Shown: positions 1-49,175 of the stretch, one piece after another
Position numbering within the stretch: the first letter of the stretch is position 1
Layout of the letters: each line of letters starts with the position of its first letter
Origin: a virus
IMG/VR virus record: IMGVR_UViG_3300031857_000311
Coordinates: 1 to 49,175 of that record
DNA: 49,175 nt
Direction: 5' to 3' (one strand)
Made by a program: the position numbers and the translations under genes
Notes under the pieces: generated by a model
Database searches by the model: none
Told to the model about the DNA's origin: nothing
The model's input: only the letters and a program-made list of their open reading frames with translations

Positions 1-138
1 TATTATCCAATTAGGATCATGTTCGGTAATAACACTGGACCTGGCACAATGGTTGTGAGTTATTCTACACCTACTATTACTAAAACATCAACATGGACGG
101 GTAGAATATTTCATAACTCGGCTACTAACGGACATTAA
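1..138 (+). CDS. C-terminal end of a virion/adhesin protein (PA14/GLEYA-like)
   Basis: The frame is open from the first base to TAA at 136-138, giving the last 45 residues of a gene that begins outside the window. It starts YYPIRIMFGNN, a pattern typical of the last strands of PA14/GLEYA-type carbohydrate-binding domains. It ends four bases before the next structural gene. A tail-associated adhesin is the best guess; the short fragment does not allow more. Confidence 0.6.
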   Translation, partial: YYPIRIMFGNNTGPGTMVVSYSTPTITKTSTWTGRIFHNSATNGH

Positions 139-141
139 TCA

Positions 142-1512
142 ATGGCCAATGATCCAAACAACCCCTACCGTCCTTTAAACACTACCAATTACGATCATCC
201 TAGAGATCCTAATTTAAACGATCTCCATAGTTCGATGGAGTACAATGCCATTGGGCAACCTGTGCTTCGTGCCAACGTTAACTTGGTAGGTTCAGGCGAA
301 GGTTCTGGAGTTAGTTCCAGCATAGACAGCAAGGGTCGTCTCAAAGTTCAGACACAGCAAACTCTATTTTTCAACACATTCCAGTATGGTAAAGAAACTG
401 ATGTATGGGATGAGAGCGTAGTCAACGGAGCCTCCGCAGTATTTGACACTTCATTCAGTCAAGTGCGTATGCAGGTGACAAATCAAACGGGATCCAAGGT
501 CATACGACAAACTCGCAACGTTCAACGTTATACTCCAGGCCGCACACAGAGTGTGGCATTCGCTGTTAGGTTAGATACACCAACAACTGGCATTCGTCGT
601 AGGTTTGGTATGTTTGATGGCAATGACGGATTTTTCTTTGAAGACTGTGGAACTGTTGATCCTGACACGGGCGAGCCACAGTATGCCTGTGTGATTATCA
701 ACAGTGATGGTGCCACACCCACAGTGGAAAGAATATATCGCAAAGACTGGAACGGCGATAAACTTGATGGTAATGGTCCCAGTGGTCTCACAGCAAATCC
801 TCTAGCACAGCAGTTGGTCATGATGGACTACGAATGGTACGGTGCTGGACAGGTATCCTTTATGTTTGTGATGAACGGCTTGCCCAGAGTTATACACACT
901 TTTAACCATGGTAACAGACTACAGATGCCTTGGGCAAAAACTCCATTCTTGCCCATCAGACTGGAGATAGAAAATCTCACTGGAGCCGCAGGCACACACT
1001 ATCTATGGCAAGGATCCAACAGTATTCTAGCAGAAGGTAGTGTTGAAAAACTAGGCATCGCTGAAAGCATACTAACACCGTTGAATGGCATCAACATGCC
1101 CGATTCCAACACATTCTATCCCATAGTCAGTATTAGAATAAAAAGCACAGCATTGACGGGCATTGTGTTGCCTACCTACTTCCAAGCAGGCACATTAGAC
1201 AACACTGACATTTACTTTAAACTGATTCGCAATGCCACAGTGAATGGCACGTGGGTGAACCATCCAGATCCCAATGCCTTCACACAGTACAACTATACTT
1301 CAACAGGTGCTATCACAGACGGTGTTGAACTGTCAGCAGGTATTATTACCTCAGGTGCGGGTGCTGGACAGATTAGAGTGGACACTGACACAGTTTATCA
1401 ACTTGGGCGAAGTAGTTTAGGCACAGTCAGCGACACCTTAACTTTAGCCATTGCTGCCAAAAATGCCAACAAGAATGCTGTGGCCACAATGACTTGGATT
1501 GAACAGAGATGA
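142..1512 (+). CDS. Putative virion structural protein, 456 aa
   Basis: The protein is long and beta-rich in composition, with no signal peptide or membrane segment. The N-terminus is low-complexity and polar (MANDPNNPYRPLNTTNYDHP), followed by alternating hydrophobic stretches as in tail and head appendage proteins. It lies directly after another virion-like reading frame and overlaps the next gene by four bases. I do not recognise a named domain. The location and the Gly/Thr/Asn-rich composition favour a tail or fibre-associated protein over an enzyme. Confidence 0.6.
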   Translation: MANDPNNPYRPLNTTNYDHPRDPNLNDLHSSMEYNAIGQPVLRANVNLVGSGEGSGVSSSIDSKGRLKVQTQQTLFFNTFQYGKETDVWDESVVNGASAVFDTSFSQVRMQVTNQTGSKVIRQTRNVQRYTPGRTQSVAFAVRLDTPTTGIRRRFGMFDGNDGFFFEDCGTVDPDTGEPQYACVIINSDGATPTVERIYRKDWNGDKLDGNGPSGLTANPLAQQLVMMDYEWYGAGQVSFMFVMNGLPRVIHTFNHGNRLQMPWAKTPFLPIRLEIENLTGAAGTHYLWQGSNSILAEGSVEKLGIAESILTPLNGINMPDSNTFYPIVSIRIKSTALTGIVLPTYFQAGTLDNTDIYFKLIRNATVNGTWVNHPDPNAFTQYNYTSTGAITDGVELSAGIITSGAGAGQIRVDTDTVYQLGRSSLGTVSDTLTLAIAAKNANKNAVATMTWIEQR

Positions 1513-1934
1513 TGTACAGAAAATATATCAACATAGTAGAAGCAGCCAACAAAGGCTGTCCCATAGCCACATACGACATTGATGTTAACCTAAAGAATCG
1601 TCAGAAGGCTATAGACGAATATCACTACGGGCCTGCTAATCCTGATGAACCAGAATCATATTGGAAGGATGCTGCCAAGCGTTGGAACATCACAGAAAAG
1701 ACTGCTAGGACCATGAAGTGCGGTAACTGTGCGGCCTTTGATGTCAGTGACAAAATGTGGTCCTGTATTGAAGATGGTATCAAAGGCGACAGCAAAGAAA
1801 CTGATGCCATGGCCACAATACACAAAGCAGACTTAGGATATTGTAATTTTTTACATTTTAAATGTGCTGGCACACGTAGTTGTACAGCATGGGTCACAGG
1901 AGGAGCGATAGATGACACCAACAGAACAGAATGA
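1509..1934 (+). CDS. Cys-rich conserved phage protein, 141 aa
   Basis: The start overlaps the previous stop (ATGATG over TGA). The second half carries spaced cysteines (CGNCAAF, WSCIEDG, GYCNFLHFKCAGTRSCTAW), which suggest a structural metal site or disulfide cluster. The N-terminal half has a segment YWKDAAKRWNITEKTARTMKCGNC that could be helix-turn-helix-like. No function is assigned. It is followed by a second, even more Cys-rich small protein, so the two may share a metal-related role. Confidence 0.6.
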   Translation: MMYRKYINIVEAANKGCPIATYDIDVNLKNRQKAIDEYHYGPANPDEPESYWKDAAKRWNITEKTARTMKCGNCAAFDVSDKMWSCIEDGIKGDSKETDAMATIHKADLGYCNFLHFKCAGTRSCTAWVTGGAIDDTNRTE

Positions 1935-2058
1935 ATTTATATGTAATCACTGTAGACATACCGCACACTGCGGACACAGTTGTCTAGACGAAAGTTGTGA
2001 CCACTGCTCAGAATGTGCCTGTGTACATTGTCAAGCAGAATCTGCTAGAGAAGAGTAG
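1912..2058 (+). CDS. Small Cys/His-rich protein, 48 aa (zinc-binding candidate)
   Basis: A short gene overlaps the end of the previous one in another frame. It has a good Shine-Dalgarno (AGGAGGAGCG) just upstream and its TAG shares the G with the next GTG start. Of 48 residues, eight are Cys and five are His, mainly in C-x2-C and C-x-C spacing between residues 11 and 40 (CNHC, CDHCSECACVHC). This density is typical of small zinc-ribbon or metal-storage proteins. No family is recognised. The ribosome-binding site and tight packing are the main support for it being real. Confidence 0.65.
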   Translation: MTPTEQNEFICNHCRHTAHCGHSCLDESCDHCSECACVHCQAESAREE

Positions 2059-2681
2059 TGTTTCGTAGACATCAAGTTACGTTGATGTCAAATCCTGTTT
2101 GTAACAAGAGGGTAGAAATATTAGAATCTACAGATTTTAGATACTATGACAAAGATGGATTTGAACTTAATCTAGCAGAGCAGAAGTTTTACGCTGTTAT
2201 GGACTACCCTATAACACACAAGATCTTAAATCATAATTGCTGGCAAGAACCTTGGTTTGAATTAGAACAGAGTAATCTAGGATTAATATTAGATCACAGT
2301 ATGTTCCTTTGTCGCTGTAGTTATGAAAAAGATGCCTTGGAACAATTAAAAGAATTACAAATAAAAATACCCACTGCAGAGTTGTTAATCAAAACTAAAA
2401 GAAAATGGGGATTTGATTTTGCCTTAGATGCTGTTGCCACTGATGGCACAGTCTACGAAGTCCTACATGTTGAGTACGATCATCACGATTATGAACATTT
2501 TAAAAATCGAATGATAGATTTTGAATGGGTAGTGCGTCATAAAGATTGGCAAGATGCTGCTCGTAAAGTTTGGGACAACAAAGATCAATGGCAAAATTTA
2601 ACCGGATTCGAACAGAATGACTGGAAAGCCAAGTTTTTATTAGGGTGGACAAAAGCTGAGTATACTGAAAAGACAGTATAA
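2058..2681 (+). CDS. Conserved phage protein of unknown function, 207 aa
   Basis: The GTG start overlaps the stop of the Cys/His-rich gene. An internal ATG at 2085 is an alternative start, but it has no better ribosome site. The sequence is rich in Trp, Asp and His in its C-terminal half (for example HVEYDHHDYEHF and DNKDQWQNL). No signal peptide or transmembrane segment is present. The His/Asp cluster could bind metal, but no known family is recognised. Confidence 0.55.
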   Translation: MFRRHQVTLMSNPVCNKRVEILESTDFRYYDKDGFELNLAEQKFYAVMDYPITHKILNHNCWQEPWFELEQSNLGLILDHSMFLCRCSYEKDALEQLKELQIKIPTAELLIKTKRKWGFDFALDAVATDGTVYEVLHVEYDHHDYEHFKNRMIDFEWVVRHKDWQDAARKVWDNKDQWQNLTGFEQNDWKAKFLLGWTKAEYTEKTV

Positions 2682-2684
2682 ATA
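2677..2684 (+). promoter_or_regulatory. Late promoter, T4 type (TATAAATA)
   Basis: A perfect T4 late consensus octamer lies 23 bases before the nuclease ATG, with a Shine-Dalgarno-like AAAAAGG between them. It overlaps the end of the preceding gene. Confidence 0.7.
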
Positions 2685-2707
2685 CTCATATTAAAAAGGT
2701 CCTGTAA

Positions 2708-3142
2708 ATGAAAAAACTACTACTATTATTACTGGCTGTGCCTATGCTAGCATTTGCACAGAAAGCACCCAAAGGCGTTACCTATGACGCACAAATTTTA
2801 CGAGTGAGCGACGGCGATACTATTGTTATCGCCGCTCCCTTTTTACCACAGCCGCTTAAACCTGAGCTTGCCGTTAGAATCTACGGTGTCGATACTCCCG
2901 AAAAAGGACACAGAGCCCAGTGCCCTTCTGAAGCTCAAAGAGGAGAAGCAGCATCTGCCTTTACCAAAAATCTCGTGTCAAAGGGACAACAATTTCAAGT
3001 TGTCCTGTATGGTTGGGATAAGTTTGGGGGTAGAGTTTTAGGCGATGTATTTGTTAATGGACAGAGTGTCCGTCAGGGACTGATCGCTAATGGCTTTGCT
3101 AGAGAATACTTTGGCGAAGCAAAACAATCATGGTGTAATTAA
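2708..3142 (+). CDS. Secreted staphylococcal-nuclease-like (thermonuclease) protein
   Basis: This 144-residue protein starts with a clear signal peptide (MKKLLLLLLAVPMLAFA, cut near AFA-QK). The SNase fold follows: RVSDGDTIVI (first strand with calcium Asp), RIYGVDTPEKG (Asp/Thr and catalytic Glu), and DKFGGRVLGDV, which carries the conserved Arg. It ends with GLIANGFAREY, a hallmark of the family. Family members cut DNA and RNA with calcium. Export to the periplasm suggests degradation of extracellular or incoming DNA, or of host nucleic acid at lysis; that role is inference. Confidence 0.9.
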   Translation: MKKLLLLLLAVPMLAFAQKAPKGVTYDAQILRVSDGDTIVIAAPFLPQPLKPELAVRIYGVDTPEKGHRAQCPSEAQRGEAASAFTKNLVSKGQQFQVVLYGWDKFGGRVLGDVFVNGQSVRQGLIANGFAREYFGEAKQSWCN

Positions 3143-3143
3143 A

Positions 3144-4022
3144 ATGCGTTTAGAAAGCTGTCAATTATTTGCTCAATTACTAGAAGGCTACGTAGACGAA
3201 GCCAGTACTTCAATTAGTCTTATTTCTGGTCAACCCGGTGGTAAAGAAGTAATACAAAAACTTCACCAAGGCATGAAACTAGCACACGATCAAGATTATC
3301 GAAAAGTAGAAAAAATTTCTTGGAGCGAGCTCAAGGATAGCTATCGTGGTGCGTGGGTTATTATCCAGGGAGACAAAGGTACAGGAGCTATCAGAGCTTC
3401 GGGCGGTAACACAGGATCATACGAAGCAGTAGCAAGTGCTGGGGGCGAAGTAAGAGTTGTCAAAGACAGTCGTGGCGGCAACATTTTAGATTTCCTTAAA
3501 GGTGAAATTGGTAAACTACAGAAATTTTATGTAGGACAAAATACCACAGCAGTATCAGACAAACAAAGAAAAAGAGCAGACAACCAAAAAGGTACCAGTT
3601 CCGAAGTCACTGTAGACTCACTGACTAGGAAGTTTAAGCCTTTATGGGTACGTGCCATCACAGCAGCTATCGCAGATATCAAAGGACATATTTCTAACCA
3701 AATTAAAAATGATGCGTTTGATAAAGCAGAAAAAAAATTAAGCCAAGTTAAAAATCTACAGAACGCTATAGAAAACCTTGAAGGTGGTAGCACAGGCGAT
3801 GTACCGCCAGCAGTATCTACAGCAATTAACACAGCGGTATTGATGGCTGCTAGTCATCACTATCCAGAACAAACAGGCAACATTACTAGAGGATACAATC
3901 GTGGCTTCCAAGCAGAGCGTTCGGAAGGACCAGCACAACTATTAAAAGACATTGCCGCAGGTGACCAAAAGAAACTAGGCACAGTTCTTGGATTCTTTAA
4001 AAGGACTTTGATATCAGGATGA
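3144..4022 (+). CDS. Phage protein with capsid-targeting-like N-terminus, 292 aa
   Basis: I chose the ATG at 3144, just after the nuclease stop, rather than an upstream in-frame start that would overlap the nuclease gene. The N-terminus MRLESCQLFAQLLEGYVDE is a short amphipathic helix with an LLE motif. It resembles other short N-termini in this window that may be capsid-targeting peptides. The middle contains a Gly-rich strand region (IRASGGNTGSYEAVASAGGE) and a Lys-rich helix. No enzymatic motif is recognised. It overlaps the next gene by four bases (ATGA), which implies coupling. Confidence 0.6.
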   Translation: MRLESCQLFAQLLEGYVDEASTSISLISGQPGGKEVIQKLHQGMKLAHDQDYRKVEKISWSELKDSYRGAWVIIQGDKGTGAIRASGGNTGSYEAVASAGGEVRVVKDSRGGNILDFLKGEIGKLQKFYVGQNTTAVSDKQRKRADNQKGTSSEVTVDSLTRKFKPLWVRAITAAIADIKGHISNQIKNDAFDKAEKKLSQVKNLQNAIENLEGGSTGDVPPAVSTAINTAVLMAASHHYPEQTGNITRGYNRGFQAERSEGPAQLLKDIAAGDQKKLGTVLGFFKRTLISG

Positions 4023-5182
4023 AATTAGATCAAATCATAACAGAAGCAAATATAGCAGCCAAACTCAAAGATCCTAAGATGATAAAGATGCTGGAAATTG
4101 CCATGCGGCATGATAGCTCTTTGCCTAAAAATAAAGTAGCTGCTCTAGGTTCTGCTGCGTTCGGTGGCGAAAAGGATCCTGCCAAACAAGCTGATAATAC
4201 TCAAAAAATTGTTAAGCTCTGGAGCGACCTATTAGACGACAGCCTACGATCAACGGACTACGGTGATCTTTCAGCAGACGGTAAGTTCGATGACTGGCTT
4301 ACACGACTGTATGCCAATGGTGTAGTAGACTATGAAGATATCAACGGCGAGGGCGGTGATGCTCTAGGTGCGTGGAAAGCTCTAAGCATACGAGGTAAAC
4401 TCAAAGAACCACATCAAGACTTTAATCGTTTTAAAAATCTACGCCAGATACAACAAATTGTTCAAAGTCGTGACTATAGAGAAGAACTTCGACGTATCAA
4501 AGATGCTGAAGTTATTGAAAAACATAAGCGTGAAAAGAAAGAGACAACCTTAATTGATGACGATCGTTTTTTAATAACATTGCCTTATAACTATGGTGCC
4601 TGTTATAACTTTAATAATGCTGTGGGATTTAATGCCAGTTTCTGTACAGGCTCTAGTTCTGGACAGCGTTGGTTTGAACGATATGCTCCAGAAGGCCCAA
4701 TTATTTCAATTTTTGATAAACAGAATCAAGAAGACGAAAACGGTAAGTGGCAGATGCATGCCCCAACTGGTCAGATGAATAACGGTAATCAAAGTATGTC
4801 GTATAGCAGAGGCGATCAAAAATTTGCCGAATTATATCCTGGCTTAATGAAAAAGATTATCAAAGCTATACAAAGCAAAGCTGAAGAAATTAAAAAGAAT
4901 TCAACAGACATTGTCCGCGATGGATATGATGTTGCTAAAGCCATTGCTGACATCAAAGATCGTTTACCTTATTCATACGCTTCGGAGGAAAAGGAAGCAG
5001 AACCTGAAGCAGGCAGTGATAACGGCCCAGGTACATATTTGGTAACACATACCCCGTCAGGAAGATCTGCTCGTATTCCAGCCGAAAGTAGAGAAGATGC
5101 TATTGCTCAATTACAGGCAAGACATGCTAATATCAACCTCGATGATTTTACAATCGAAAAAGAAGCTGAACCACAGGCATAA
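4019..5182 (+). CDS. Phage protein with conserved CTG/W-rich block and capsid-targeting-like N-terminus, 387 aa
   Basis: The N-terminus MKLDQIITEANIAA has a T4-CTS-like form with a possible prohead-protease site ITE-A. The central block around residues 185-265 (ITLPYNYGACYNF, SFCTGSSSGQRWFERYAPEG, then WQMHAPTGQMNNGNQ) looks like an enzyme core with buried Cys, Trp and His, but I cannot name the family. A linker rich in Glu/Ala follows. The final 50 residues form a small basic/acidic domain (TYLVTHTPSGRSARIPAESRED) repeated in style in other phage proteins. It is coupled to the preceding gene. Confidence 0.55.
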   Translation: MKLDQIITEANIAAKLKDPKMIKMLEIAMRHDSSLPKNKVAALGSAAFGGEKDPAKQADNTQKIVKLWSDLLDDSLRSTDYGDLSADGKFDDWLTRLYANGVVDYEDINGEGGDALGAWKALSIRGKLKEPHQDFNRFKNLRQIQQIVQSRDYREELRRIKDAEVIEKHKREKKETTLIDDDRFLITLPYNYGACYNFNNAVGFNASFCTGSSSGQRWFERYAPEGPIISIFDKQNQEDENGKWQMHAPTGQMNNGNQSMSYSRGDQKFAELYPGLMKKIIKAIQSKAEEIKKNSTDIVRDGYDVAKAIADIKDRLPYSYASEEKEAEPEAGSDNGPGTYLVTHTPSGRSARIPAESREDAIAQLQARHANINLDDFTIEKEAEPQA

Positions 5183-5185
5183 TTT

Positions 5186-5815
5186 ATGACTCCTGTTACT
5201 ATCAAGGAGTTAGAATTATCCCAAACTTACGTTTGGTCTAGTATTGATAAAGAACGAGATTATACAGAACGCATGGATCCTATCTATGCTAAACTTCTCT
5301 GTGCTTATGAAAATTGCGGCGATGTTACCGTATTTGATCAAAACAAAATCCTAATAGCCGACCTATGGAATAAAGAAAAATCCGTAGTTCCTAAAAATGA
5401 ATTCCTCTATAGACTAGAAAAAATACTAATGCTTTACGAGCATTGGCATAGGACTAATAAATGGTTAACACCGTTAGTAGCTGTAAATGAAGGCGAAAGG
5501 TATAGAATACACCCAGGAAGAGATAGATGGTATATTATGAATCATTTAAAAGTTCCTAGGTATCAATTCTTAATTATTTCCCAAGTTAACTATCAAACAC
5601 TAAATCAAATATCAGGACTCTGGCCTGACAAGCGTCAATTAACAATCAGAGGTAAAGAAGTAGCTAACATCTTCCATAACTATGATAAATCAGAAGTATA
5701 CCAATATCAGCGTATATCTTCTTGGTTAAACTCCGGAATGACCTTTAAAGATTTTGCTAGATCTACACCTAGACAACGATCTATAGCAGCTATGGTCAAT
5801 AAGAAAGGACCCTAA
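5186..5815 (+). CDS. Unknown phage protein, 209 aa
   Basis: The protein is soluble and rich in Tyr, Trp, Arg and Lys, with no signal peptide. Segments such as YRIHPGRDRWYIMNHLKVPRYQFL show a basic aromatic core that could contact nucleic acid; this is only an impression. It begins three bases after the previous stop with no clear Shine-Dalgarno, so it probably relies on coupling. Its TAA stop lies in the loop of the terminator hairpin that follows. Confidence 0.55.
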   Translation: MTPVTIKELELSQTYVWSSIDKERDYTERMDPIYAKLLCAYENCGDVTVFDQNKILIADLWNKEKSVVPKNEFLYRLEKILMLYEHWHRTNKWLTPLVAVNEGERYRIHPGRDRWYIMNHLKVPRYQFLIISQVNYQTLNQISGLWPDKRQLTIRGKEVANIFHNYDKSEVYQYQRISSWLNSGMTFKDFARSTPRQRSIAAMVNKKGP

Positions 5816-5823
5816 GGTCCTTT
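5804..5823. terminator. Bidirectional rho-independent terminator
   Basis: AAAGGACC and GGTCCTTT pair perfectly around a CTAA loop, followed by a T-rich tract on the plus strand (TTTCTCTTT). On the minus strand the same hairpin faces the end of the leftward small-gene cluster. The stop codon of the upstream gene sits in the loop. Confidence 0.75.
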
Positions 5824-5882
5824 CTCTTTACTTACTATAATCTAATAATCCGCTATGCGGTAATATATTCAACTTTTAATAA

Positions 5883-6158
5883 TTATTTTTTAACACCACT
5901 GGCTTGATTAACAAAACCGTACATCTTTTCTGCTGTTTCTAGAACTTTGTCTAGACCTGGAAACTCAGGCATACCAACTGTAGTGACGATCTGACCAGTC
6001 TTCTCATCACGTTTGGCAGTCATTTCCCAACCTTGGAACTTTGAGTGGAACTCATCGCTTAACATGCCCTTGGCCATGTCCAAGATGTCTGTACGGATTT
6101 CGTAGCCGTTTTTGTTGAATTTAACTTCTGGTAGTTTTGGTGTTTCGAATTGTGACAT
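5883..6158 (-). CDS. Small unknown protein, 91 aa
   Basis: A compact soluble protein, predicted mostly helical, with a central amphipathic strand (YEIRTDILDMAKGMLSDEF and EMTAKRDEKTGQIVTTV). The leader has AAAGGAG eight bases from ATG and an ACACACAC run before it, shared with the other genes of this cluster. It is the last gene of a leftward group of four. It resembles small host-type phasin or chaperone-like proteins in composition, but no family is recognised. Confidence 0.6.
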   Translation of the reverse strand: MSQFETPKLPEVKFNKNGYEIRTDILDMAKGMLSDEFHSKFQGWEMTAKRDEKTGQIVTTVGMPEFPGLDKVLETAEKMYGFVNQASGVKK

Positions 6159-6184
6159 ATTTTTCTCCTTTGTGTGTGTATGTC

Positions 6185-6439
6185 TTATTTGGCTTCTTTT
6201 TCTACTTTGTAGGGAGCCTGTGAAGCCTGCTCCGTCTTTGGAAACAGATATTTACTAACTGATTCCACAGAATACTTAGCCATGTCAATGGTGTTATTTA
6301 CAGCCATCTTGGCAAATTGTGTTTGTGAATCGATATATGCATGTGCTGCTTTGTTTAAAGCAGGATCTTTGAAAATTTGATCAGTGATGATCTTTTTTGT
6401 ATTTTGAAAAGATTCGATATAAAAAACTGGTGAAAACAT
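6185..6439 (-). CDS. Small phasin-like helical protein, 84 aa
   Basis: The ATG at 6439 was chosen because a strong Shine-Dalgarno (AAGGAGGAG) lies directly upstream; a longer frame to 6508 has none. The sequence is almost all helix with regular Gln/Lys/Asn (FQNTKKIITDQIFKDPALNK, YIDSQTQFAKMAVNNTIDMAK), similar to short phasin-like proteins that coat polyhydroxyalkanoate granules in betaproteobacteria. The match is by general pattern only. Its leader also has the ACACAC motif. Confidence 0.55.
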   Translation of the reverse strand: MFSPVFYIESFQNTKKIITDQIFKDPALNKAAHAYIDSQTQFAKMAVNNTIDMAKYSVESVSKYLFPKTEQASQAPYKVEKEAK

Positions 6440-6511
6440 AACTCCTCCTTGTGTGTTTGTGTATGTATTATTATATATGCCTAAGGGATATAAATCAAGA
6501 GTAAACACGAT

Positions 6512-6631
6512 TTATTCTGCCATTATGCGTCTGGCTGCTTCGTGATTACCCATGCGAGCAAAGTGACTCGCAGCACGAGCTCTGCCAAATGAGTCCATTA
6601 CAGACCAGATATAGTTGATAAACGATTTCAT
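6512..6631 (-). CDS. Small Arg-rich protein, 39 aa
   Basis: The ATG at 6631-6629 overlaps the stop of the upstream gene (ATGA). The leader has AAGGAAAA at good spacing. The protein has an N-terminal hydrophobic/aromatic helix (MKSFINYIWSVMDSF) and a basic Ala-rich helix (GRARAASHFARMGNHEAAR). Similar tiny proteins are common in aquatic betaproteobacteria, so it may have been acquired from a host. The function is unknown. Confidence 0.55.
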   Translation of the reverse strand: MKSFINYIWSVMDSFGRARAASHFARMGNHEAARRIMAE

Positions 6632-6810
6632 AGTATTTTTCCTTGTATGGTTTTTTGTTCGAACTCTTTGGTAAAGTGTTCTACATCTACGGCGTTTTGT
6701 GGGTGTCGGGATGATATGTAGCGGTCTAAATCGCTTTGGTAGCTTTGTTTAGGGAACATTTCAGCAAGGCGTTCTAATATTCCTAACATTTTGATGCTTA
6801 TTGATTTCAT
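6628..6810 (-). CDS. Small protein resembling DUF3563, 60 aa
   Basis: First gene of the leftward group. The pattern LGILERLAEMFPKQSY followed by DLDRYISSRHPQNAVDVEHF resembles the betaproteobacterial DUF3563-type small proteins (Tyr-Ile/Leu-x-Ser followed by Asp-Val/Leu-Glu). The family has no known function and is mostly chromosomal in Burkholderiales-like bacteria, so its presence suggests a gene taken from a betaproteobacterial host. The leader contains ACACACAC and AGAGGA before ATG. Confidence 0.55.
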   Translation of the reverse strand: MKSISIKMLGILERLAEMFPKQSYQSDLDRYISSRHPQNAVDVEHFTKEFEQKTIQGKIL

Positions 6811-6917
6811 TTTTTGTCCTCTGTAAGTGTGTGTAGAATCAGTGTTTCTACTGAGATATTTATACTAATCGTTGTGCGATCGCACATTTACGAAATTAGA
6901 AATAGATTATATAATAG

Positions 6918-6925
6918 GTTAAATA
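6918..6925 (+). promoter_or_regulatory. Late promoter variant (GTTAAATA)
   Basis: The octamer is 21 bases before the ATG at 6947, with AGGATAATT (weak Shine-Dalgarno) between. It would drive the 6947-9202 group. Confidence 0.5.
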
Positions 6926-6946
6926 TATCATAGGATAATTAATATT

Positions 6947-7231
6947 ATGAAATTAAGCACACGGTCGATCCTCCAAGAACTTAATCAAGTTGCTTCTGTT
7001 AGGAACGCTGACGCTGTTATTGAAAGCAGAGCTACAAATATCATAAATTCTGCTATCAATCTAATAGAGTCTATGAAAAAGCAGTATGATCCTGAAGTAG
7101 CAGACGAGCTAGAGCGTAGATTACTCAACGCTATCCGCGGACAGGACCCTGCTAAATTTACCAGAGGCATACGTAAAATTGCCGAATCACGAAAATCTAA
7201 AAGAAAATTGAATGAGAGCACAGATGATTGA
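6947..7231 (+). CDS. Small helical phage protein with capsid-targeting-like start, 94 aa
   Basis: The N-terminus MKLSTRSILQELNQ forms an amphipathic helix with an LQE motif, like the proposed capsid-targeting peptides in this window. The rest is helical and strongly basic near the end (RKIAESRKSKRKLNES), which would suit DNA contact inside the head. It overlaps the nucleotidyltransferase-like gene downstream. No family is recognised; the packaged role is inference. Confidence 0.55.
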   Translation: MKLSTRSILQELNQVASVRNADAVIESRATNIINSAINLIESMKKQYDPEVADELERRLLNAIRGQDPAKFTRGIRKIAESRKSKRKLNESTDD

Positions 7232-8084
7232 TTTATTTGAAGGCGGCAATGTATTTAAAACAGCCGATAAAACACCCATAACTCAACGAATAGCTACTAA
7301 GGATGTAGCAGGCACTGTTGACTTTCTAGAAAAAGTCACAGGACTAGACTTTACTAAAGAAATAGATCCGGATGATAAAAAACCTGTAAAATGGTTAGGC
7401 ACTACAGGACGCAAAGAAGATCCAGACGGTACATTTGAATTAAACAGTTCAGGCGACCTCGATCTAAGTGTTGACGCAAGAGAAATCAGCAAAGAAGAAC
7501 TAATAGCAAAACTAGTAGATTGGTGTAGAACAAATGGCGTAGACGAAAAGGATATCTTTAATCAAGGCACAAAGAAAAACGACGGTTGGATTAAAGATGC
7601 TGGCGACAATGTACATTTTAGAACACCTATACTAGGCGATCAAACTAACGGGTTTGGACAAACTGATTTCATGCTAACCGTAAACCCTAAATTCCAACAG
7701 GGTTCTATGCGTGGTGGTAGTGGAATTTATCGCGGTGAACACAGAGCTATTGTGTTAAGTAGTATTGCTCGTGCTAGAGGATTTAAATATAGTCCTAAAT
7801 TTGGTCTACTCCACGGTGACACAAATGAACCTGTAGAGAACGGCGATGACTGGAACGTAATTGCTAAACAGTTATTAGGCCAAACTGCCACTACTAAAGA
7901 CATTGGTTCAGTTGATTCTATCATCAACTATATTAAAAAATTACCCAACTACGAAGAACTTGTTTCGGCAGCAAGAGAAACATTAGGAAAACAAAACATA
8001 GCATTACCTAAACAAGAAGCTCTTGAAAACTATCAACCAGGAAGTATAGGGTGGATGCGTAAAATGATTGAGATCGTTAAATGA
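7212..8084 (+). CDS. Pol-beta-type nucleotidyltransferase-like protein, 290 aa
   Basis: Residues 61-88 read WLGTTGRKEDPDGTF then SGDLDLSVD: a Gly-rich helix start followed by Asp-x-Asp (D82, D84) on a strand, the signature of the pol-beta nucleotidyltransferase fold. A His/Arg-rich region follows (FRTPILGDQTNGFGQTDFM) in which the third acidic residue may lie. The start may be ATG 7212 or ATG 7224 (MIDLFEGG), the latter with GAGAG before it. LFE-G at the N-terminus resembles a prohead protease site. It is coupled by ATGA to the ligase-like gene. Transfer of nucleotides to RNA or protein is possible; the substrate is unknown. Confidence 0.6.
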   Translation: MRAQMIDLFEGGNVFKTADKTPITQRIATKDVAGTVDFLEKVTGLDFTKEIDPDDKKPVKWLGTTGRKEDPDGTFELNSSGDLDLSVDAREISKEELIAKLVDWCRTNGVDEKDIFNQGTKKNDGWIKDAGDNVHFRTPILGDQTNGFGQTDFMLTVNPKFQQGSMRGGSGIYRGEHRAIVLSSIARARGFKYSPKFGLLHGDTNEPVENGDDWNVIAKQLLGQTATTKDIGSVDSIINYIKKLPNYEELVSAARETLGKQNIALPKQEALENYQPGSIGWMRKMIEIVK

Positions 8085-9202
8085 GAGCATTTGAATTTTT
8101 AACCGAAGCCAAGGTAGGCCGTGAACTACAACATTCAGAAGATCTAATAGTTGTTAACGGATCTAAAGGTGCCTTAGATACATTAGATGAATTAGCCATA
8201 ATGGCAAAGAATGTTGACGATGTATCAGTTAAGTGGGACGGATCTCCAGCTGTTTATTTTGGTAGAAACGAAGCAGGAGCATTTGTACTCACAGATATCG
8301 CTGGATTCGGGGCCAAGGGTTATGACGGCAAAGTAACTAGTGCTGATGATTTAGAAACCATGTTATTACGTAGAGGCAAAGAAGTAGATGATACACGTAA
8401 ACAGTTCGCAGGCAGTATGAAAGGGCTATGGGACAAATTTGCCCAGATGGTTGACCCTAATTTTAGAGGTTACATCAAAGGTGATTTATTGTACTATTCA
8501 CAACCACCTAAAGATGCCACAGGTGATTTTGTTTTTACTCCAAATATTGTAACATATAATATTCCTATGAATTCAACTATAGGCAAAAAAATAGCACAAA
8601 GCCAAGCCGGTGTAGTGGTTCACAGATACATAGATTTCAATGGCAATTCTACTCCTATTCAATTACCTATGAAAGGAATTAAATCGCAAGGGCCTGTAAT
8701 GATACAAGGGCCGGTTACTGTTAATGTTCTGCCTAGTATTGATGAAGCAAAATTAAAATCTCTACGTCAGTATATCACAGGCCGTGCTGGAGAAATAGAC
8801 AAACTGTTAAATGATGATCAATTAGCCGCAGATAAGATGGGAGATTTTAAAAATATTATGTACAGGTTTGTAAATGAACAAACAGATACTGGTAGTTTTT
8901 CCCAACTAAACAAAAAATTCTTAAATTGGGTAAACAGTGATGCTAAGATTAGTGCTCCTAAAAAAGCAAAAATACAAGAATATATTAAATCGCATTCGGG
9001 TGCCTTTGAAGCAGTGTTTACTATCATCGAGCAGATAATGGCTATCAAGGACGATATAATAGACCAGATAGATCAACAGACAGAAATCAAAGCTAGTATA
9101 GCAGGTAAACGTGGCGGCGAAGGATATGTAAAAAGTAATAGTAACATGAAACTAGTACCAAGATTACATTTTACTGCGGCAAATCGTGCCAAAACACGCT
9201 GA
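8081..9202 (+). CDS. Ligase-fold (covalent nucleotidyltransferase-like) protein, 373 aa
   Basis: The N-terminus MRAFEFLTEAK is a clear capsid-targeting-like peptide with an LTE-A cleavage motif. VSVKWDGSPAVYFG (K51-W-D-G54) matches motif I, KxDG, of DNA/RNA ligases and capping enzymes, where Lys accepts AMP or GMP. Downstream strands YIKGDLLYYSQ and VVVHRYIDF could be motifs III/IIIa and IV. The length of 373 residues suits a ligase. Motif V is not clear. With the upstream nucleotidyltransferase it forms a two-gene enzyme module; a role in end repair of packaged or injected nucleic acid is inference. Confidence 0.6.
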   Translation: MRAFEFLTEAKVGRELQHSEDLIVVNGSKGALDTLDELAIMAKNVDDVSVKWDGSPAVYFGRNEAGAFVLTDIAGFGAKGYDGKVTSADDLETMLLRRGKEVDDTRKQFAGSMKGLWDKFAQMVDPNFRGYIKGDLLYYSQPPKDATGDFVFTPNIVTYNIPMNSTIGKKIAQSQAGVVVHRYIDFNGNSTPIQLPMKGIKSQGPVMIQGPVTVNVLPSIDEAKLKSLRQYITGRAGEIDKLLNDDQLAADKMGDFKNIMYRFVNEQTDTGSFSQLNKKFLNWVNSDAKISAPKKAKIQEYIKSHSGAFEAVFTIIEQIMAIKDDIIDQIDQQTEIKASIAGKRGGEGYVKSNSNMKLVPRLHFTAANRAKTR

Positions 9203-9226
9203 TATCTGACGTTTTCTCCAAACCCT

Positions 9227-9234
9227 TATAAATA
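9227..9234 (+). promoter_or_regulatory. Late promoter, T4 type (TATAAATA)
   Basis: A perfect late consensus octamer 45 bases before the decoration-like gene. The leader it would make begins close to the TCCCG-GAG-CGGGA hairpin. Confidence 0.75.
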
Positions 9235-9243
9235 ATATGCCGG

Positions 9244-9256
9244 TCCCGGAGCGGGA
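9244..9256 (+). promoter_or_regulatory. 5' leader hairpin with GAG loop
   Basis: TCCCG and CGGGA pair around a GAG triloop near the expected 5' end of the late transcript. A sister hairpin with the same core and loop is found at 10179-10191. Such structures often protect the 5' end of abundant phage mRNAs. Confidence 0.5.
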
Positions 9257-9279
9257 TCATTGATTAAGGAGAAAATATC

Positions 9280-9645
9280 ATGGCAGATCTATCAAGCACA
9301 TACGTAGCGAATAATTTTAATAAATTCGCAATCAACACATCAGACGCAGGCCACGAGCTTGTAGTTCAAGTTACTAAGAGTGGTTCTGGTAACTTAACAA
9401 ACGCTGTTCTATTAGCAGTGTATCGTCAACTAACAGCAGCAGGCGGTGACGCTTCTGGTACAGACACTGGTGGTCCAGACGCTTTCACATTCGCAGCTTT
9501 TGGTACAGCTGACGGTTCAGCATTTGTAAGCGGAACAACTACAGACGTATTTTTCCGTATACAAGGTTCAGGTGGTACTCCAAATACAACTACTGTATCT
9601 GGTGCTACTATTACTGTTATTGCTAACTTCAAACCAGCACTATAA
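9280..9645 (+). CDS. Small abundant-type virion protein, 121 aa (decoration or tube-like)
   Basis: The gene has its own perfect late promoter, a leader hairpin, a strong AAGGAG Shine-Dalgarno and its own terminator, which is the layout of a highly expressed virion protein. The sequence is nearly all beta strand with Ser/Thr/Gly-rich loops (VVQVTKSGSGNLTNAVLL, TTTVSGATITVIANF) and has no Cys or Trp. It may be a head decoration or fibre subunit. No family name is recognised. Confidence 0.6.
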   Translation: MADLSSTYVANNFNKFAINTSDAGHELVVQVTKSGSGNLTNAVLLAVYRQLTAAGGDASGTDTGGPDAFTFAAFGTADGSAFVSGTTTDVFFRIQGSGGTPNTTTVSGATITVIANFKPAL

Positions 9646-9674
9646 TTAAGTAATTCCTAGGGATGGGAAGGAAG

Positions 9675-9701
9675 GGCCGGATTAATTTCCGGCCTTTTTT
9701 T
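9675..9701 (+). terminator. Rho-independent terminator
   Basis: GGCCGGA and TCCGGCC form a 7-bp GC-rich stem around TTAATT, followed by seven T. It ends the single-gene unit of the 121-residue virion protein. Confidence 0.9.
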
Positions 9702-9706
9702 ATCTG

Positions 9707-9714
9707 CGTAAATA
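9707..9714 (+). promoter_or_regulatory. Late promoter variant (CGTAAATA), close to ATG
   Basis: The octamer ends 10 bases before ATG 9725, directly after the terminator. No Shine-Dalgarno fits between them, so the transcript would have almost no leader. Confidence 0.55.
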
Positions 9715-9724
9715 ATAGCAGATT

Positions 9725-10120
9725 ATGAACCGTTACCGAATCACAACACTAGTAGACATAACTCGCAGCAAGGCTACAAGATCCGAAACCAGCGAGTTAA
9801 AACAAGGACAACAGAGTAACTTTAATACTCTGATACAGGTTATAGGGCTACGAGCCAATATTGCCACAGACTACGATCCAAAACAGGACGAAGGTAGATT
9901 ACCTGATCCCTGGAAAGGTAGGGGTACATATTGGACCTATGAGTTTGAACCAGAACGTGCCGACGGATTCCTCGATGGCAATAATCCTGTAGGACATCTA
10001 ATAAACGACCTCAACGGTGTACCAATTGTTGACGGACTAAATAACAGTATAAATTTTGATCTTCCTGCTTTTATTACCAAAGGCAAAGATTTCAATACAA
10101 CAATTCAAATTTTGGATTGA
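9725..10120 (+). CDS. Conserved virion-associated protein of unknown function, 131 aa
   Basis: Soluble protein with mixed strands and many Asp/Gly/Asn turns (DYDPKQDEGRLPDPWKGRGT, FEPERADGFLDGNNPVGH). It stands alone between two late promoters, each within a short distance, which suggests late expression as a structural or assembly protein. There is no Shine-Dalgarno before the ATG and the promoter octamer is 10 bases upstream. No family is recognised. Confidence 0.6.
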   Translation: MNRYRITTLVDITRSKATRSETSELKQGQQSNFNTLIQVIGLRANIATDYDPKQDEGRLPDPWKGRGTYWTYEFEPERADGFLDGNNPVGHLINDLNGVPIVDGLNNSINFDLPAFITKGKDFNTTIQILD

Positions 10121-10123
10121 TTG

Positions 10124-10131
10124 GATAAATA
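10124..10131 (+). promoter_or_regulatory. Late promoter variant (GATAAATA)
   Basis: The octamer lies just after the stop of the 131-residue gene and 91 bases before the ATG at 10223, giving a leader that contains the GCTCG-GAG-CGAGC hairpin. Confidence 0.6.
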
Positions 10132-10178
10132 ATATTATCAAAGGCAAAACCATTAGGCATTTCTAACTTAGGCACATG

Positions 10179-10191
10179 GCTCGGAGCGAGC
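10179..10191 (+). promoter_or_regulatory. Leader hairpin with GAG loop
   Basis: GCTCG and CGAGC pair around GAG. It shares the CGGAGCG core with the hairpin at 9244-9256 although the stem bases differ, so the loop is conserved while the stem covaries. Confidence 0.45.
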
Positions 10192-10222
10192 ACTTGACTT
10201 AACATACAAGGAAACAGCCATA

Positions 10223-10543
10223 ATGGCCACAGTAGCGGAACGTGTTAGCGTTGTAGAAGTACAGGTAGCTAACTTAGACGAAAAACTAGATGACATTAAA
10301 TTAGACGTGAAAGAAATGCACGACTGCTTGGATCGCACAGGCGAAACACTGTCTAAAACACTAGCAGACATGAGAACAGAATCTACAGCACAGCACAATG
10401 AACTAGCTGGTAAGATCAAAGACTTAGAAAAACATAAACAAAAGCTAATGACCTATGGTATGATAGGCCTATCATTTATAGCTGGTTTAGGTTGGACCGG
10501 ACAACTAAGCATTCAAACTATCTTCAAATTCTTTGGCGTATAA
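10223..10543 (+). CDS. Coiled-coil protein with C-terminal membrane anchor, 106 aa (XhlA/holin-accessory-like)
   Basis: Residues 1-75 show heptads (VSVVEVQVANLDEKLDDIKLD, and an ETLSKTLADMRTE region), then a Lys-rich patch and one transmembrane segment (YGMIGLSFIAGLGWTG), then a short C-terminal tail. This order matches XhlA-type hemolysin/holin-accessory proteins and some phage membrane tethers. AAGGAAAC before ATG is the ribosome site. A role in lysis or membrane attachment is plausible, not proven. Confidence 0.6.
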   Translation: MATVAERVSVVEVQVANLDEKLDDIKLDVKEMHDCLDRTGETLSKTLADMRTESTAQHNELAGKIKDLEKHKQKLMTYGMIGLSFIAGLGWTGQLSIQTIFKFFGV

Positions 10544-10553
10544 AATATACGCA

Positions 10554-10561
10554 CTTAAATA
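10554..10561 (+). promoter_or_regulatory. Late promoter variant (CTTAAATA) overlapping a terminator
   Basis: The octamer ends on the first base of the terminator stem. A transcript starting about six bases later would begin inside the 5' arm and so could not form the terminator. Confidence 0.5.
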
Positions 10562-10583
10562 AAGGACCATAGGTCCTTTTTTT
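10561..10583 (+). terminator. Terminator placed between promoter and ATG
   Basis: AAAGGACC and GGTCCTTT pair around ATA, followed by an uninterrupted T run that ends at the ATG of the next gene. It would stop transcripts from the 10124 promoter while sparing those started at 10554. Confidence 0.7.
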
Positions 10584-11030
10584 ATGACTAAAAATATCCA
10601 GCAGCGACTAGACACAGTCATTGCTAGAGTTAATAAAAAGCTAGTACAACAAGAACAATTAATCCCTAAAAAAACGGATAAGGGTATTCTTGTTGGAGAT
10701 GTGTTAATAGAAAGTTTAGGATCAATAAAGAATATATATCACGGGGATCGTTTGGTTTTCGCTGACGTATCCTTAAACAAAGTAGCTGTTAAGGTGGCCA
10801 ATCTTATGGCCATAGACCATATAAGATATCAGCAAAAAATAGATCAATTAATCATGATGGATTCTAAGTTTGGTTCTGCCCTAGCAGAATATCAGATGTT
10901 TAAAGGAAGGCTAGCAAAAGCACACCTAGAGCAAGATCAGTTCCGTATAGACATGTACCTAGCCCGGTTAGGTTATGTTAAATCCTCAGCTGAATATTGG
11001 AAAAAACAAGCTCTAAGTTTGGCTGGATAA
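10584..11030 (+). CDS. Unknown phage protein, 148 aa
   Basis: A helical soluble protein with a small beta insert in the middle (GILVGDVLIESLG) and C-terminal amphipathic helices (AEYQMFKGRLAKAHLEQDQF). The ATG follows the T tract of a terminator and there is no good Shine-Dalgarno. Lone late-type expression suggests a virion or assembly role. No family is recognised. Confidence 0.55.
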   Translation: MTKNIQQRLDTVIARVNKKLVQQEQLIPKKTDKGILVGDVLIESLGSIKNIYHGDRLVFADVSLNKVAVKVANLMAIDHIRYQQKIDQLIMMDSKFGSALAEYQMFKGRLAKAHLEQDQFRIDMYLARLGYVKSSAEYWKKQALSLAG

Positions 11031-11032
11031 GT

Positions 11033-11040
11033 AATAAATA
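11033..11040 (+). promoter_or_regulatory. Late promoter variant (AATAAATA)
   Basis: The octamer is 24 bases before the ATG at 11065 and would drive the 11065-12742 head-type cluster. Confidence 0.5.
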
Positions 11041-11064
11041 TATGATAATCCTGGATGGGCAAAC

Positions 11065-11883
11065 ATGAAAACAACAGAACTATTTAAAAAAGCTGACGCT
11101 AAAACGATCAATGAAACTATTGAAAAAACATTTGGTCAACGCATCAGTTTAGAAAACTATACTCTAGATCAACTAGAAGATTCACGCAACAGGCTTAGAA
11201 CACAGATTTATCAGTTCAAGCAAAACTCTGGATTTAACGAAACTATCGAAAACGACGATTATTCTCGTGCTCAATGGATGTTAGATGCTATCAACGCAGA
11301 GATAGATCAGCGTGGCGAAGTTACTATGGAAAGCCCAGAAGGAAATCCGGAAACCCAAACAGGAGAAGAAATGAACACTCAAGTAAGAGAAAGTGCTACA
11401 GACAAGGCCAGTGCTGTAGTTACTGCTAAATCTATGGTAGATAGAGTAGGCCGTTGGATTGAAGATCTAGCACAGATGGAAAATGATCAGTTGCTAGAAC
11501 TAGGTGATGTTATACGTGACGAAATGGGACAAGAGCAGGCTAAAGCATTTGTTAGCCAAGTTGCCCCAGCTATCCAAGCAGCGTTAGAAACATTAAAGAC
11601 AACACGTGAAGCATTAAGCTCGGGAGTTCGTGTACTATCCGGTGACGAGCAGCCAACAGATATGTTAGGTGCTGAGCCTACAGATGAACTAGGTATGGAA
11701 CCCGGAGCAGACATGGGTGCTGACCCAGCTGCCCCAGACGAATTAAACGCCGGAGAGCCAATTCCAGCAGAAGATGATTTTGCTGCCGCTGAACCAGCTG
11801 CTGGCGGTCCAGAAGAAGCAGGTCGTGCTAAACGTGAAAGCATTGAAAGACAAAATCGACTATTGAAAGTTCTAGCAGGCTAA
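11065..11883 (+). CDS. Acidic head/scaffold-like protein, 272 aa
   Basis: The N-terminal 90 residues are helical (DQLEDSRNRLRTQIYQFKQ). Residues 110-195 form another helical block. A long acidic Pro/Ala/Asp/Glu-rich linker covers about residues 198-250, and the protein closes with a basic helix (AGRAKRESIERQNRLLKVLAG). Acidic linker plus basic C-terminal helix is common among phage scaffold and core proteins. It shares TAATG coupling with the next gene. No named family. Confidence 0.55.
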   Translation: MKTTELFKKADAKTINETIEKTFGQRISLENYTLDQLEDSRNRLRTQIYQFKQNSGFNETIENDDYSRAQWMLDAINAEIDQRGEVTMESPEGNPETQTGEEMNTQVRESATDKASAVVTAKSMVDRVGRWIEDLAQMENDQLLELGDVIRDEMGQEQAKAFVSQVAPAIQAALETLKTTREALSSGVRVLSGDEQPTDMLGAEPTDELGMEPGADMGADPAAPDELNAGEPIPAEDDFAAAEPAAGGPEEAGRAKRESIERQNRLLKVLAG

Positions 11884-12365
11884 TGAGACTTACTGAATTC
11901 GCATCTAAAGAAGAACAAGAAAAGCTGGACGAAATACTTCCAGCTCTCGCTGCGGGTGCGGGTATGCTAGCTCGAGGTGCTGCCGCTGTAGGTAGCACTG
12001 CTCTACGTGGTGCCGGTGCTGCTGCTTCTGCTATTGGTAGAGGTGCTGTACAGGCCACAAAGGCTGTGGGACAAGGAGTTGCTAAAGCGGCACCTGTAGT
12101 AGGTAGAGGGTTAGCTAAAGGTGCCCAAGCTGCTGCTAGGGGTACTGGAAATCTTATTGGACAAGCAGCAGGTGGTTTAGCTAAAGGAGCTATACAAGGA
12201 TTTGCTGGCGGCTCTGATCAGGACCAACAGCAGATGACACCACAGCAACAAAAACAACAACAGCAACAACAACAGCTAGCGATTAAAGGTCAACAAGACC
12301 TATCAAAACAGATCAAAGATCTAGAAACTGCTCTTGCTGGTATTAAACAAACAGCAGGTGTATAA
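11883..12365 (+). CDS. Ala/Gly-rich protein with poly-Gln tract, 160 aa
   Basis: Short N-terminal amphipathic helix (MRLTEFASKEEQEKLDE) similar to the proposed capsid-targeting peptides. About 90 residues follow composed mostly of Ala, Gly, Arg, Lys and Val in quasi-repeats (GRGAVQATKAVGQGVAKAAP). A Gln-rich tract encoded by CAA/CAG covers about residues 118-132, then a C-terminal helix. The basic Ala/Gly region could bind DNA or insert in membranes. Packaging in the head is suggested by the N-terminus and neighbours. Confidence 0.55.
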   Translation: MRLTEFASKEEQEKLDEILPALAAGAGMLARGAAAVGSTALRGAGAAASAIGRGAVQATKAVGQGVAKAAPVVGRGLAKGAQAAARGTGNLIGQAAGGLAKGAIQGFAGGSDQDQQQMTPQQQKQQQQQQQLAIKGQQDLSKQIKDLETALAGIKQTAGV

Positions 12366-12742
12366 TGAGAATTTTTGAATTTGATGATTCAGCCGACCCT
12401 GGACAAGAATATGCTGTCCGAATCAAGTTAGCATTACAAACCCTCATAGGCAGATCTGCCAGCAAAGGCCAACCAGCCAATTATAACTGGGCATTCTTAA
12501 ATCAGTTACCAGAGCTAAAAGGTCTCAAACTAGATCAAGCTACATTTGCTAAAATCTACGACAAGTACCCTATGGTTAGTGGCCTAGTTAAAAACTTTGA
12601 AACTAGTGGTATCAGTCTCAAAGTACCCGGCGTGAGCCAGGAAAAGGAAGATCCAGGCTCAGATATTGATAAATCTAAAGAGAAGGTCAATCAAGCAGCC
12701 GCTTCCGCAGCACCTAAGCAATTGGCAAAAGCGGCTATTTGA
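12365..12742 (+). CDS. Small phage protein with capsid-targeting-like start, 125 aa
   Basis: It begins MRIFEFDDSADPGQEYA, closely matching the MRAFEF and MRFFEF starts of two other proteins in the window, with an IFE motif. The body is helical and the C-terminus is Ala/Lys/Gln-rich (VNQAAASAAPKQLAKAAI). It is coupled to the previous gene by TAATG. The function is unknown; an internal head protein is the favoured guess. Confidence 0.55.
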   Translation: MRIFEFDDSADPGQEYAVRIKLALQTLIGRSASKGQPANYNWAFLNQLPELKGLKLDQATFAKIYDKYPMVSGLVKNFETSGISLKVPGVSQEKEDPGSDIDKSKEKVNQAAASAAPKQLAKAAI

Positions 12743-12766
12743 TTTTTATCAAATATCTGTTATAAT
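12739..12766 (+). promoter_or_regulatory. Sigma-70 promoter with ATG at +1
   Basis: TTGATT and TATAAT are separated by 16 bases. The -10 box ends six bases before ATG 12773, placing the expected start of transcription on the A of ATG. No Shine-Dalgarno is present. Confidence 0.65.
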
Positions 12767-12772
12767 TGCTAA

Positions 12773-13480
12773 ATGAATATAATCGAAACAATCAAACCCC
12801 CACCATTTGTAGAAAAGTTCCAATATAAGAACTGCCAACAAATTAACGATCCTGTAACTCGTAAACGTGTATATCTAACTCCAGACGGAGAAAGCCTTCC
12901 GTCAGTGACAACTATATTGTCGGCTACCAAAGACATGACAGCACTGAACGAATGGAAGAAGCGTGTAGGCGAACAAAAGGCTAAAGAGATTACCACAGAA
13001 GCTGCTGGAGTAGGTACAGCAATGCACAGTAATCTAGAAAGATTTATAGCAGGGCTACAACGCCAACCAGGAAATGCTCCTGTACATGTACAGGCTAATT
13101 CAATGGCAGATCAAATAATTCTTAACGGATTAAAAGATGTTGAAGAAGTATGGGCTATGGAACAGAGTTTATACTTTCCAGGTTTGTATTCTGGAACCAC
13201 TGATCTAGTAGCAGTGTACAAAGGCAATCCTAGCGTCTGCGACTACAAACAAACCAACAAGCCTAAAAAAGAAGAATGGGTTGAAGATTATAAAATCCAG
13301 CTGGTTGCTTATATATTAGCACATAATGAAGTCTACGGCACAGACATTCGTGAAGGGCATGTGTTTATGTGCTCTAGAGCCTGTGAATATCAGCAGTTTG
13401 ATCTGTTACCGCAAGACTTTAACAAATACCAAGATCTTTGGTTAGAAAAGGTAGAAGAATACTACACAGCTAACAGATAA
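12773..13480 (+). CDS. RecB/Cas4-like PD-(D/E)xK exonuclease
   Basis: The 235-residue protein has the ordered motifs of the RecB-like nuclease family: GTAMHSNLERF (His 85), LYSGTTDLVAVY (Asp 144), VCDYKQT (D157-Y-K159, metal site) and IQLVAYILA (Gln 176 to Tyr 180). These enzymes degrade DNA from ends or take part in recombination. It has its own sigma-70 promoter and probably a leaderless mRNA, unlike the late genes around it, so early expression for host DNA breakdown or recombination is likely. Confidence 0.85.
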   Translation: MNIIETIKPPPFVEKFQYKNCQQINDPVTRKRVYLTPDGESLPSVTTILSATKDMTALNEWKKRVGEQKAKEITTEAAGVGTAMHSNLERFIAGLQRQPGNAPVHVQANSMADQIILNGLKDVEEVWAMEQSLYFPGLYSGTTDLVAVYKGNPSVCDYKQTNKPKKEEWVEDYKIQLVAYILAHNEVYGTDIREGHVFMCSRACEYQQFDLLPQDFNKYQDLWLEKVEEYYTANR

Positions 13481-13483
13481 ATA
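13476..13483 (+). promoter_or_regulatory. Late promoter variant (GATAAATA)
   Basis: The octamer overlaps the stop of the nuclease gene and lies 23 bases before ATG 13507, with AAGGGAAAT as ribosome site. Confidence 0.6.
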
Positions 13484-13506
13484 TCCTATATAAGGGAAAT
13501 TCATCT

Positions 13507-15072
13507 ATGGCTGTCGTACAGATATCGAAAATACAGGTCCGCAGGGGACGCAAGAACGGAGAATCGGGAATCCCACAATTATCCAGTGGTGAGATAGCCT
13601 GGGCCGTTGACACCCAAGAATTGTTTATAGGTAACGGTTCAGTAGCAGAAGGTGCTCCTGCAGTTGGCAATACCAAAGTCCTTACAGAACAAGATAATCT
13701 ATTGGATCTTATTGAATCTTATAGATTTGCTCGCAATGAACCTAGCATCACTAAATCAGTTTTTAGAACCCTACAGAATAAATTAGACGATCGTGTAAAC
13801 GTCAAAGATTTTGGTGCTGTAGGCAACGGTATTGTAGATGATACTGAGGCATTTCAAAATGCCCTAAATGAGTTATTTAGAAACGTAGACGCAGAATATC
13901 GTAAAGAATTATTTGTACCTACAGGTCATTACAGAATTGCTAGTCCTTTGCTAATCCCTTCTTATGCTACAGTAATTGGCGAATCACAAGTTGGTGCTGT
14001 TATTATCGTAGATGACACATCTATTGCTTTAACTTCTACCGCAGGCACTGCTCCTGCTGCTTTTGAATCCTCAGACAGGCCACATGATATTATTTTTAAA
14101 CAAGTGTCCTTTAGATTTACCACAGGTCACTTTGATTTAACAGGTATGAAAGATGGATTATTTGAACGTTGTACATTCCAAGGAACACTACAAACGTTGA
14201 CCGACGCTGCTAATGCTACAGTTACTGATCCTATGATCTATGTTTCTAACACAGAAAAGATAGGAACGATTGTTGAAGGTATTACATTTAAAAATTGTAA
14301 ATTTGAAAAAAGCTACAGAGCATTACAATTTGATCAAGTTGATCCATTTAACAGTAATATAAATTTTATGGGCAGTGAGTTTAGATTGTTAACTGCTGCT
14401 ATCGAAATAAACGGAGTCGCAGGTCAAATCAACGACTGGTACATAGACGATTGTTATTTTAACGAAATTGCTAGATACGCATTTAAATCAGATTTTGGCG
14501 TAAATGTAAAAATCACCCGAAGTAGATTTAGAAAATGCGGTAACGATGACCTTTTACCTGCTGCCCCTAGCAGCGGCATTGTCATGTTTGGTCAGGTTGG
14601 CAATAACAATGTAATTGATTGTTCTTTTGATAGACATGCTGCTGCGTATACTACTGTATTAGTTGATGATGATAGACTAGCATACACTGAAGTGTTAAAT
14701 GGCAGCAAGGTTACAATCACAGATGAGATAACACAAAATTTATACATATCTTTAGGACCTGTACCATTAACAATGTTTTCGTCACTGAATTCTCATACAA
14801 CATTAGATTATACTATTTCATTTACTAACGGTTCTGCTAGATCTGGTACATTAGATATTGTCATCGGCGACAGCTTTGCTGGTCCTATTATTACTGATAG
14901 TTATAGTAGTACCTGTGGTGATGCTAGACCAGAGACAGTTGAATTTTCTGTTCGATTGGTTTCAAACAGCGTAGAGATAAACGGGGCTGAAACTATGATT
15001 ATTGATTATAAGAGCCCGTCAGCAGATCTCGTTCCGGACACATTTAGGTATAAAGTAAGTTACAGTGTTTGA
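13507..15072 (+). CDS. Tail spike/fibre with pectate-lyase-like beta-helix
   Basis: Residues 1-60 (ISKIQVRRGRKNGESGIPQL, GEIAWAVDTQELFIGNGS) match the small N-terminal domain found on many phage tail fibres (Mtd-type). NVKDFGAVGNGIVDDTEAF near residue 97 is the hallmark entry to pectate-lyase-3/glycosyl-hydrolase-28-like right-handed beta-helices. The long beta-helix region follows, then a C-terminal strand domain. It is a candidate depolymerase or receptor-binding spike. The catalytic residues are not evident. Confidence 0.8.
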   Translation: MAVVQISKIQVRRGRKNGESGIPQLSSGEIAWAVDTQELFIGNGSVAEGAPAVGNTKVLTEQDNLLDLIESYRFARNEPSITKSVFRTLQNKLDDRVNVKDFGAVGNGIVDDTEAFQNALNELFRNVDAEYRKELFVPTGHYRIASPLLIPSYATVIGESQVGAVIIVDDTSIALTSTAGTAPAAFESSDRPHDIIFKQVSFRFTTGHFDLTGMKDGLFERCTFQGTLQTLTDAANATVTDPMIYVSNTEKIGTIVEGITFKNCKFEKSYRALQFDQVDPFNSNINFMGSEFRLLTAAIEINGVAGQINDWYIDDCYFNEIARYAFKSDFGVNVKITRSRFRKCGNDDLLPAAPSSGIVMFGQVGNNNVIDCSFDRHAAAYTTVLVDDDRLAYTEVLNGSKVTITDEITQNLYISLGPVPLTMFSSLNSHTTLDYTISFTNGSARSGTLDIVIGDSFAGPIITDSYSSTCGDARPETVEFSVRLVSNSVEINGAETMIIDYKSPSADLVPDTFRYKVSYSV

Positions 15073-15469
15073 TCTTGATCAAACTTCTAGACTCAAGGTC
15101 TGGAAAGAATTCCGCCAGTCACTTGAAACTTCCGAGCATCCTTTAGAGGATGTGGCTCTTTTTTGGAGTAGAACTCCATTTGTTCATCGATACTTAGATC
15201 CAAACTATTCGTTCGATTGGCCCGATCCGTGGCATTTAATCATAGATAATAAGTATGACGACCTTGCTATCGCATTGGGTATGTGTTATACTTTGACATT
15301 AACAGAACGTTTTAAGAGCCAAAAAGTAGAGATACATACGTCTATGTTTTCCGGAGAAGAAAGATATATCGTAGTAGTTAATGACCGCGATGTATTGAAT
15401 TTTTTTCATAGGGAAGTCACTAACACGGGCGAGCTCACACATGGATCTAATAAAATTTACCCAGTATGA
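15065..15469 (+). CDS. Conserved phage protein of unknown function, 134 aa
   Basis: The GTG start overlaps the end of the spike gene by eight bases. The protein is rich in Trp, Asp, Tyr and Phe (FVHRYLDPNYSFDWPDPWHL) and seems globular with mixed helix and strand. There is no signal peptide. It is placed between the spike and the nucleotide metabolism genes. The function is unknown; translation is probably coupled to the spike. Confidence 0.55.
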   Translation: MFDLDQTSRLKVWKEFRQSLETSEHPLEDVALFWSRTPFVHRYLDPNYSFDWPDPWHLIIDNKYDDLAIALGMCYTLTLTERFKSQKVEIHTSMFSGEERYIVVVNDRDVLNFFHREVTNTGELTHGSNKIYPV

Positions 15470-15475
15470 GGATGT

Positions 15476-15483
15476 TATAAATA
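15476..15483 (+). promoter_or_regulatory. TATAAATA promoter before nrdA
   Basis: A perfect octamer 38 bases before the preferred nrdA start. It lies inside a longer possible N-terminal extension, which supports starting nrdA at 15522. Confidence 0.65.
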
Positions 15484-15521
15484 CTACCTCAACGACAAAA
15501 GAAAGAAAATTAGAGGCAAGA

Positions 15522-17849
15522 ATGAACGATAGTATTGTAGTAGTAAAGAGAGACGGATCCAAAGAACCACTGACACTAGAGAAGTGGCAGGCACAGATTA
15601 CAAAAGTATGTAGTGGAATAGCAGACGTCAGTCAATCAATGATTGAAATTAAAGCTAGTCCACATTTCTATGATGGCATAACAACACAAGAAATAGATTC
15701 CTTAACTCTAAGAGCTATTGTAGACCTTATTGACATTGAACACAATCCAGATGTAGGTCACACCAATTATCAATATGTAGCAGGCAAACAACGTTTGTCA
15801 ATGCTACGTAAGGATGTATATGGCCAATACAATCCTCCCCGCCTCTATGATATCGTAAAGACAAATGTTGCTACAGGATTATACACTCCTGAACTTCTTG
15901 AATGGTACAGTGAAGATGACTGGAACAAGATGGACGAGATCATAGATCACGAAAAAGACGAATTGTACTCGTATGCCGCCATCGAACAGTTGATTGAAAA
16001 ATATTTGGTACGCAATCGTGCGACAAAGGAAATTTATGAAACTCCCCAAGTTAGATATATGGTGGCCGCCGCTACGGTCTTTCATAAGGAAGAACCTAAC
16101 TCGGCCCGTATGCGTTACATCAAAGAGTACTACAACTGTTCTTCAGATGGTTTGTTTACTCTTGCTACTCCTGTGCTGGCTGGGCTTGGGACTCCTACTA
16201 AACAGTTTTCTAGTTGTGTTCTTATCCGCAGTGACGACGATCTGGATAGCATATTTGCTAGTGGGGAGATGATGGCCAAGTATGCCAGCAAGCGAGCAGG
16301 CATTGGCCTAGAGATTGGACGACTACGTCCATTAGGCAGTCCCATCCGTGGTGGTGAGATTATGCACACAGGCATGATTCCATTCCTTAAGAAATGGTTT
16401 GGTGATCTACGCTCATGTTCACAAGGAGGCATTCGTAATGCTAGTGCTACTGTATTCTATCCTATTTGGCATCATCAGTTTGATGACCTTATTGTACTTA
16501 AGAACAACCAAGGAACAGAAGAAACCCGAGTCCGTCATATGGATTATGGGGTTGTGCTTAACGCTATGTTCTGGAGAAGATTTAAAAACAAAGAAAACAT
16601 AACTTTCTTTGATCCAAACGAAGTACCAGATTTATATGAAGCATTTTATCAGAACACTGATCGATTTGAAGAGCTGTATGTAAAATATGAAAAACGTAAA
16701 GATCTTCGAAAGAAAGTCATCAGTGCCGAAGAAGTTTTCAAGGGTGGTATACTGAAAGAACGCACAGACACAGGTCGCATCTATTTGGTGTTTATTGATA
16801 ATGTAATGAATCAAGGACCCTTTGATCCTGAATATCATACGATATATCAGAGTAACTTGTGCTGTGAGATCCTATTACCCACACGTCCCTTTAAACGACT
16901 CGACGACGATAGTGGTCGCATAGCGTTATGTACACTGGGATCTATCAACTGGGGATCGTTCCGAAATCCAGAGGACATGCGTAGAGCCTGTAGGGTTCTA
17001 CAGCGTAGCCTGTGTAACATCCTTGACTACCAAGACTTCTTGTCGATACAGAGCAAACTCAGTAACGATGAGATACAGCCATTAGGCATTGGAGTTACAA
17101 ATCTAGCCTACTGGCACGCCAAACGTAGTTTACGTTATGGAGAAAAAGATGCTCTACAAGAAGTTAAAACATGGATGGAGCATCAGGCCTATTACCTAAC
17201 AGAAGCAACAGTTGAGCTGGCCAAAGAAAGAGGTGCTTGTCAGCATAGCTCACATACCCGATACGGCCAAGGCACATTCCCTTGGGAGTCACGTGCCCAC
17301 GGAGTCAACGAGTTAGCCGACTTTACTCCTGAACTTGATTGGGAGATATTACGCAAGGAGATGAAAGAACATGGAGTACGAAATGCCACTCTTATGGCTA
17401 TTGCTCCTGTGGAGTCAAGCTCTGTTGTTATTAACAGTACTAACGGTATTGAATTGCCTATGAGTTTGATCTCTACTAAAGAAAGCAAAGCCGGTTCCTT
17501 TACACAAGTAGTACCTGAATACCAAAGGTTGAAAAACAAATATCAATTGATGTGGGAACAGAAAGACTGTGATGGTTATATTAAAACCGCAGCAGTATTA
17601 GCTGCTTATGTTGATCAATCAATTAGTACAAACACATTCTATAATCCAGCACACTTTGCGGATCGTAAAGTTCCAACTACATTGATTGCTAAGAACCTAA
17701 TGCAGGCTCATATGTGGGGATTGAAAACATTCTACTACAGCCTAATCAATAAGGCAGGTGCTAAAGCAGTAGCAGAAGAATTACCGCCACAACCAGGACA
17801 AGCAACAGAAGAATTTATTGAAGAGGACTGCGAAAGCTGTAAACTATAA
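15522..17849 (+). CDS. nrdA: Class Ia ribonucleotide reductase, large subunit
   Basis: The 775-residue start (MNDSIVVVKRDGSKEPL, with GAGGCAAG before ATG) is preferred over an extension to 15441. An ATP-cone covers about residues 1-90. SSCVLIRSDDD (Cys 232), SNLCCEI (Asn-Cys-Glu radical site near residue 447) and PVESSSVVINSTNGIE follow. The tail DCESCKL holds the Cys pair reduced by glutaredoxin. The enzyme makes deoxynucleoside diphosphates with NrdB. The operon continues with an aldolase, nrdB and grx, coupled by overlaps. Confidence 0.97.
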   Translation: MNDSIVVVKRDGSKEPLTLEKWQAQITKVCSGIADVSQSMIEIKASPHFYDGITTQEIDSLTLRAIVDLIDIEHNPDVGHTNYQYVAGKQRLSMLRKDVYGQYNPPRLYDIVKTNVATGLYTPELLEWYSEDDWNKMDEIIDHEKDELYSYAAIEQLIEKYLVRNRATKEIYETPQVRYMVAAATVFHKEEPNSARMRYIKEYYNCSSDGLFTLATPVLAGLGTPTKQFSSCVLIRSDDDLDSIFASGEMMAKYASKRAGIGLEIGRLRPLGSPIRGGEIMHTGMIPFLKKWFGDLRSCSQGGIRNASATVFYPIWHHQFDDLIVLKNNQGTEETRVRHMDYGVVLNAMFWRRFKNKENITFFDPNEVPDLYEAFYQNTDRFEELYVKYEKRKDLRKKVISAEEVFKGGILKERTDTGRIYLVFIDNVMNQGPFDPEYHTIYQSNLCCEILLPTRPFKRLDDDSGRIALCTLGSINWGSFRNPEDMRRACRVLQRSLCNILDYQDFLSIQSKLSNDEIQPLGIGVTNLAYWHAKRSLRYGEKDALQEVKTWMEHQAYYLTEATVELAKERGACQHSSHTRYGQGTFPWESRAHGVNELADFTPELDWEILRKEMKEHGVRNATLMAIAPVESSSVVINSTNGIELPMSLISTKESKAGSFTQVVPEYQRLKNKYQLMWEQKDCDGYIKTAAVLAAYVDQSISTNTFYNPAHFADRKVPTTLIAKNLMQAHMWGLKTFYYSLINKAGAKAVAEELPPQPGQATEEFIEEDCESCKL

Positions 17850-18508
17850 TGTTAGAAACTTGCTGCGATATTTTAGTAGACGCTTATAAGCGTAATTGGA
17901 TCACCAGTAGAGATGGTAACATCAGTATTCGTCACCACGATCGTGATCATTTTTATGTTACCCCTAGTGGTGTACGTAAACAAAACATGCAACCAGAAAT
18001 GTTTAAAAAAATTAAAATCTGGAAAACAATTAACAGCGGAGTAGGTACTGGTGTTTTTAATTATAACTGGGAAGTTATTGAACAAACTGACCTAAGTGGC
18101 AATCTTGAACCCAGCGGCGAGATGCCTTTACACTTTGGCCTACAAAAAGAATTAGGTCAGCACAAAGACGATGTCCGTGTTGTAGTACACGTTCATCCTA
18201 CGTATTGTGTAGCCGCAATGCATGCTGGAATTGATTTAAGTACCGTAGTAAATGATTTTCCAGAACTCAGCAGATATACCAAGGTAGCACCTAATGTTGG
18301 CGATGTACCTCCTATTAGTCAAGAACTAGGTGACCAGTGCCATCGTAATTTAAAGTTAGATAAAGACGGAAATATTGCCTACGACATTGTAGGTATCAAA
18401 GGTCATGGAGTAGTTGCTATCGATAGTACTCCGTGGCGAGCATACGAACATATAGAAAGATTAGAACACATTTGCAAGATAGTTCTTGCTTCAGGAAAAT
18501 ACAAATGA
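17849..18508 (+). CDS. Class II aldolase/adducin family protein
   Basis: Family motifs in order: SRDGNISIR (phosphate site), VTPSGVRK, EPSGEMPLHF (catalytic Glu), VVHVHPTYC (zinc His pair) and GIKGHGVVAI (third zinc His). The length, 219 residues, is normal. Members include fuculose-1-phosphate aldolase, ribulose-5-phosphate epimerase and methylthioribulose-phosphate dehydratase; the substrate here is unknown. It is inserted between nrdA and nrdB, joined to both by overlapping start/stop codons, so it is co-expressed with deoxynucleotide synthesis. Confidence 0.88.
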   Translation: MLETCCDILVDAYKRNWITSRDGNISIRHHDRDHFYVTPSGVRKQNMQPEMFKKIKIWKTINSGVGTGVFNYNWEVIEQTDLSGNLEPSGEMPLHFGLQKELGQHKDDVRVVVHVHPTYCVAAMHAGIDLSTVVNDFPELSRYTKVAPNVGDVPPISQELGDQCHRNLKLDKDGNIAYDIVGIKGHGVVAIDSTPWRAYEHIERLEHICKIVLASGKYK

Positions 18509-19605
18509 GCAAACAACAATACAATCTACACATAAAGACAGATTACTTACATCGCAAGATGTTCCTAGATCCAGCCGGCCCTGTAACTGTTCAGAGATTT
18601 GAAGAAGTAAAATATAATAAAATTTCTGATTTTGAAAAAACAGCACGTGGCTTTTATTGGGTGCCGGAAGAAATTAGTCTAAGCAAAGATGCCAACGACT
18701 TTAAAGATGCCAGTGATGCTGTCAAACATATCTTCACTAGTAACTTGTTACGTCAAACAGCACTAGATAGTTTACAAGGGCGTGGGCCTAGTCAAGTGTT
18801 TGCTCCAGTAGTCAGCTTACCTGAAATCGAAGCATTAATCTACAACTGGACATTCTTTGAAACTAATATTCACAGTCGTAGTTACAGTCACATTATCCGT
18901 AACATTTATAATGTGCCTAAAGAAGTGTTTAACACCATTCACGACACTAAAGAAATTGTAGATATGGCGTCAAGTGTTGGCAGTTACTATGACCAACTAC
19001 ATCTTATTAATTGTCGCAAAGAGCTAGGCGAAAAAATCACCGAAGAAGAACATATCAAGGCTATTTGGATGGCCTTACACGCAAGTTACGCATTAGAAGC
19101 GTTCCGCTTTATGGTATCATTTGCCACAAGCCTAGCAATGGTAGAAAACAAGATCTTTATTGGCAACGGCAACATTATTAGCCTAATCTTACAAGACGAA
19201 TTATTACACAAGGGTTGGACTGCGTTTTTGATTAATCAGGTAATCAAAGAAGATCCAAGATTCGCTAAAGCTAAACAAGAATGCGAACAAGAAGTATATA
19301 ATCTATACATGGATGTTATACGCGAAGAAAAAGAATGGGCTGACTATTTGTTTAAGAAAGGTCCTGTGATTGGTTTGAACGCTGCCATTCTCAAAGACTT
19401 TGTTGACTATACCGCTGTTAATGCTCTCAAAGAGGTCGGTATCAAATATCATTCTCCTGCTCCAAAAACTACACCAATACCGTGGTTCAATAAACACAGC
19501 GATACCAGCAAAAAACAAACTGCGTTACAAGAAAACGAATCAACCAACTATGTAATCGGAGTCATGAGTGACAAAATTGATTACGAAGAATTACCAACAA
19601 TTTAA
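18505..19605 (+). CDS. nrdB: Class Ia ribonucleotide reductase, small subunit
   Basis: ATG 18505 overlaps the aldolase stop (ATGA), giving 366 residues; a longer start upstream is rejected. Di-iron and radical residues are visible: an Asp in TALDSLQGRGP, Glu/His/Tyr in FFETNIHSRSYSHI (spacing as E115, H118, Y122 of the E. coli enzyme), Glu in ALEAFRFMV, and Glu/His in LQDELLHKGW. The tyrosyl-radical type is therefore intact. It ends with an acidic tail for binding the large subunit. Grx follows nine bases later. Confidence 0.97.
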   Translation: MSKQQYNLHIKTDYLHRKMFLDPAGPVTVQRFEEVKYNKISDFEKTARGFYWVPEEISLSKDANDFKDASDAVKHIFTSNLLRQTALDSLQGRGPSQVFAPVVSLPEIEALIYNWTFFETNIHSRSYSHIIRNIYNVPKEVFNTIHDTKEIVDMASSVGSYYDQLHLINCRKELGEKITEEEHIKAIWMALHASYALEAFRFMVSFATSLAMVENKIFIGNGNIISLILQDELLHKGWTAFLINQVIKEDPRFAKAKQECEQEVYNLYMDVIREEKEWADYLFKKGPVIGLNAAILKDFVDYTAVNALKEVGIKYHSPAPKTTPIPWFNKHSDTSKKQTALQENESTNYVIGVMSDKIDYEELPTI

Positions 19606-19614
19606 GGAAATTTT

Positions 19615-19845
19615 ATGAAAGCTATTGTATGGAGTAAGTACAACTGCCCCTACTGCGATCAAGCCAAGGCATTGTTAACAGCAAAGGGTATCCAATTTGA
19701 AGAGAAGAAAATTGGCGACGGATTCACTAAAGAAGATTTGCTAGAAGCTGTACCAACAGCAAGGACTGTGCCACAGATTTTTCTAGGAGAAGAGTTAGTG
19801 GGCGGATTTACAGAACTAAAGAAAAGGTTAACAAATGCTAATTGA
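19615..19845 (+). CDS. Glutaredoxin
   Basis: Compact 76-residue protein with CPYC (C11-C14) after the first strand, TVPQIFLGEELVGGF (cis-Pro and glutathione-binding Gly-Gly) and a C-terminal helix. It would reduce NrdA directly downstream in function as well as in operon order. AAGGAAATTTT precedes the ATG. The corresponding T4 protein is NrdC, but the active site here is the usual bacterial Grx type. Confidence 0.93.
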   Translation: MKAIVWSKYNCPYCDQAKALLTAKGIQFEEKKIGDGFTKEDLLEAVPTARTVPQIFLGEELVGGFTELKKRLTNAN

Positions 19846-20125
19846 TAAAGGTGTTACGGCAGGTGAAGTAATAACATTAAAACTTACCAGCGGCGAAGAA
19901 ATCGTAGCTACTTTGGTAGAAGAAACAGCTACTTATTATAAGTTAAAACGACCTATGGTTTTAGGCATGGGACAACAAGGCCCAGGACTAATGCCCTATC
20001 TGTTTACCGTTAATCCAGACAAAGAAATCAAACTGTTAAAAAACACAGTAGTAATGGCAGAAGCCACTGATAAATCATTTGCTGATCAATTCATTCAAAG
20101 TACCACCGGAATCAAACTGGTGTAA
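19835..20125 (+). CDS. Sm-like conserved phage protein, 96 aa
   Basis: The first half has a five-strand LSm-like pattern (EVITLKLTSGEEIVATLVEE, TYYKLKRPMVLGM) where Gly and Asp/Glu sit at expected turns. The C-terminal half is extended (LLKNTVVMAEATDKSFADQF). It overlaps grx by 11 bases. Sm-like proteins bind RNA; for this phage family the role has not been shown, and the match is by pattern. Confidence 0.55.
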   Translation: MLIDKGVTAGEVITLKLTSGEEIVATLVEETATYYKLKRPMVLGMGQQGPGLMPYLFTVNPDKEIKLLKNTVVMAEATDKSFADQFIQSTTGIKLV

Positions 20126-20128
20126 ATA
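20121..20128 (+). promoter_or_regulatory. Late promoter variant (TGTAAATA)
   Basis: The octamer lies at the stop of the Sm-like gene, 23 bases before ATG 20152, with TTAGGAGAAA as ribosome site. It marks a switch to late structural genes. Confidence 0.55.
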
Positions 20129-20151
20129 ATAGTAAGATTTAGGAGAAATAG

Positions 20152-20865
20152 ATGGGAGAAAGACTTACAACCACGATGGGGGCCACAGGCGGAGCGGGTA
20201 CATTCACCGTTGTTGATTATACTAATGACCTTAATACACTTTTTACCAAGATGGATCAATTGACAAATGCAGTTACCTATCTAGATGATACCATTGAACA
20301 ATGTTTTGGAGCGACATCAGTACCTAACAGCATAAATTCTGTTGCTAAGGCTACTGCCGATAACTTAAAAGCCATTAATGGTTTACTAAAAGACATAGAT
20401 AAAAAAATGGTTGATCAAACTGGAGCAGGACTCCAACAGATTTCTAACCATTTAAGTGGCGTTGCTTCAACATTGAATACCGGTGTTGCTACGCAGTTTA
20501 TTCTTACAGCTGACCAGATGAAGAAAAATGCTTTTGATAAAGCTGCAACGCAGGCAGCACTAAAAAGAAATAACCTTCCAGAAGTTACTGTATCTAACGC
20601 TGATTTTATAACTACATTAGAATCAGTATTACAAGACGCAGGTAACGTTGCTGCTCAAGCTTCAGCTACTGGATTTGTAACAACACAGGCCAATAGAGCT
20701 ATTACTGCTGCCACTGATTTTATCACTGGTTTAGATCTTAAGCCGGGTGAAATATTTAATAGATTTAAATCAGCATTTGTAGCACGTTCTGCAGATAAAG
20801 AAGGTACAGTAGTTCAAAGTGAAGCGACAGTACTTAGGGCCCAATCAGATACTAGGTACACTTAA
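20152..20865 (+). CDS. Putative structural/baseplate protein, 237 aa
   Basis: A long helical protein rich in Ala, Thr, Asn and Asp (VDYTNDLNTLFTKMDQLTNA, VAKATADNLKAINGLLKDID), without Cys except one. It has a short Gly-rich N-terminus. It is followed three bases later by the PAAR-type spike tip, so a baseplate or tail-needle neighbour is reasonable. No family is recognised. Confidence 0.55.
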   Translation: MGERLTTTMGATGGAGTFTVVDYTNDLNTLFTKMDQLTNAVTYLDDTIEQCFGATSVPNSINSVAKATADNLKAINGLLKDIDKKMVDQTGAGLQQISNHLSGVASTLNTGVATQFILTADQMKKNAFDKAATQAALKRNNLPEVTVSNADFITTLESVLQDAGNVAAQASATGFVTTQANRAITAATDFITGLDLKPGEIFNRFKSAFVARSADKEGTVVQSEATVLRAQSDTRYT

Positions 20866-20867
20866 TT

Positions 20868-21119
20868 ATGACTGGTAAAGCCGCAGCTAGAATACAAAAC
20901 GACGCAGCAGAATCTGTACTGGTTTCTGGTTCATTAGACGTCATTATGGACTTCAATGGAATAGCCTTTGAAGGTTCTATCACAGCGTTTGGGAATGCTG
21001 TAGTAACTTCTTCTCGTAGCGTACTAGTCAACGGTAAAGGCATAGCTAGAGAATCCGATCTTACAGCACAAGGTCCTGCTATACAGACAGGATTTCAAGA
21101 CGTTTGCGTAGGTGATTAA
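20868..21119 (+). CDS. PAAR-like spike tip protein
   Basis: 83-residue protein with the repeated hydrophobic turns of PAAR proteins: GKAAARIQNDAAES, a Gly/Asn-rich middle and VLVNGKGIARESDLT. PAAR proteins cap the cell-puncturing spike of T4-like phages (gp5.4) and type VI secretion systems. The size matches the phage tip. It overlaps the following DUF454 gene by one base (TAATG). Confidence 0.8.
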   Translation: MTGKAAARIQNDAAESVLVSGSLDVIMDFNGIAFEGSITAFGNAVVTSSRSVLVNGKGIARESDLTAQGPAIQTGFQDVCVGD

Positions 21120-21529
21120 TGAAAAAATTATTTTGGAACATATTAGGTTTCCTAAGTCTAGGAATGGCCTACATTGGAGTTATAACTCCTGGCATACCCT
21201 ATAGTCCTTTTGTGGTGTTTGCCGCATACTGTTTTAGCAAAGGCAGCGAACGTATGCATAGATGGATTTATAATCATCCGCTGTTTGGCCCATTCTTGAC
21301 TAACTGGAATACCAAACGTGTATTCCCAACTAAGATGAAATTTTTTATGATAGCTATGATGTCAACTAGCCTAATTATTATGTACTTCACAGGTGTTAAA
21401 CTTATAGGTATATTCAGTACAGCAGTATTCATGGCACTGGTAGCTACATGGGCTTGGAGATTTCCAGGCAGCGTAGAAGAGCATCAACGTAGATTAGACA
21501 GCGGAGAAAAGGTAGGTTGGTTCAGATGA
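21119..21529 (+). CDS. DUF454 (YbaN-like) inner membrane protein
   Basis: 136 residues with three or four hydrophobic segments. N-terminal GFLSLGMAYIGVITPGIPYSP and the following CFSKGSERMHRWIYNHPLFG are the signature parts of DUF454 (Gly-x2-Leu-Pro/Ile-Pro, Ser-x-Arg, His-Pro-x-Phe-Gly). The family is small, host-type and of unknown function. It is unusual between a spike tip and oxygenases; it is translationally coupled to both. Confidence 0.75.
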   Translation: MKKLFWNILGFLSLGMAYIGVITPGIPYSPFVVFAAYCFSKGSERMHRWIYNHPLFGPFLTNWNTKRVFPTKMKFFMIAMMSTSLIIMYFTGVKLIGIFSTAVFMALVATWAWRFPGSVEEHQRRLDSGEKVGWFR

Positions 21530-22152
21530 CCTACAAAATGCACAATCTGTTTCCTATTCCGTTGTATCAGACTTCAATCAAAGGACCTGATCCGATAATA
21601 GAAAAGATATTGATCAATTCAGAGTTTAGTAACTTCAATGATTCTGACCCTACACACTTAGAAACACCTAAAAGACATTTGTTAGATCAACCACAATTTG
21701 CCAATCTTAAAAAACAGATACAAGAAAAAGTCGATGAATATGTCTACGAGGTGTTGGGCGTGACTAGAAAACAACAGTGGCTAATAACCACTAGTTGGTT
21801 GAATAAATCATTGCCTGGTGGATATCACTCAATGCATTGGCACAGCAACAGCATGGTCAGCGGAGTATATTACCTAAAGACCAATCCTAGGTCTGGAGCT
21901 ATTGGTTTTCACAAAGAACGCTCACATAACAATCTATGGCGTGACACATTCTGTATAGACTTTGATAAGACTACAGAATATAACACTGACTGTGCTATTA
22001 ATCCAAAAAATAACGATCTACTGTTATTTCCATCAATATTAAATCATAGTGTTATGGATAATCTATCAACTGAAGATCGCTATAGTCTAGCTTTCAATGT
22101 TTTTCCTAGAGGCATAATTGGTGAAGGCGGCAACAGCGAATTGACTCTATGA
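21526..22152 (+). CDS. 2OG-Fe(II) oxygenase-like protein, copy 1
   Basis: The start at 21526 overlaps the previous stop (ATGA). The 208-residue protein matches the phage 2OG-FeII_Oxy_5 type: LFPIPLYQT near the N-terminus, GGYHSMHWHSNSMVSGVYYL (iron-binding His region), LLLFPSILNHSV (second His) and RYSLAFNVFPRG (Arg that binds 2-oxoglutarate). These enzymes hydroxylate proteins or small molecules; the phage substrate is unknown. A diverged second copy follows directly. Confidence 0.75.
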   Translation: MTYKMHNLFPIPLYQTSIKGPDPIIEKILINSEFSNFNDSDPTHLETPKRHLLDQPQFANLKKQIQEKVDEYVYEVLGVTRKQQWLITTSWLNKSLPGGYHSMHWHSNSMVSGVYYLKTNPRSGAIGFHKERSHNNLWRDTFCIDFDKTTEYNTDCAINPKNNDLLLFPSILNHSVMDNLSTEDRYSLAFNVFPRGIIGEGGNSELTL

Positions 22153-22793
22153 ATTATCAAGTCACTCCGTTATTTGCTATTCCCTTATACCAAACCCAAC
22201 TGGCTAAATTAACTTCTCTAGAACATGAATTTATTCTAAATCTAGAATATGAAAGAATGCCAGCTGACAACGGTGACTACACCAAAGACAAATATGTTTT
22301 AGAAAAGCCAGAGCTAACCTTTCTAAAAGAACGCATTGTAAAAGGCATAGAACATTTTGTCTACGAAGTGCTAGATTGTTCACGTGAAGTTAAATTTGAA
22401 ATACAAAACAGTTGGGTCAATAGGCACGGCCAAACAGACTTTGCCGGCACCCACAGACATTCAAATAGTTTGATCAGCGGTGTGTACTATATCGATGTTG
22501 ATCAACAAAGCGGTGCTATTGTATTTGAAAAAGATAAAAGTTACTATAATCTTTGGCCTAATGTTATAGACATTGAATTCAATTATCAAACACACGAAGA
22601 CCAAAGTAGGTTAAACATATTCAACGCTGACGGATGGGGCATCTATCCTAAAGTAAACGAATTAATAATGTTTCCTAGCCATCTGTATCACGGAGTAGGC
22701 GAAAATCATTCCAATATCGTCCGTTATAGTCTAGCATTTAATGTATTCCCCAAAGGTAATCTAGGCGGCAAATTGAACACTTTATACATATAG
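22149..22793 (+). CDS. 2OG-Fe(II) oxygenase-like protein, copy 2
   Basis: 214 residues with the same order of motifs as the gene before it: LFAIPLYQTQ, AGTHRHSNSLISGVYYI, ELIMFPSHLYHGV and RYSLAFNVFPKG. The two copies overlap by four bases and appear to be a tandem duplication that has diverged. The core His in THRHSNS is one step different in context from MHWHSNS of copy 1, so the two may have different substrates. It ends at a strong promoter for the tmRNA. Confidence 0.75.
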   Translation: MNYQVTPLFAIPLYQTQLAKLTSLEHEFILNLEYERMPADNGDYTKDKYVLEKPELTFLKERIVKGIEHFVYEVLDCSREVKFEIQNSWVNRHGQTDFAGTHRHSNSLISGVYYIDVDQQSGAIVFEKDKSYYNLWPNVIDIEFNYQTHEDQSRLNIFNADGWGIYPKVNELIMFPSHLYHGVGENHSNIVRYSLAFNVFPKGNLGGKLNTLYI

Positions 22794-22822
22794 TTGACAA
22801 AATCTAAAAAAGAGTATTAAAT
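22794..22822 (+). promoter_or_regulatory. Sigma-70 promoter of the permuted tmRNA
   Basis: TTGACA and TTAAAT are separated by 17 bases. Transcription would start near 22829, just before the acceptor piece. Confidence 0.7.
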
Positions 22823-22828
22823 ATAAGT

Positions 22829-23143
22829 TATTGCTGTATGAAGCAAAGAGAAAAGTGTTCTGGACGCGGGTTCGACCCCCGCCAGGTCCACCATAAAGGA
22901 GATTAGCATGAATGACGATCTAACTAACGTAGGAATAGGCGTAGTTGTTGTTCTTGTAGTATTTGCTCTAGTTCTTTTATGATGGGCCTGACATTGGTTT
23001 CGACAGGGCAAAGAGTAACAGAGTGGACAGCACGTCAGGAGTAGACGTAAAAAGCAAAACAACGTAAACGCAAACGACGAACAGTTCGCATTAGCAGCCT
23101 AAACACTGCTTAGGGTAAGACATACCTCGTAACAGAAACTCAG
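22829..23143 (+). ncRNA. ssrA: Circularly permuted two-piece tmRNA
   Basis: The 3' (acceptor) part comes first: a T-arm GCGGG-TTCGACC-CCCGC (22866-22882), acceptor strand CAGGTCC (22883-22889) and ACCA to 22893. The 5' (coding) part begins at 22984 with GGGCCTG, which pairs base by base with CAGGTCC (one G-U), followed by the tmRNA signature GGTTTCGACAGG. The tag frame GCA...TAA (23070-23102) encodes ANDEQFALAA. ACAGCA at 23027-23032 can pair with TGCTGT at 22832-22837, possibly part of helix P2. The mature molecule would have two pieces after removal of 22894-22983. The tag is beta/gammaproteobacterial in type. The outer 5' end is estimated from the promoter. Confidence 0.93.
22908..22982 (+). 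CDS. 24-residue membrane microprotein inside the tmRNA intervening segment
   Basis: An ATG 10 bases after AAAGGAG, itself starting only three bases after the acceptor CCA, opens a 24-codon frame that stops at 22982, one base before the first G of the coding piece. The peptide has a polar start (MNDDLTN) and then a single hydrophobic helix (VGIGVVVVLVVFALVLL), like a minimal transmembrane peptide. The frame and ribosome site fill the intervening segment almost exactly. Whether it is translated before processing is unknown. Confidence 0.65.
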   Translation: MNDDLTNVGIGVVVVLVVFALVLL

Positions 23144-23165
23144 AACCCGCTTCGGCGGGTTTTTT
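23144..23165 (+). terminator. tmRNA terminator
   Basis: AACCCGC and GCGGGTT pair around TTCG, followed by a T tract. It also faces the end of the leftward gene at 23164. Confidence 0.9.
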
Positions 23166-24039
23166 ATTCTATAAATTTTATTGCTACAAATCTGTTGTTC
23201 GACACCGGGCCACTAAACTTAACTTGTCCAATGGCAAATTCGTAGGGCACAGTCTTCGGATCAATATTATAAGTTTTTAACCATTTGATAAACTCAGGGT
23301 GCTGATAAATTTTTTTTCTATTTTCGTTAACATCGATACAAAACCCCCCAAATGAACCTAACCGTCCTGTACAGTCAAGCTCTCTTGGGTAATCATTGTC
23401 AAAAAATGATTGTAAAAAACTTTTACCTAATATAGATTGATTTAATATAGCAACTGGACCTTCAGTCTGCATAAAGTTAAAATTTTGTTGTTGTTCTTCT
23501 TTGGTAAATTCTAGGAAATTTAAAGAACTTGCGTCTGTTTCAAAATCTAAAAATTCCAAAGGCAATATATCGAACAGGAATTTATTTTTATTTGGGTGTA
23601 CAACATTTTCTAACTTATGTACAGCATCGTTTATAGGATCAATTAATGCTAACCAATCTTTAAATTTTTTAATAAACGGCGGCGGATGAAAATTGGGATC
23701 AAATGGATTAGGTTGATGATTACGAAATTCCCACCACATACAGTTATAAGTGAAAAATCTGTGTATTTGATTTAAGACCTTTTGATCATAGTTAAAATTG
23801 GGAGAAATTTCAAACGGTATTTTATATTCAATAGCTTTTAAATTTTCAAATGCCTGTAGGACATTTTCCCATTCGGCAGGATTCTTGTTATTACCAATCA
23901 GTCCAGATCTTCTTAAGAATGATTTTTTAAATTTGTAATCTAAAGTTTTTGAAAATTCAAACCATTTTCGTATGCCGGGATTATCAAACAACTCTACCGT
24001 AACTAAATTTGAATTTTCAAAAAGTATTTCTATCTTCAT
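23164..24039 (-). CDS. Unknown phage protein, 291 aa
   Basis: The ATG at 24039 (MKIEILFENSNLVTVELF) follows a TATAAATA octamer by four bases; an in-frame ATG at 24057 would lie upstream of that promoter. The protein is rich in Phe, Asn, Lys and Asp, soluble, without a clear motif; segments such as LDFETDASSLNFLEFTKEE and GRLGSFGGFCIDVNENRK seem enzyme-like or scaffolding. The lower GC content than neighbours is mild. It stops in the tmRNA terminator region. Confidence 0.55.
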   Translation of the reverse strand: MKIEILFENSNLVTVELFDNPGIRKWFEFSKTLDYKFKKSFLRRSGLIGNNKNPAEWENVLQAFENLKAIEYKIPFEISPNFNYDQKVLNQIHRFFTYNCMWWEFRNHQPNPFDPNFHPPPFIKKFKDWLALIDPINDAVHKLENVVHPNKNKFLFDILPLEFLDFETDASSLNFLEFTKEEQQQNFNFMQTEGPVAILNQSILGKSFLQSFFDNDYPRELDCTGRLGSFGGFCIDVNENRKKIYQHPEFIKWLKTYNIDPKTVPYEFAIGQVKFSGPVSNNRFVAIKFIE

Positions 24040-24043
24040 GAAA

Positions 24044-24051
24044 TATTTATA
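24044..24051 (-). promoter_or_regulatory. Late promoter, T4 type (TATAAATA), four bases from ATG
   Basis: A perfect octamer on the minus strand lies directly before the ATG at 24039, with no space for a Shine-Dalgarno. It implies a leaderless or nearly leaderless transcript. Confidence 0.6.
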
Positions 24052-24162
24052 ACCCACATTCCCTTCACTGATCCAATATATTTGTTATATACTTGTCCTA
24101 TACAAACACTCAGTATTGAAATTTCCTATAAGCATCATTAAAAAATATTTAGGAAAAATCTA

Positions 24163-24192
24163 TTGATTTTGTATTCTAATAGGATATATAAT
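24163..24192 (+). promoter_or_regulatory. Sigma-70 promoter of ahpC-ahpD
   Basis: TTGATT and TATAAT are separated by 18 bases. The leader that follows has the ACACACAC-type run and AAGGAGA shared with several other non-late genes in the window. Confidence 0.65.
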
Positions 24193-24246
24193 TTACACAT
24201 ACAACATAGGTTGTTAAGTTTTCAAAACACACACTAAGGAGAAGAT

Positions 24247-24804
24247 ATGAAAACAGTTGGCGATAAACTAGAAAAATTTGCAGTAACAGGTGTTAAACCT
24301 GGTCAGCCCAGTGATGCTTTTTTTGACATCACAGAAAAATCTTTTGAAGGTAAATGGAAAGTAGTTGTTTACTATCCAAAAGATTTTACATTTGTGTGCC
24401 CAACAGAAATCGTTGCCTACGACAAATTGTCTAAGGATTTTGAAGACCGCGATGCTGTTCTACTTACAGGTAGCACAGACAACGAGTTTTGTAAAGTCAG
24501 CTGGCAAAATGCCCACCCTGATTTAAAAAATATCAAACACTTTCAATTCGCTGATACACAGCGTTGGAATAATGACACTATGGAAGACCTAAGCCTAATT
24601 AACCAGCTTGGTATATTCTATGCTCCGGCGGGTGCGGCATTACGTGCTACATTCATCATTGACCCAGAGAACGTTATCCAACACGTGACTGTCAACAACT
24701 TGAACGTCGGTCGCTCACCAGAAGAAACTCTGCGTGTGTTAGACGCACTTCAAACTGGCGAACTATGTGCTTGTAACCGTACAGTAGGCGGAGAGACTCT
24801 ATAA
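24247..24804 (+). CDS. ahpC: Peroxiredoxin (AhpC/Prx1 type)
   Basis: 185 residues: DFTFVCPTEIVAY holds the peroxidatic Cys 51 and the Thr/Glu of the active site; RATFIIDPENVIQH is the conserved C-terminal strand; GELCACNRTVG ends with Cys 174/176, in the place of the resolving Cys. It reduces hydrogen peroxide, organic peroxides and peroxynitrite. The gene is joined to ahpD by TAATG, so the pair would act as a peroxidase with its own reductant adaptor. It is expressed from a sigma-70 promoter, probably early. Confidence 0.95.
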   Translation: MKTVGDKLEKFAVTGVKPGQPSDAFFDITEKSFEGKWKVVVYYPKDFTFVCPTEIVAYDKLSKDFEDRDAVLLTGSTDNEFCKVSWQNAHPDLKNIKHFQFADTQRWNNDTMEDLSLINQLGIFYAPAGAALRATFIIDPENVIQHVTVNNLNVGRSPEETLRVLDALQTGELCACNRTVGGETL

Positions 24805-25310
24805 TGGCATTCATTGACGCCATCAAAGAAGCGTTGCCAGACTACGCAAAGGACACTAAGTTAAATCTTGATGCTGTTCTTTTGCGTAGTACATTGGATG
24901 CTGATGTGGCCATGGGTTGTGCCGTAGCCGCATTAGCCGCAACTGGTAACGGAAAGGTACTGGCTGTATTACTAGCTGATGCTCCGGTTCACGCAGACTC
25001 AGCAATGACAGCCGCAAGCATTATGGCACAGAACAATGTGTGGTACCCATTTGTTGAGATGGCTGACGATCCAGCACTAAAGGGATTGCCGGCAGGTCTA
25101 CGTATGAACGCCATTGCTAGCCATGGCGGAACTACCAAGTCAAACTTTGAAGCATTCAGTTTAGCCGCTAGTATTGTTGGCAAGTGTCACTTCTGTGTGA
25201 AAGCACATTACGAAACACTCAAGCAAGAAGGCTACACAGTTGAACAGCTTCGTGACATTGGTCGCATTGCCAGTGTTATGAACTCAGTAGCCAAAGTGTT
25301 GAATAGCTAA
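24804..25310 (+). CDS. ahpD: AhpD-like alkylhydroperoxidase
   Basis: 168 residues, all-helical, with VGKCHFCVKAHYETL: Cys 128, Cys 131 and His 135 form the CxxC-x3-H site of AhpD. MAFIDAIKEALPDYAKDTKLN at the start is the usual N-terminal helix. AhpD can reduce AhpC, commonly through lipoyl protein in the host. It is translationally coupled with ahpC. A hairpin follows the stop by 67 bases. Confidence 0.92.
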   Translation: MAFIDAIKEALPDYAKDTKLNLDAVLLRSTLDADVAMGCAVAALAATGNGKVLAVLLADAPVHADSAMTAASIMAQNNVWYPFVEMADDPALKGLPAGLRMNAIASHGGTTKSNFEAFSLAASIVGKCHFCVKAHYETLKQEGYTVEQLRDIGRIASVMNSVAKVLNS

Positions 25311-25376
25311 AATCGCTAACTTCTTTTAATGATATTCACTATGTGTTTTATGGTGATTCTGTCATATAATAACGAT

Positions 25377-25399
25377 ACATACTAGTGCAGTATGTTTTT
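25377..25399 (+). other. Inverted repeat/hairpin between ahpD and pqqA
   Basis: ACATACT and AGTATGT pair perfectly around AGTGC, followed by five T. It may be the ahpD terminator or an operator/leader hairpin for pqqA; a weak TATAAT lies at 25365-25370, upstream. Confidence 0.5.
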
Positions 25400-25417
25400 A
25401 TTAAAAGGAGTACGATT

Positions 25418-25489
25418 ATGTGGACAACACCAGAAGCAGTTGAAATGCGTTACGGATTCGAAATCACTATGTACGTGATGAATCGATAA
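25418..25489 (+). CDS. pqqA: PQQ precursor peptide PqqA
   Basis: AAAAGGAG lies eight bases before ATG. The 23-residue peptide keeps all landmarks of PqqA: Met-Trp at residues 1-2, Pro 5, Arg 11, Gly 13, Phe 14, then GFEITMY with Glu 15 and Tyr 19 at the spacing of the pair cross-linked by the radical enzyme PqqE, and Asn-Arg at the end. The length is identical to the Klebsiella form. PqqB-E would have to come from the host. It is followed by a terminator, so it is expressed as a single small transcript or from ahpCD readthrough. Confidence 0.9.
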   Translation: MWTTPEAVEMRYGFEITMYVMNR

Positions 25490-25498
25490 TAAAGACCT

Positions 25499-25520
25499 AG
25501 CCCACTTCGGTGGGCTTTCT
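25499..25520 (+). terminator. pqqA terminator
   Basis: AGCCCAC and GTGGGCT form a stem around TTCG, followed by TTTCT. It is ten bases after the pqqA stop. Confidence 0.85.
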
Positions 25521-25521
25521 C

Positions 25522-25550
25522 TTGACTTAAATTTCAAAAGGTAATATACT
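25522..25550 (+). promoter_or_regulatory. Sigma-70 promoter of the small SGNH gene
   Basis: TTGACT and TATACT are separated by 17 bases. An ATG lies exactly at the expected +1 (25557), in frame with the better-supported start at 25581. Confidence 0.75.
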
Positions 25551-25580
25551 ATATCTATGATTGAAATTTTCGGAGGAATA

Positions 25581-25979
25581 ATGTTAGATTGTTTAATTAT
25601 GGGTGACAGTATTGCTGTAGGCACAGCCCAGGTGCGACAAGAATGTGTTTCATATTCCAAAGGCGGCATCAACAGTTACCAATGGTTGAACTCAAACGTA
25701 GGTAAAAGTCCTTACGTTGCCAAAACTGTTATTATCAGTTTGGGATCAAACGATCACAAATATGTAAAAACGGAAAGTGAAATACGAACCATTAGAACAC
25801 TTACTAAAGCAGATCGTGTTTATTGGATTTTGCCAGCTATCAAACCCAATATTCAAGAAATTGTTATAAAGGTAGCGGCTGAATTTGGCGATGTAGTTTT
25901 GCCAATAACACGACTACAAAAAGACGGCGTCCATCCAAGTTGGGCAGGTTACAAAGAGTTAGCTGCTCAAACTAAGTGA
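25581..25979 (+). CDS. Small SGNH/GDSL-like hydrolase
   Basis: I use ATG 25581, which has TCGGAGGAAT before it. An in-frame ATG at 25557 at the promoter +1 would add eight residues. Motifs: MGDSIAVG (catalytic Ser in block I), LGSNDH (block III Asn) and KDGVHPSWAGY (block V, Asp and His). Block II Gly is in YSKGGINSY. The 132-residue size is short for the family but complete in motifs. The enzyme may remove ester groups from surface sugars; the substrate is unknown. Confidence 0.85.
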   Translation: MLDCLIMGDSIAVGTAQVRQECVSYSKGGINSYQWLNSNVGKSPYVAKTVIISLGSNDHKYVKTESEIRTIRTLTKADRVYWILPAIKPNIQEIVIKVAAEFGDVVLPITRLQKDGVHPSWAGYKELAAQTK

Positions 25980-26008
25980 TTGACAATCTCCGGGAGAAAT
26001 AGTATACT
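25980..26008 (+). promoter_or_regulatory. Sigma-70 promoter
   Basis: TTGACA and TATACT are separated by 17 bases and overlap the end of the SGNH gene. It drives the pair at 26039-26846. Confidence 0.75.
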
Positions 26009-26038
26009 ATGTACTGTTAATACTTTTGGAGATTTATT

Positions 26039-26419
26039 TTGAGTATGCATTTAGAAGGTCCGTGGCTGTCAACTACGGGCAAGAAAAAAGGCAAAAAGAA
26101 GTTTGCTTCGGCAGAACATGCTAGAAAGGCTCGTGAGCAAGCAGAGGCTTGGCAAGACCTTTTAAAACGACATAACATTACTTCATCTCCAAAAAAGAAA
26201 TCCAAATCCGAAACATATAAACCTCGCGAAGAAGCATATCGTCGAGAGACTCCGCATATACCTAGTTTGGACCCTACCAATATGGCACCTTGCCTTAAGT
26301 CTCCAAATAAAGTATATACTGGCACTATGATCAAAGGCATTGGTACTATGCATAAGTCCAATGCTGTGCCAATTTTTTCCGACGAAGAAGCAATTGATAT
26401 TGCTACAATGAGGAGGTAA
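26039..26419 (+). CDS. Basic small phage protein, 126 aa
   Basis: The TTG start at 26039 has GGAG seven bases before it; ATG 26045 is the alternative. The protein is strongly basic, with Lys clusters (GKKKGKKKFAS, SPKKKSKSETYKPREE) and an Ala/Glu helix between them. There is no membrane segment. DNA or ribosome binding is possible from charge, but no family is recognised. It is in an operon with the HNH gene one base downstream. Confidence 0.5.
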   Translation: MSMHLEGPWLSTTGKKKGKKKFASAEHARKAREQAEAWQDLLKRHNITSSPKKKSKSETYKPREEAYRRETPHIPSLDPTNMAPCLKSPNKVYTGTMIKGIGTMHKSNAVPIFSDEEAIDIATMRR

Positions 26420-26420
26420 T

Positions 26421-26846
26421 ATGACATTTTTTGAAAAATACGGAGAACCAATAGATATGGATAATAGAGAACGATATAGGCATCGTGCTTTGACAAATGC
26501 TTATAATGATCCAGGGCCGTGGATGTCTGTTAATATTATTTCAGACAGTAGAAAGCGAGCACTCAAGCACGGCTTCAATCATAACTTAGATCGTGAATAT
26601 CTTGTAGCTCTTTATTGGGAACAAAAAGGAAAATGTGCTATCAGTGGCGTAGAGATGGAATTCCAATCAGGTACTAGAGAGTGTAAAAATCCAAATCGAT
26701 TAAGCATTGATAGGATAGATAACACCAAAGGTTATATTAAAGGCAATGTGAGATTGGTTACTCATTGGGTCAACAATGCCAAAAGTACGTATGGTGATGA
26801 TGTTTTGATGGAATACTCAAAAAAAATTGCCAAAAAACGTCGATAA
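26421..26846 (+). CDS. HNH-type endonuclease-like protein
   Basis: A strong Shine-Dalgarno (GAGGAGG) precedes ATG. Near residues 70-115 the sequence reads GKCAISGVEME, RLSIDRIDNTKGYIKGNVRLV and VNNAKS, the common order of stand-alone phage HNH nucleases (Cys-x2-Ser-Gly, Asp-Arg-Ile-Asp, Gly-Asn-Val-x-Leu-Val, Asn-x2-Lys). The first His of HNH is not evident, as in many members. It may be a selfish endonuclease or take part in DNA cutting. It has no inverted repeat flanks. Confidence 0.75.
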   Translation: MTFFEKYGEPIDMDNRERYRHRALTNAYNDPGPWMSVNIISDSRKRALKHGFNHNLDREYLVALYWEQKGKCAISGVEMEFQSGTRECKNPNRLSIDRIDNTKGYIKGNVRLVTHWVNNAKSTYGDDVLMEYSKKIAKKRR

Positions 26847-26860
26847 TTACCAATTTTTGT

Positions 26861-26868
26861 GCTATAAT
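26861..26868 (+). promoter_or_regulatory. Extended -10 promoter
   Basis: TG and TATAAT with one base between (26860-26868) fit an extended -10. It lies 60 bases before the small gene at 26929; no strong -35 is seen. Confidence 0.55.
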
Positions 26869-26928
26869 AGAGAAAGTATGCTATATATTAAACGTTTCGC
26901 AAAGAAACTGAGATAGTAGGTCCAAAGT

Positions 26929-27105
26929 ATGTCAAAAGCAGAAAAGGATCCGCGAGTCTTGGCCTATGAGAAACCCGTGAGATTCGGGCGGTCAAGGCTC
27001 CAAAGGCACATGAGTTATGAGATCATGCGTCCAATGGAGACAACTACACGAACCCAGGGTTCTTTCAATGAGCCTCGTGAAGTTTACTCCCTTAATGTAA
27101 TGTAA
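26929..27105 (+). CDS. Small basic protein, 58 aa
   Basis: The frame has an extended -10 promoter upstream, GTAGGTCC before ATG, and an even composition without stop codons until 27105. It is basic and Met/Arg-rich (VRFGRSRLQRHMSYEIMRPM). No domain is recognised. The region otherwise holds nothing but short leader sequence before the hydrolase gene. A small RNA is an alternative for the same interval. Confidence 0.45.
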   Translation: MSKAEKDPRVLAYEKPVRFGRSRLQRHMSYEIMRPMETTTRTQGSFNEPREVYSLNVM

Positions 27106-27144
27106 TATGAAGTTCGTATTACACCAAATGAAAGGAGATACAAT

Positions 27145-27696
27145 ATGGAAAAGTCATTAAGACTAATCGCCTATGTGGCGGGATTTATTGCGGTTGTTTA
27201 TCTAGTTCAGATGATAACCACTAGTAAATTTACAACCCTTAAAGCACAGAATGGTTATTACAGCCAAGATGTGATTTCAATCAAAACACGTGAACGCCAA
27301 TTAGATTGTTTAGCGATGAACATCTATAGAGAAGCTGGCTACGAAAATTTTGAAGGTAAAGTAGCTGTAGCACAAGTGACCCTTAACAGAGTCAAACACC
27401 CAAGTTTCCCCAAAGACGTTTGCGGTGTGATTTACCAAAAGAGTGTGATCATGGACAAAGTCGTGTGCCAATTCTCATGGTACTGCGAGTCAGGGCATAA
27501 AACACGTCCTGTTAATCCAGTTGCTTATAAAGAAAGCTATGAAGTAGCTAAAAAGGTTCTTTTGGAAGACTTCCGGTTAAGCGTTCTTAAAGATGCGTTG
27601 TATTATCATGCTAACTATGTGAATCCAAAATGGAATTTAGATAAAATTGGATCAATTGGTAATCATATTTTTTATAGAGAAAGGTCTCGGATATAA
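27145..27696 (+). CDS. SleB-like cell wall hydrolase with N-terminal membrane anchor (endolysin)
   Basis: 183 residues. Residues 5-25 form one hydrophobic segment (LIAYVAGFIAVVYLVQM), a signal-anchor. The Hydrolase_2 (SleB/CwlJ) domain follows: CLAMNIYREAGYE with catalytic Glu, VAQVTLNRVKHPSFPKDVCG, CQFSWYC and LYYHANYVNP. AAAGGAG precedes ATG. It may act as a signal-arrest-release type endolysin. A small membrane protein, a holin candidate, begins three bases after it. Confidence 0.85.
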   Translation: MEKSLRLIAYVAGFIAVVYLVQMITTSKFTTLKAQNGYYSQDVISIKTRERQLDCLAMNIYREAGYENFEGKVAVAQVTLNRVKHPSFPKDVCGVIYQKSVIMDKVVCQFSWYCESGHKTRPVNPVAYKESYEVAKKVLLEDFRLSVLKDALYYHANYVNPKWNLDKIGSIGNHIFYRERSRI

Positions 27697-27698
27697 TC

Positions 27699-28019
27699 AT
27701 GTTAGAAAACAAAGATTGGAAATTTAATCTCGAATCAGTTAAAAGTTTTTTCAACGAAAAATTAAGTCATATCTCAGCAGAAGCATTGGGTTGGTTAGCT
27801 GTATTAGTTCTCCATGCTTCAACACTGCCTAGCCTATTAGCAGTGATGGCAGGACTAACAGATCGTCTGCCTGGGGTCGATTTGGTACTGCTTGTTTGGA
27901 CCGGTTTATCGTTGATGTTTATCCGTGCTGCAGTCCAAAAAGATATTTTGCTGTTGGTAACTATAGGTTTTGGATTTATCGTCCAGGCCGCAATGATGGC
28001 ATTGATCTTTTTCAAATAA
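27699..28019 (+). CDS. Membrane protein, 106 aa (holin candidate)
   Basis: Three hydrophobic segments follow a polar N-terminus: LGWLAVLVLHASTLPSLLAV, DLVLLVWTGLSLMF and ILLLVTIGFGFIV. The size, three spans and position next to the endolysin suit a class I holin. There is no strong sequence signature. Charged residues are at the start (ENKDWKFN) and few at the end, so topology is not certain. Confidence 0.55.
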   Translation: MLENKDWKFNLESVKSFFNEKLSHISAEALGWLAVLVLHASTLPSLLAVMAGLTDRLPGVDLVLLVWTGLSLMFIRAAVQKDILLLVTIGFGFIVQAAMMALIFFK

Positions 28020-28036
28020 ATTGGTTATCACCGTAG

Positions 28037-28065
28037 TTGACATTGGTTGGCTACGGTGCTATAAT
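28037..28065 (+). promoter_or_regulatory. Sigma-70 promoter
   Basis: TTGACA and TATAAT are separated by 17 bases. The leader contains an ACACACAC run and AAAGGCAC before ATG 28103. Confidence 0.85.
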
Positions 28066-28102
28066 TAATACTGTAATAATTCACACACACAGAAAGGCAC
28101 AT

Positions 28103-28582
28103 ATGAAAAAGGCAATCGCAGTAGGCATTTTGGCAGCAGCTATCACTGGCTGTTCGTCTATGAAAGACATTCCAGATCGTAAAACATACGCACAACCATC
28201 GTGGTATCAGGACTGTGCCCAAGAAGGTGTTAAAGGTTGGTTCTGGTGGAAAGAAGATATGGTATATGCTTGTGGTGCTGGCGAATCTCTTTTCGCTCAA
28301 GCCGCCGAAGAGCAAATGGATGCCATAGCGATGAATAACTTTGCCAAACGTATCAATGGCATAGTTAACTCTGAAACTGTCATTGATATCAAAGATGACA
28401 AAAAGGCAACACGCACTTTGATTTCTTACAAAGTGGATAATACATCAATCCGTAAACATGTAAAAACGGAAAAAGGTCACTTTACTATGAATGGACGTCA
28501 CTATACCTATGTGCGTCTTGAAATGAAGAAAAGTGTTTTTGAACAACTAATCGCAGAATCTAAAACCGCAAAGGCACAGTAA
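28103..28582 (+). CDS. Lipoprotein, 159 aa (LPP20-like)
   Basis: ATG 28103 gives an N-terminal signal ending in AAAITGC, a lipobox with Cys 16. The mature part has a Trp-rich block (GWFWWKEDMVYACGAGES), an Ala-rich helix (AQAAEEQMDAIAMNNFAK) and strands to the end, resembling LPP20-type outer membrane lipoproteins. It begins a transcription unit of its own after the lysis genes and is coupled by TAATG to another lipoprotein. It may change the host surface (superinfection exclusion) or act in lysis; both are inference. Confidence 0.7.
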   Translation: MKKAIAVGILAAAITGCSSMKDIPDRKTYAQPSWYQDCAQEGVKGWFWWKEDMVYACGAGESLFAQAAEEQMDAIAMNNFAKRINGIVNSETVIDIKDDKKATRTLISYKVDNTSIRKHVKTEKGHFTMNGRHYTYVRLEMKKSVFEQLIAESKTAKAQ

Positions 28583-28941
28583 TGAACAATTACAAAGTAA
28601 AAAACTATCTTTGGATAGTCGTTGCTTTGCTGTTTATTGTAATTGCTTTGACAGGGTGTGGTTCTAATCCTAAAATTGCTGATACTGGTCACCAATACTG
28701 TTTCAATAATAAAAGGATCACAGTCAAAGACGGCAAAGAAGTTTCTAGCGAAAGTGTCACTACATGTAGTGATGATGTAGTAGGAAAACTAGTAGATGTT
28801 AGAGCCGGATTGGCTAAGAATTGCGGTTACACAGAAATGTATATGCAGAAAGGACCAAAAAATTATGTACCCCGTACGGTTATTGTTTGTAAAGATCCTA
28901 ATGGTGATTCCAATATTCTGTTCAGCACAGCAATTAAGTGA
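28582..28941 (+). CDS. Small lipoprotein, 119 aa
   Basis: Signal with LFIVIALTGCGS, lipobox Cys near residue 26. The mature part has four Cys (QYCFNNK, TTCSDDV, NCGYTEM, IVCKDP) which may form disulfides in the periplasm. It overlaps the previous gene by one base and contains the start of the next gene in a different frame. An outer-membrane spanin-like role is possible because of the nested partner. Confidence 0.65.
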   Translation: MNNYKVKNYLWIVVALLFIVIALTGCGSNPKIADTGHQYCFNNKRITVKDGKEVSSESVTTCSDDVVGKLVDVRAGLAKNCGYTEMYMQKGPKNYVPRTVIVCKDPNGDSNILFSTAIK

Positions 28942-29269
28942 TTCTCCAAAACTTCTTTACAGAGATACATTAAGAATAGCTCCTACTATTAGTCTTGGTT
29001 GGTTCAAAACTTTTACTGATGAACAGATGGAACACTATTCCATGGCACAGTGGCATGCCATGGTATACGCCGAAGTTAATGAAAAAGTTAAATGGTCTAA
29101 CGGCGGTGCTCACGGTTACAGCCAAGTTCTACAACTAGAACCCAAAGCTGGGGGCTATTGTAAACATGTAAGAACAGTGGTATTTGCCTTTGATCAAAGG
29201 GTAGCACAGACTCATGCCGCTTGTCATACCTACTGGAATAATTATTGGTCGTGGTACAATATAGAATAA
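28865..29269 (+). CDS. Secreted RT0821-like surface protein, nested start
   Basis: I chose ATG 28865, with GAAAGGACC at 10-base spacing and an N-terminus of signal-peptide shape (MYPVRLLFVKILMVIPIFCS then AQQ). The start lies within the previous lipoprotein gene in another frame, overlapping by 77 bases. The mature protein reads AEVNEKVKWSNGGAHGYSQV and GGYCKHVRTVVFA, like the RT0821/Lpp0805 surface-antigen fold. The role is unknown; overlapping envelope genes next to the endolysin are a typical phage lysis layout. Confidence 0.6.
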   Translation: MYPVRLLFVKILMVIPIFCSAQQLSDSPKLLYRDTLRIAPTISLGWFKTFTDEQMEHYSMAQWHAMVYAEVNEKVKWSNGGAHGYSQVLQLEPKAGGYCKHVRTVVFAFDQRVAQTHAACHTYWNNYWSWYNIE

Positions 29270-29272
29270 ATA
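29265..29272 (+). promoter_or_regulatory. Late promoter variant (AATAAATA), seven bases from ATG
   Basis: The octamer lies at the stop of the secreted protein and seven bases before ATG 29280, with no Shine-Dalgarno between them. Confidence 0.5.
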
Positions 29273-29279
29273 TTACTCT

Positions 29280-30698
29280 ATGACATTTGCCCTATTACTA
29301 TTTTTAACAGGTGTAACCTTATCCGCTGTAGCTATCTATTACAGCGTTATAGGGTTAACTTCTATATTTGCCGCAGCTTTTTGGCCTGTGGTTATAATGG
29401 GCACTACCTTAGAAGTTGCTAAATTGGTAGCTGCCAGTTGGTTAAAAGCCTATTGGGAAACAATCCCTAGGTTTATGAAAATCTATATGTCTATAGCAGT
29501 GGTCGTTTTAATGTTGATCACATCTATGGGTATTTTTGGATTCCTAAGTAAAGCACACTTAGACCAAAACATTGTCAGTGGTGATGTTCAAAGTAAGATT
29601 GCTATCTATGATGAAAAGATTAAGACCAGCAAGGAAAATATAGATGCGAACCGGAAGGCGATTAAACAGATGGATGAGGCTGTGGACCAAGTTATGGGTC
29701 GAAGCCAAGATGAAAAGGGTGCCGATAAAGCTGTTGCGATCCGAAGAGCACAGCAAAAAGAACGTGTCCGCCTTCAATCTGAGATTGCGGCCGAACAGAA
29801 AACTATTGCCGCCCTTAGCGAAGAAAGAGCACCAATTGCTGCCGAGGTTCGTAAGGTTGAAGCAGAAGTTGGCCCAATAAAATATATCGCTAAACTAATA
29901 TACGGCGATAACCCAGATGCTAATCTTCTTGAAAAAGCAGTCACTTGGGTGATTATGATTATTGTGTTTGTATTTGATCCATTAGCAGTTTTATTGTTGT
30001 TAGGTAGTCAAATGACCTACCAATGGGTTAGGGGAATCAAGAAGCCAGAGCCCGATGAAGCAAAAGATGAAACAATAAATGAACCCTCTGACACACACTT
30101 AGCCAGCAAGTTCTGGCCGTTTCCATTAAGAAACCCAGACCCAGATGCGGCGATCCTGGCCAATGAAGTTTCAGATGATCAACCTAATGAAACAAAATTA
30201 AGATTATCAAATATTTTAAACTCAGTTAAAGGGTTTACATTAGGCTCGTCTAAAGAAGAGACCAAAGACGAAGAAAAATCTGCTCTAGAAGATTGGAACA
30301 AGATGATCGAAGAAGCAGAACGTGCCGCTCAGGAAGAACAAGACAAAGAAGACGAAGAAATGATCGACGGTGCTGATCGCTTAGAAAAAGAAGCGATGAC
30401 CGCTTGGAAGGCCGAACATCCACATGATAGTCTAAAGCGTCAAAGACGAATGTTTGATCACGGGACTATTACAGAATTACCGTGGATGAAAGAGCCTTAT
30501 TATGTTACAGATTCTCTTTCTCCAGAAATTATAGCAGATAGTTACAATGCTATAGTCCAACAAGAAGAAAGATTTAAACCTGATCTCACAGAGGTTATAG
30601 AGCCAAGCGAATCTCTAAAACTCAGCGATCTAAAAAAAAAGGATATGACCTATCTAGAGAAGATGGGCTCAACACAGATACAGAAACCACTCAAGTAG
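29280..30698 (+). CDS. Membrane/coiled-coil phage protein, 472 aa in zero frame
   Basis: Three hydrophobic segments in the first 95 residues, a long coiled coil of about 100 residues (DEKIKTSKENIDANRKAIKQ, RAQQKERVRLQSEIAAEQK), another membrane segment (VTWVIMIIVFVFDPLAVLLLL) and a long acidic cytoplasmic tail. Near the end an A9 run at 30632-30640 allows a shift to the -1 frame, which stays open for 110 further codons; see the separate entry. The zero-frame stop is at 30696-30698. The function is not known; T4-like marine phages carry similar membrane proteins. Confidence 0.7.
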   Translation: MTFALLLFLTGVTLSAVAIYYSVIGLTSIFAAAFWPVVIMGTTLEVAKLVAASWLKAYWETIPRFMKIYMSIAVVVLMLITSMGIFGFLSKAHLDQNIVSGDVQSKIAIYDEKIKTSKENIDANRKAIKQMDEAVDQVMGRSQDEKGADKAVAIRRAQQKERVRLQSEIAAEQKTIAALSEERAPIAAEVRKVEAEVGPIKYIAKLIYGDNPDANLLEKAVTWVIMIIVFVFDPLAVLLLLGSQMTYQWVRGIKKPEPDEAKDETINEPSDTHLASKFWPFPLRNPDPDAAILANEVSDDQPNETKLRLSNILNSVKGFTLGSSKEETKDEEKSALEDWNKMIEEAERAAQEEQDKEDEEMIDGADRLEKEAMTAWKAEHPHDSLKRQRRMFDHGTITELPWMKEPYYVTDSLSPEIIADSYNAIVQQEERFKPDLTEVIEPSESLKLSDLKKKDMTYLEKMGSTQIQKPLK

Positions 30699-30970
30699 GA
30701 TACAGACAAAATTCTGAACAGAATGAATCTACTATTTGGAAAAGTTTTAAAAACGTCAAACACGAAGATCATCGATTTGATCTTATCAACGAACTTTACA
30801 CATACCTTTCCAACGAAATTATCGACACTTATGAATTTCCAGAAGTTGAGGATGCTGAATATCAACGTATCATTAATCTTATCATCCAGTTAAGATCAAG
30901 ATTGATAAATCCAGAAGACTTAGAAACATTAGATCTTGAAACCATAACCGAAATACTCAAGAAAATATGA
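30638..30970 (+). CDS. -1 frame extension of the membrane protein (probable programmed shift or slippage)
   Basis: In the -1 frame after the A9 run the sequence is open to TGA 30968-30970 and looks like real protein: acidic and helical, for example FDLINELYTYLSNEIIDTYE and INPEDLETLDLETITEILKK. It has no ATG, GTG or TTG near its 5' end, so it cannot be an independent gene with a normal start. Its stop overlaps the next ATG (ATGA), as expected for real genes here. Joined at the A run, the product would be 563 residues. A homopolymer sequencing error is the other explanation. Confidence 0.65.
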   Translation, partial: KGYDLSREDGLNTDTETTQVGYRQNSEQNESTIWKSFKNVKHEDHRFDLINELYTYLSNEIIDTYEFPEVEDAEYQRIINLIIQLRSRLINPEDLETLDLETITEILKKI

Positions 30971-31365
30971 TAGGTAATAAATTACTGCTAGTAACTCCCC
31001 CTGATGATATAAACATAGACGGACTTAGAATATTATTAGTGGGAATATCTCATGATAAAACTAATCTAATATCAACAGCCCTAACACAACTGCCTTCCAT
31101 ACCTAATACCGTTTTATACATGTGGGCAGCAGGTAACGATATTTCATGGCTGATGGATAAAAAGAATAAAAGTCATTTAATTATTTTTGATGTAGAAAAC
31201 CTACCAGGAGAATTAGTTGGCTATTTTAGTGCCCAATTAAATAGTTATTATTTTGGCCACCTGCGTGACCTAGGCATAATTAATAACAACAGTATTTTAG
31301 ATGTAGATCAATGTTATCAACTTTTGGAGAACACAATAACAACCTATGAAAAATCAATACGATAA
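30967..31365 (+). CDS. Conserved phage protein of unknown function, 132 aa
   Basis: Starts by ATGA overlap with the -1 frame extension before it, which supports that extension as translated. The protein has alternate strands and helices (NKLLLVTPPDDINID, ILLVGISHDKTNLI, HLIIFDVENL) in a Rossmann-like order but no Gly motif for nucleotide binding. No signal peptide is present. It overlaps rpsU by 20 bases. Confidence 0.55.
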   Translation: MIGNKLLLVTPPDDINIDGLRILLVGISHDKTNLISTALTQLPSIPNTVLYMWAAGNDISWLMDKKNKSHLIIFDVENLPGELVGYFSAQLNSYYFGHLRDLGIINNNSILDVDQCYQLLENTITTYEKSIR

Positions 31366-31591
31366 CCGAATCTGTAAAGGTGTTACAGTTTATGTTAAAG
31401 AAGGAGAACACATTGAACGTGCTCTCAAAAAATTTAAGAATAAAATAAGCGATTCTAAACTGCTAGAAACTTTGAGGGCTAAAGAGTTCTACGAAAAACC
31501 TACTACAGAACGCAAACGCAAAAAGTCTGCTGCCAAAGCACGTTGGAAAAAAAGACTTAAAGATCAACAGTTACCACCAAAACTGTATTGA
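31346..31591 (+). CDS. rpsU: Ribosomal protein bS21
   Basis: 81 residues: GVTVYVKEGEHIERALKKFK, then LRAKEFYEKPTTERKRKKSA and a basic tail, which is the standard S21 order (R-x-Glu-Phe/Tyr-Tyr-Glu-Lys-Pro-Thr). S21 sits near the anti-Shine-Dalgarno of 16S rRNA and promotes initiation. Phage copies may favour phage mRNAs; this is interesting here because many phage genes lack a Shine-Dalgarno. It overlaps the previous gene in another frame. Confidence 0.92.
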   Translation: MKNQYDNRICKGVTVYVKEGEHIERALKKFKNKISDSKLLETLRAKEFYEKPTTERKRKKSAAKARWKKRLKDQQLPPKLY

Positions 31592-31616
31592 CATTTTAAA
31601 TCCCAGATGTTATAAT
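31588..31616 (+). promoter_or_regulatory. Sigma-70 promoter (near consensus)
   Basis: TTGACA and TATAAT are separated by 17 bases and overlap the rpsU stop. It drives the exonuclease gene at 31646, whose leader has AGAAAGAG. Confidence 0.9.
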
Positions 31617-31645
31617 AGTAATATATTATACATAGAAAGAGATTA

Positions 31646-32227
31646 ATGAAAACAGATATTATGATAGACTTAGAGACGTTGGATATTTTACCAACGGCTA
31701 CTATTTTAACTATCGGAGCAGTGAAATTTGATCCGTTTGGGGAAGAAATAGCTGAACCTAATATGGAAAAATTCTATGTTAAAGTTGACATTGACAGTTG
31801 TGATAAGTTAGATTGTACTGTATCACAATCTACACTTGATTGGTGGGCAAGTCAAAGCAAAGAAGCACAAGAAGAAGCATTTAGTCCCGACAACAGAATT
31901 GATATTATAGATGCTATGAATCAACTGTACAAATTCTGTTGGGGAGCAAAGCGTGTATGGAGTCACGGTGCTGGCTTTGACATTATCATTTGCGAGCATT
32001 TATTCCGTAAAATTGGCAAGGCAATTCCATGGCAATTTTGGGAAGTTCGCGATACCCGCACACTGTTTGACATTGGAGTTGACCCTAAGCGTCCGCCCGT
32101 ACTAAAACATCATGCTTTAGAAGATGCTTGGAATCAAGCAGTAGGTGTCCAAAATGTATACAAAAAATTAAGATCATCTAGTAGCATAGATGGTGTTTTA
32201 ATTAGACCGCTAGCAAATCAAAGATAA
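31646..32227 (+). CDS. DEDD-type 3'-5' exonuclease (DexA/Rv2179c-like)
   Basis: 193 residues with the three exonuclease blocks: IMIDLETLD (Asp 8, Glu 10), VWSHGAGFDIIIC (second Asp) and KHHALEDAWNQA (His and Asp). The length and spacing match the T4 DexA and Rv2179c-type single-domain exonucleases rather than a polymerase proofreading domain. Substrate may be RNA or DNA. It has its own strong sigma-70 promoter, suggesting early expression. Confidence 0.9.
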   Translation: MKTDIMIDLETLDILPTATILTIGAVKFDPFGEEIAEPNMEKFYVKVDIDSCDKLDCTVSQSTLDWWASQSKEAQEEAFSPDNRIDIIDAMNQLYKFCWGAKRVWSHGAGFDIIICEHLFRKIGKAIPWQFWEVRDTRTLFDIGVDPKRPPVLKHHALEDAWNQAVGVQNVYKKLRSSSSIDGVLIRPLANQR

Positions 32228-32229
32228 AT
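32222..32229 (+). promoter_or_regulatory. Late promoter variant (GATAAATA) before dnaK
   Basis: The octamer overlaps the exonuclease stop and would start the dnaK leader close to its first hairpin. Confidence 0.6.
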
Positions 32230-32234
32230 AATTT

Positions 32235-32301
32235 TGTAGGACGCTTCGGGTTCTACAAACGGGCAGTAGCCCAAAATTAAATCTTGCTTAATTAAAGGAG
32301 A
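32235..32301 (+). promoter_or_regulatory. ROSE-like RNA thermometer in the dnaK leader
   Basis: Hairpin I pairs GTAGGAC (32235-32241) with GTTCTAC (32249-32255); hairpin II pairs GGGC with GCCC around AGTA (32260-32271). Hairpin III pairs TCTTGCTT (32282-32289) with AAGGAGA (32295-32301), leaving G 32286 bulged and covering the Shine-Dalgarno. UUGCU opposite AGGA with a bulged G is the hallmark of ROSE thermometers. Confidence 0.7.
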
Positions 32302-32308
32302 TAACATT

Positions 32309-34174
32309 ATGAGCAAAGTCATCGGTATTGACCTCGGAACCACCAATTCATGCGTGGCTATCATCGAGTCAGGAAATTCCAAAGTTATTGAAAATTCAGA
32401 AGGTGCCCGTACTACACCTAGTATTGTTGCCTATACTGAAAATGAAGTACTAGTTGGTGCTTCGGCAAAACGCCAAGCAGTAACTAATCCAAAAAACACC
32501 ATTTATGCTTCAAAGCGTTTAATTGGTCGTAAATTTAAAGAAAAAGAAGTACAAAAAGACATCGACTTGATGCCATACGAAATCATGGAAGCCAGCAATG
32601 GCGATGCTTGGATTAAGGCACAAGACAAAGAACTTGCCCCACCACAGGTCAGTGCTGAAGTTCTGCGTAAAATGAAAAAAACAGCGGAGGACTATCTAGG
32701 TCATGAAGTTACACAAGCCGTTATCACAGTTCCTGCGTACTTTAACGACAGCCAAAGACAGGCAACTAAGGATGCTGGAAAAATCGCAGGCTTGGAAGTA
32801 CTGCGTATTATTAACGAGCCTACTGCGGCAGCTCTTGCTTATGGCGTTGATAAAGCTGATAAAGCTGACAGGAAAATTGCTGTTTACGATCTTGGTGGCG
32901 GTACTTTCGATGTATCGATCATTGAGATCGCGAATGTAGACGGCGACAAGCAAATTGAAGTTCTAAGTACCAATGGTGATACATTCTTAGGTGGTGAAGA
33001 CTTTGACCAACGCATTATGGATTATTTGGTTGATGAGTTTAAGAAAGAACAAGGCTTTGATTTGACTAAGGACATGCTGGCTCTACAACGTCTAAAAGAC
33101 GCAGCTGAAAAAGCCAAAATTGAGTTGTCCAATAGTTCACAAACAGAAGTCAACTTGCCATATATCACCGCCGATGCTTCGGGTCCTAAACATCTAATCG
33201 TTAAACTCACTCGTGCTAAACTAGAAAGTCTAGTAGAAGATCTTATCAATCGTTCATTGGCACCTTGTCGAGTGGCTATGAAAGATGCCGGCGTAAGTGC
33301 TTCAGACATCGACGAAGTTATCTTAGTTGGTGGTCAAACACGTATGCCTAAGGTACAAGAAGAAGTTGAAAAGTTGTTCGGCAAAGCACCAAGACGTGAT
33401 GTTAATCCAGACGAAGCAGTAGCAGTTGGTGCGGCTATCCAAGGTGCTGTTCTAGCAGGTGATCGCAACGATGTGTTGTTGTTAGATGTTACTCCGTTAA
33501 GCCTAGGTATTGAAACTATGGGCGGAGTGTTTACTAAACTTGTACAAAAGAACACAACGATTCCGACTAAAGCATCACAGGTGTTTTCAACTGCTGAAGA
33601 TAACCAACCTGCTGTTACTATCAAAGTTGGACAAGGCGAACGTGAGCTATTCCAATATAATAAATTGCTAGGTGAATTTAACCTAGAAGGCATTGCTCCT
33701 GCTCGCAGAGGTACACCCCAAATTGAAGTAGCCTTTGATATTGATGCTAACGGCATTATGAATATATCGGCTAAGGATAAAGGCACAGGTAAAGAAAATA
33801 AGATCACTATCAAATCAGATTCTGGTCTAAGCAAGGATCAAATTGATCAGATGATCCAAGATGCTGAAGCCAATGCTGAAGCTGATAAAAAAGCACGTGA
33901 ATTAATTGATGCCAAGAATAATGCCGAAGCATTAATTAATACTGTTGAAAATGACATGAAAGAAGTTACTCTAGCAGAATCAGATAAGAAAGCAGTTGAG
34001 GACGCTATTGCTGAACTTCAGAAAGAATTGACTGGCACAGACAAAGACGCTATCACTCAAAAGACCAGCGACTTAATTGCTGCCAGTCAAAAGATCGCAG
34101 AGTCTAAGCAATCTCAAAATACCGAGGACAGCAAAGACGATGTGGTCGATGCGGAGTTTAAGCAAACTACTTAA
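32309..34174 (+). CDS. dnaK: Chaperone DnaK (Hsp70)
   Basis: 621 residues: [13 protein letters not shown] (phosphate 1), [24 protein letters not shown] (phosphate 2) and [10 protein letters not shown] (adenosine) in the ATPase domain; the substrate domain begins with [18 protein letters not shown]. The C-terminus VVDAEFKQT resembles the bacterial EEVxD-type tail. The protein seems complete and close to a bacterial form, so it is probably a host-derived gene. It is followed by hsp20 and clpS. No dnaJ or grpE is nearby; those must come from the host. Confidence 0.97.
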
Positions 34175-34179
34175 ACTCA

Positions 34180-34225
34180 AGGGTGCTCAGGTGAGGCCCT
34201 AAATCATTCTTGCTTAAAAAGGAGA
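34180..34225 (+). promoter_or_regulatory. ROSE-like RNA thermometer in the hsp20 leader
   Basis: A first hairpin spans 34180-34200 (AGGGT and GCCCT outer strands, CTC/GAG inner). The second pairs TCTTGCTT (34208-34215) with AAGGAGA (34219-34225), with G 34212 bulged and a three-base loop. The TCTTGCTT/AAGGAGA pairing is identical to that of dnaK. Confidence 0.7.
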
Positions 34226-34232
34226 AAATAAA

Positions 34233-34673
34233 ATGAATGGTAATTTAACACGTTTTGATACTAATGCTCTTAACAGAGCTCTAATTGGGTTTGATCAGTT
34301 GTTTGATACTTTTGAAACACGATTCGCTAATCAATTAACCAATAACTATCCGCCATACAATATTGAGAAAGTTTCAGAAAATCTCTATGATATTGTTATT
34401 GCTGTAGCCGGTTTTGAAAAAAACGAAGTCAACGTAGAAATTGAAGGTGGACAACTAACAATCCGTGGACAAAAAACAGTAGCAGAATCTCATGCTCCAG
34501 AATATCTACATCGTGGACTTGGTTTCCGAGATTTCGAGCGTAGATTTACACTTGCGGAACATATGGAAGTAATTAAGGCTGAAATTAAAAACGGTCTACT
34601 ATCAATCCAGATCGAACGCAAAGTTCCAGAGGCTCTATTACCACGCCAGATTGAAGTGGTTGAGGTTAAGTAA
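34233..34673 (+). CDS. Small heat shock protein (Hsp20/IbpA type)
   Basis: 146 residues: N-terminal FDQLFDTFETRF as in IbpA, then the alpha-crystallin domain (YNIEKVSENLYDIVIAVAGF, VEIEGGQLTIRG, FERRFTLAEHM, IKNGLLSIQIER). It keeps proteins from aggregating and hands them to DnaK. It directly follows dnaK, and its ribosome site is covered by the same ROSE-like hairpin. In bacteria ROSE elements mostly control genes of this class, which supports the call. Confidence 0.93.
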   Translation: MNGNLTRFDTNALNRALIGFDQLFDTFETRFANQLTNNYPPYNIEKVSENLYDIVIAVAGFEKNEVNVEIEGGQLTIRGQKTVAESHAPEYLHRGLGFRDFERRFTLAEHMEVIKAEIKNGLLSIQIERKVPEALLPRQIEVVEVK

Positions 34674-34686
34674 TAGTATGTAATCC

Positions 34687-34704
34687 GGGGGAGGAAACTC
34701 CCCC
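34687..34704 (+). promoter_or_regulatory. Strong intergenic hairpin before clpS
   Basis: GGGGGAG and CTCCCCC pair around GAAA, without a T run. It looks like an mRNA processing or stabilising element between hsp20 and clpS; partial attenuation is possible. Confidence 0.6.
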
Positions 34705-34720
34705 TAAACGGAGCAATAAA

Positions 34721-35023
34721 ATGGCTGATACAGATATCCAAATAGAAGACAAAATTAAAATAGAACTTCAACCACCAAAAATGTGGAAAGTGGTGTTCTT
34801 AAACGATGACCATACTCCTATGGAATTTGTTATAGAATTGTTGATGGGTGTGTTCAAACACGATGAAGCTAGATCAAGAGACATCACATTAGAGATACAC
34901 GAAACTGGTGCTGCTGTAGTAGGTGTCTATACATACGAAATAGCAGAAAACAAAGGTGTTGAATCAAGTCGGCTAGCTCAAGAGCACGGTTTTCCTTTAC
35001 AGATTCGCGTAGAGGAAGAATAA
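34721..35023 (+). CDS. clpS: ClpS adaptor of the ClpAP protease
   Basis: 100 residues: PPKMWKVVFLNDDHTPMEFV is the core motif (Asn-Asp-Asp-x-Thr-x2-Glu-Phe-Val), then HETGAAVVGVYTYEIAENK and LAQEHGFPLQIRVEEE. ClpS delivers N-end-rule substrates to ClpA and can inhibit degradation of SsrA-tagged proteins. The same phage encodes a tmRNA, so it may adjust tag-dependent degradation. It is the last gene before a late promoter. The N-terminal extension that blocks ClpA is short but present. Confidence 0.92.
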   Translation: MADTDIQIEDKIKIELQPPKMWKVVFLNDDHTPMEFVIELLMGVFKHDEARSRDITLEIHETGAAVVGVYTYEIAENKGVESSRLAQEHGFPLQIRVEEE

Positions 35024-35045
35024 TTTTTCCTGGTATACGCAGATC

Positions 35046-35053
35046 AATAAATA
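35046..35053 (+). promoter_or_regulatory. Late promoter variant (AATAAATA)
   Basis: The octamer is 27 bases before ATG 35081, with TTCAGGAG as ribosome site. It would drive the heme oxygenase/bilin reductase pair. Confidence 0.55.
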
Positions 35054-35080
35054 TCTGCGTATATATTTCAGGAGTACTAA

Positions 35081-35638
35081 ATGAGTCTTAAAGAACTTAC
35101 TAAAGAAAAGCACCAGGACGCAGAACGCACAGAATTTGCTAAACTTTTGTTGAGCGGAAAAATCAGCAAAGAAATGTACGGGCTCTATCTAGCCCAGATG
35201 TTAGAAGTCTACGGCAAATTAGAATATTATTGTGTAAAAGCAGAACTACTAAAAGATTTACCCGGACTAGGTCGTGCTTTATATATTTTTGAAGATCTAA
35301 AAGAACTAGACATTCCCCTAACTGGTATAAAGATACTAGAAGCTACTAGTGCCTATTCCGAATACCTTGCTACCCTCGCAGAAGATGAAACCAAACACCA
35401 CTTACTAATGGCTCATCTATATGTACGACATATGGGCGATCTATATGGCGGTCAGATGATTGCTAAAAAAGTGCCTGGCAGCGGTAAGTTTTATCAATTT
35501 AGAAATAAAGAAGAATTAATAGGTAAGATACGAGCCAAACTCACGGATGACCTAGGCGATGAAGCTAATATCGCATTTGATCATGCTATTGCTATTATGA
35601 AGGAACTTAATGAGTCTAGTTTGGAACACGCTGATTGA
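35081..35638 (+). CDS. ho1: Heme oxygenase
   Basis: 185 residues, all-helical: LTKEKHQDAERTEF with the heme-ligand His 11, LGRALYIFEDL, and LLMAHLYVRHMGDLYGGQMI with the Gly-rich distal helix. It converts heme to biliverdin, iron and carbon monoxide using ferredoxin. The next gene, overlapping by 29 bases, is a bilin reductase, so biliverdin is the probable product used. Cyanophages carry ho1, but the surrounding genes here do not suggest a cyanobacterial host. Iron release is another possible benefit. Confidence 0.93.
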   Translation: MSLKELTKEKHQDAERTEFAKLLLSGKISKEMYGLYLAQMLEVYGKLEYYCVKAELLKDLPGLGRALYIFEDLKELDIPLTGIKILEATSAYSEYLATLAEDETKHHLLMAHLYVRHMGDLYGGQMIAKKVPGSGKFYQFRNKEELIGKIRAKLTDDLGDEANIAFDHAIAIMKELNESSLEHAD

Positions 35639-36290
35639 AATCCAACATCAGCTAGAAAAACAATTCGAAGAAACCGGAATTGAAACTCAAGAGCCGGGTA
35701 TGAGTAGATTCAATCAGCCGGGTTGGGTAAACAGGGTATGGACTAGTGGCAATTATCGTAGAGCTCATATCGATGTAGTCGATGCCCGATCCACAAAGGG
35801 CCTCTGGATGATGCACTGTTGTGTATTTCCTCATATCCATAACCCGGCACCCATATTTGGATTTGATGTAATCGCAGGTAAGAACAAAATTACAGGGTGT
35901 TTCTTAGACTATAGTCCTACTACAGATCGTGAACATCCGATGATAGAATACTTTGCTGAAGAAGTGTCTAGATATGAGTGGATACGTAAGCGTGAACTAC
36001 CAGACTGGGCACAACGTATTTTTAGTCCACATATGGTAGCTGCGGGCAATGTACAAGCAGAAGATGAACTAAGTCAAATTTCTAATCTAGCACATGTTAT
36101 GATAAACCATTACTTAGAAACTGTGGGTGAAACTAATAACATGACAGCTGATACTACTTTTGAACAAAATTTTTATGCTCAAAATCAAAAACAAAATCCA
36201 CACACGCCTAGAGTAATGACCAGTCTTGGTCTAGATGAAGAGGATGTCAAAGTCTTTATACAAGACTGTTTATTCCCCGAATTACGCTAA
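35610..36290 (+). CDS. Ferredoxin-dependent bilin reductase (PebS/PcyX/PcyA family)
   Basis: 226 residues. GLWMMHCCVFPH contains His 69, equal in context to His 88 of PcyA; IFGFDVIAGKNKITGCFLDY has Asp 86, equal to Asp 105, and the conserved LDYSP. The N-terminal GNYRRAHIDVVDAR holds an Asp where PcyA has Glu, as seen in viral forms. The C-terminal DCLFPELR is usual. It would reduce biliverdin to a coloured bilin such as phycoerythrobilin. The viral PcyX type found next to heme oxygenase in uncultured oceanic phages is the nearest match I know; the exact product cannot be set from sequence. Confidence 0.85.
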   Translation: MSLVWNTLIEIQHQLEKQFEETGIETQEPGMSRFNQPGWVNRVWTSGNYRRAHIDVVDARSTKGLWMMHCCVFPHIHNPAPIFGFDVIAGKNKITGCFLDYSPTTDREHPMIEYFAEEVSRYEWIRKRELPDWAQRIFSPHMVAAGNVQAEDELSQISNLAHVMINHYLETVGETNNMTADTTFEQNFYAQNQKQNPHTPRVMTSLGLDEEDVKVFIQDCLFPELR

Positions 36291-37403
36291 TTTTTCCCAG
36301 CTGATATATTGAGGATTTCTTAGTGTTTGTACACGTACTGTAGGATTTGACTCAAACATGCCGTTGGCATATCTCACATAGATATCTAGTTCAGCGAATC
36401 CCTGACTGTCTGGTCTTCCTAACTGAGCTACAAATAATTGACTAGTTCCGTCGGGCTCTCCATATTTCAAACCCTGTAGCTGAAGATCTTGAACTTCGTT
36501 AATTGTAGGTACAAAATATAATCCAGAAGTGCTGAGATAAAAATATGGTTTATCTGCAAACCTTAACATGTTAACCAAGCTAGCACTTTTTTGTAAGTGT
36601 TGTTCGATAGTAACTTCAAATTCTCTAGCAATCTTAGTGAACAACGGTGTTGCGTAAGATTTCTTTTGTTTCCAATTAGCTTGGAACCAATCACCAAATA
36701 CTCGTTGCCATGGACTATTTTTAGCAACAGAATTTAAAATAGTCTGAGCATCGGCAGTTAATGTTTTTTTGCCTGTACAGGTATATTTGTCTGTTGTATC
36801 GTCATAGACAATAGTATATTTGTCTGTAAGCGGTGCTATAACTTGTCCCGGTTGTGCTTTGGCCTGTTCCAAAACATCGTTAAAGATATTAGTCTTCATA
36901 TCTTTGAATTCTTGCTGGGCATATTGATAAAAAATATCATTGCCTTTTTCAGGAGTTAATCCCAGTGCCTTAGGTGTTAAATTAGCTAACGTAATGCCGC
37001 CTTCGGCCTTGATACTCATACCAGCAACCTTAGAACCTTCAAATCCTACGTCAGCAGCATTATCGGCTTTGTTTTTACCGCCTGCCCATGAAAACTGACC
37101 TAATTGAGTTTCTTTCTCAGCTAATTTGCTATTGATGATATCTTTATATCCATTAGTCTTATTATACCAGCCTTGGAACAGTGCTTGATCATAGTTAGGA
37201 ACTAATAGTTTTTTAATATCGTTGTATGCTGCCTTAGGATTAGCCAATACCGATTCGGGTATAGTCTGTTCAGGATTGGATGGATCAAACGAAGAGATGT
37301 CAACATCTGCTAAAGCACATAAAACAGCAATTTCACTGTTATAACGCCTACCGCCCGATGCTCCACCTTCTTGTAATGATTGGTTAAATTCAAAAAATCT
37401 CAT
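36282..37403 (-). CDS. Probable packaged PD-(D/E)xK-like nuclease, 373 aa
   Basis: The N-terminus MRFFEFNQSLQEGGASGG matches the capsid-targeting-like form with an LQE-G site. GRRYNSEIAVLCAL resembles the N-terminal helix of type II restriction-like enzymes, and DNAADVGFEGSKVAG then MSIKAEGGITL gives an Asp and Ser-x-Lys pair as in a PD-(D/E)xK core. The call is by pattern only. The 3' end overlaps the bilin reductase gene tail-to-tail by nine bases. If packaged, the enzyme would enter the cell with the DNA. Confidence 0.55.
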   Translation of the reverse strand: MRFFEFNQSLQEGGASGGRRYNSEIAVLCALADVDISSFDPSNPEQTIPESVLANPKAAYNDIKKLLVPNYDQALFQGWYNKTNGYKDIINSKLAEKETQLGQFSWAGGKNKADNAADVGFEGSKVAGMSIKAEGGITLANLTPKALGLTPEKGNDIFYQYAQQEFKDMKTNIFNDVLEQAKAQPGQVIAPLTDKYTIVYDDTTDKYTCTGKKTLTADAQTILNSVAKNSPWQRVFGDWFQANWKQKKSYATPLFTKIAREFEVTIEQHLQKSASLVNMLRFADKPYFYLSTSGLYFVPTINEVQDLQLQGLKYGEPDGTSQLFVAQLGRPDSQGFAELDIYVRYANGMFESNPTVRVQTLRNPQYISWEKLA

Positions 37404-37410
37404 AGTATGT

Positions 37411-37418
37411 TATTTACC
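37411..37418 (-). promoter_or_regulatory. Late promoter variant on minus strand (GGTAAATA)
   Basis: The octamer ends seven bases before ATG 37403; no Shine-Dalgarno lies between. It is divergent from the plus-strand octamer at 37459. Confidence 0.5.
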
Positions 37419-37458
37419 GTAACTTATTAACTACCTGGTTAATTTTTCTATGTTAGTT

Positions 37459-37466
37459 AGTAAATA
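37459..37466 (+). promoter_or_regulatory. Late promoter variant (AGTAAATA)
   Basis: The octamer lies 28 bases before ATG 37495, with CGGGAGCG as ribosome site. It drives the secreted/membrane gene group to 41701. Confidence 0.55.
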
Positions 37467-37494
37467 ATATTACGGGTTACCGGGAGCGAATAAA

Positions 37495-38124
37495 ATGAAA
37501 AAAGTATTAATAACCGTGGCGTTATTTGCGATGGTTGGATCAGTATCAGCAGCAGATCCTATCGTAACTGATTCTACATCAAGAAGTACCGTAGATTCAA
37601 ATTCTACAACAACAATAAAATCTCCACCACCTACAGCAGTAGCACCAGCAATTACTACCATTAATAATGATGTATGTGCCGTAGCAGCGAGTGGAGCAGT
37701 CCAAACGCAGATTCTTGGTATCTCCATGGGTGGTACGATGAGAGATATGAATTGCGAAAGAATCAAACTTTCAAAGAACTTATATGACATGGGCATGAAG
37801 GTAGCTGCTGTAGCTTCTTTATGTCAAGATGAACGAGTGTTCGCAGCTATGTTGGCTGCTGGAACACCTTGTCCTATTGATGGTAAGATCGGCGAGCAAG
37901 CAAAATCAGAATGGCAAGCACGTGGTGTCATTGATAACCAAAAGAAAGAAAATGTTGGTTATTATGCTACCAAAGCACCTACAGTAGATTTAAGGGAACC
38001 ACCTAAAGATTCTCAGCCCAAAGATGCGGCTGGTAAGGAGGTATCCAAAAGTAACAACGTGGGGAAGTGTGATGCTTATACTGGTGATGATCCTGTTGTA
38101 AGAGCGAGAGTCTGTGGTAAATGA
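37495..38124 (+). CDS. Secreted Cys-containing protein, 209 aa
   Basis: Signal peptide MKKVLITVALFAMVGSVSA with cut before ADP. A Thr/Ser-rich stretch follows, then a small domain with Cys pairs (NNDVCAVAAS, MRDMNCERIK, SLCQDERVF, GTPCPIDG) and a polar tail ending CDAYTGDDPVVRARVCGK. The domain GMKVAAVASLCQDERV is helical. It overlaps the next secreted protein by four bases. Late expression of exported proteins suggests virion attachment or envelope modification; the role is not known. Confidence 0.6.
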   Translation: MKKVLITVALFAMVGSVSAADPIVTDSTSRSTVDSNSTTTIKSPPPTAVAPAITTINNDVCAVAASGAVQTQILGISMGGTMRDMNCERIKLSKNLYDMGMKVAAVASLCQDERVFAAMLAAGTPCPIDGKIGEQAKSEWQARGVIDNQKKENVGYYATKAPTVDLREPPKDSQPKDAAGKEVSKSNNVGKCDAYTGDDPVVRARVCGK

Positions 38125-40367
38125 AACAACTAATAAAGTTTGCAGCGGCAGTAGTCATGTCGATCGTCGGGTCGATAGCTGCCGCACAGACTGTTCAAAC
38201 TACACCTAATTTAATTCAACCAAATCATTGGGCAGGTGTAACCTACGGAGTCCATCCAGGAGATTGTTGTACTGGTGGGCCGCAACCACTTTATGATACA
38301 AGTAATAACTCAATAAACTTTTCTTATGGCAACTATAATGTTGCCCAACTAGTTGCGTTAAATCAAGCACTGTCAGGAACAGGTATAAATGTTCGTGGAT
38401 TTAATTATTCGTGGACTATTACTACTGCAACTCAAAATGGCGTTGATCCTCTTAATGCCAGTGTTGGGCTTTATAGTTCTTCTGGAAATTATCTAGAAGG
38501 ATTTAATTATTCTTATAACAATGCTGTGACAAATCAAACGTACTCGGGTACGGAGAATTTTTCACAACACTATCCATTGGCTAGTCTTTATGGGATACAA
38601 TTAAATTTTCAATCAGTAGATAATGGATTCTGGGCAGGATATTATGGACCAAGAGTAAGTAATATCAGTTTGACTGCTAATTATGGTGTTGATCCCTGTG
38701 CCGCTAATCCAGCATATTCTCCATCATGTCCCGGATTTAACACAGTAATAACCAGCGGTAATCTACTGTCTGGTACAACTGGTGTACAGGCATATGCTAT
38801 CAATCAAGCATTGGCCTTAGCAGGAGCAGGTGCTACTATTCATGGGTTTGATTACGGTTACAATTATAATGTTGCTGGAAGACAATGTGCTGTGTGGGAT
38901 TTATTTGGTCTTTGCTTAACAGGTTTTAACTATTCCGATGCCGGTGTTTCAACAGTTATCACAGATAGTAATAATGCTACAATCTTCAGTGAATCCAACA
39001 CACATAATGGTGGTGACAATGGAACTTCTGGAACATTTAGCAAACAATTTAGATTTGGTTCCTCTTTGCCAATGTCAACGTTGGGCGGGTTTGCCATGGC
39101 CCCATGGACTAGCGGTAATGCTAGTATAACAAACATGTACAGTAATGCGGTATATACTCCTGATGTTTGCATATCAAATCCTTTGTATTCTCCTTCATGC
39201 CCTGGATATGCTGCTGCTTATTTTACACAGCAATGTACAGCTAATCCTTTATATGACTCAAGTTGTCCTGGATATGCTCAAGCGTTTTTTACACAACAAT
39301 GTACAGCAAATCAATTATATAATCCTGCTTGTCCTGGGTATGCTGCTGCTTATCTAAATCAACAATGTACAGCTAATCCTTTATATGCTACACAATGCCC
39401 AGGATATGAAACTGCTTATCTAAATCAACAATGTACAGCTAATCCTTTATACTCAACAAGCTGTTCTGGATATCAAACAGCAACAACACAATGTTCTGTA
39501 AATCCATTAAGCAATACTCTGTGCTCAGGATATACTACAGCTTCCAATACATGTTCTAATAACCAATTGACTTATTCTTATTGCCCTAACTATACCACTA
39601 CTCTTGCTTCCTGCGGATCTAATCCACAGAGTAATACTATGTGCCCAGGATATAGCACAACTAAATCTACATCAACTGGAGGTGGTGGATTTTCAACATC
39701 TTCCACATCAGAACCATCTTTATCTGTTAGTTCTTCAGGTAAAGTAGAAGCTACAGTTTCTAAAACTGGCGATAGTAATGTAGACAGTGTGGTAGATAGA
39801 CAATCAACATCTGCTTCACCTAGCGACACAACCGCAGCGGTAAAACTAGCTCCGGCTCCAGCTCCCCCGTCACAGGGATCTAATCCTTCAGCTGGTCCAG
39901 CAGCCCCTATGGCCGCTGCCGCTGCTAAAGAAGAAAAGAAAAAAGACGAACAAAAGGCTGAAACATCATCAGGCGGTCAAGGACCTATGGCTAAATCTTC
40001 CGGCCCATCAGACGGTGGTGATAAAGACAGACCTAAAACTGCTAGACAAGAGATACAAGAAAAACGTGAAGCTGCCGCCAAAGCCAAAGCTGTTGAGGAA
40101 GGAAAACAACTAGCAGGCAAAATGGGAGATTCTGTATCAATGGAACAACAGATTGCTGTACAAAATGTAGTATTACAGGCAATGGGATTTACACCGGGAT
40201 TCGATGTTTATAATCGTGCTATAATGCCTGACGCTGTAGGTTACAGACCATTTGAAATTTATCGTGGTCAACGAAACATAGACACACCGTCATCACGCAG
40301 ATTGTTAAGTGGGTCAGATAGGCTCCACACTGAAATGATTGATCAACAATATAATAGGGGGCAATAA
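38121..40367 (+). CDS. Secreted repeat protein with Cys-rich NPLY/CPGY repeats, 748 aa
   Basis: Signal peptide (MKQLIKFAAAVVMSIVGSIA then AAQ). Residues 30-345 hold two related beta-rich Asn/Tyr/Gly domains. Eight consecutive repeats of 17-22 residues follow, each Cys-x2-Asn-Pro-Leu-Tyr-x4-Cys-Pro-Gly-Tyr. Then come a Ser/Thr linker, a charged Ala/Lys/Glu segment and a C-terminal domain (MGFTPGFDVYNRAIMPD). It looks like a surface adhesin or exported virion protein. The last gene part shares TAATG coupling with a small membrane protein. Confidence 0.65.
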   Translation: MKQLIKFAAAVVMSIVGSIAAAQTVQTTPNLIQPNHWAGVTYGVHPGDCCTGGPQPLYDTSNNSINFSYGNYNVAQLVALNQALSGTGINVRGFNYSWTITTATQNGVDPLNASVGLYSSSGNYLEGFNYSYNNAVTNQTYSGTENFSQHYPLASLYGIQLNFQSVDNGFWAGYYGPRVSNISLTANYGVDPCAANPAYSPSCPGFNTVITSGNLLSGTTGVQAYAINQALALAGAGATIHGFDYGYNYNVAGRQCAVWDLFGLCLTGFNYSDAGVSTVITDSNNATIFSESNTHNGGDNGTSGTFSKQFRFGSSLPMSTLGGFAMAPWTSGNASITNMYSNAVYTPDVCISNPLYSPSCPGYAAAYFTQQCTANPLYDSSCPGYAQAFFTQQCTANQLYNPACPGYAAAYLNQQCTANPLYATQCPGYETAYLNQQCTANPLYSTSCSGYQTATTQCSVNPLSNTLCSGYTTASNTCSNNQLTYSYCPNYTTTLASCGSNPQSNTMCPGYSTTKSTSTGGGGFSTSSTSEPSLSVSSSGKVEATVSKTGDSNVDSVVDRQSTSASPSDTTAAVKLAPAPAPPSQGSNPSAGPAAPMAAAAAKEEKKKDEQKAETSSGGQGPMAKSSGPSDGGDKDRPKTARQEIQEKREAAAKAKAVEEGKQLAGKMGDSVSMEQQIAVQNVVLQAMGFTPGFDVYNRAIMPDAVGYRPFEIYRGQRNIDTPSSRRLLSGSDRLHTEMIDQQYNRGQ
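39168..39670 (+). repeat. Tandem coding repeats of the Cys-NPLY-CPGY unit
   Basis: Eight tandem units of about 51-66 bases lie inside the secreted repeat protein. Several consecutive units are nearly identical at DNA level (ACACAACAATGTACAGC and CTAATCCTTTATA recur), so recent expansion by recombination or slippage is likely. Confidence 0.8.
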
Positions 40368-40573
40368 TGGAAATGTCGCTGTTGTTTGAATCTTTTATGA
40401 TATTTTATCTATTAGAAGTATTACTTTTAGTTTCTATATACGTTTGGTATTATAAAGAATCTAAAAATATAACAGTTACACAAAGTGAAAGCCAAAAAAG
40501 TTCTGGGCCAACAGCGTCAGAACTTATTAAAATGAGACAGTTGGCCAATCAACTGAATCGTGGACAACAATAA
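40367..40573 (+). CDS. Small membrane protein, 68 aa
   Basis: One N-terminal membrane helix (FMIFYLLEVLLLVSIYVWYY) and a polar tail rich in Ser, Gln and Asn (ASELIKMRQLANQLNRGQQ). Start overlaps the preceding stop (TAATG) with AGGGGGC upstream. It lies between the secreted repeat protein and two related membrane/coiled-coil proteins, so it may be part of an envelope complex. Confidence 0.6.
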   Translation: MEMSLLFESFMIFYLLEVLLLVSIYVWYYKESKNITVTQSESQKSSGPTASELIKMRQLANQLNRGQQ

Positions 40574-40586
40574 AGGGGTTATTAAA

Positions 40587-41213
40587 ATGTCCGAAGAAAA
40601 AGATCTAGACAAAAAAGTTGACGAGTTAGAAGCAGCTAAAGAAAAGTATCTCAGCGATAATACTGTTATTAGTATAGGCGGTTATGCTTTTACACCTGCT
40701 AAATTGATGATCGCCGGCGGTATCATATCATCTGTTCTTGGTGGCCTTTATGGTTCTTTTGAAGTTTATAAAGATTACATGGATATGAAAGACAAGATCG
40801 CAAATTATGTCACACCAGACTTAACTGAGATTTATAAAAAGATGGAAGTCTTAGATGCTAACACAGGCAAGATGGTTGAATACACCCAAGACATTAAAAA
40901 CGATCTTAAAAATGATATTAGAAGAGTAGAAGGTGTAGTTGAAAATCTTGAAAGAAAAAGCGGCAGTGCTATTAGGGACACCGATAATACTGTTAAAGAT
41001 ATTAAACGAGAAGTAGACACTACAACCAAGGAGCTGAGAAAAGATGTTGACGGAACTCTTAAAGAAGTTAGAAGGTATAGTGATCAAACTATTAAAGAAG
41101 TCAATCAAGAAATGACACGTAACCAGAAAGAAACACAAAACGAACTACGTGCTATTAGAAGAGAAGTTGACGATAAAATTAAAAAAGCGTTAGACAACCC
41201 ATTGTCTAACTAA
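40587..41213 (+). CDS. Membrane-anchored coiled-coil protein, copy 1, 208 aa
   Basis: ATG 40587 has AAAGGGG at good spacing; an upstream GTG start is rejected. Order: short N-terminal coil (DLDKKVDELEAAKEKYL), a strand (TVISIGGYAFTPAKLM), one membrane helix (IAGGIISSVLGGLYGSF), then 150 residues of coiled coil with regular Ile/Val/Leu (KNDIRRVEGVVENLERKSG). It is a longer version of the next gene; the extra part is a heptad block of about 45 residues. The role is unknown. Confidence 0.65.
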   Translation: MSEEKDLDKKVDELEAAKEKYLSDNTVISIGGYAFTPAKLMIAGGIISSVLGGLYGSFEVYKDYMDMKDKIANYVTPDLTEIYKKMEVLDANTGKMVEYTQDIKNDLKNDIRRVEGVVENLERKSGSAIRDTDNTVKDIKREVDTTTKELRKDVDGTLKEVRRYSDQTIKEVNQEMTRNQKETQNELRAIRREVDDKIKKALDNPLSN

Positions 41214-41224
41214 GGAGGAGGGAG

Positions 41225-41701
41225 ATGGGAGAAGAAATTAAAGATGTAAACAAAAAGGTCGACGACCTTGAAGCAGCAGCAAAAAAGTATGCCAGTAAAG
41301 ATACTGTTATCAGCATTGGTGGATACGAATTTACTCCTGCTAAGTTAATGGTAGCTGCTACTATTGTGTCATCTACATTGGGTGGATTATACGGTGCCTT
41401 TGAAGTATATAAAGATTATCAGAGTATGAAAAAACGTATCGCAGAATATGTTGCTCCGGATCTCAGCGAACTGAATAAGAAGATGGAAATCACTATGCAG
41501 AATAGTGAAAAGTCTGTTCAGTATACGCAAGATATCAAGAACGATCTAAAACAAGATATCCGCAGACTTGAAAAAGTTGTTGAACAAGTAGAGCGTGACG
41601 GTAAGCAGTTGTCTCGCGAAACTGATCAAGACCTAAGGACTATCCGTAAAGAAATAGATATGAAGATACAACGAGCTTTAGATAATCCATTAGCAAAATA
41701 A
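41225..41701 (+). CDS. Membrane-anchored coiled-coil protein, copy 2, 158 aa
   Basis: Clearly related to the previous gene: DVNKKVDDLEAAAKKYASKD, ISIGGYEFTPAKLMVAATIV, GGLYGAFEVYKDY and the end RALDNPLAK (RALDNPLSN-type in copy 1). The coiled coil is shorter. AAGGAGG precedes ATG. Tandem duplicates may form hetero-oligomers across the membrane. A terminator follows. Confidence 0.65.
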   Translation: MGEEIKDVNKKVDDLEAAAKKYASKDTVISIGGYEFTPAKLMVAATIVSSTLGGLYGAFEVYKDYQSMKKRIAEYVAPDLSELNKKMEITMQNSEKSVQYTQDIKNDLKQDIRRLEKVVEQVERDGKQLSRETDQDLRTIRKEIDMKIQRALDNPLAK

Positions 41702-41722
41702 TAGTAGCATATTATCAAAACA

Positions 41723-41752
41723 AAAAGCCCAGAAGAAATTTTGGGCTTTTTT
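41723..41752 (+). terminator. Rho-independent terminator
   Basis: AAAAGCCC and GGGCTTTT pair around a loop of about 12 bases, followed by T. It ends the 37495-41701 group. Confidence 0.85.
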
Positions 41753-41760
41753 GTTAAATA
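41753..41760 (+). promoter_or_regulatory. Late promoter variant (GTTAAATA)
   Basis: The octamer follows the terminator directly and is 34 bases before ATG 41795, with GAAGGAGCG as ribosome site. Confidence 0.6.
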
Positions 41761-41794
41761 AACGTGCAGTAATTATTAGGAGCGAAGGAGCGAT

Positions 41795-42076
41795 ATGAAT
41801 GCTGATTTAAAATTGTTTAAATGGGTGGTTATTCTGTTAGCACTTCCTTTGGGTCTAGCTATATTTGGTGGTGATAGTTTTCGCTATCCATGTCAAGACC
41901 CTAAAAACTGGGATAAAGAGATGTGTAAGTTGCCTACTTGCGATGTTACACGAACTTGCCCAGAACACATCTTCAAAGGTGGCAGAGATCCTAGATTAGG
42001 ACCTCCAAAAGATGGAGAAGTTTCTCCAACAACGAAACCGATGGTTTCAGTACCTCAAGATAAAGGATGCAAATGA
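41795..42076 (+). CDS. Small membrane/secreted protein with Cys cluster, 93 aa
   Basis: An N-terminal hydrophobic helix (WVVILLALPLGLAIFGG) acts as anchor or signal. The outer part has Cys in CQDPKNWDKEMCKLPTCDV and TCPEHIF, giving five or six Cys, then a Pro/Lys tail. Type of small envelope protein common in T4-like phages. It overlaps the following membrane protein by four bases. Confidence 0.6.
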   Translation: MNADLKLFKWVVILLALPLGLAIFGGDSFRYPCQDPKNWDKEMCKLPTCDVTRTCPEHIFKGGRDPRLGPPKDGEVSPTTKPMVSVPQDKGCK

Positions 42077-42627
42077 TGGAAATTCTAACAAAATTTAAAA
42101 AAGAAGATAAGGACACAGGAGAACACTTTATCTATACCGAAGAGCAATTAATGGCTAGACTTAAATTCTTTATTGGAATTTGCCTAGCACTAACATTAAC
42201 AGGAATCGTTTTTGTGGTGTTGTATTCGATTATTTTCGTTACACAACCACTAAACGCTATATCTCCAATTGATCAAAAATTCTTTGAGTTGATCATACCG
42301 ATCGCTACATTCTTAACAGGAACCCTGTCAGGTATTATGTTAGCTGGTAATGACAAAGATCTTAGAGCTAAAGCATTAGAAGCTGCTAACAAAGCCCCAA
42401 CAGTATCACCTAGCCCTAGCACACCACCAACATCTGGCGGATTCAGTGCTTCAGCTAACTTTGGCGGTGCTAATTTAAGTTTTAGCAAACCAGCGATGTC
42501 AACACCGGGAGCAACACCGGCAGCAGGACCGTTTGGAGCTGCAAGCTCTTTCAGTCCGCCAGCTCAACCAATGATGAGTTCATTAGGCAAACCAATGCCT
42601 GTGCCCCCAGAAGATCCTGAGCTGTAA
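42073..42627 (+). CDS. Two-span membrane protein with Pro/Ser/Ala-rich tail, 184 aa
   Basis: Start ATG 42073 overlaps the previous stop, with AAAGGA six bases before it. Residues 35-57 (FFIGICLALTLTGIVFVVLY) and 76-93 (LIIPIATFLTGTLSGIML) are membrane spans. The last 80 residues are low complexity, rich in Pro, Ser, Gly and Ala (TVSPSPSTPPTSGGFSASAN). The function is unknown; the tail would be exposed on the cytoplasmic side by the charge rule. Confidence 0.6.
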   Translation: MMEILTKFKKEDKDTGEHFIYTEEQLMARLKFFIGICLALTLTGIVFVVLYSIIFVTQPLNAISPIDQKFFELIIPIATFLTGTLSGIMLAGNDKDLRAKALEAANKAPTVSPSPSTPPTSGGFSASANFGGANLSFSKPAMSTPGATPAAGPFGAASSFSPPAQPMMSSLGKPMPVPPEDPEL

Positions 42628-42631
42628 TTAA

Positions 42632-42660
42632 AAAAGCCCGTTTTAAACGGGCTTTTCTTT
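42632..42660. terminator. Bidirectional terminator between converging genes
   Basis: AAAAGCCCG and CGGGCTTTT pair around TTTTAAA, with T-rich ends in both directions. It serves the rightward membrane gene and the leftward SGNH gene. Confidence 0.9.
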
Positions 42661-43491
42661 CTATCCAAATTTACTCATCTGGAACATGGACAGTATGTTC
42701 CTTGTTTTTATTGTAGATTTTCGCTGCTCTACTTTTACAGAGTCAAGTTCTTTGGCTATAAAATTGCGATTCTCTAATGAGTCTGCTGTTAATATCCCCA
42801 ACTCAAACTCTGTAGTAAGATCTAATTCTAGATCATTGGCAAAAGTATTGTAGACCTTGTCTAATAGCACATCGTGATTTCTTAGACATAGGTGATTGTA
42901 TCTAGGATCTATACCTTGTATAAGACTGTTATAAGCATTGTTGGTATGACCGCCGGGTATTTCGGGAGTGGCTACATTTTCTGTAAGACTACCTTTGGAA
43001 AATTTTATGTTATCAAAGTCATCGTAACCGGGGATCATCTGATCAAATCCAAAAATCAATAACGGTTTACGCCACTTTCGTTTATCTACGATCGCAGATA
43101 ACCAACCTATCCGTTGTAAAGTTGCTACGCTATCTAATTGCGGACGTTGTATGTATCGTTCCCACATTTCGGCAGTCTTGGCTATGATAGGATCAATGTG
43201 TGAGGCTTCTTTTAAAAACTCAACCTTACCTAATGTAGGGTCTTCAACAGTCCACCATCGCCTAGCAGGATGAGTAGCTACAATCAATAGATAATCATCT
43301 GGTTGTATTTGATCTAATTGGACCTGAAGCATATACCAAGCATATTCTTGTGCTGATCCAATCATAGAGAAATTAGTGAATCCATTACAGCCTAATTTTT
43401 GTGCTAGACGGAACCACCAGGTCTTTTCTTGATCGCGACCTTGCTTTTCTGCTGCTGTAAAACTATCTCCAACAATGTATAATCTTGACAT
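42661..43491 (-). CDS. SGNH/GDSL-like hydrolase, 276 aa
   Basis: Starts MSRLYIVGDSFTAAEKQG with the catalytic Ser 10 in GDSF. NFSMIGSAQEYAW is block II/III-like; a C-terminal NHLCLRNHDVL could provide the Asp/His of block V, although the usual DxxH spacing is not exact. It has a central Trp-rich region (ARRWWTVEDP). It is a second SGNH protein in the window, not closely similar to the one at 25581. A role on host surface glycans is possible. Confidence 0.65.
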   Translation of the reverse strand: MSRLYIVGDSFTAAEKQGRDQEKTWWFRLAQKLGCNGFTNFSMIGSAQEYAWYMLQVQLDQIQPDDYLLIVATHPARRWWTVEDPTLGKVEFLKEASHIDPIIAKTAEMWERYIQRPQLDSVATLQRIGWLSAIVDKRKWRKPLLIFGFDQMIPGYDDFDNIKFSKGSLTENVATPEIPGGHTNNAYNSLIQGIDPRYNHLCLRNHDVLLDKVYNTFANDLELDLTTEFELGILTADSLENRNFIAKELDSVKVEQRKSTIKTRNILSMFQMSKFG

Positions 43492-43519
43492 GTAAATAAT
43501 TATCTAGGTTAAATATAGT

Positions 43520-43687
43520 ATGAACAATTCGTGGAACGCTTTAGATAATGTGTTCGATTTACAAATTTGGTTTTTCCTACAGATGTACTATTGGCCTTAT
43601 TATGCTATAGGCAAACAAGATGATTGGAAAGACTGGGTTGGATCTAGTTTAAACGGATGGCGTGTTTCTAATCTTTGCAAGCCTTAA
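43520..43687 (+). CDS. Small Trp/Tyr-rich protein, 55 aa
   Basis: The frame starts four bases after a late-type GTTAAATA octamer (43508-43515), with no Shine-Dalgarno. The peptide is rich in aromatics (DLQIWFFLQMYYWPYYAIG) and could sit on a membrane surface. Its last 39 bases overlap the end of the desaturase gene on the other strand. No family is recognised. Confidence 0.45.
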   Translation: MNNSWNALDNVFDLQIWFFLQMYYWPYYAIGKQDDWKDWVGSSLNGWRVSNLCKP

Positions 43688-44365
43688 AAACTTTAACACG
43701 ATTATATAAAACCATCCAATATCAAATTCATACCATTTTTTACTGAACTTGGCACTAGCACCATCGCCGTGGTGATTATTATGCAACATTTCTCCACCAA
43801 TCCAAAAATCAATTGGTAGTAAATTGCGGCTAGTGTCTTTAACATCGTAGTTGCGATAACCCCACCAATGAGCAGCACCGTTAATAACACCTGCTGCCCA
43901 AAATGGAATCCATATCATTTGGACTCCCCACACAATCATCCCTGTAGGGCCAAAGAGCAATAGGTCTATGACCAACATCAAAAGAATCCCTGCGAGGGGG
44001 TAGGGAGTGTAAACTTTTTCTTCAATCCAATCATTAGGTGTACCGTGACCTAGATCGTTAATTAATATTTTATTACGTTTTGCTTTGACATATAAAAATG
44101 CTCCGCCAAACAATACCCGCCATATGCCATGCTGTTTAGGACTATGTGGGTCTTGTTCTGTATCTGCTGCTTGGTGATGTTTTCGATGTACAGCGACCCA
44201 CTCACGAGTGTTCATGCCTGTGGTCATCCATAACCAAAATCGCATAAAATGTGCCACTATCGGATGAAACTGTACCGATCTGTGTGCTTGTGATCTGTGT
44301 AAGTAGAGTGTAACACATGCTATGGTAATTTGAACCATAACTAAAGTTGCTATTATTTTATCCAT
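43649..44365 (-). CDS. Fatty acid desaturase (delta-9 type)
   Basis: 238 residues with three histidine boxes for the di-iron site: HRSQAH (H23-H28), HRKHH (60-64) and HNNHH (195-199), interleaved with membrane segments (LLMLVIDLLLFGPTGMIVWG). TREWVAVHRKHHQAAD is the core. The type is the acyl-CoA/acyl-lipid delta-9 desaturase found in bacteria and reported in marine phages. It introduces a double bond with oxygen and a ferredoxin-like donor. It would raise membrane fluidity. Confidence 0.93.
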   Translation of the reverse strand: MDKIIATLVMVQITIACVTLYLHRSQAHRSVQFHPIVAHFMRFWLWMTTGMNTREWVAVHRKHHQAADTEQDPHSPKQHGIWRVLFGGAFLYVKAKRNKILINDLGHGTPNDWIEEKVYTPYPLAGILLMLVIDLLLFGPTGMIVWGVQMIWIPFWAAGVINGAAHWWGYRNYDVKDTSRNLLPIDFWIGGEMLHNNHHGDGASAKFSKKWYEFDIGWFYIIVLKFLRLAKIRNTPSV

Positions 44366-44369
44366 CTAG

Positions 44370-44377
44370 TATTTATG
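44370..44377 (-). promoter_or_regulatory. Late promoter variant on minus strand (CATAAATA)
   Basis: The octamer ends four bases before the desaturase ATG at 44365, without a Shine-Dalgarno. Confidence 0.5.
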
Positions 44378-44392
44378 GTAATTTAGTAGGGC

Positions 44393-44421
44393 TTGACAAA
44401 CTTATTAACTGAGTATATAAT
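44393..44421 (+). promoter_or_regulatory. Sigma-70 promoter (consensus) with ATG at +1
   Basis: TTGACA and TATAAT are separated by 17 bases. The -10 box ends six bases before ATG 44428, so transcription would begin at the start codon. No Shine-Dalgarno is present. Confidence 0.85.
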
Positions 44422-44427
44422 AATAGT

Positions 44428-45276
44428 ATGAAAATTCAAATTGTATCAGATCTCCACCTAGAATTCGCAGACATTTTCATTAAAAACGAAAATGGTGCTG
44501 ATGTCTTGATTTTATCAGGTGACATTATGGTAGCCAACGATCTCCACGAATCGCCGCTACTGTCAACCCCTTACCTGCCAAACGAAGCTGCTTCCGATAC
44601 TAAAAAAGGCCGGGCCGCTAGGTATCGTGATTTCCTTAGTAGATGCTCTTTCCAATTTAAGGATGTAATCGTCGTTATGGGCAATCATGAGTTCTATCAT
44701 GGTCGGTGGCATGCCAGTGTCCAGTGGATGCGTGACGAATGTAGTAGATTCCCCAATGTTCATTTCTTAGAAAATGATACCAAAGATATTGGTGATGTAA
44801 GATTCATTGGTGGTACACTTTGGACTGACATGAACAAATACGATCCTCTTACTCTCCATGCTGTTCGAGACATGATGAACGACTTCCGTTGTATCCGTAA
44901 TGATCAACTGGGATTTATTCCTTTGAAACCTGCTGATACCTGCGAACGGCACAGGAAAACTTTGGCATACTTTAAGTTCTGTTTAGAAGGCATGCCTAAT
45001 ACTAAGTTTGTGGTAGTTTCTCACCACACACCTAGTTTCCAGAGTTGTGCTCCGGAGTACGCTCATGATCATATCATGAACGGTGCGTATCACAGCGAAC
45101 TTAGCGAGTTTATACTTGATCACCCACAGATCAAACTGTGGACTCATGGACATACACATCATGCGTTTGATTACATGATAGGTGAAACTAGAGTGGTTTG
45201 TAATCCTAGAGGTTATGAGTCTAGTAACTGGAAAGAACAAACTGGTTGGGACATTAATAAGATTGTAGAAGTATGA
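44428..45276 (+). CDS. Calcineurin-like metallophosphoesterase
   Basis: 282 residues with all metal motifs: IVSDLHLEF (Asp 8, His 10), LILSGDIM, VVMGNHEFYHG, VVSHHTPSF and THGHTHHAFDY. The family includes phosphodiesterases, nucleotidases and protein phosphatases; the substrate here is unknown. It has a consensus promoter and a probable leaderless mRNA, suggesting early expression. It starts an operon that runs with overlaps to at least 47156. Confidence 0.93.
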   Translation: MKIQIVSDLHLEFADIFIKNENGADVLILSGDIMVANDLHESPLLSTPYLPNEAASDTKKGRAARYRDFLSRCSFQFKDVIVVMGNHEFYHGRWHASVQWMRDECSRFPNVHFLENDTKDIGDVRFIGGTLWTDMNKYDPLTLHAVRDMMNDFRCIRNDQLGFIPLKPADTCERHRKTLAYFKFCLEGMPNTKFVVVSHHTPSFQSCAPEYAHDHIMNGAYHSELSEFILDHPQIKLWTHGHTHHAFDYMIGETRVVCNPRGYESSNWKEQTGWDINKIVEV

Positions 45277-45668
45277 ATATCACTGTTTATAGTCGAAATC
45301 GATTATACGAAACATTCTCAAAGTGGGATGTTCCTCGGGACTTTGCTGATCCCATGGCCAATTATTTGGTCTACGGATACAGCCCCGGCGGCTTCTTTAC
45401 CTCTGTGTTAGCTAATGACTTCCATGGTGCTGTTAGCCGCAGTCATCCTAGTAATACTATTGAAGCATTAAAGTGTCTAGGTGGGTGGGTAACAGACTGT
45501 ATGCCTCGCGAAGCTCACGGCAGCTATGATGTTGTTGCTGATTGGCTTACATATGACAGTGGTGTTCGTAGACTTATTCTTGAAGAAAATAATTTGATCT
45601 ACACCGAACAAGAAGAAGTAATGTTAGCTCTTCGAGATGAATCTACAACCGAACCAATACTGTATTAA
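45273..45668 (+). CDS. Conserved phage protein of unknown function, 131 aa
   Basis: Coupled to the phosphoesterase (ATGA). The protein has an ordered, globular composition with Tyr, Phe and Gly (YSPGGFFTSVLANDFHGAV) and an acidic C-terminus. No membrane segment. Similar short proteins are seen in T4-like marine phage early regions, but I cannot name a family. Function unknown. Confidence 0.55.
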   Translation: MNITVYSRNRLYETFSKWDVPRDFADPMANYLVYGYSPGGFFTSVLANDFHGAVSRSHPSNTIEALKCLGGWVTDCMPREAHGSYDVVADWLTYDSGVRRLILEENNLIYTEQEEVMLALRDESTTEPILY

Positions 45669-45669
45669 G

Positions 45670-46137
45670 ATGAAAAAAATCTACTACGAAAAACGTGGTC
45701 GCCGGTATGTGCCTGTGAGTGAATACGACAGTGAATACTTGGACAGTTTCTCTAAGGGCACACACCTTGTGATGGTATACCCAGGCGGCCAAAGTCGCCG
45801 GTACAACATCGATCCTAACTATGCGGCTATGATTGCCGCAGGTCGTGTAGCGGAAGATGCTATCTGTCAAGCTATTAGCAAGGCCAGCGAAATGCGTCCT
45901 CAACGAACTCCAATTACTCCCGGACAGAAGAAGGCCTGGGAGAAGCTGGCCAAAGAGCTCGGTGATGAACTATGTCCGTTGACCTATGGTAGTGCCAGGG
46001 ATCATGCTGAGGCCGGCGTCCAAGCCATGCAGGAAGAAGCAGAGAAACTAATGAAGCACGAAAGTGTTCGTAAAGCCTATGATCATTTTATTTTAATGTG
46101 TCAATTGGTAAAGGAAAAAAATGAGTTCGGTGTTTGA
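45670..46137 (+). CDS. Conserved phage protein of unknown function, 155 aa
   Basis: Start ATG 45670 (MKKIYYEKRGRRYVPVSEYD) one base after the preceding stop; an upstream in-frame ATG would overlap the former gene. N-terminal strand region (THLVMVYPGGQSRRYNID), then long helices (AEDAICQAISKASEM, AEAGVQAMQEEAEKLM). Basic N-terminus and helical C-terminus could bind nucleic acid. No family is recognised. Confidence 0.55.
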   Translation: MKKIYYEKRGRRYVPVSEYDSEYLDSFSKGTHLVMVYPGGQSRRYNIDPNYAAMIAAGRVAEDAICQAISKASEMRPQRTPITPGQKKAWEKLAKELGDELCPLTYGSARDHAEAGVQAMQEEAEKLMKHESVRKAYDHFILMCQLVKEKNEFGV

Positions 46138-46795
46138 TTTTAATGAAATATTTGGTTCAGCCGTTGCTACGCCACCACACCCTAACTACGGAAAAGCAAT
46201 TGATGTAGTAGAATTTCCTACAATACATAAAAACGACAATGAACCAATTAATTTAATCTGGCCCGATATTAATCGTGGACCATGGATTGCTGGCGGTGCT
46301 TGCCTGCGTTGGTTTCAAGGTCAACCTGTGGGAGAAAACGATATTGATGTGTTCTGTGCTAATGCTAAACAGGCCGCAGATATCATTGATAACATCAAGA
46401 GTTATGGTCGATATTCTACTAAATTTGAAAGCGAAAACGCAGTAACTTTGGACTACTGGTCAAAAGAAGAGTATAATAAACGCTGGACTGTCCAAGTGAT
46501 TACTAAACGATATTTTTCTAGTCTAGACGAAATCATCAACAACTTTGATATCACAGTCTGCGAAATTGGAACAGCAGGCAACGAATGGAAGCTAGGACCG
46601 TTTACAGCTCGCGATATCCGAGAGCGTAATCTTAGATTTAAAATGCCTCTACAACCAGACGCACTTAAACGATTAACCAAATATTGGACCTACGGTTATC
46701 GACCAGTTGAAGGAACTATAGAAGCTATCCAAAACAATCCTGTAGCCAAATGGCAATTTAGTGCCGAAACTGAGGACTATCAAAATGCGTTCTGA
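46121..46795 (+). CDS. Nucleotidyltransferase-fold protein, 224 aa
   Basis: IAGGACLRWFQGQPVGENDI followed by DVFC gives Gly 58-Gly 59 and Asp 74-x-Asp 76, the pol-beta/CCA-adding type motif. NNFDITVCEIG, near residue 140, is the likely strand with the third Asp. It is a second nucleotidyltransferase-like gene in the window, with motif details different from the one at 7212. RNA or nucleotide substrates are possible. It overlaps both neighbours by about ten to 17 bases. Confidence 0.7.
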   Translation: MSSVFDFNEIFGSAVATPPHPNYGKAIDVVEFPTIHKNDNEPINLIWPDINRGPWIAGGACLRWFQGQPVGENDIDVFCANAKQAADIIDNIKSYGRYSTKFESENAVTLDYWSKEEYNKRWTVQVITKRYFSSLDEIINNFDITVCEIGTAGNEWKLGPFTARDIRERNLRFKMPLQPDALKRLTKYWTYGYRPVEGTIEAIQNNPVAKWQFSAETEDYQNAF

Positions 46796-47156
46796 ACAAT
46801 CTTGGAGCCTTCTAGATCCTAGACCTGTGCTATTATATCTGCCCAAAGTAAACGAATACATCGTTTATTGGAACGGTATTGTCATGCCTCATACTATAGC
46901 ACTGTGTTTGGCTATGGAAAACTTTGGAGTATGGGCCACCCCAGAAATGAAAACATCCATGGAAAAAGACTACGAACGTATCTATTATGCCAACGGGTTT
47001 GATACCCGTGCCTGGGATAGCAAAGTTTCATCAAGTCCTGTCTACCCATATCTCAAACGTATCATGAGTGACCATCTTATGAAAGTGGTAAAAGACAAGG
47101 ATGCTAAAGATGTTATTGGTTGGTTTGATTACAAGAAAGCAAGGAGAGCAGAATGA
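46785..47156 (+). CDS. Unknown phage protein, 123 aa
   Basis: ATG 46785 (MRSEQSWSLLDPRPVLLYLP) overlaps the previous stop. Globular, with hydrophobic strands and aromatic residues in the first half and Lys/Asp-rich helices at the end (HLMKVVKDKDAKDVIG). No motif recognised. It belongs to the early-type operon that starts at 44428. Confidence 0.55.
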   Translation: MRSEQSWSLLDPRPVLLYLPKVNEYIVYWNGIVMPHTIALCLAMENFGVWATPEMKTSMEKDYERIYYANGFDTRAWDSKVSSSPVYPYLKRIMSDHLMKVVKDKDAKDVIGWFDYKKARRAE

Positions 47157-47263
47157 TTAAAATTATATTGGCATTTTTAGTTGTATTTGGTGTTTGTTAT
47201 TTTGGTATTAAGGGTTACAGAGATTTGTCCGGAAAGGACAAATGGGCATTGACAAAACAATAA
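47153..47263 (+). CDS. Small membrane protein, 36 aa
   Basis: AAGGAGAG is eight bases before ATG, which overlaps the preceding stop (ATGA). One membrane helix (IILAFLVVFGVCYFGI) then a basic tail (KGYRDLSGKDKWALTKQ). The layout is typical of very small phage inner-membrane proteins that alter host functions. No family recognised. Confidence 0.6.
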   Translation: MIKIILAFLVVFGVCYFGIKGYRDLSGKDKWALTKQ

Positions 47264-47275
47264 TACAAGTTATTC

Positions 47276-47283
47276 GTTAAATA
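47276..47283 (+). promoter_or_regulatory. Late promoter variant (GTTAAATA)
   Basis: The octamer lies 20 bases before ATG 47304, with AAAGGAAGCC as ribosome site. Confidence 0.55.
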
Positions 47284-47303
47284 AAGTTTTAAAGGAAGCC
47301 ACT

Positions 47304-47603
47304 ATGAAACACCTAGTAGTAGTGGCGTTTCTATTCAGCTTTACTAGCTCTATAGCCAACGCCCAATTTAGATACGATTACCCTATTGTTTGCGATAAAA
47401 CTCAAAAACTAATCGAAAGTCTTTCATCCAATTTTAAAGAAAAAGTATCTTGGGCCGGAAGGCACGTTGATGATGATTCTATGTATTCGCTCTGGGTGAA
47501 TGAGCGTACAGGCAGCTGGACTCTACTCAAAATGAATCCTGAAGTTGCCTGTATTTTGGGTGTTGGTGAAGAATCTAAATTTACAATTGGCGAGAATACC
47601 TAA
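47304..47603 (+). CDS. Secreted small protein, 99 aa
   Basis: Signal peptide MKHLVVVAFLFSFTSSIANA with cut before QFR. The mature part has two Cys (PIVCDKTQKL and EVACILGVG) that may pair, and a Trp-containing strand (NERTGSWTLLKM). Likely periplasmic. It stands alone between a late promoter and a sigma-70 promoter. Function unknown. Confidence 0.6.
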   Translation: MKHLVVVAFLFSFTSSIANAQFRYDYPIVCDKTQKLIESLSSNFKEKVSWAGRHVDDDSMYSLWVNERTGSWTLLKMNPEVACILGVGEESKFTIGENT

Positions 47604-47610
47604 AATATAG

Positions 47611-47639
47611 TTGACGTAAGTTAGCTTTCATGCTATACT
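47611..47639 (+). promoter_or_regulatory. Sigma-70 promoter
   Basis: TTGACG and TATACT are separated by 17 bases, with TG one base before the -10 (extended). An ATG two bases after the expected +1 opens a five-codon frame that contains the Shine-Dalgarno of the real gene at 47662. Confidence 0.8.
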
Positions 47640-47661
47640 GTATAAACATGAAAGGAGTGTC

Positions 47662-47829
47662 ATGACTACATTACAACTAATTTTGGGCGTTGCTTCAATC
47701 TTTTCGTCAGGTGTTTTGGCACAACTGTATTCTTCGAAAAATGACGAGCGTGATTTCTATATGAGCATCATTGGATTTGCGTCTGGTATTTTTATTCTTA
47801 CTTCTATGATCGGAACATTCGTATTATGA
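47662..47829 (+). CDS. Small membrane protein, 55 aa
   Basis: GAAAGGAGT lies before ATG. Two hydrophobic segments (LILGVASIFSSGVLA and MSIIGFASGIFILTSMIG) separated by a charged loop (SSKNDERDFY) make a two-span hairpin. The stop overlaps the start of the next gene (ATGA). It leads the operon 47662-49175. Function unknown. Confidence 0.65.
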   Translation: MTTLQLILGVASIFSSGVLAQLYSSKNDERDFYMSIIGFASGIFILTSMIGTFVL

Positions 47830-48440
47830 TTACTGTTAAAGAGTTTATGGAAATTATTGACTACAAAATCACTGAGGGTAGTCAATATATGTGGAATTGT
47901 TATGGTCCTAATGCTTACAGATTAGACTCGTGGAATGGCCATCAAGATGGACACTCTGTCAGTATCATCTTTGATACTAATACACAAGAAGTCTATGAAG
48001 TCAGTGCCTATGACTATCGTAATAATCGTGCCTATCGATTGATTAATCCCGACTACAAAGCAGAGCATGATCTTGAAGCTGAAGGCCGAAATATTTTAGG
48101 CAATCAAGCCTGGGATGATGTTGATTATGTTGATCTCGATGTTGACGACGATTTTATTCAAAAGGCTATTGCTATTGTCGCAGAAGAAGACTACGATACT
48201 CGTGTTCAAATGCAAGTTGAGTTCTCAGATGATGAACTGCTACAGTACATGAAGCTGGCACATGATCGCGACATCACCTTTAATCAACTAGTTGAAGAAG
48301 CTCTACGTTTTGCTATCGAAGAACACAAAATTCGAGAAGAACTAGATAGCCTTCGTCCTGAATATGATTTCTCAGATGCCGAACCTGGTCCTGTAGAAGA
48401 ATCTATTAAAAAAATCAAGAAGAAAAAGAAAGGAAAGTAA
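47826..48440 (+). CDS. Conserved phage protein with RHH-like C-terminal segment, 204 aa
   Basis: The N-terminal 80 residues form a mixed strand domain (GHSVSIIFDTNTQEVYEVSA). An acidic middle follows (DVDYVDLDVDDDF). Residues 135-170 (VEFSDDELLQYMKLAHDRDI and FNQLVEEALRFAIEEH) match the strand-helix-helix order of ribbon-helix-helix domains. The tail is Lys-rich (KKIKKKKKGK). It could be a DNA-binding regulator; this is not certain. Confidence 0.55.
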   Translation: MITVKEFMEIIDYKITEGSQYMWNCYGPNAYRLDSWNGHQDGHSVSIIFDTNTQEVYEVSAYDYRNNRAYRLINPDYKAEHDLEAEGRNILGNQAWDDVDYVDLDVDDDFIQKAIAIVAEEDYDTRVQMQVEFSDDELLQYMKLAHDRDITFNQLVEEALRFAIEEHKIREELDSLRPEYDFSDAEPGPVEESIKKIKKKKKGK

Positions 48441-48766
48441 TGTCTGACGCACAAAAGTTTTTAGAAGATCTAAAGACTGGGGTACGACATGTTGTAATTA
48501 ATACCTGTTATGGTGGCTTTGGTCTGAGTGATCGTGCTATGAACGAGTACATGAAATTAGCTGGACTCGTTGAAAAAGATTTCCATGACCGAGATATTCC
48601 TCGTGACGATCCTTACCTTATCAAAGTTGTCAAAGAACTGGGTATAAGTGCTAACGGTGTTCATGCTAATTTAAAAATTGTAGAAATACCGGGTGATGTT
48701 TCTTGGCATGTAACTGAATACGATGGCAACGAATGGGTAGCCGAGGATCATCGTACATGGAGTTAA
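48440..48766 (+). CDS. Conserved phage protein with NTCYGGFGLS motif, 108 aa
   Basis: TAATG overlap with the former gene and AAAGGAAAG before the start. The motif VVINTCYGGFGLSDRAMNEY is common to many T4-like and giant phage small proteins; its role is unknown. The C-terminal part (LKIVEIPGDVSWHVTEYDGN) is strand-rich and ends with a Trp/Asp segment. Probably an early host-takeover protein, by position. Confidence 0.6.
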   Translation: MSDAQKFLEDLKTGVRHVVINTCYGGFGLSDRAMNEYMKLAGLVEKDFHDRDIPRDDPYLIKVVKELGISANGVHANLKIVEIPGDVSWHVTEYDGNEWVAEDHRTWS

Positions 48767-48972
48767 TTAGATTTAGTTTTGGCAAGGATCGATTTCATGA
48801 ACAAAGAGCCATGCTCACGTGGTGTGAAACAAAACTAGGCCCGGGTGGTTACTACGCATTTACAAAAGATCCCGAAAACGCTAAATGGAGTATTGACAGT
48901 ATGTTTGGACATACACATTTCTTCTTTCGTGATCCCAAAGACGCATTGATGTTCAGTTTAACATGGCAATAG
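48757..48972 (+). CDS. Small unknown protein, 71 aa (copy 1 of a pair)
   Basis: ATG 48757 (MELIRFSFGKDRFHEQRAML) overlaps the previous stop. The pattern TWCETKLGPGGYYAF followed by FFFRDPKDALMFSLTW is echoed in the next partial gene (AWCEENCVSIW and LYFQFENERDA), so the two seem to be diverged duplicates. No family recognised. Confidence 0.55.
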   Translation: MELIRFSFGKDRFHEQRAMLTWCETKLGPGGYYAFTKDPENAKWSIDSMFGHTHFFFRDPKDALMFSLTWQ

Positions 48973-49175
48973 GAACAGGTTTAAAGGTTGGTAGTGTGAA
49001 CGAGATCTTGGCGACAAGAGCTCGTGCCACCTTTAGTCATCGTATAAACTTTGATACCGTTGGATACGAAATATTGCCTAAGATGAAAGCATGGTGCGAA
49101 GAAAACTGTGTGAGTATATGGCGATGTGAAAGTTATCACGCACTGTATTTCCAATTTGAAAATGAAAGAGATGCT
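48963..49175 (+). CDS. Small unknown protein, partial (copy 2 of a pair)
   Basis: Opens at ATG 48963, overlapping the former gene by ten bases, and runs off the window edge (71 residues seen). It shares the Trp-Cys-Glu and Phe-x4-Arg/Lys-Asp-Ala pattern with copy 1, but has a longer N-terminus (MAIGTGLKVGSVNEILATRA). The end is not visible. Confidence 0.5.
   Translation, partial: MAIGTGLKVGSVNEILATRARATFSHRINFDTVGYEILPKMKAWCEENCVSIWRCESYHALYFQFENERDA

Follow-up and report, generated by a model that had tools for sequence, protein, structure and literature searches.

A 72-bp pqqA gene in a phage of the jumbo lineage, a probable supplier of PQQ precursor peptide to the host pathway

The 49,175-nucleotide stretch of viral DNA analyzed here (IMG/VR record IMGVR_UViG_3300031857_000311, hereafter the window) carries an intact phage gene for PqqA, the PQQ precursor peptide. 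We propose that this gene is functional and that it probably supplies the substrate peptide only, the chemistry being left to PqqB to PqqE of the host, which we assume to be present in the host of the window phage. As far as sequence evidence goes, the host pathway likely uses the phage peptide as its substrate, which constitutes the best reading; that the phage gains by way of methanol or other quinoprotein dehydrogenases is a reasonable guess, slightly better than even.

The identity of the gene is near certain. Its frame is intact from the ATG at 25418 to the TAA at 25487 to 25489, and the 23-residue product holds Glu15 and Tyr19 as an ExxxY motif within the core GFEITMY; we take these two residues to be the ones that PqqE would cross-link. 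The peptide scored 33.3 bits against the Pfam PqqA family PF08042 (cut-off, 21.1; E = 4.5e-8) and 32.9 bits against the NCBIfam equivalog model TIGR02107 (cut-off, 20; E = 4e-8). It was the sole PqqA match of the whole 49,175-base record (E = 2.3e-8), which excludes a chance match. The profile searches, on which an earlier sequence-only reading had staked its call, thus clearly recognized the PqqA landmarks that it had described, including the Glu/Tyr spacing, and the 23-codon gene with its own Shine-Dalgarno (SD) sequence and terminator was found as described, apart from the imperfect tail of the terminator-like hairpin (Table 1). The start codon, the SD sequence, the intact frame, and the protein-level constraint reported below together point to translation. 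No PHROG family covered the window pqqA. An antisense 96-amino-acid open reading frame (25382 to 25672), probably spurious, runs across the gene, much as public methylophage records carry an antisense "hypothetical protein" annotated on pqqA.

Table 1. Features at and around pqqA in the window
Feature	Coordinates	Strand	Remarks
tmRNA, permuted betaproteobacterial type	22780..23166	+	Tag ANDEQFALAA; 140 bits; host clue
AhpC/TSA-family peroxiredoxin	24247..24804	+	Pfam PF00578, E = 7e-20; upstream neighbor of pqqA
Carboxymuconolactone decarboxylase-family (AhpD-like) protein	24804..25310	+	Pfam PF02627, E = 9.4e-10
TATAAT, possible -10 box	25365..25370	+	Just 5' of palindrome; upstream region conserved in relatives
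Palindrome ACATACT-AGTGC-AGTATGT	25377..25395		19 bp; near putative transcription start
Shine-Dalgarno sequence AAAAGGAG	25403..25410	+	7 nt 5' of ATG
pqqA, PQQ precursor peptide	25418..25489	+	23 codons; translation MWTTPEAVEMRYGFEITMYVMNR; profile matches
Intrinsic-terminator-like hairpin AGCCCACTTCGGTGGGCT	25499..25516	+	Followed by T-rich, imperfect tail

As the sequence-only reading had noted, the phage gene stands without the enzymes of the pathway. No pqqB-E was found in the window (tblastn), in seven other phage genome records, in the jumbo relatives described below, or around pqqA in any of 227 viral contigs (in the fetched DNA, which is the whole contig for small ones). Similarly, PqqD gave no family match in the window, none in the jumbo relatives, and none in seven complete phage genome records, for which the host control was positive. 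Adjacency to pqqB-E is common but not required for PqqA; the window gene lacks it, as do most of the host copies that we fetched. The ahpC-like and ahpD-like genes overlap each other, and the pair sits directly 5' of pqqA, in the jumbo relatives too, possibly forming a phage peroxide defense or redox module.

The window also encodes virion structural proteins, a tail-spike-like protein, a class I ribonucleotide reductase, and a 2OG-Fe(II) oxygenase. As a candidate phage auxiliary metabolic gene, pqqA is carried in a true phage genome and kept by selection. One virion protein (142 to 1512) has 408 relatives in IMG/VR, the best 80 of which include contigs of up to 364,554 bp, indicating that the window belongs to a jumbo-phage lineage. 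Six of the 46 related records searched carry pqqA (G015, G017, G020, G024, G030 of 364 kb, and G032 of 166 kb), many of the negative ones being fragments. Several jumbo relatives nevertheless appear to span the locus without the gene, and pqqA thus comes and goes within the lineage and is not essential there. In G015, G017, and G024, the ahpC-like/ahpD-like/pqqA block is syntenic with that of the window at about 71 to 83% DNA identity, and in G020 the ahp pair is kept about 1.1 kb 5' of pqqA. Within the lineage no PQQ_2-family match rose above the cut-off, and as a candidate PQQ-dependent dehydrogenase the single sub-threshold match, in G030, was not retained. Elsewhere in the window, positions 35081 to 36290 encode a heme oxygenase (PF01126; E = 2.6e-19) overlapping a ferredoxin-dependent bilin reductase (PF05996; E = 4.9e-16; PHROG "ferredoxin oxidoreductase"). 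These two enzymes are the bilin-making pair of cyanophages, found here in a phage whose host signs are betaproteobacterial. A fatty acid desaturase gene (PF00487; E = 2e-11) lies on the minus strand at 43649 to 44365.

In the jumbo lineage, pqqA appears to have its own regulation. The palindrome upstream of the window gene, searched as ACATACT-N5..8-AGTATGT, occurs exactly once per genome in all seven pqqA-bearing records, including the 364-kb contig, and each time just upstream of pqqA; it was found in none of the four relatives without pqqA that were tested and upstream of none of 131 host pqqA copies. From this distribution, the palindrome is probably a dedicated operator for pqqA, close to the transcription start, which would most simply have been acquired or have evolved along with the gene. 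Its strand does not fold into an RNA hairpin, its stability being that of shuffled sequences (z = 0.10), so a DNA operator is preferred to an RNA structure. A sigma-70 promoter was also considered; despite the TATAAT, the promoter scan gave no good -35 element and made no call.

Beyond this lineage, pqqA is present in several phage groups. A tblastn search for PqqA against 50,697 phage records returned 12 matches. Nine are methylophage records (P19250A, Venkman, MEP301, MEP401, MEP402, and four of Melnitz, all phages of Methylophilales/Methylophilaceae), and the other three are the environmental genome Manatee Spring and two records belonging to a single Acinetobacter entry. Further methylophage isolates listed in the taxonomy, such as HIM624-A and MEP431 to MEP434, did not appear among the 12. 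None of the nine methylophage records has the gene annotated as pqqA, the site bearing either no feature or the antisense "hypothetical protein." Common gene callers omit genes shorter than 90 bp, and the 72-bp pqqA has likely been missed for this reason. Degenerate DNA-pattern scans of viral contigs (at least 120 contigs from the first, and 92 and 22 from two complete scans) yielded at least 227 distinct contigs with a clean pqqA, each with a short open reading frame whose start lies a few codons 5' of the W..P motif. An SD sequence precedes 232 of 234 viral pqqA genes, against 25 at random control places, and a terminator follows 102 of the 234 viral genes and 120 of the 131 host genes, the corresponding control places giving 7 in each set. 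Among the 29 P19250A-clade contigs of 15 kb or longer, 21 carry pqqA, by coordinates roughly 0.7 to 1.6 kb from the marker gene; since about four of the eight contigs without it stop short of the site by coordinates, about 21 of 25 informative contigs are positive. A distinct viral PqqA type, with GMEITAY (GMEITSY in one case) in place of GFEVTMY, was seen in 22 contigs (L340 to L357, L026, L042, L079, and L100), and the long C-terminal tail of the L351 peptide resembles alphaproteobacterial PqqA. Contig L273 bears two tandem pqqA genes, at 11629 and 11763, 134 bp apart and encoding EMR and ELR versions, which is a dosage increase inside a phage.

Each PQQ made uses up one molecule of PqqA, while PqqB to PqqE are catalysts. 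The dosage of pqqA is consequently a natural control point, and for the same reason a 72-bp gene would be the cheapest route for a phage to hold or raise PQQ, e.g., under host transcription shut-off. In the model that we propose, the phage gene would be transcribed during infection and provide extra PqqA peptide, which host PqqD would bind and whose Glu and Tyr host PqqE would cross-link; host proteases, PqqB, and PqqC would then complete PQQ. The PQQ gained would load the quinoprotein dehydrogenases of the host (methanol dehydrogenase in methylotrophs), sustaining the flow of energy and carbon on which phage production draws. Ten Methylophilaceae genomes gave between 1 and 12 PqqA matches each. 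Of the 120 host loci that we fetched, just 22 have pqqB-E near pqqA, and 3 to 12 pqqA copies with usually a single pqqBCDEFG have been described (PMC4109929). Hosts and phages may thus have reached the same solution of pqqA dosage. The cross-linking of Glu and Tyr of PqqA by PqqE is established (PMC12997753), and reported effects of pqqA dosage are moderate: overexpression of pqqA alone is cited in PMC7936290 as raising PQQ in Gluconobacter, and in Acetobacter PQQ rose by only 29% with pqqAB overexpression, compared with eightfold with pqqABCDE.

Several other readings of a lone phage pqqA have to be weighed against the supply of substrate. A precursor peptide made without its enzymes could compete, acting as a decoy that occupies PqqD or PqqE with no PQQ made, thereby stopping periplasmic dehydrogenases or diverting SAM, and the jumbo-lineage peptides do depart from the Methylophilaceae consensus. 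We nonetheless hold a decoy to be quite improbable. Read from the codons, purifying selection acts on viral PqqA at the peptide level, with pooled pS of 0.60 versus pN of 0.135, third codon positions differing most, and one 22-residue peptide core written as 17 DNA versions in viruses. The main scans required the Glu and Tyr codons; in a further scan that left both free, Glu was present in 120 of 120 viral peptides and Tyr in 120 of 120. This retention fits the need of a PqqE substrate and is difficult to square with a decoy, which would not need both cross-linked residues, or with a passenger; moreover, many phage peptides exactly equal host PqqA. The adjoining ahpC-like, ahpD-like, and pqqA genes in the window and its relatives would also suit a phage that raises PQQ as an antioxidant or redox factor in infection rather than for dehydrogenases. 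This use is improbable, if a little less so than the decoy, because the ahp neighborhood is specific to the jumbo lineage, different genes flanking pqqA in other phages, and because among sequenced phages pqqA goes with methylotroph hosts and not with stress genes.

The origin of the gene bears on two further readings. The P19250A pqqA has 66 identical bases in common with a host copy, so some phage-host exchange is recent, and the many pqqA copies of host genomes are potential targets; the gene could then be hitch-hiking host DNA or an attachment site, carried through recombination or integration there and not for its peptide. That is very unlikely, given that the entire gene and its SD sequence are retained under protein-level constraint and that the window shares at most 20 identical nucleotides in a row with the host pqqA regions fetched; the phage-only grouping of the window gene, given next, also speaks against it. 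The tree that the sequence-only reading had called for is weak on 66 nt of pqqA, few forks being resolved (16 starred of 309 inner branches), and two of its results are usable: the window lies inside a set of 54 rows, every one from a phage (SH-aLRT, 95), and phage/host labels change at least three times on well-supported branches (39 times on the best tree). The gene has therefore probably been acquired several times, the copy of the window seeming to descend from an old phage-borne line. As for mislabeled bacterial DNA, it does occur: the examined contig of the entry labeled Acinetobacter phage MD-2021a (L010; CAKLQF020000010.1) carries pqqABCDE, ppk, and other cellular genes, looks bacterial, and was set aside as a pqqA phage. 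For the named phages and the window, mislabeling is already refuted, and for the viral contigs at large its probability is negligible, as the nine methylophage matches are complete genome records, the 227 viral contigs are free of pqqB-E in the fetched DNA, and the window has virion and tail-spike-like proteins and other phage-type genes. The supply of substrate peptide to the host pathway remains our preferred reading.

The methylotroph host suggested by the sequence-only reading is plausible for the window phage, whose PqqA is similar to both Methylophilaceae and other Burkholderiales types. The tmRNA gives no closer assignment: DNA and covariance-model searches of sampled Methylophilaceae and other pqqA-bearing (PQQ-making) Burkholderiales genomes returned nothing above the cut-off, and host assignment by this route was dropped. 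Phage tmRNAs can mismatch the host, as in Melnitz (PMC9004378), and the tmRNA therefore indicates only Betaproteobacteria in a broad sense. Among candidate hosts, a Methylophilus genome has PqqD, and several Methylophilaceae have pqqB-E adjacent to pqqA.

The usual phage auxiliary metabolic genes encode enzymes, whereas here the phage brings only the peptide that a pathway consumes. Feeding the PQQ pathway of the host seems to be a common viral tactic that has been overlooked. Altogether, we lean, with some reserve, toward provision of the substrate peptide alone being a general and convergent tactic in phages of PQQ-dependent bacteria, acquired several times, retained by the majority of at least one methylophage clade, given its own regulation in the jumbo lineage, and almost unseen since its 72 bp lie below the usual gene-caller minimum. 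If the proposed role is true, infected methylotrophs would be limited by their supply of PQQ, and methanol oxidation would be influenced by the viruses of methylotrophs that abound in marine and freshwater habitats. This can now be tested in cultured pairs with a pqqA phage (Venkman and Melnitz with H5P1, MEP401 and MEP402 with FZCC0133, MEP301 with FZCC2181, and P19250A with IMCC19250). Viral annotation has a blind spot for genes shorter than 90 bp, and pqqA may be usable as a host marker for viral contigs.

Contrary to the statement in the sequence-only reading that no well-described phage pqqA is known, at least one had been reported before, in VP_266, a Methylophilaceae phage population of Lake Baikal, together with methanol dehydrogenase and a proposal of enhanced methanol oxidation (PMC7678222). 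A 2026 reservoir study grouped viral pqqA with phosphorus-cycle genes (PMC13188868). Searches of the papers on MEP301, Venkman, and MEP401/402 turned up neither PQQ nor pqqA, and PQQ occurs in the Melnitz paper solely as a vitamin of the medium. What appears new here is the breadth and conservation of phage pqqA, its lineage-specific regulation, and its presence in cultured phage-host pairs. Like the window, VP_266 is a viral contig with pqqA, which is annotated there, and its predicted host is a methylotroph (PMC7678222); it differs as a T4-like contig with methanol dehydrogenase, whereas the window lineage has a dedicated palindrome and no PQQ_2 match above the cut-off. The orphan pqqA genes of Methylophilaceae are likewise small single genes with SD sequence and terminator, apart from pqqB-E (PMC4109929), and multiple pqqA genes are cited for Methylovorus MP688 in PMC9851590. 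They are, however, cellular and near-uniform (12 peptides among 131 host copies), whereas the viral peptides are more varied. With the PqqA families PF08042 and TIGR02107, finally, the window peptide shares its length, the W..P start, the G-F-E-x-T-M-Y core, and the Glu/Tyr spacing, the difference being that the window copy is encoded alone, on a phage.
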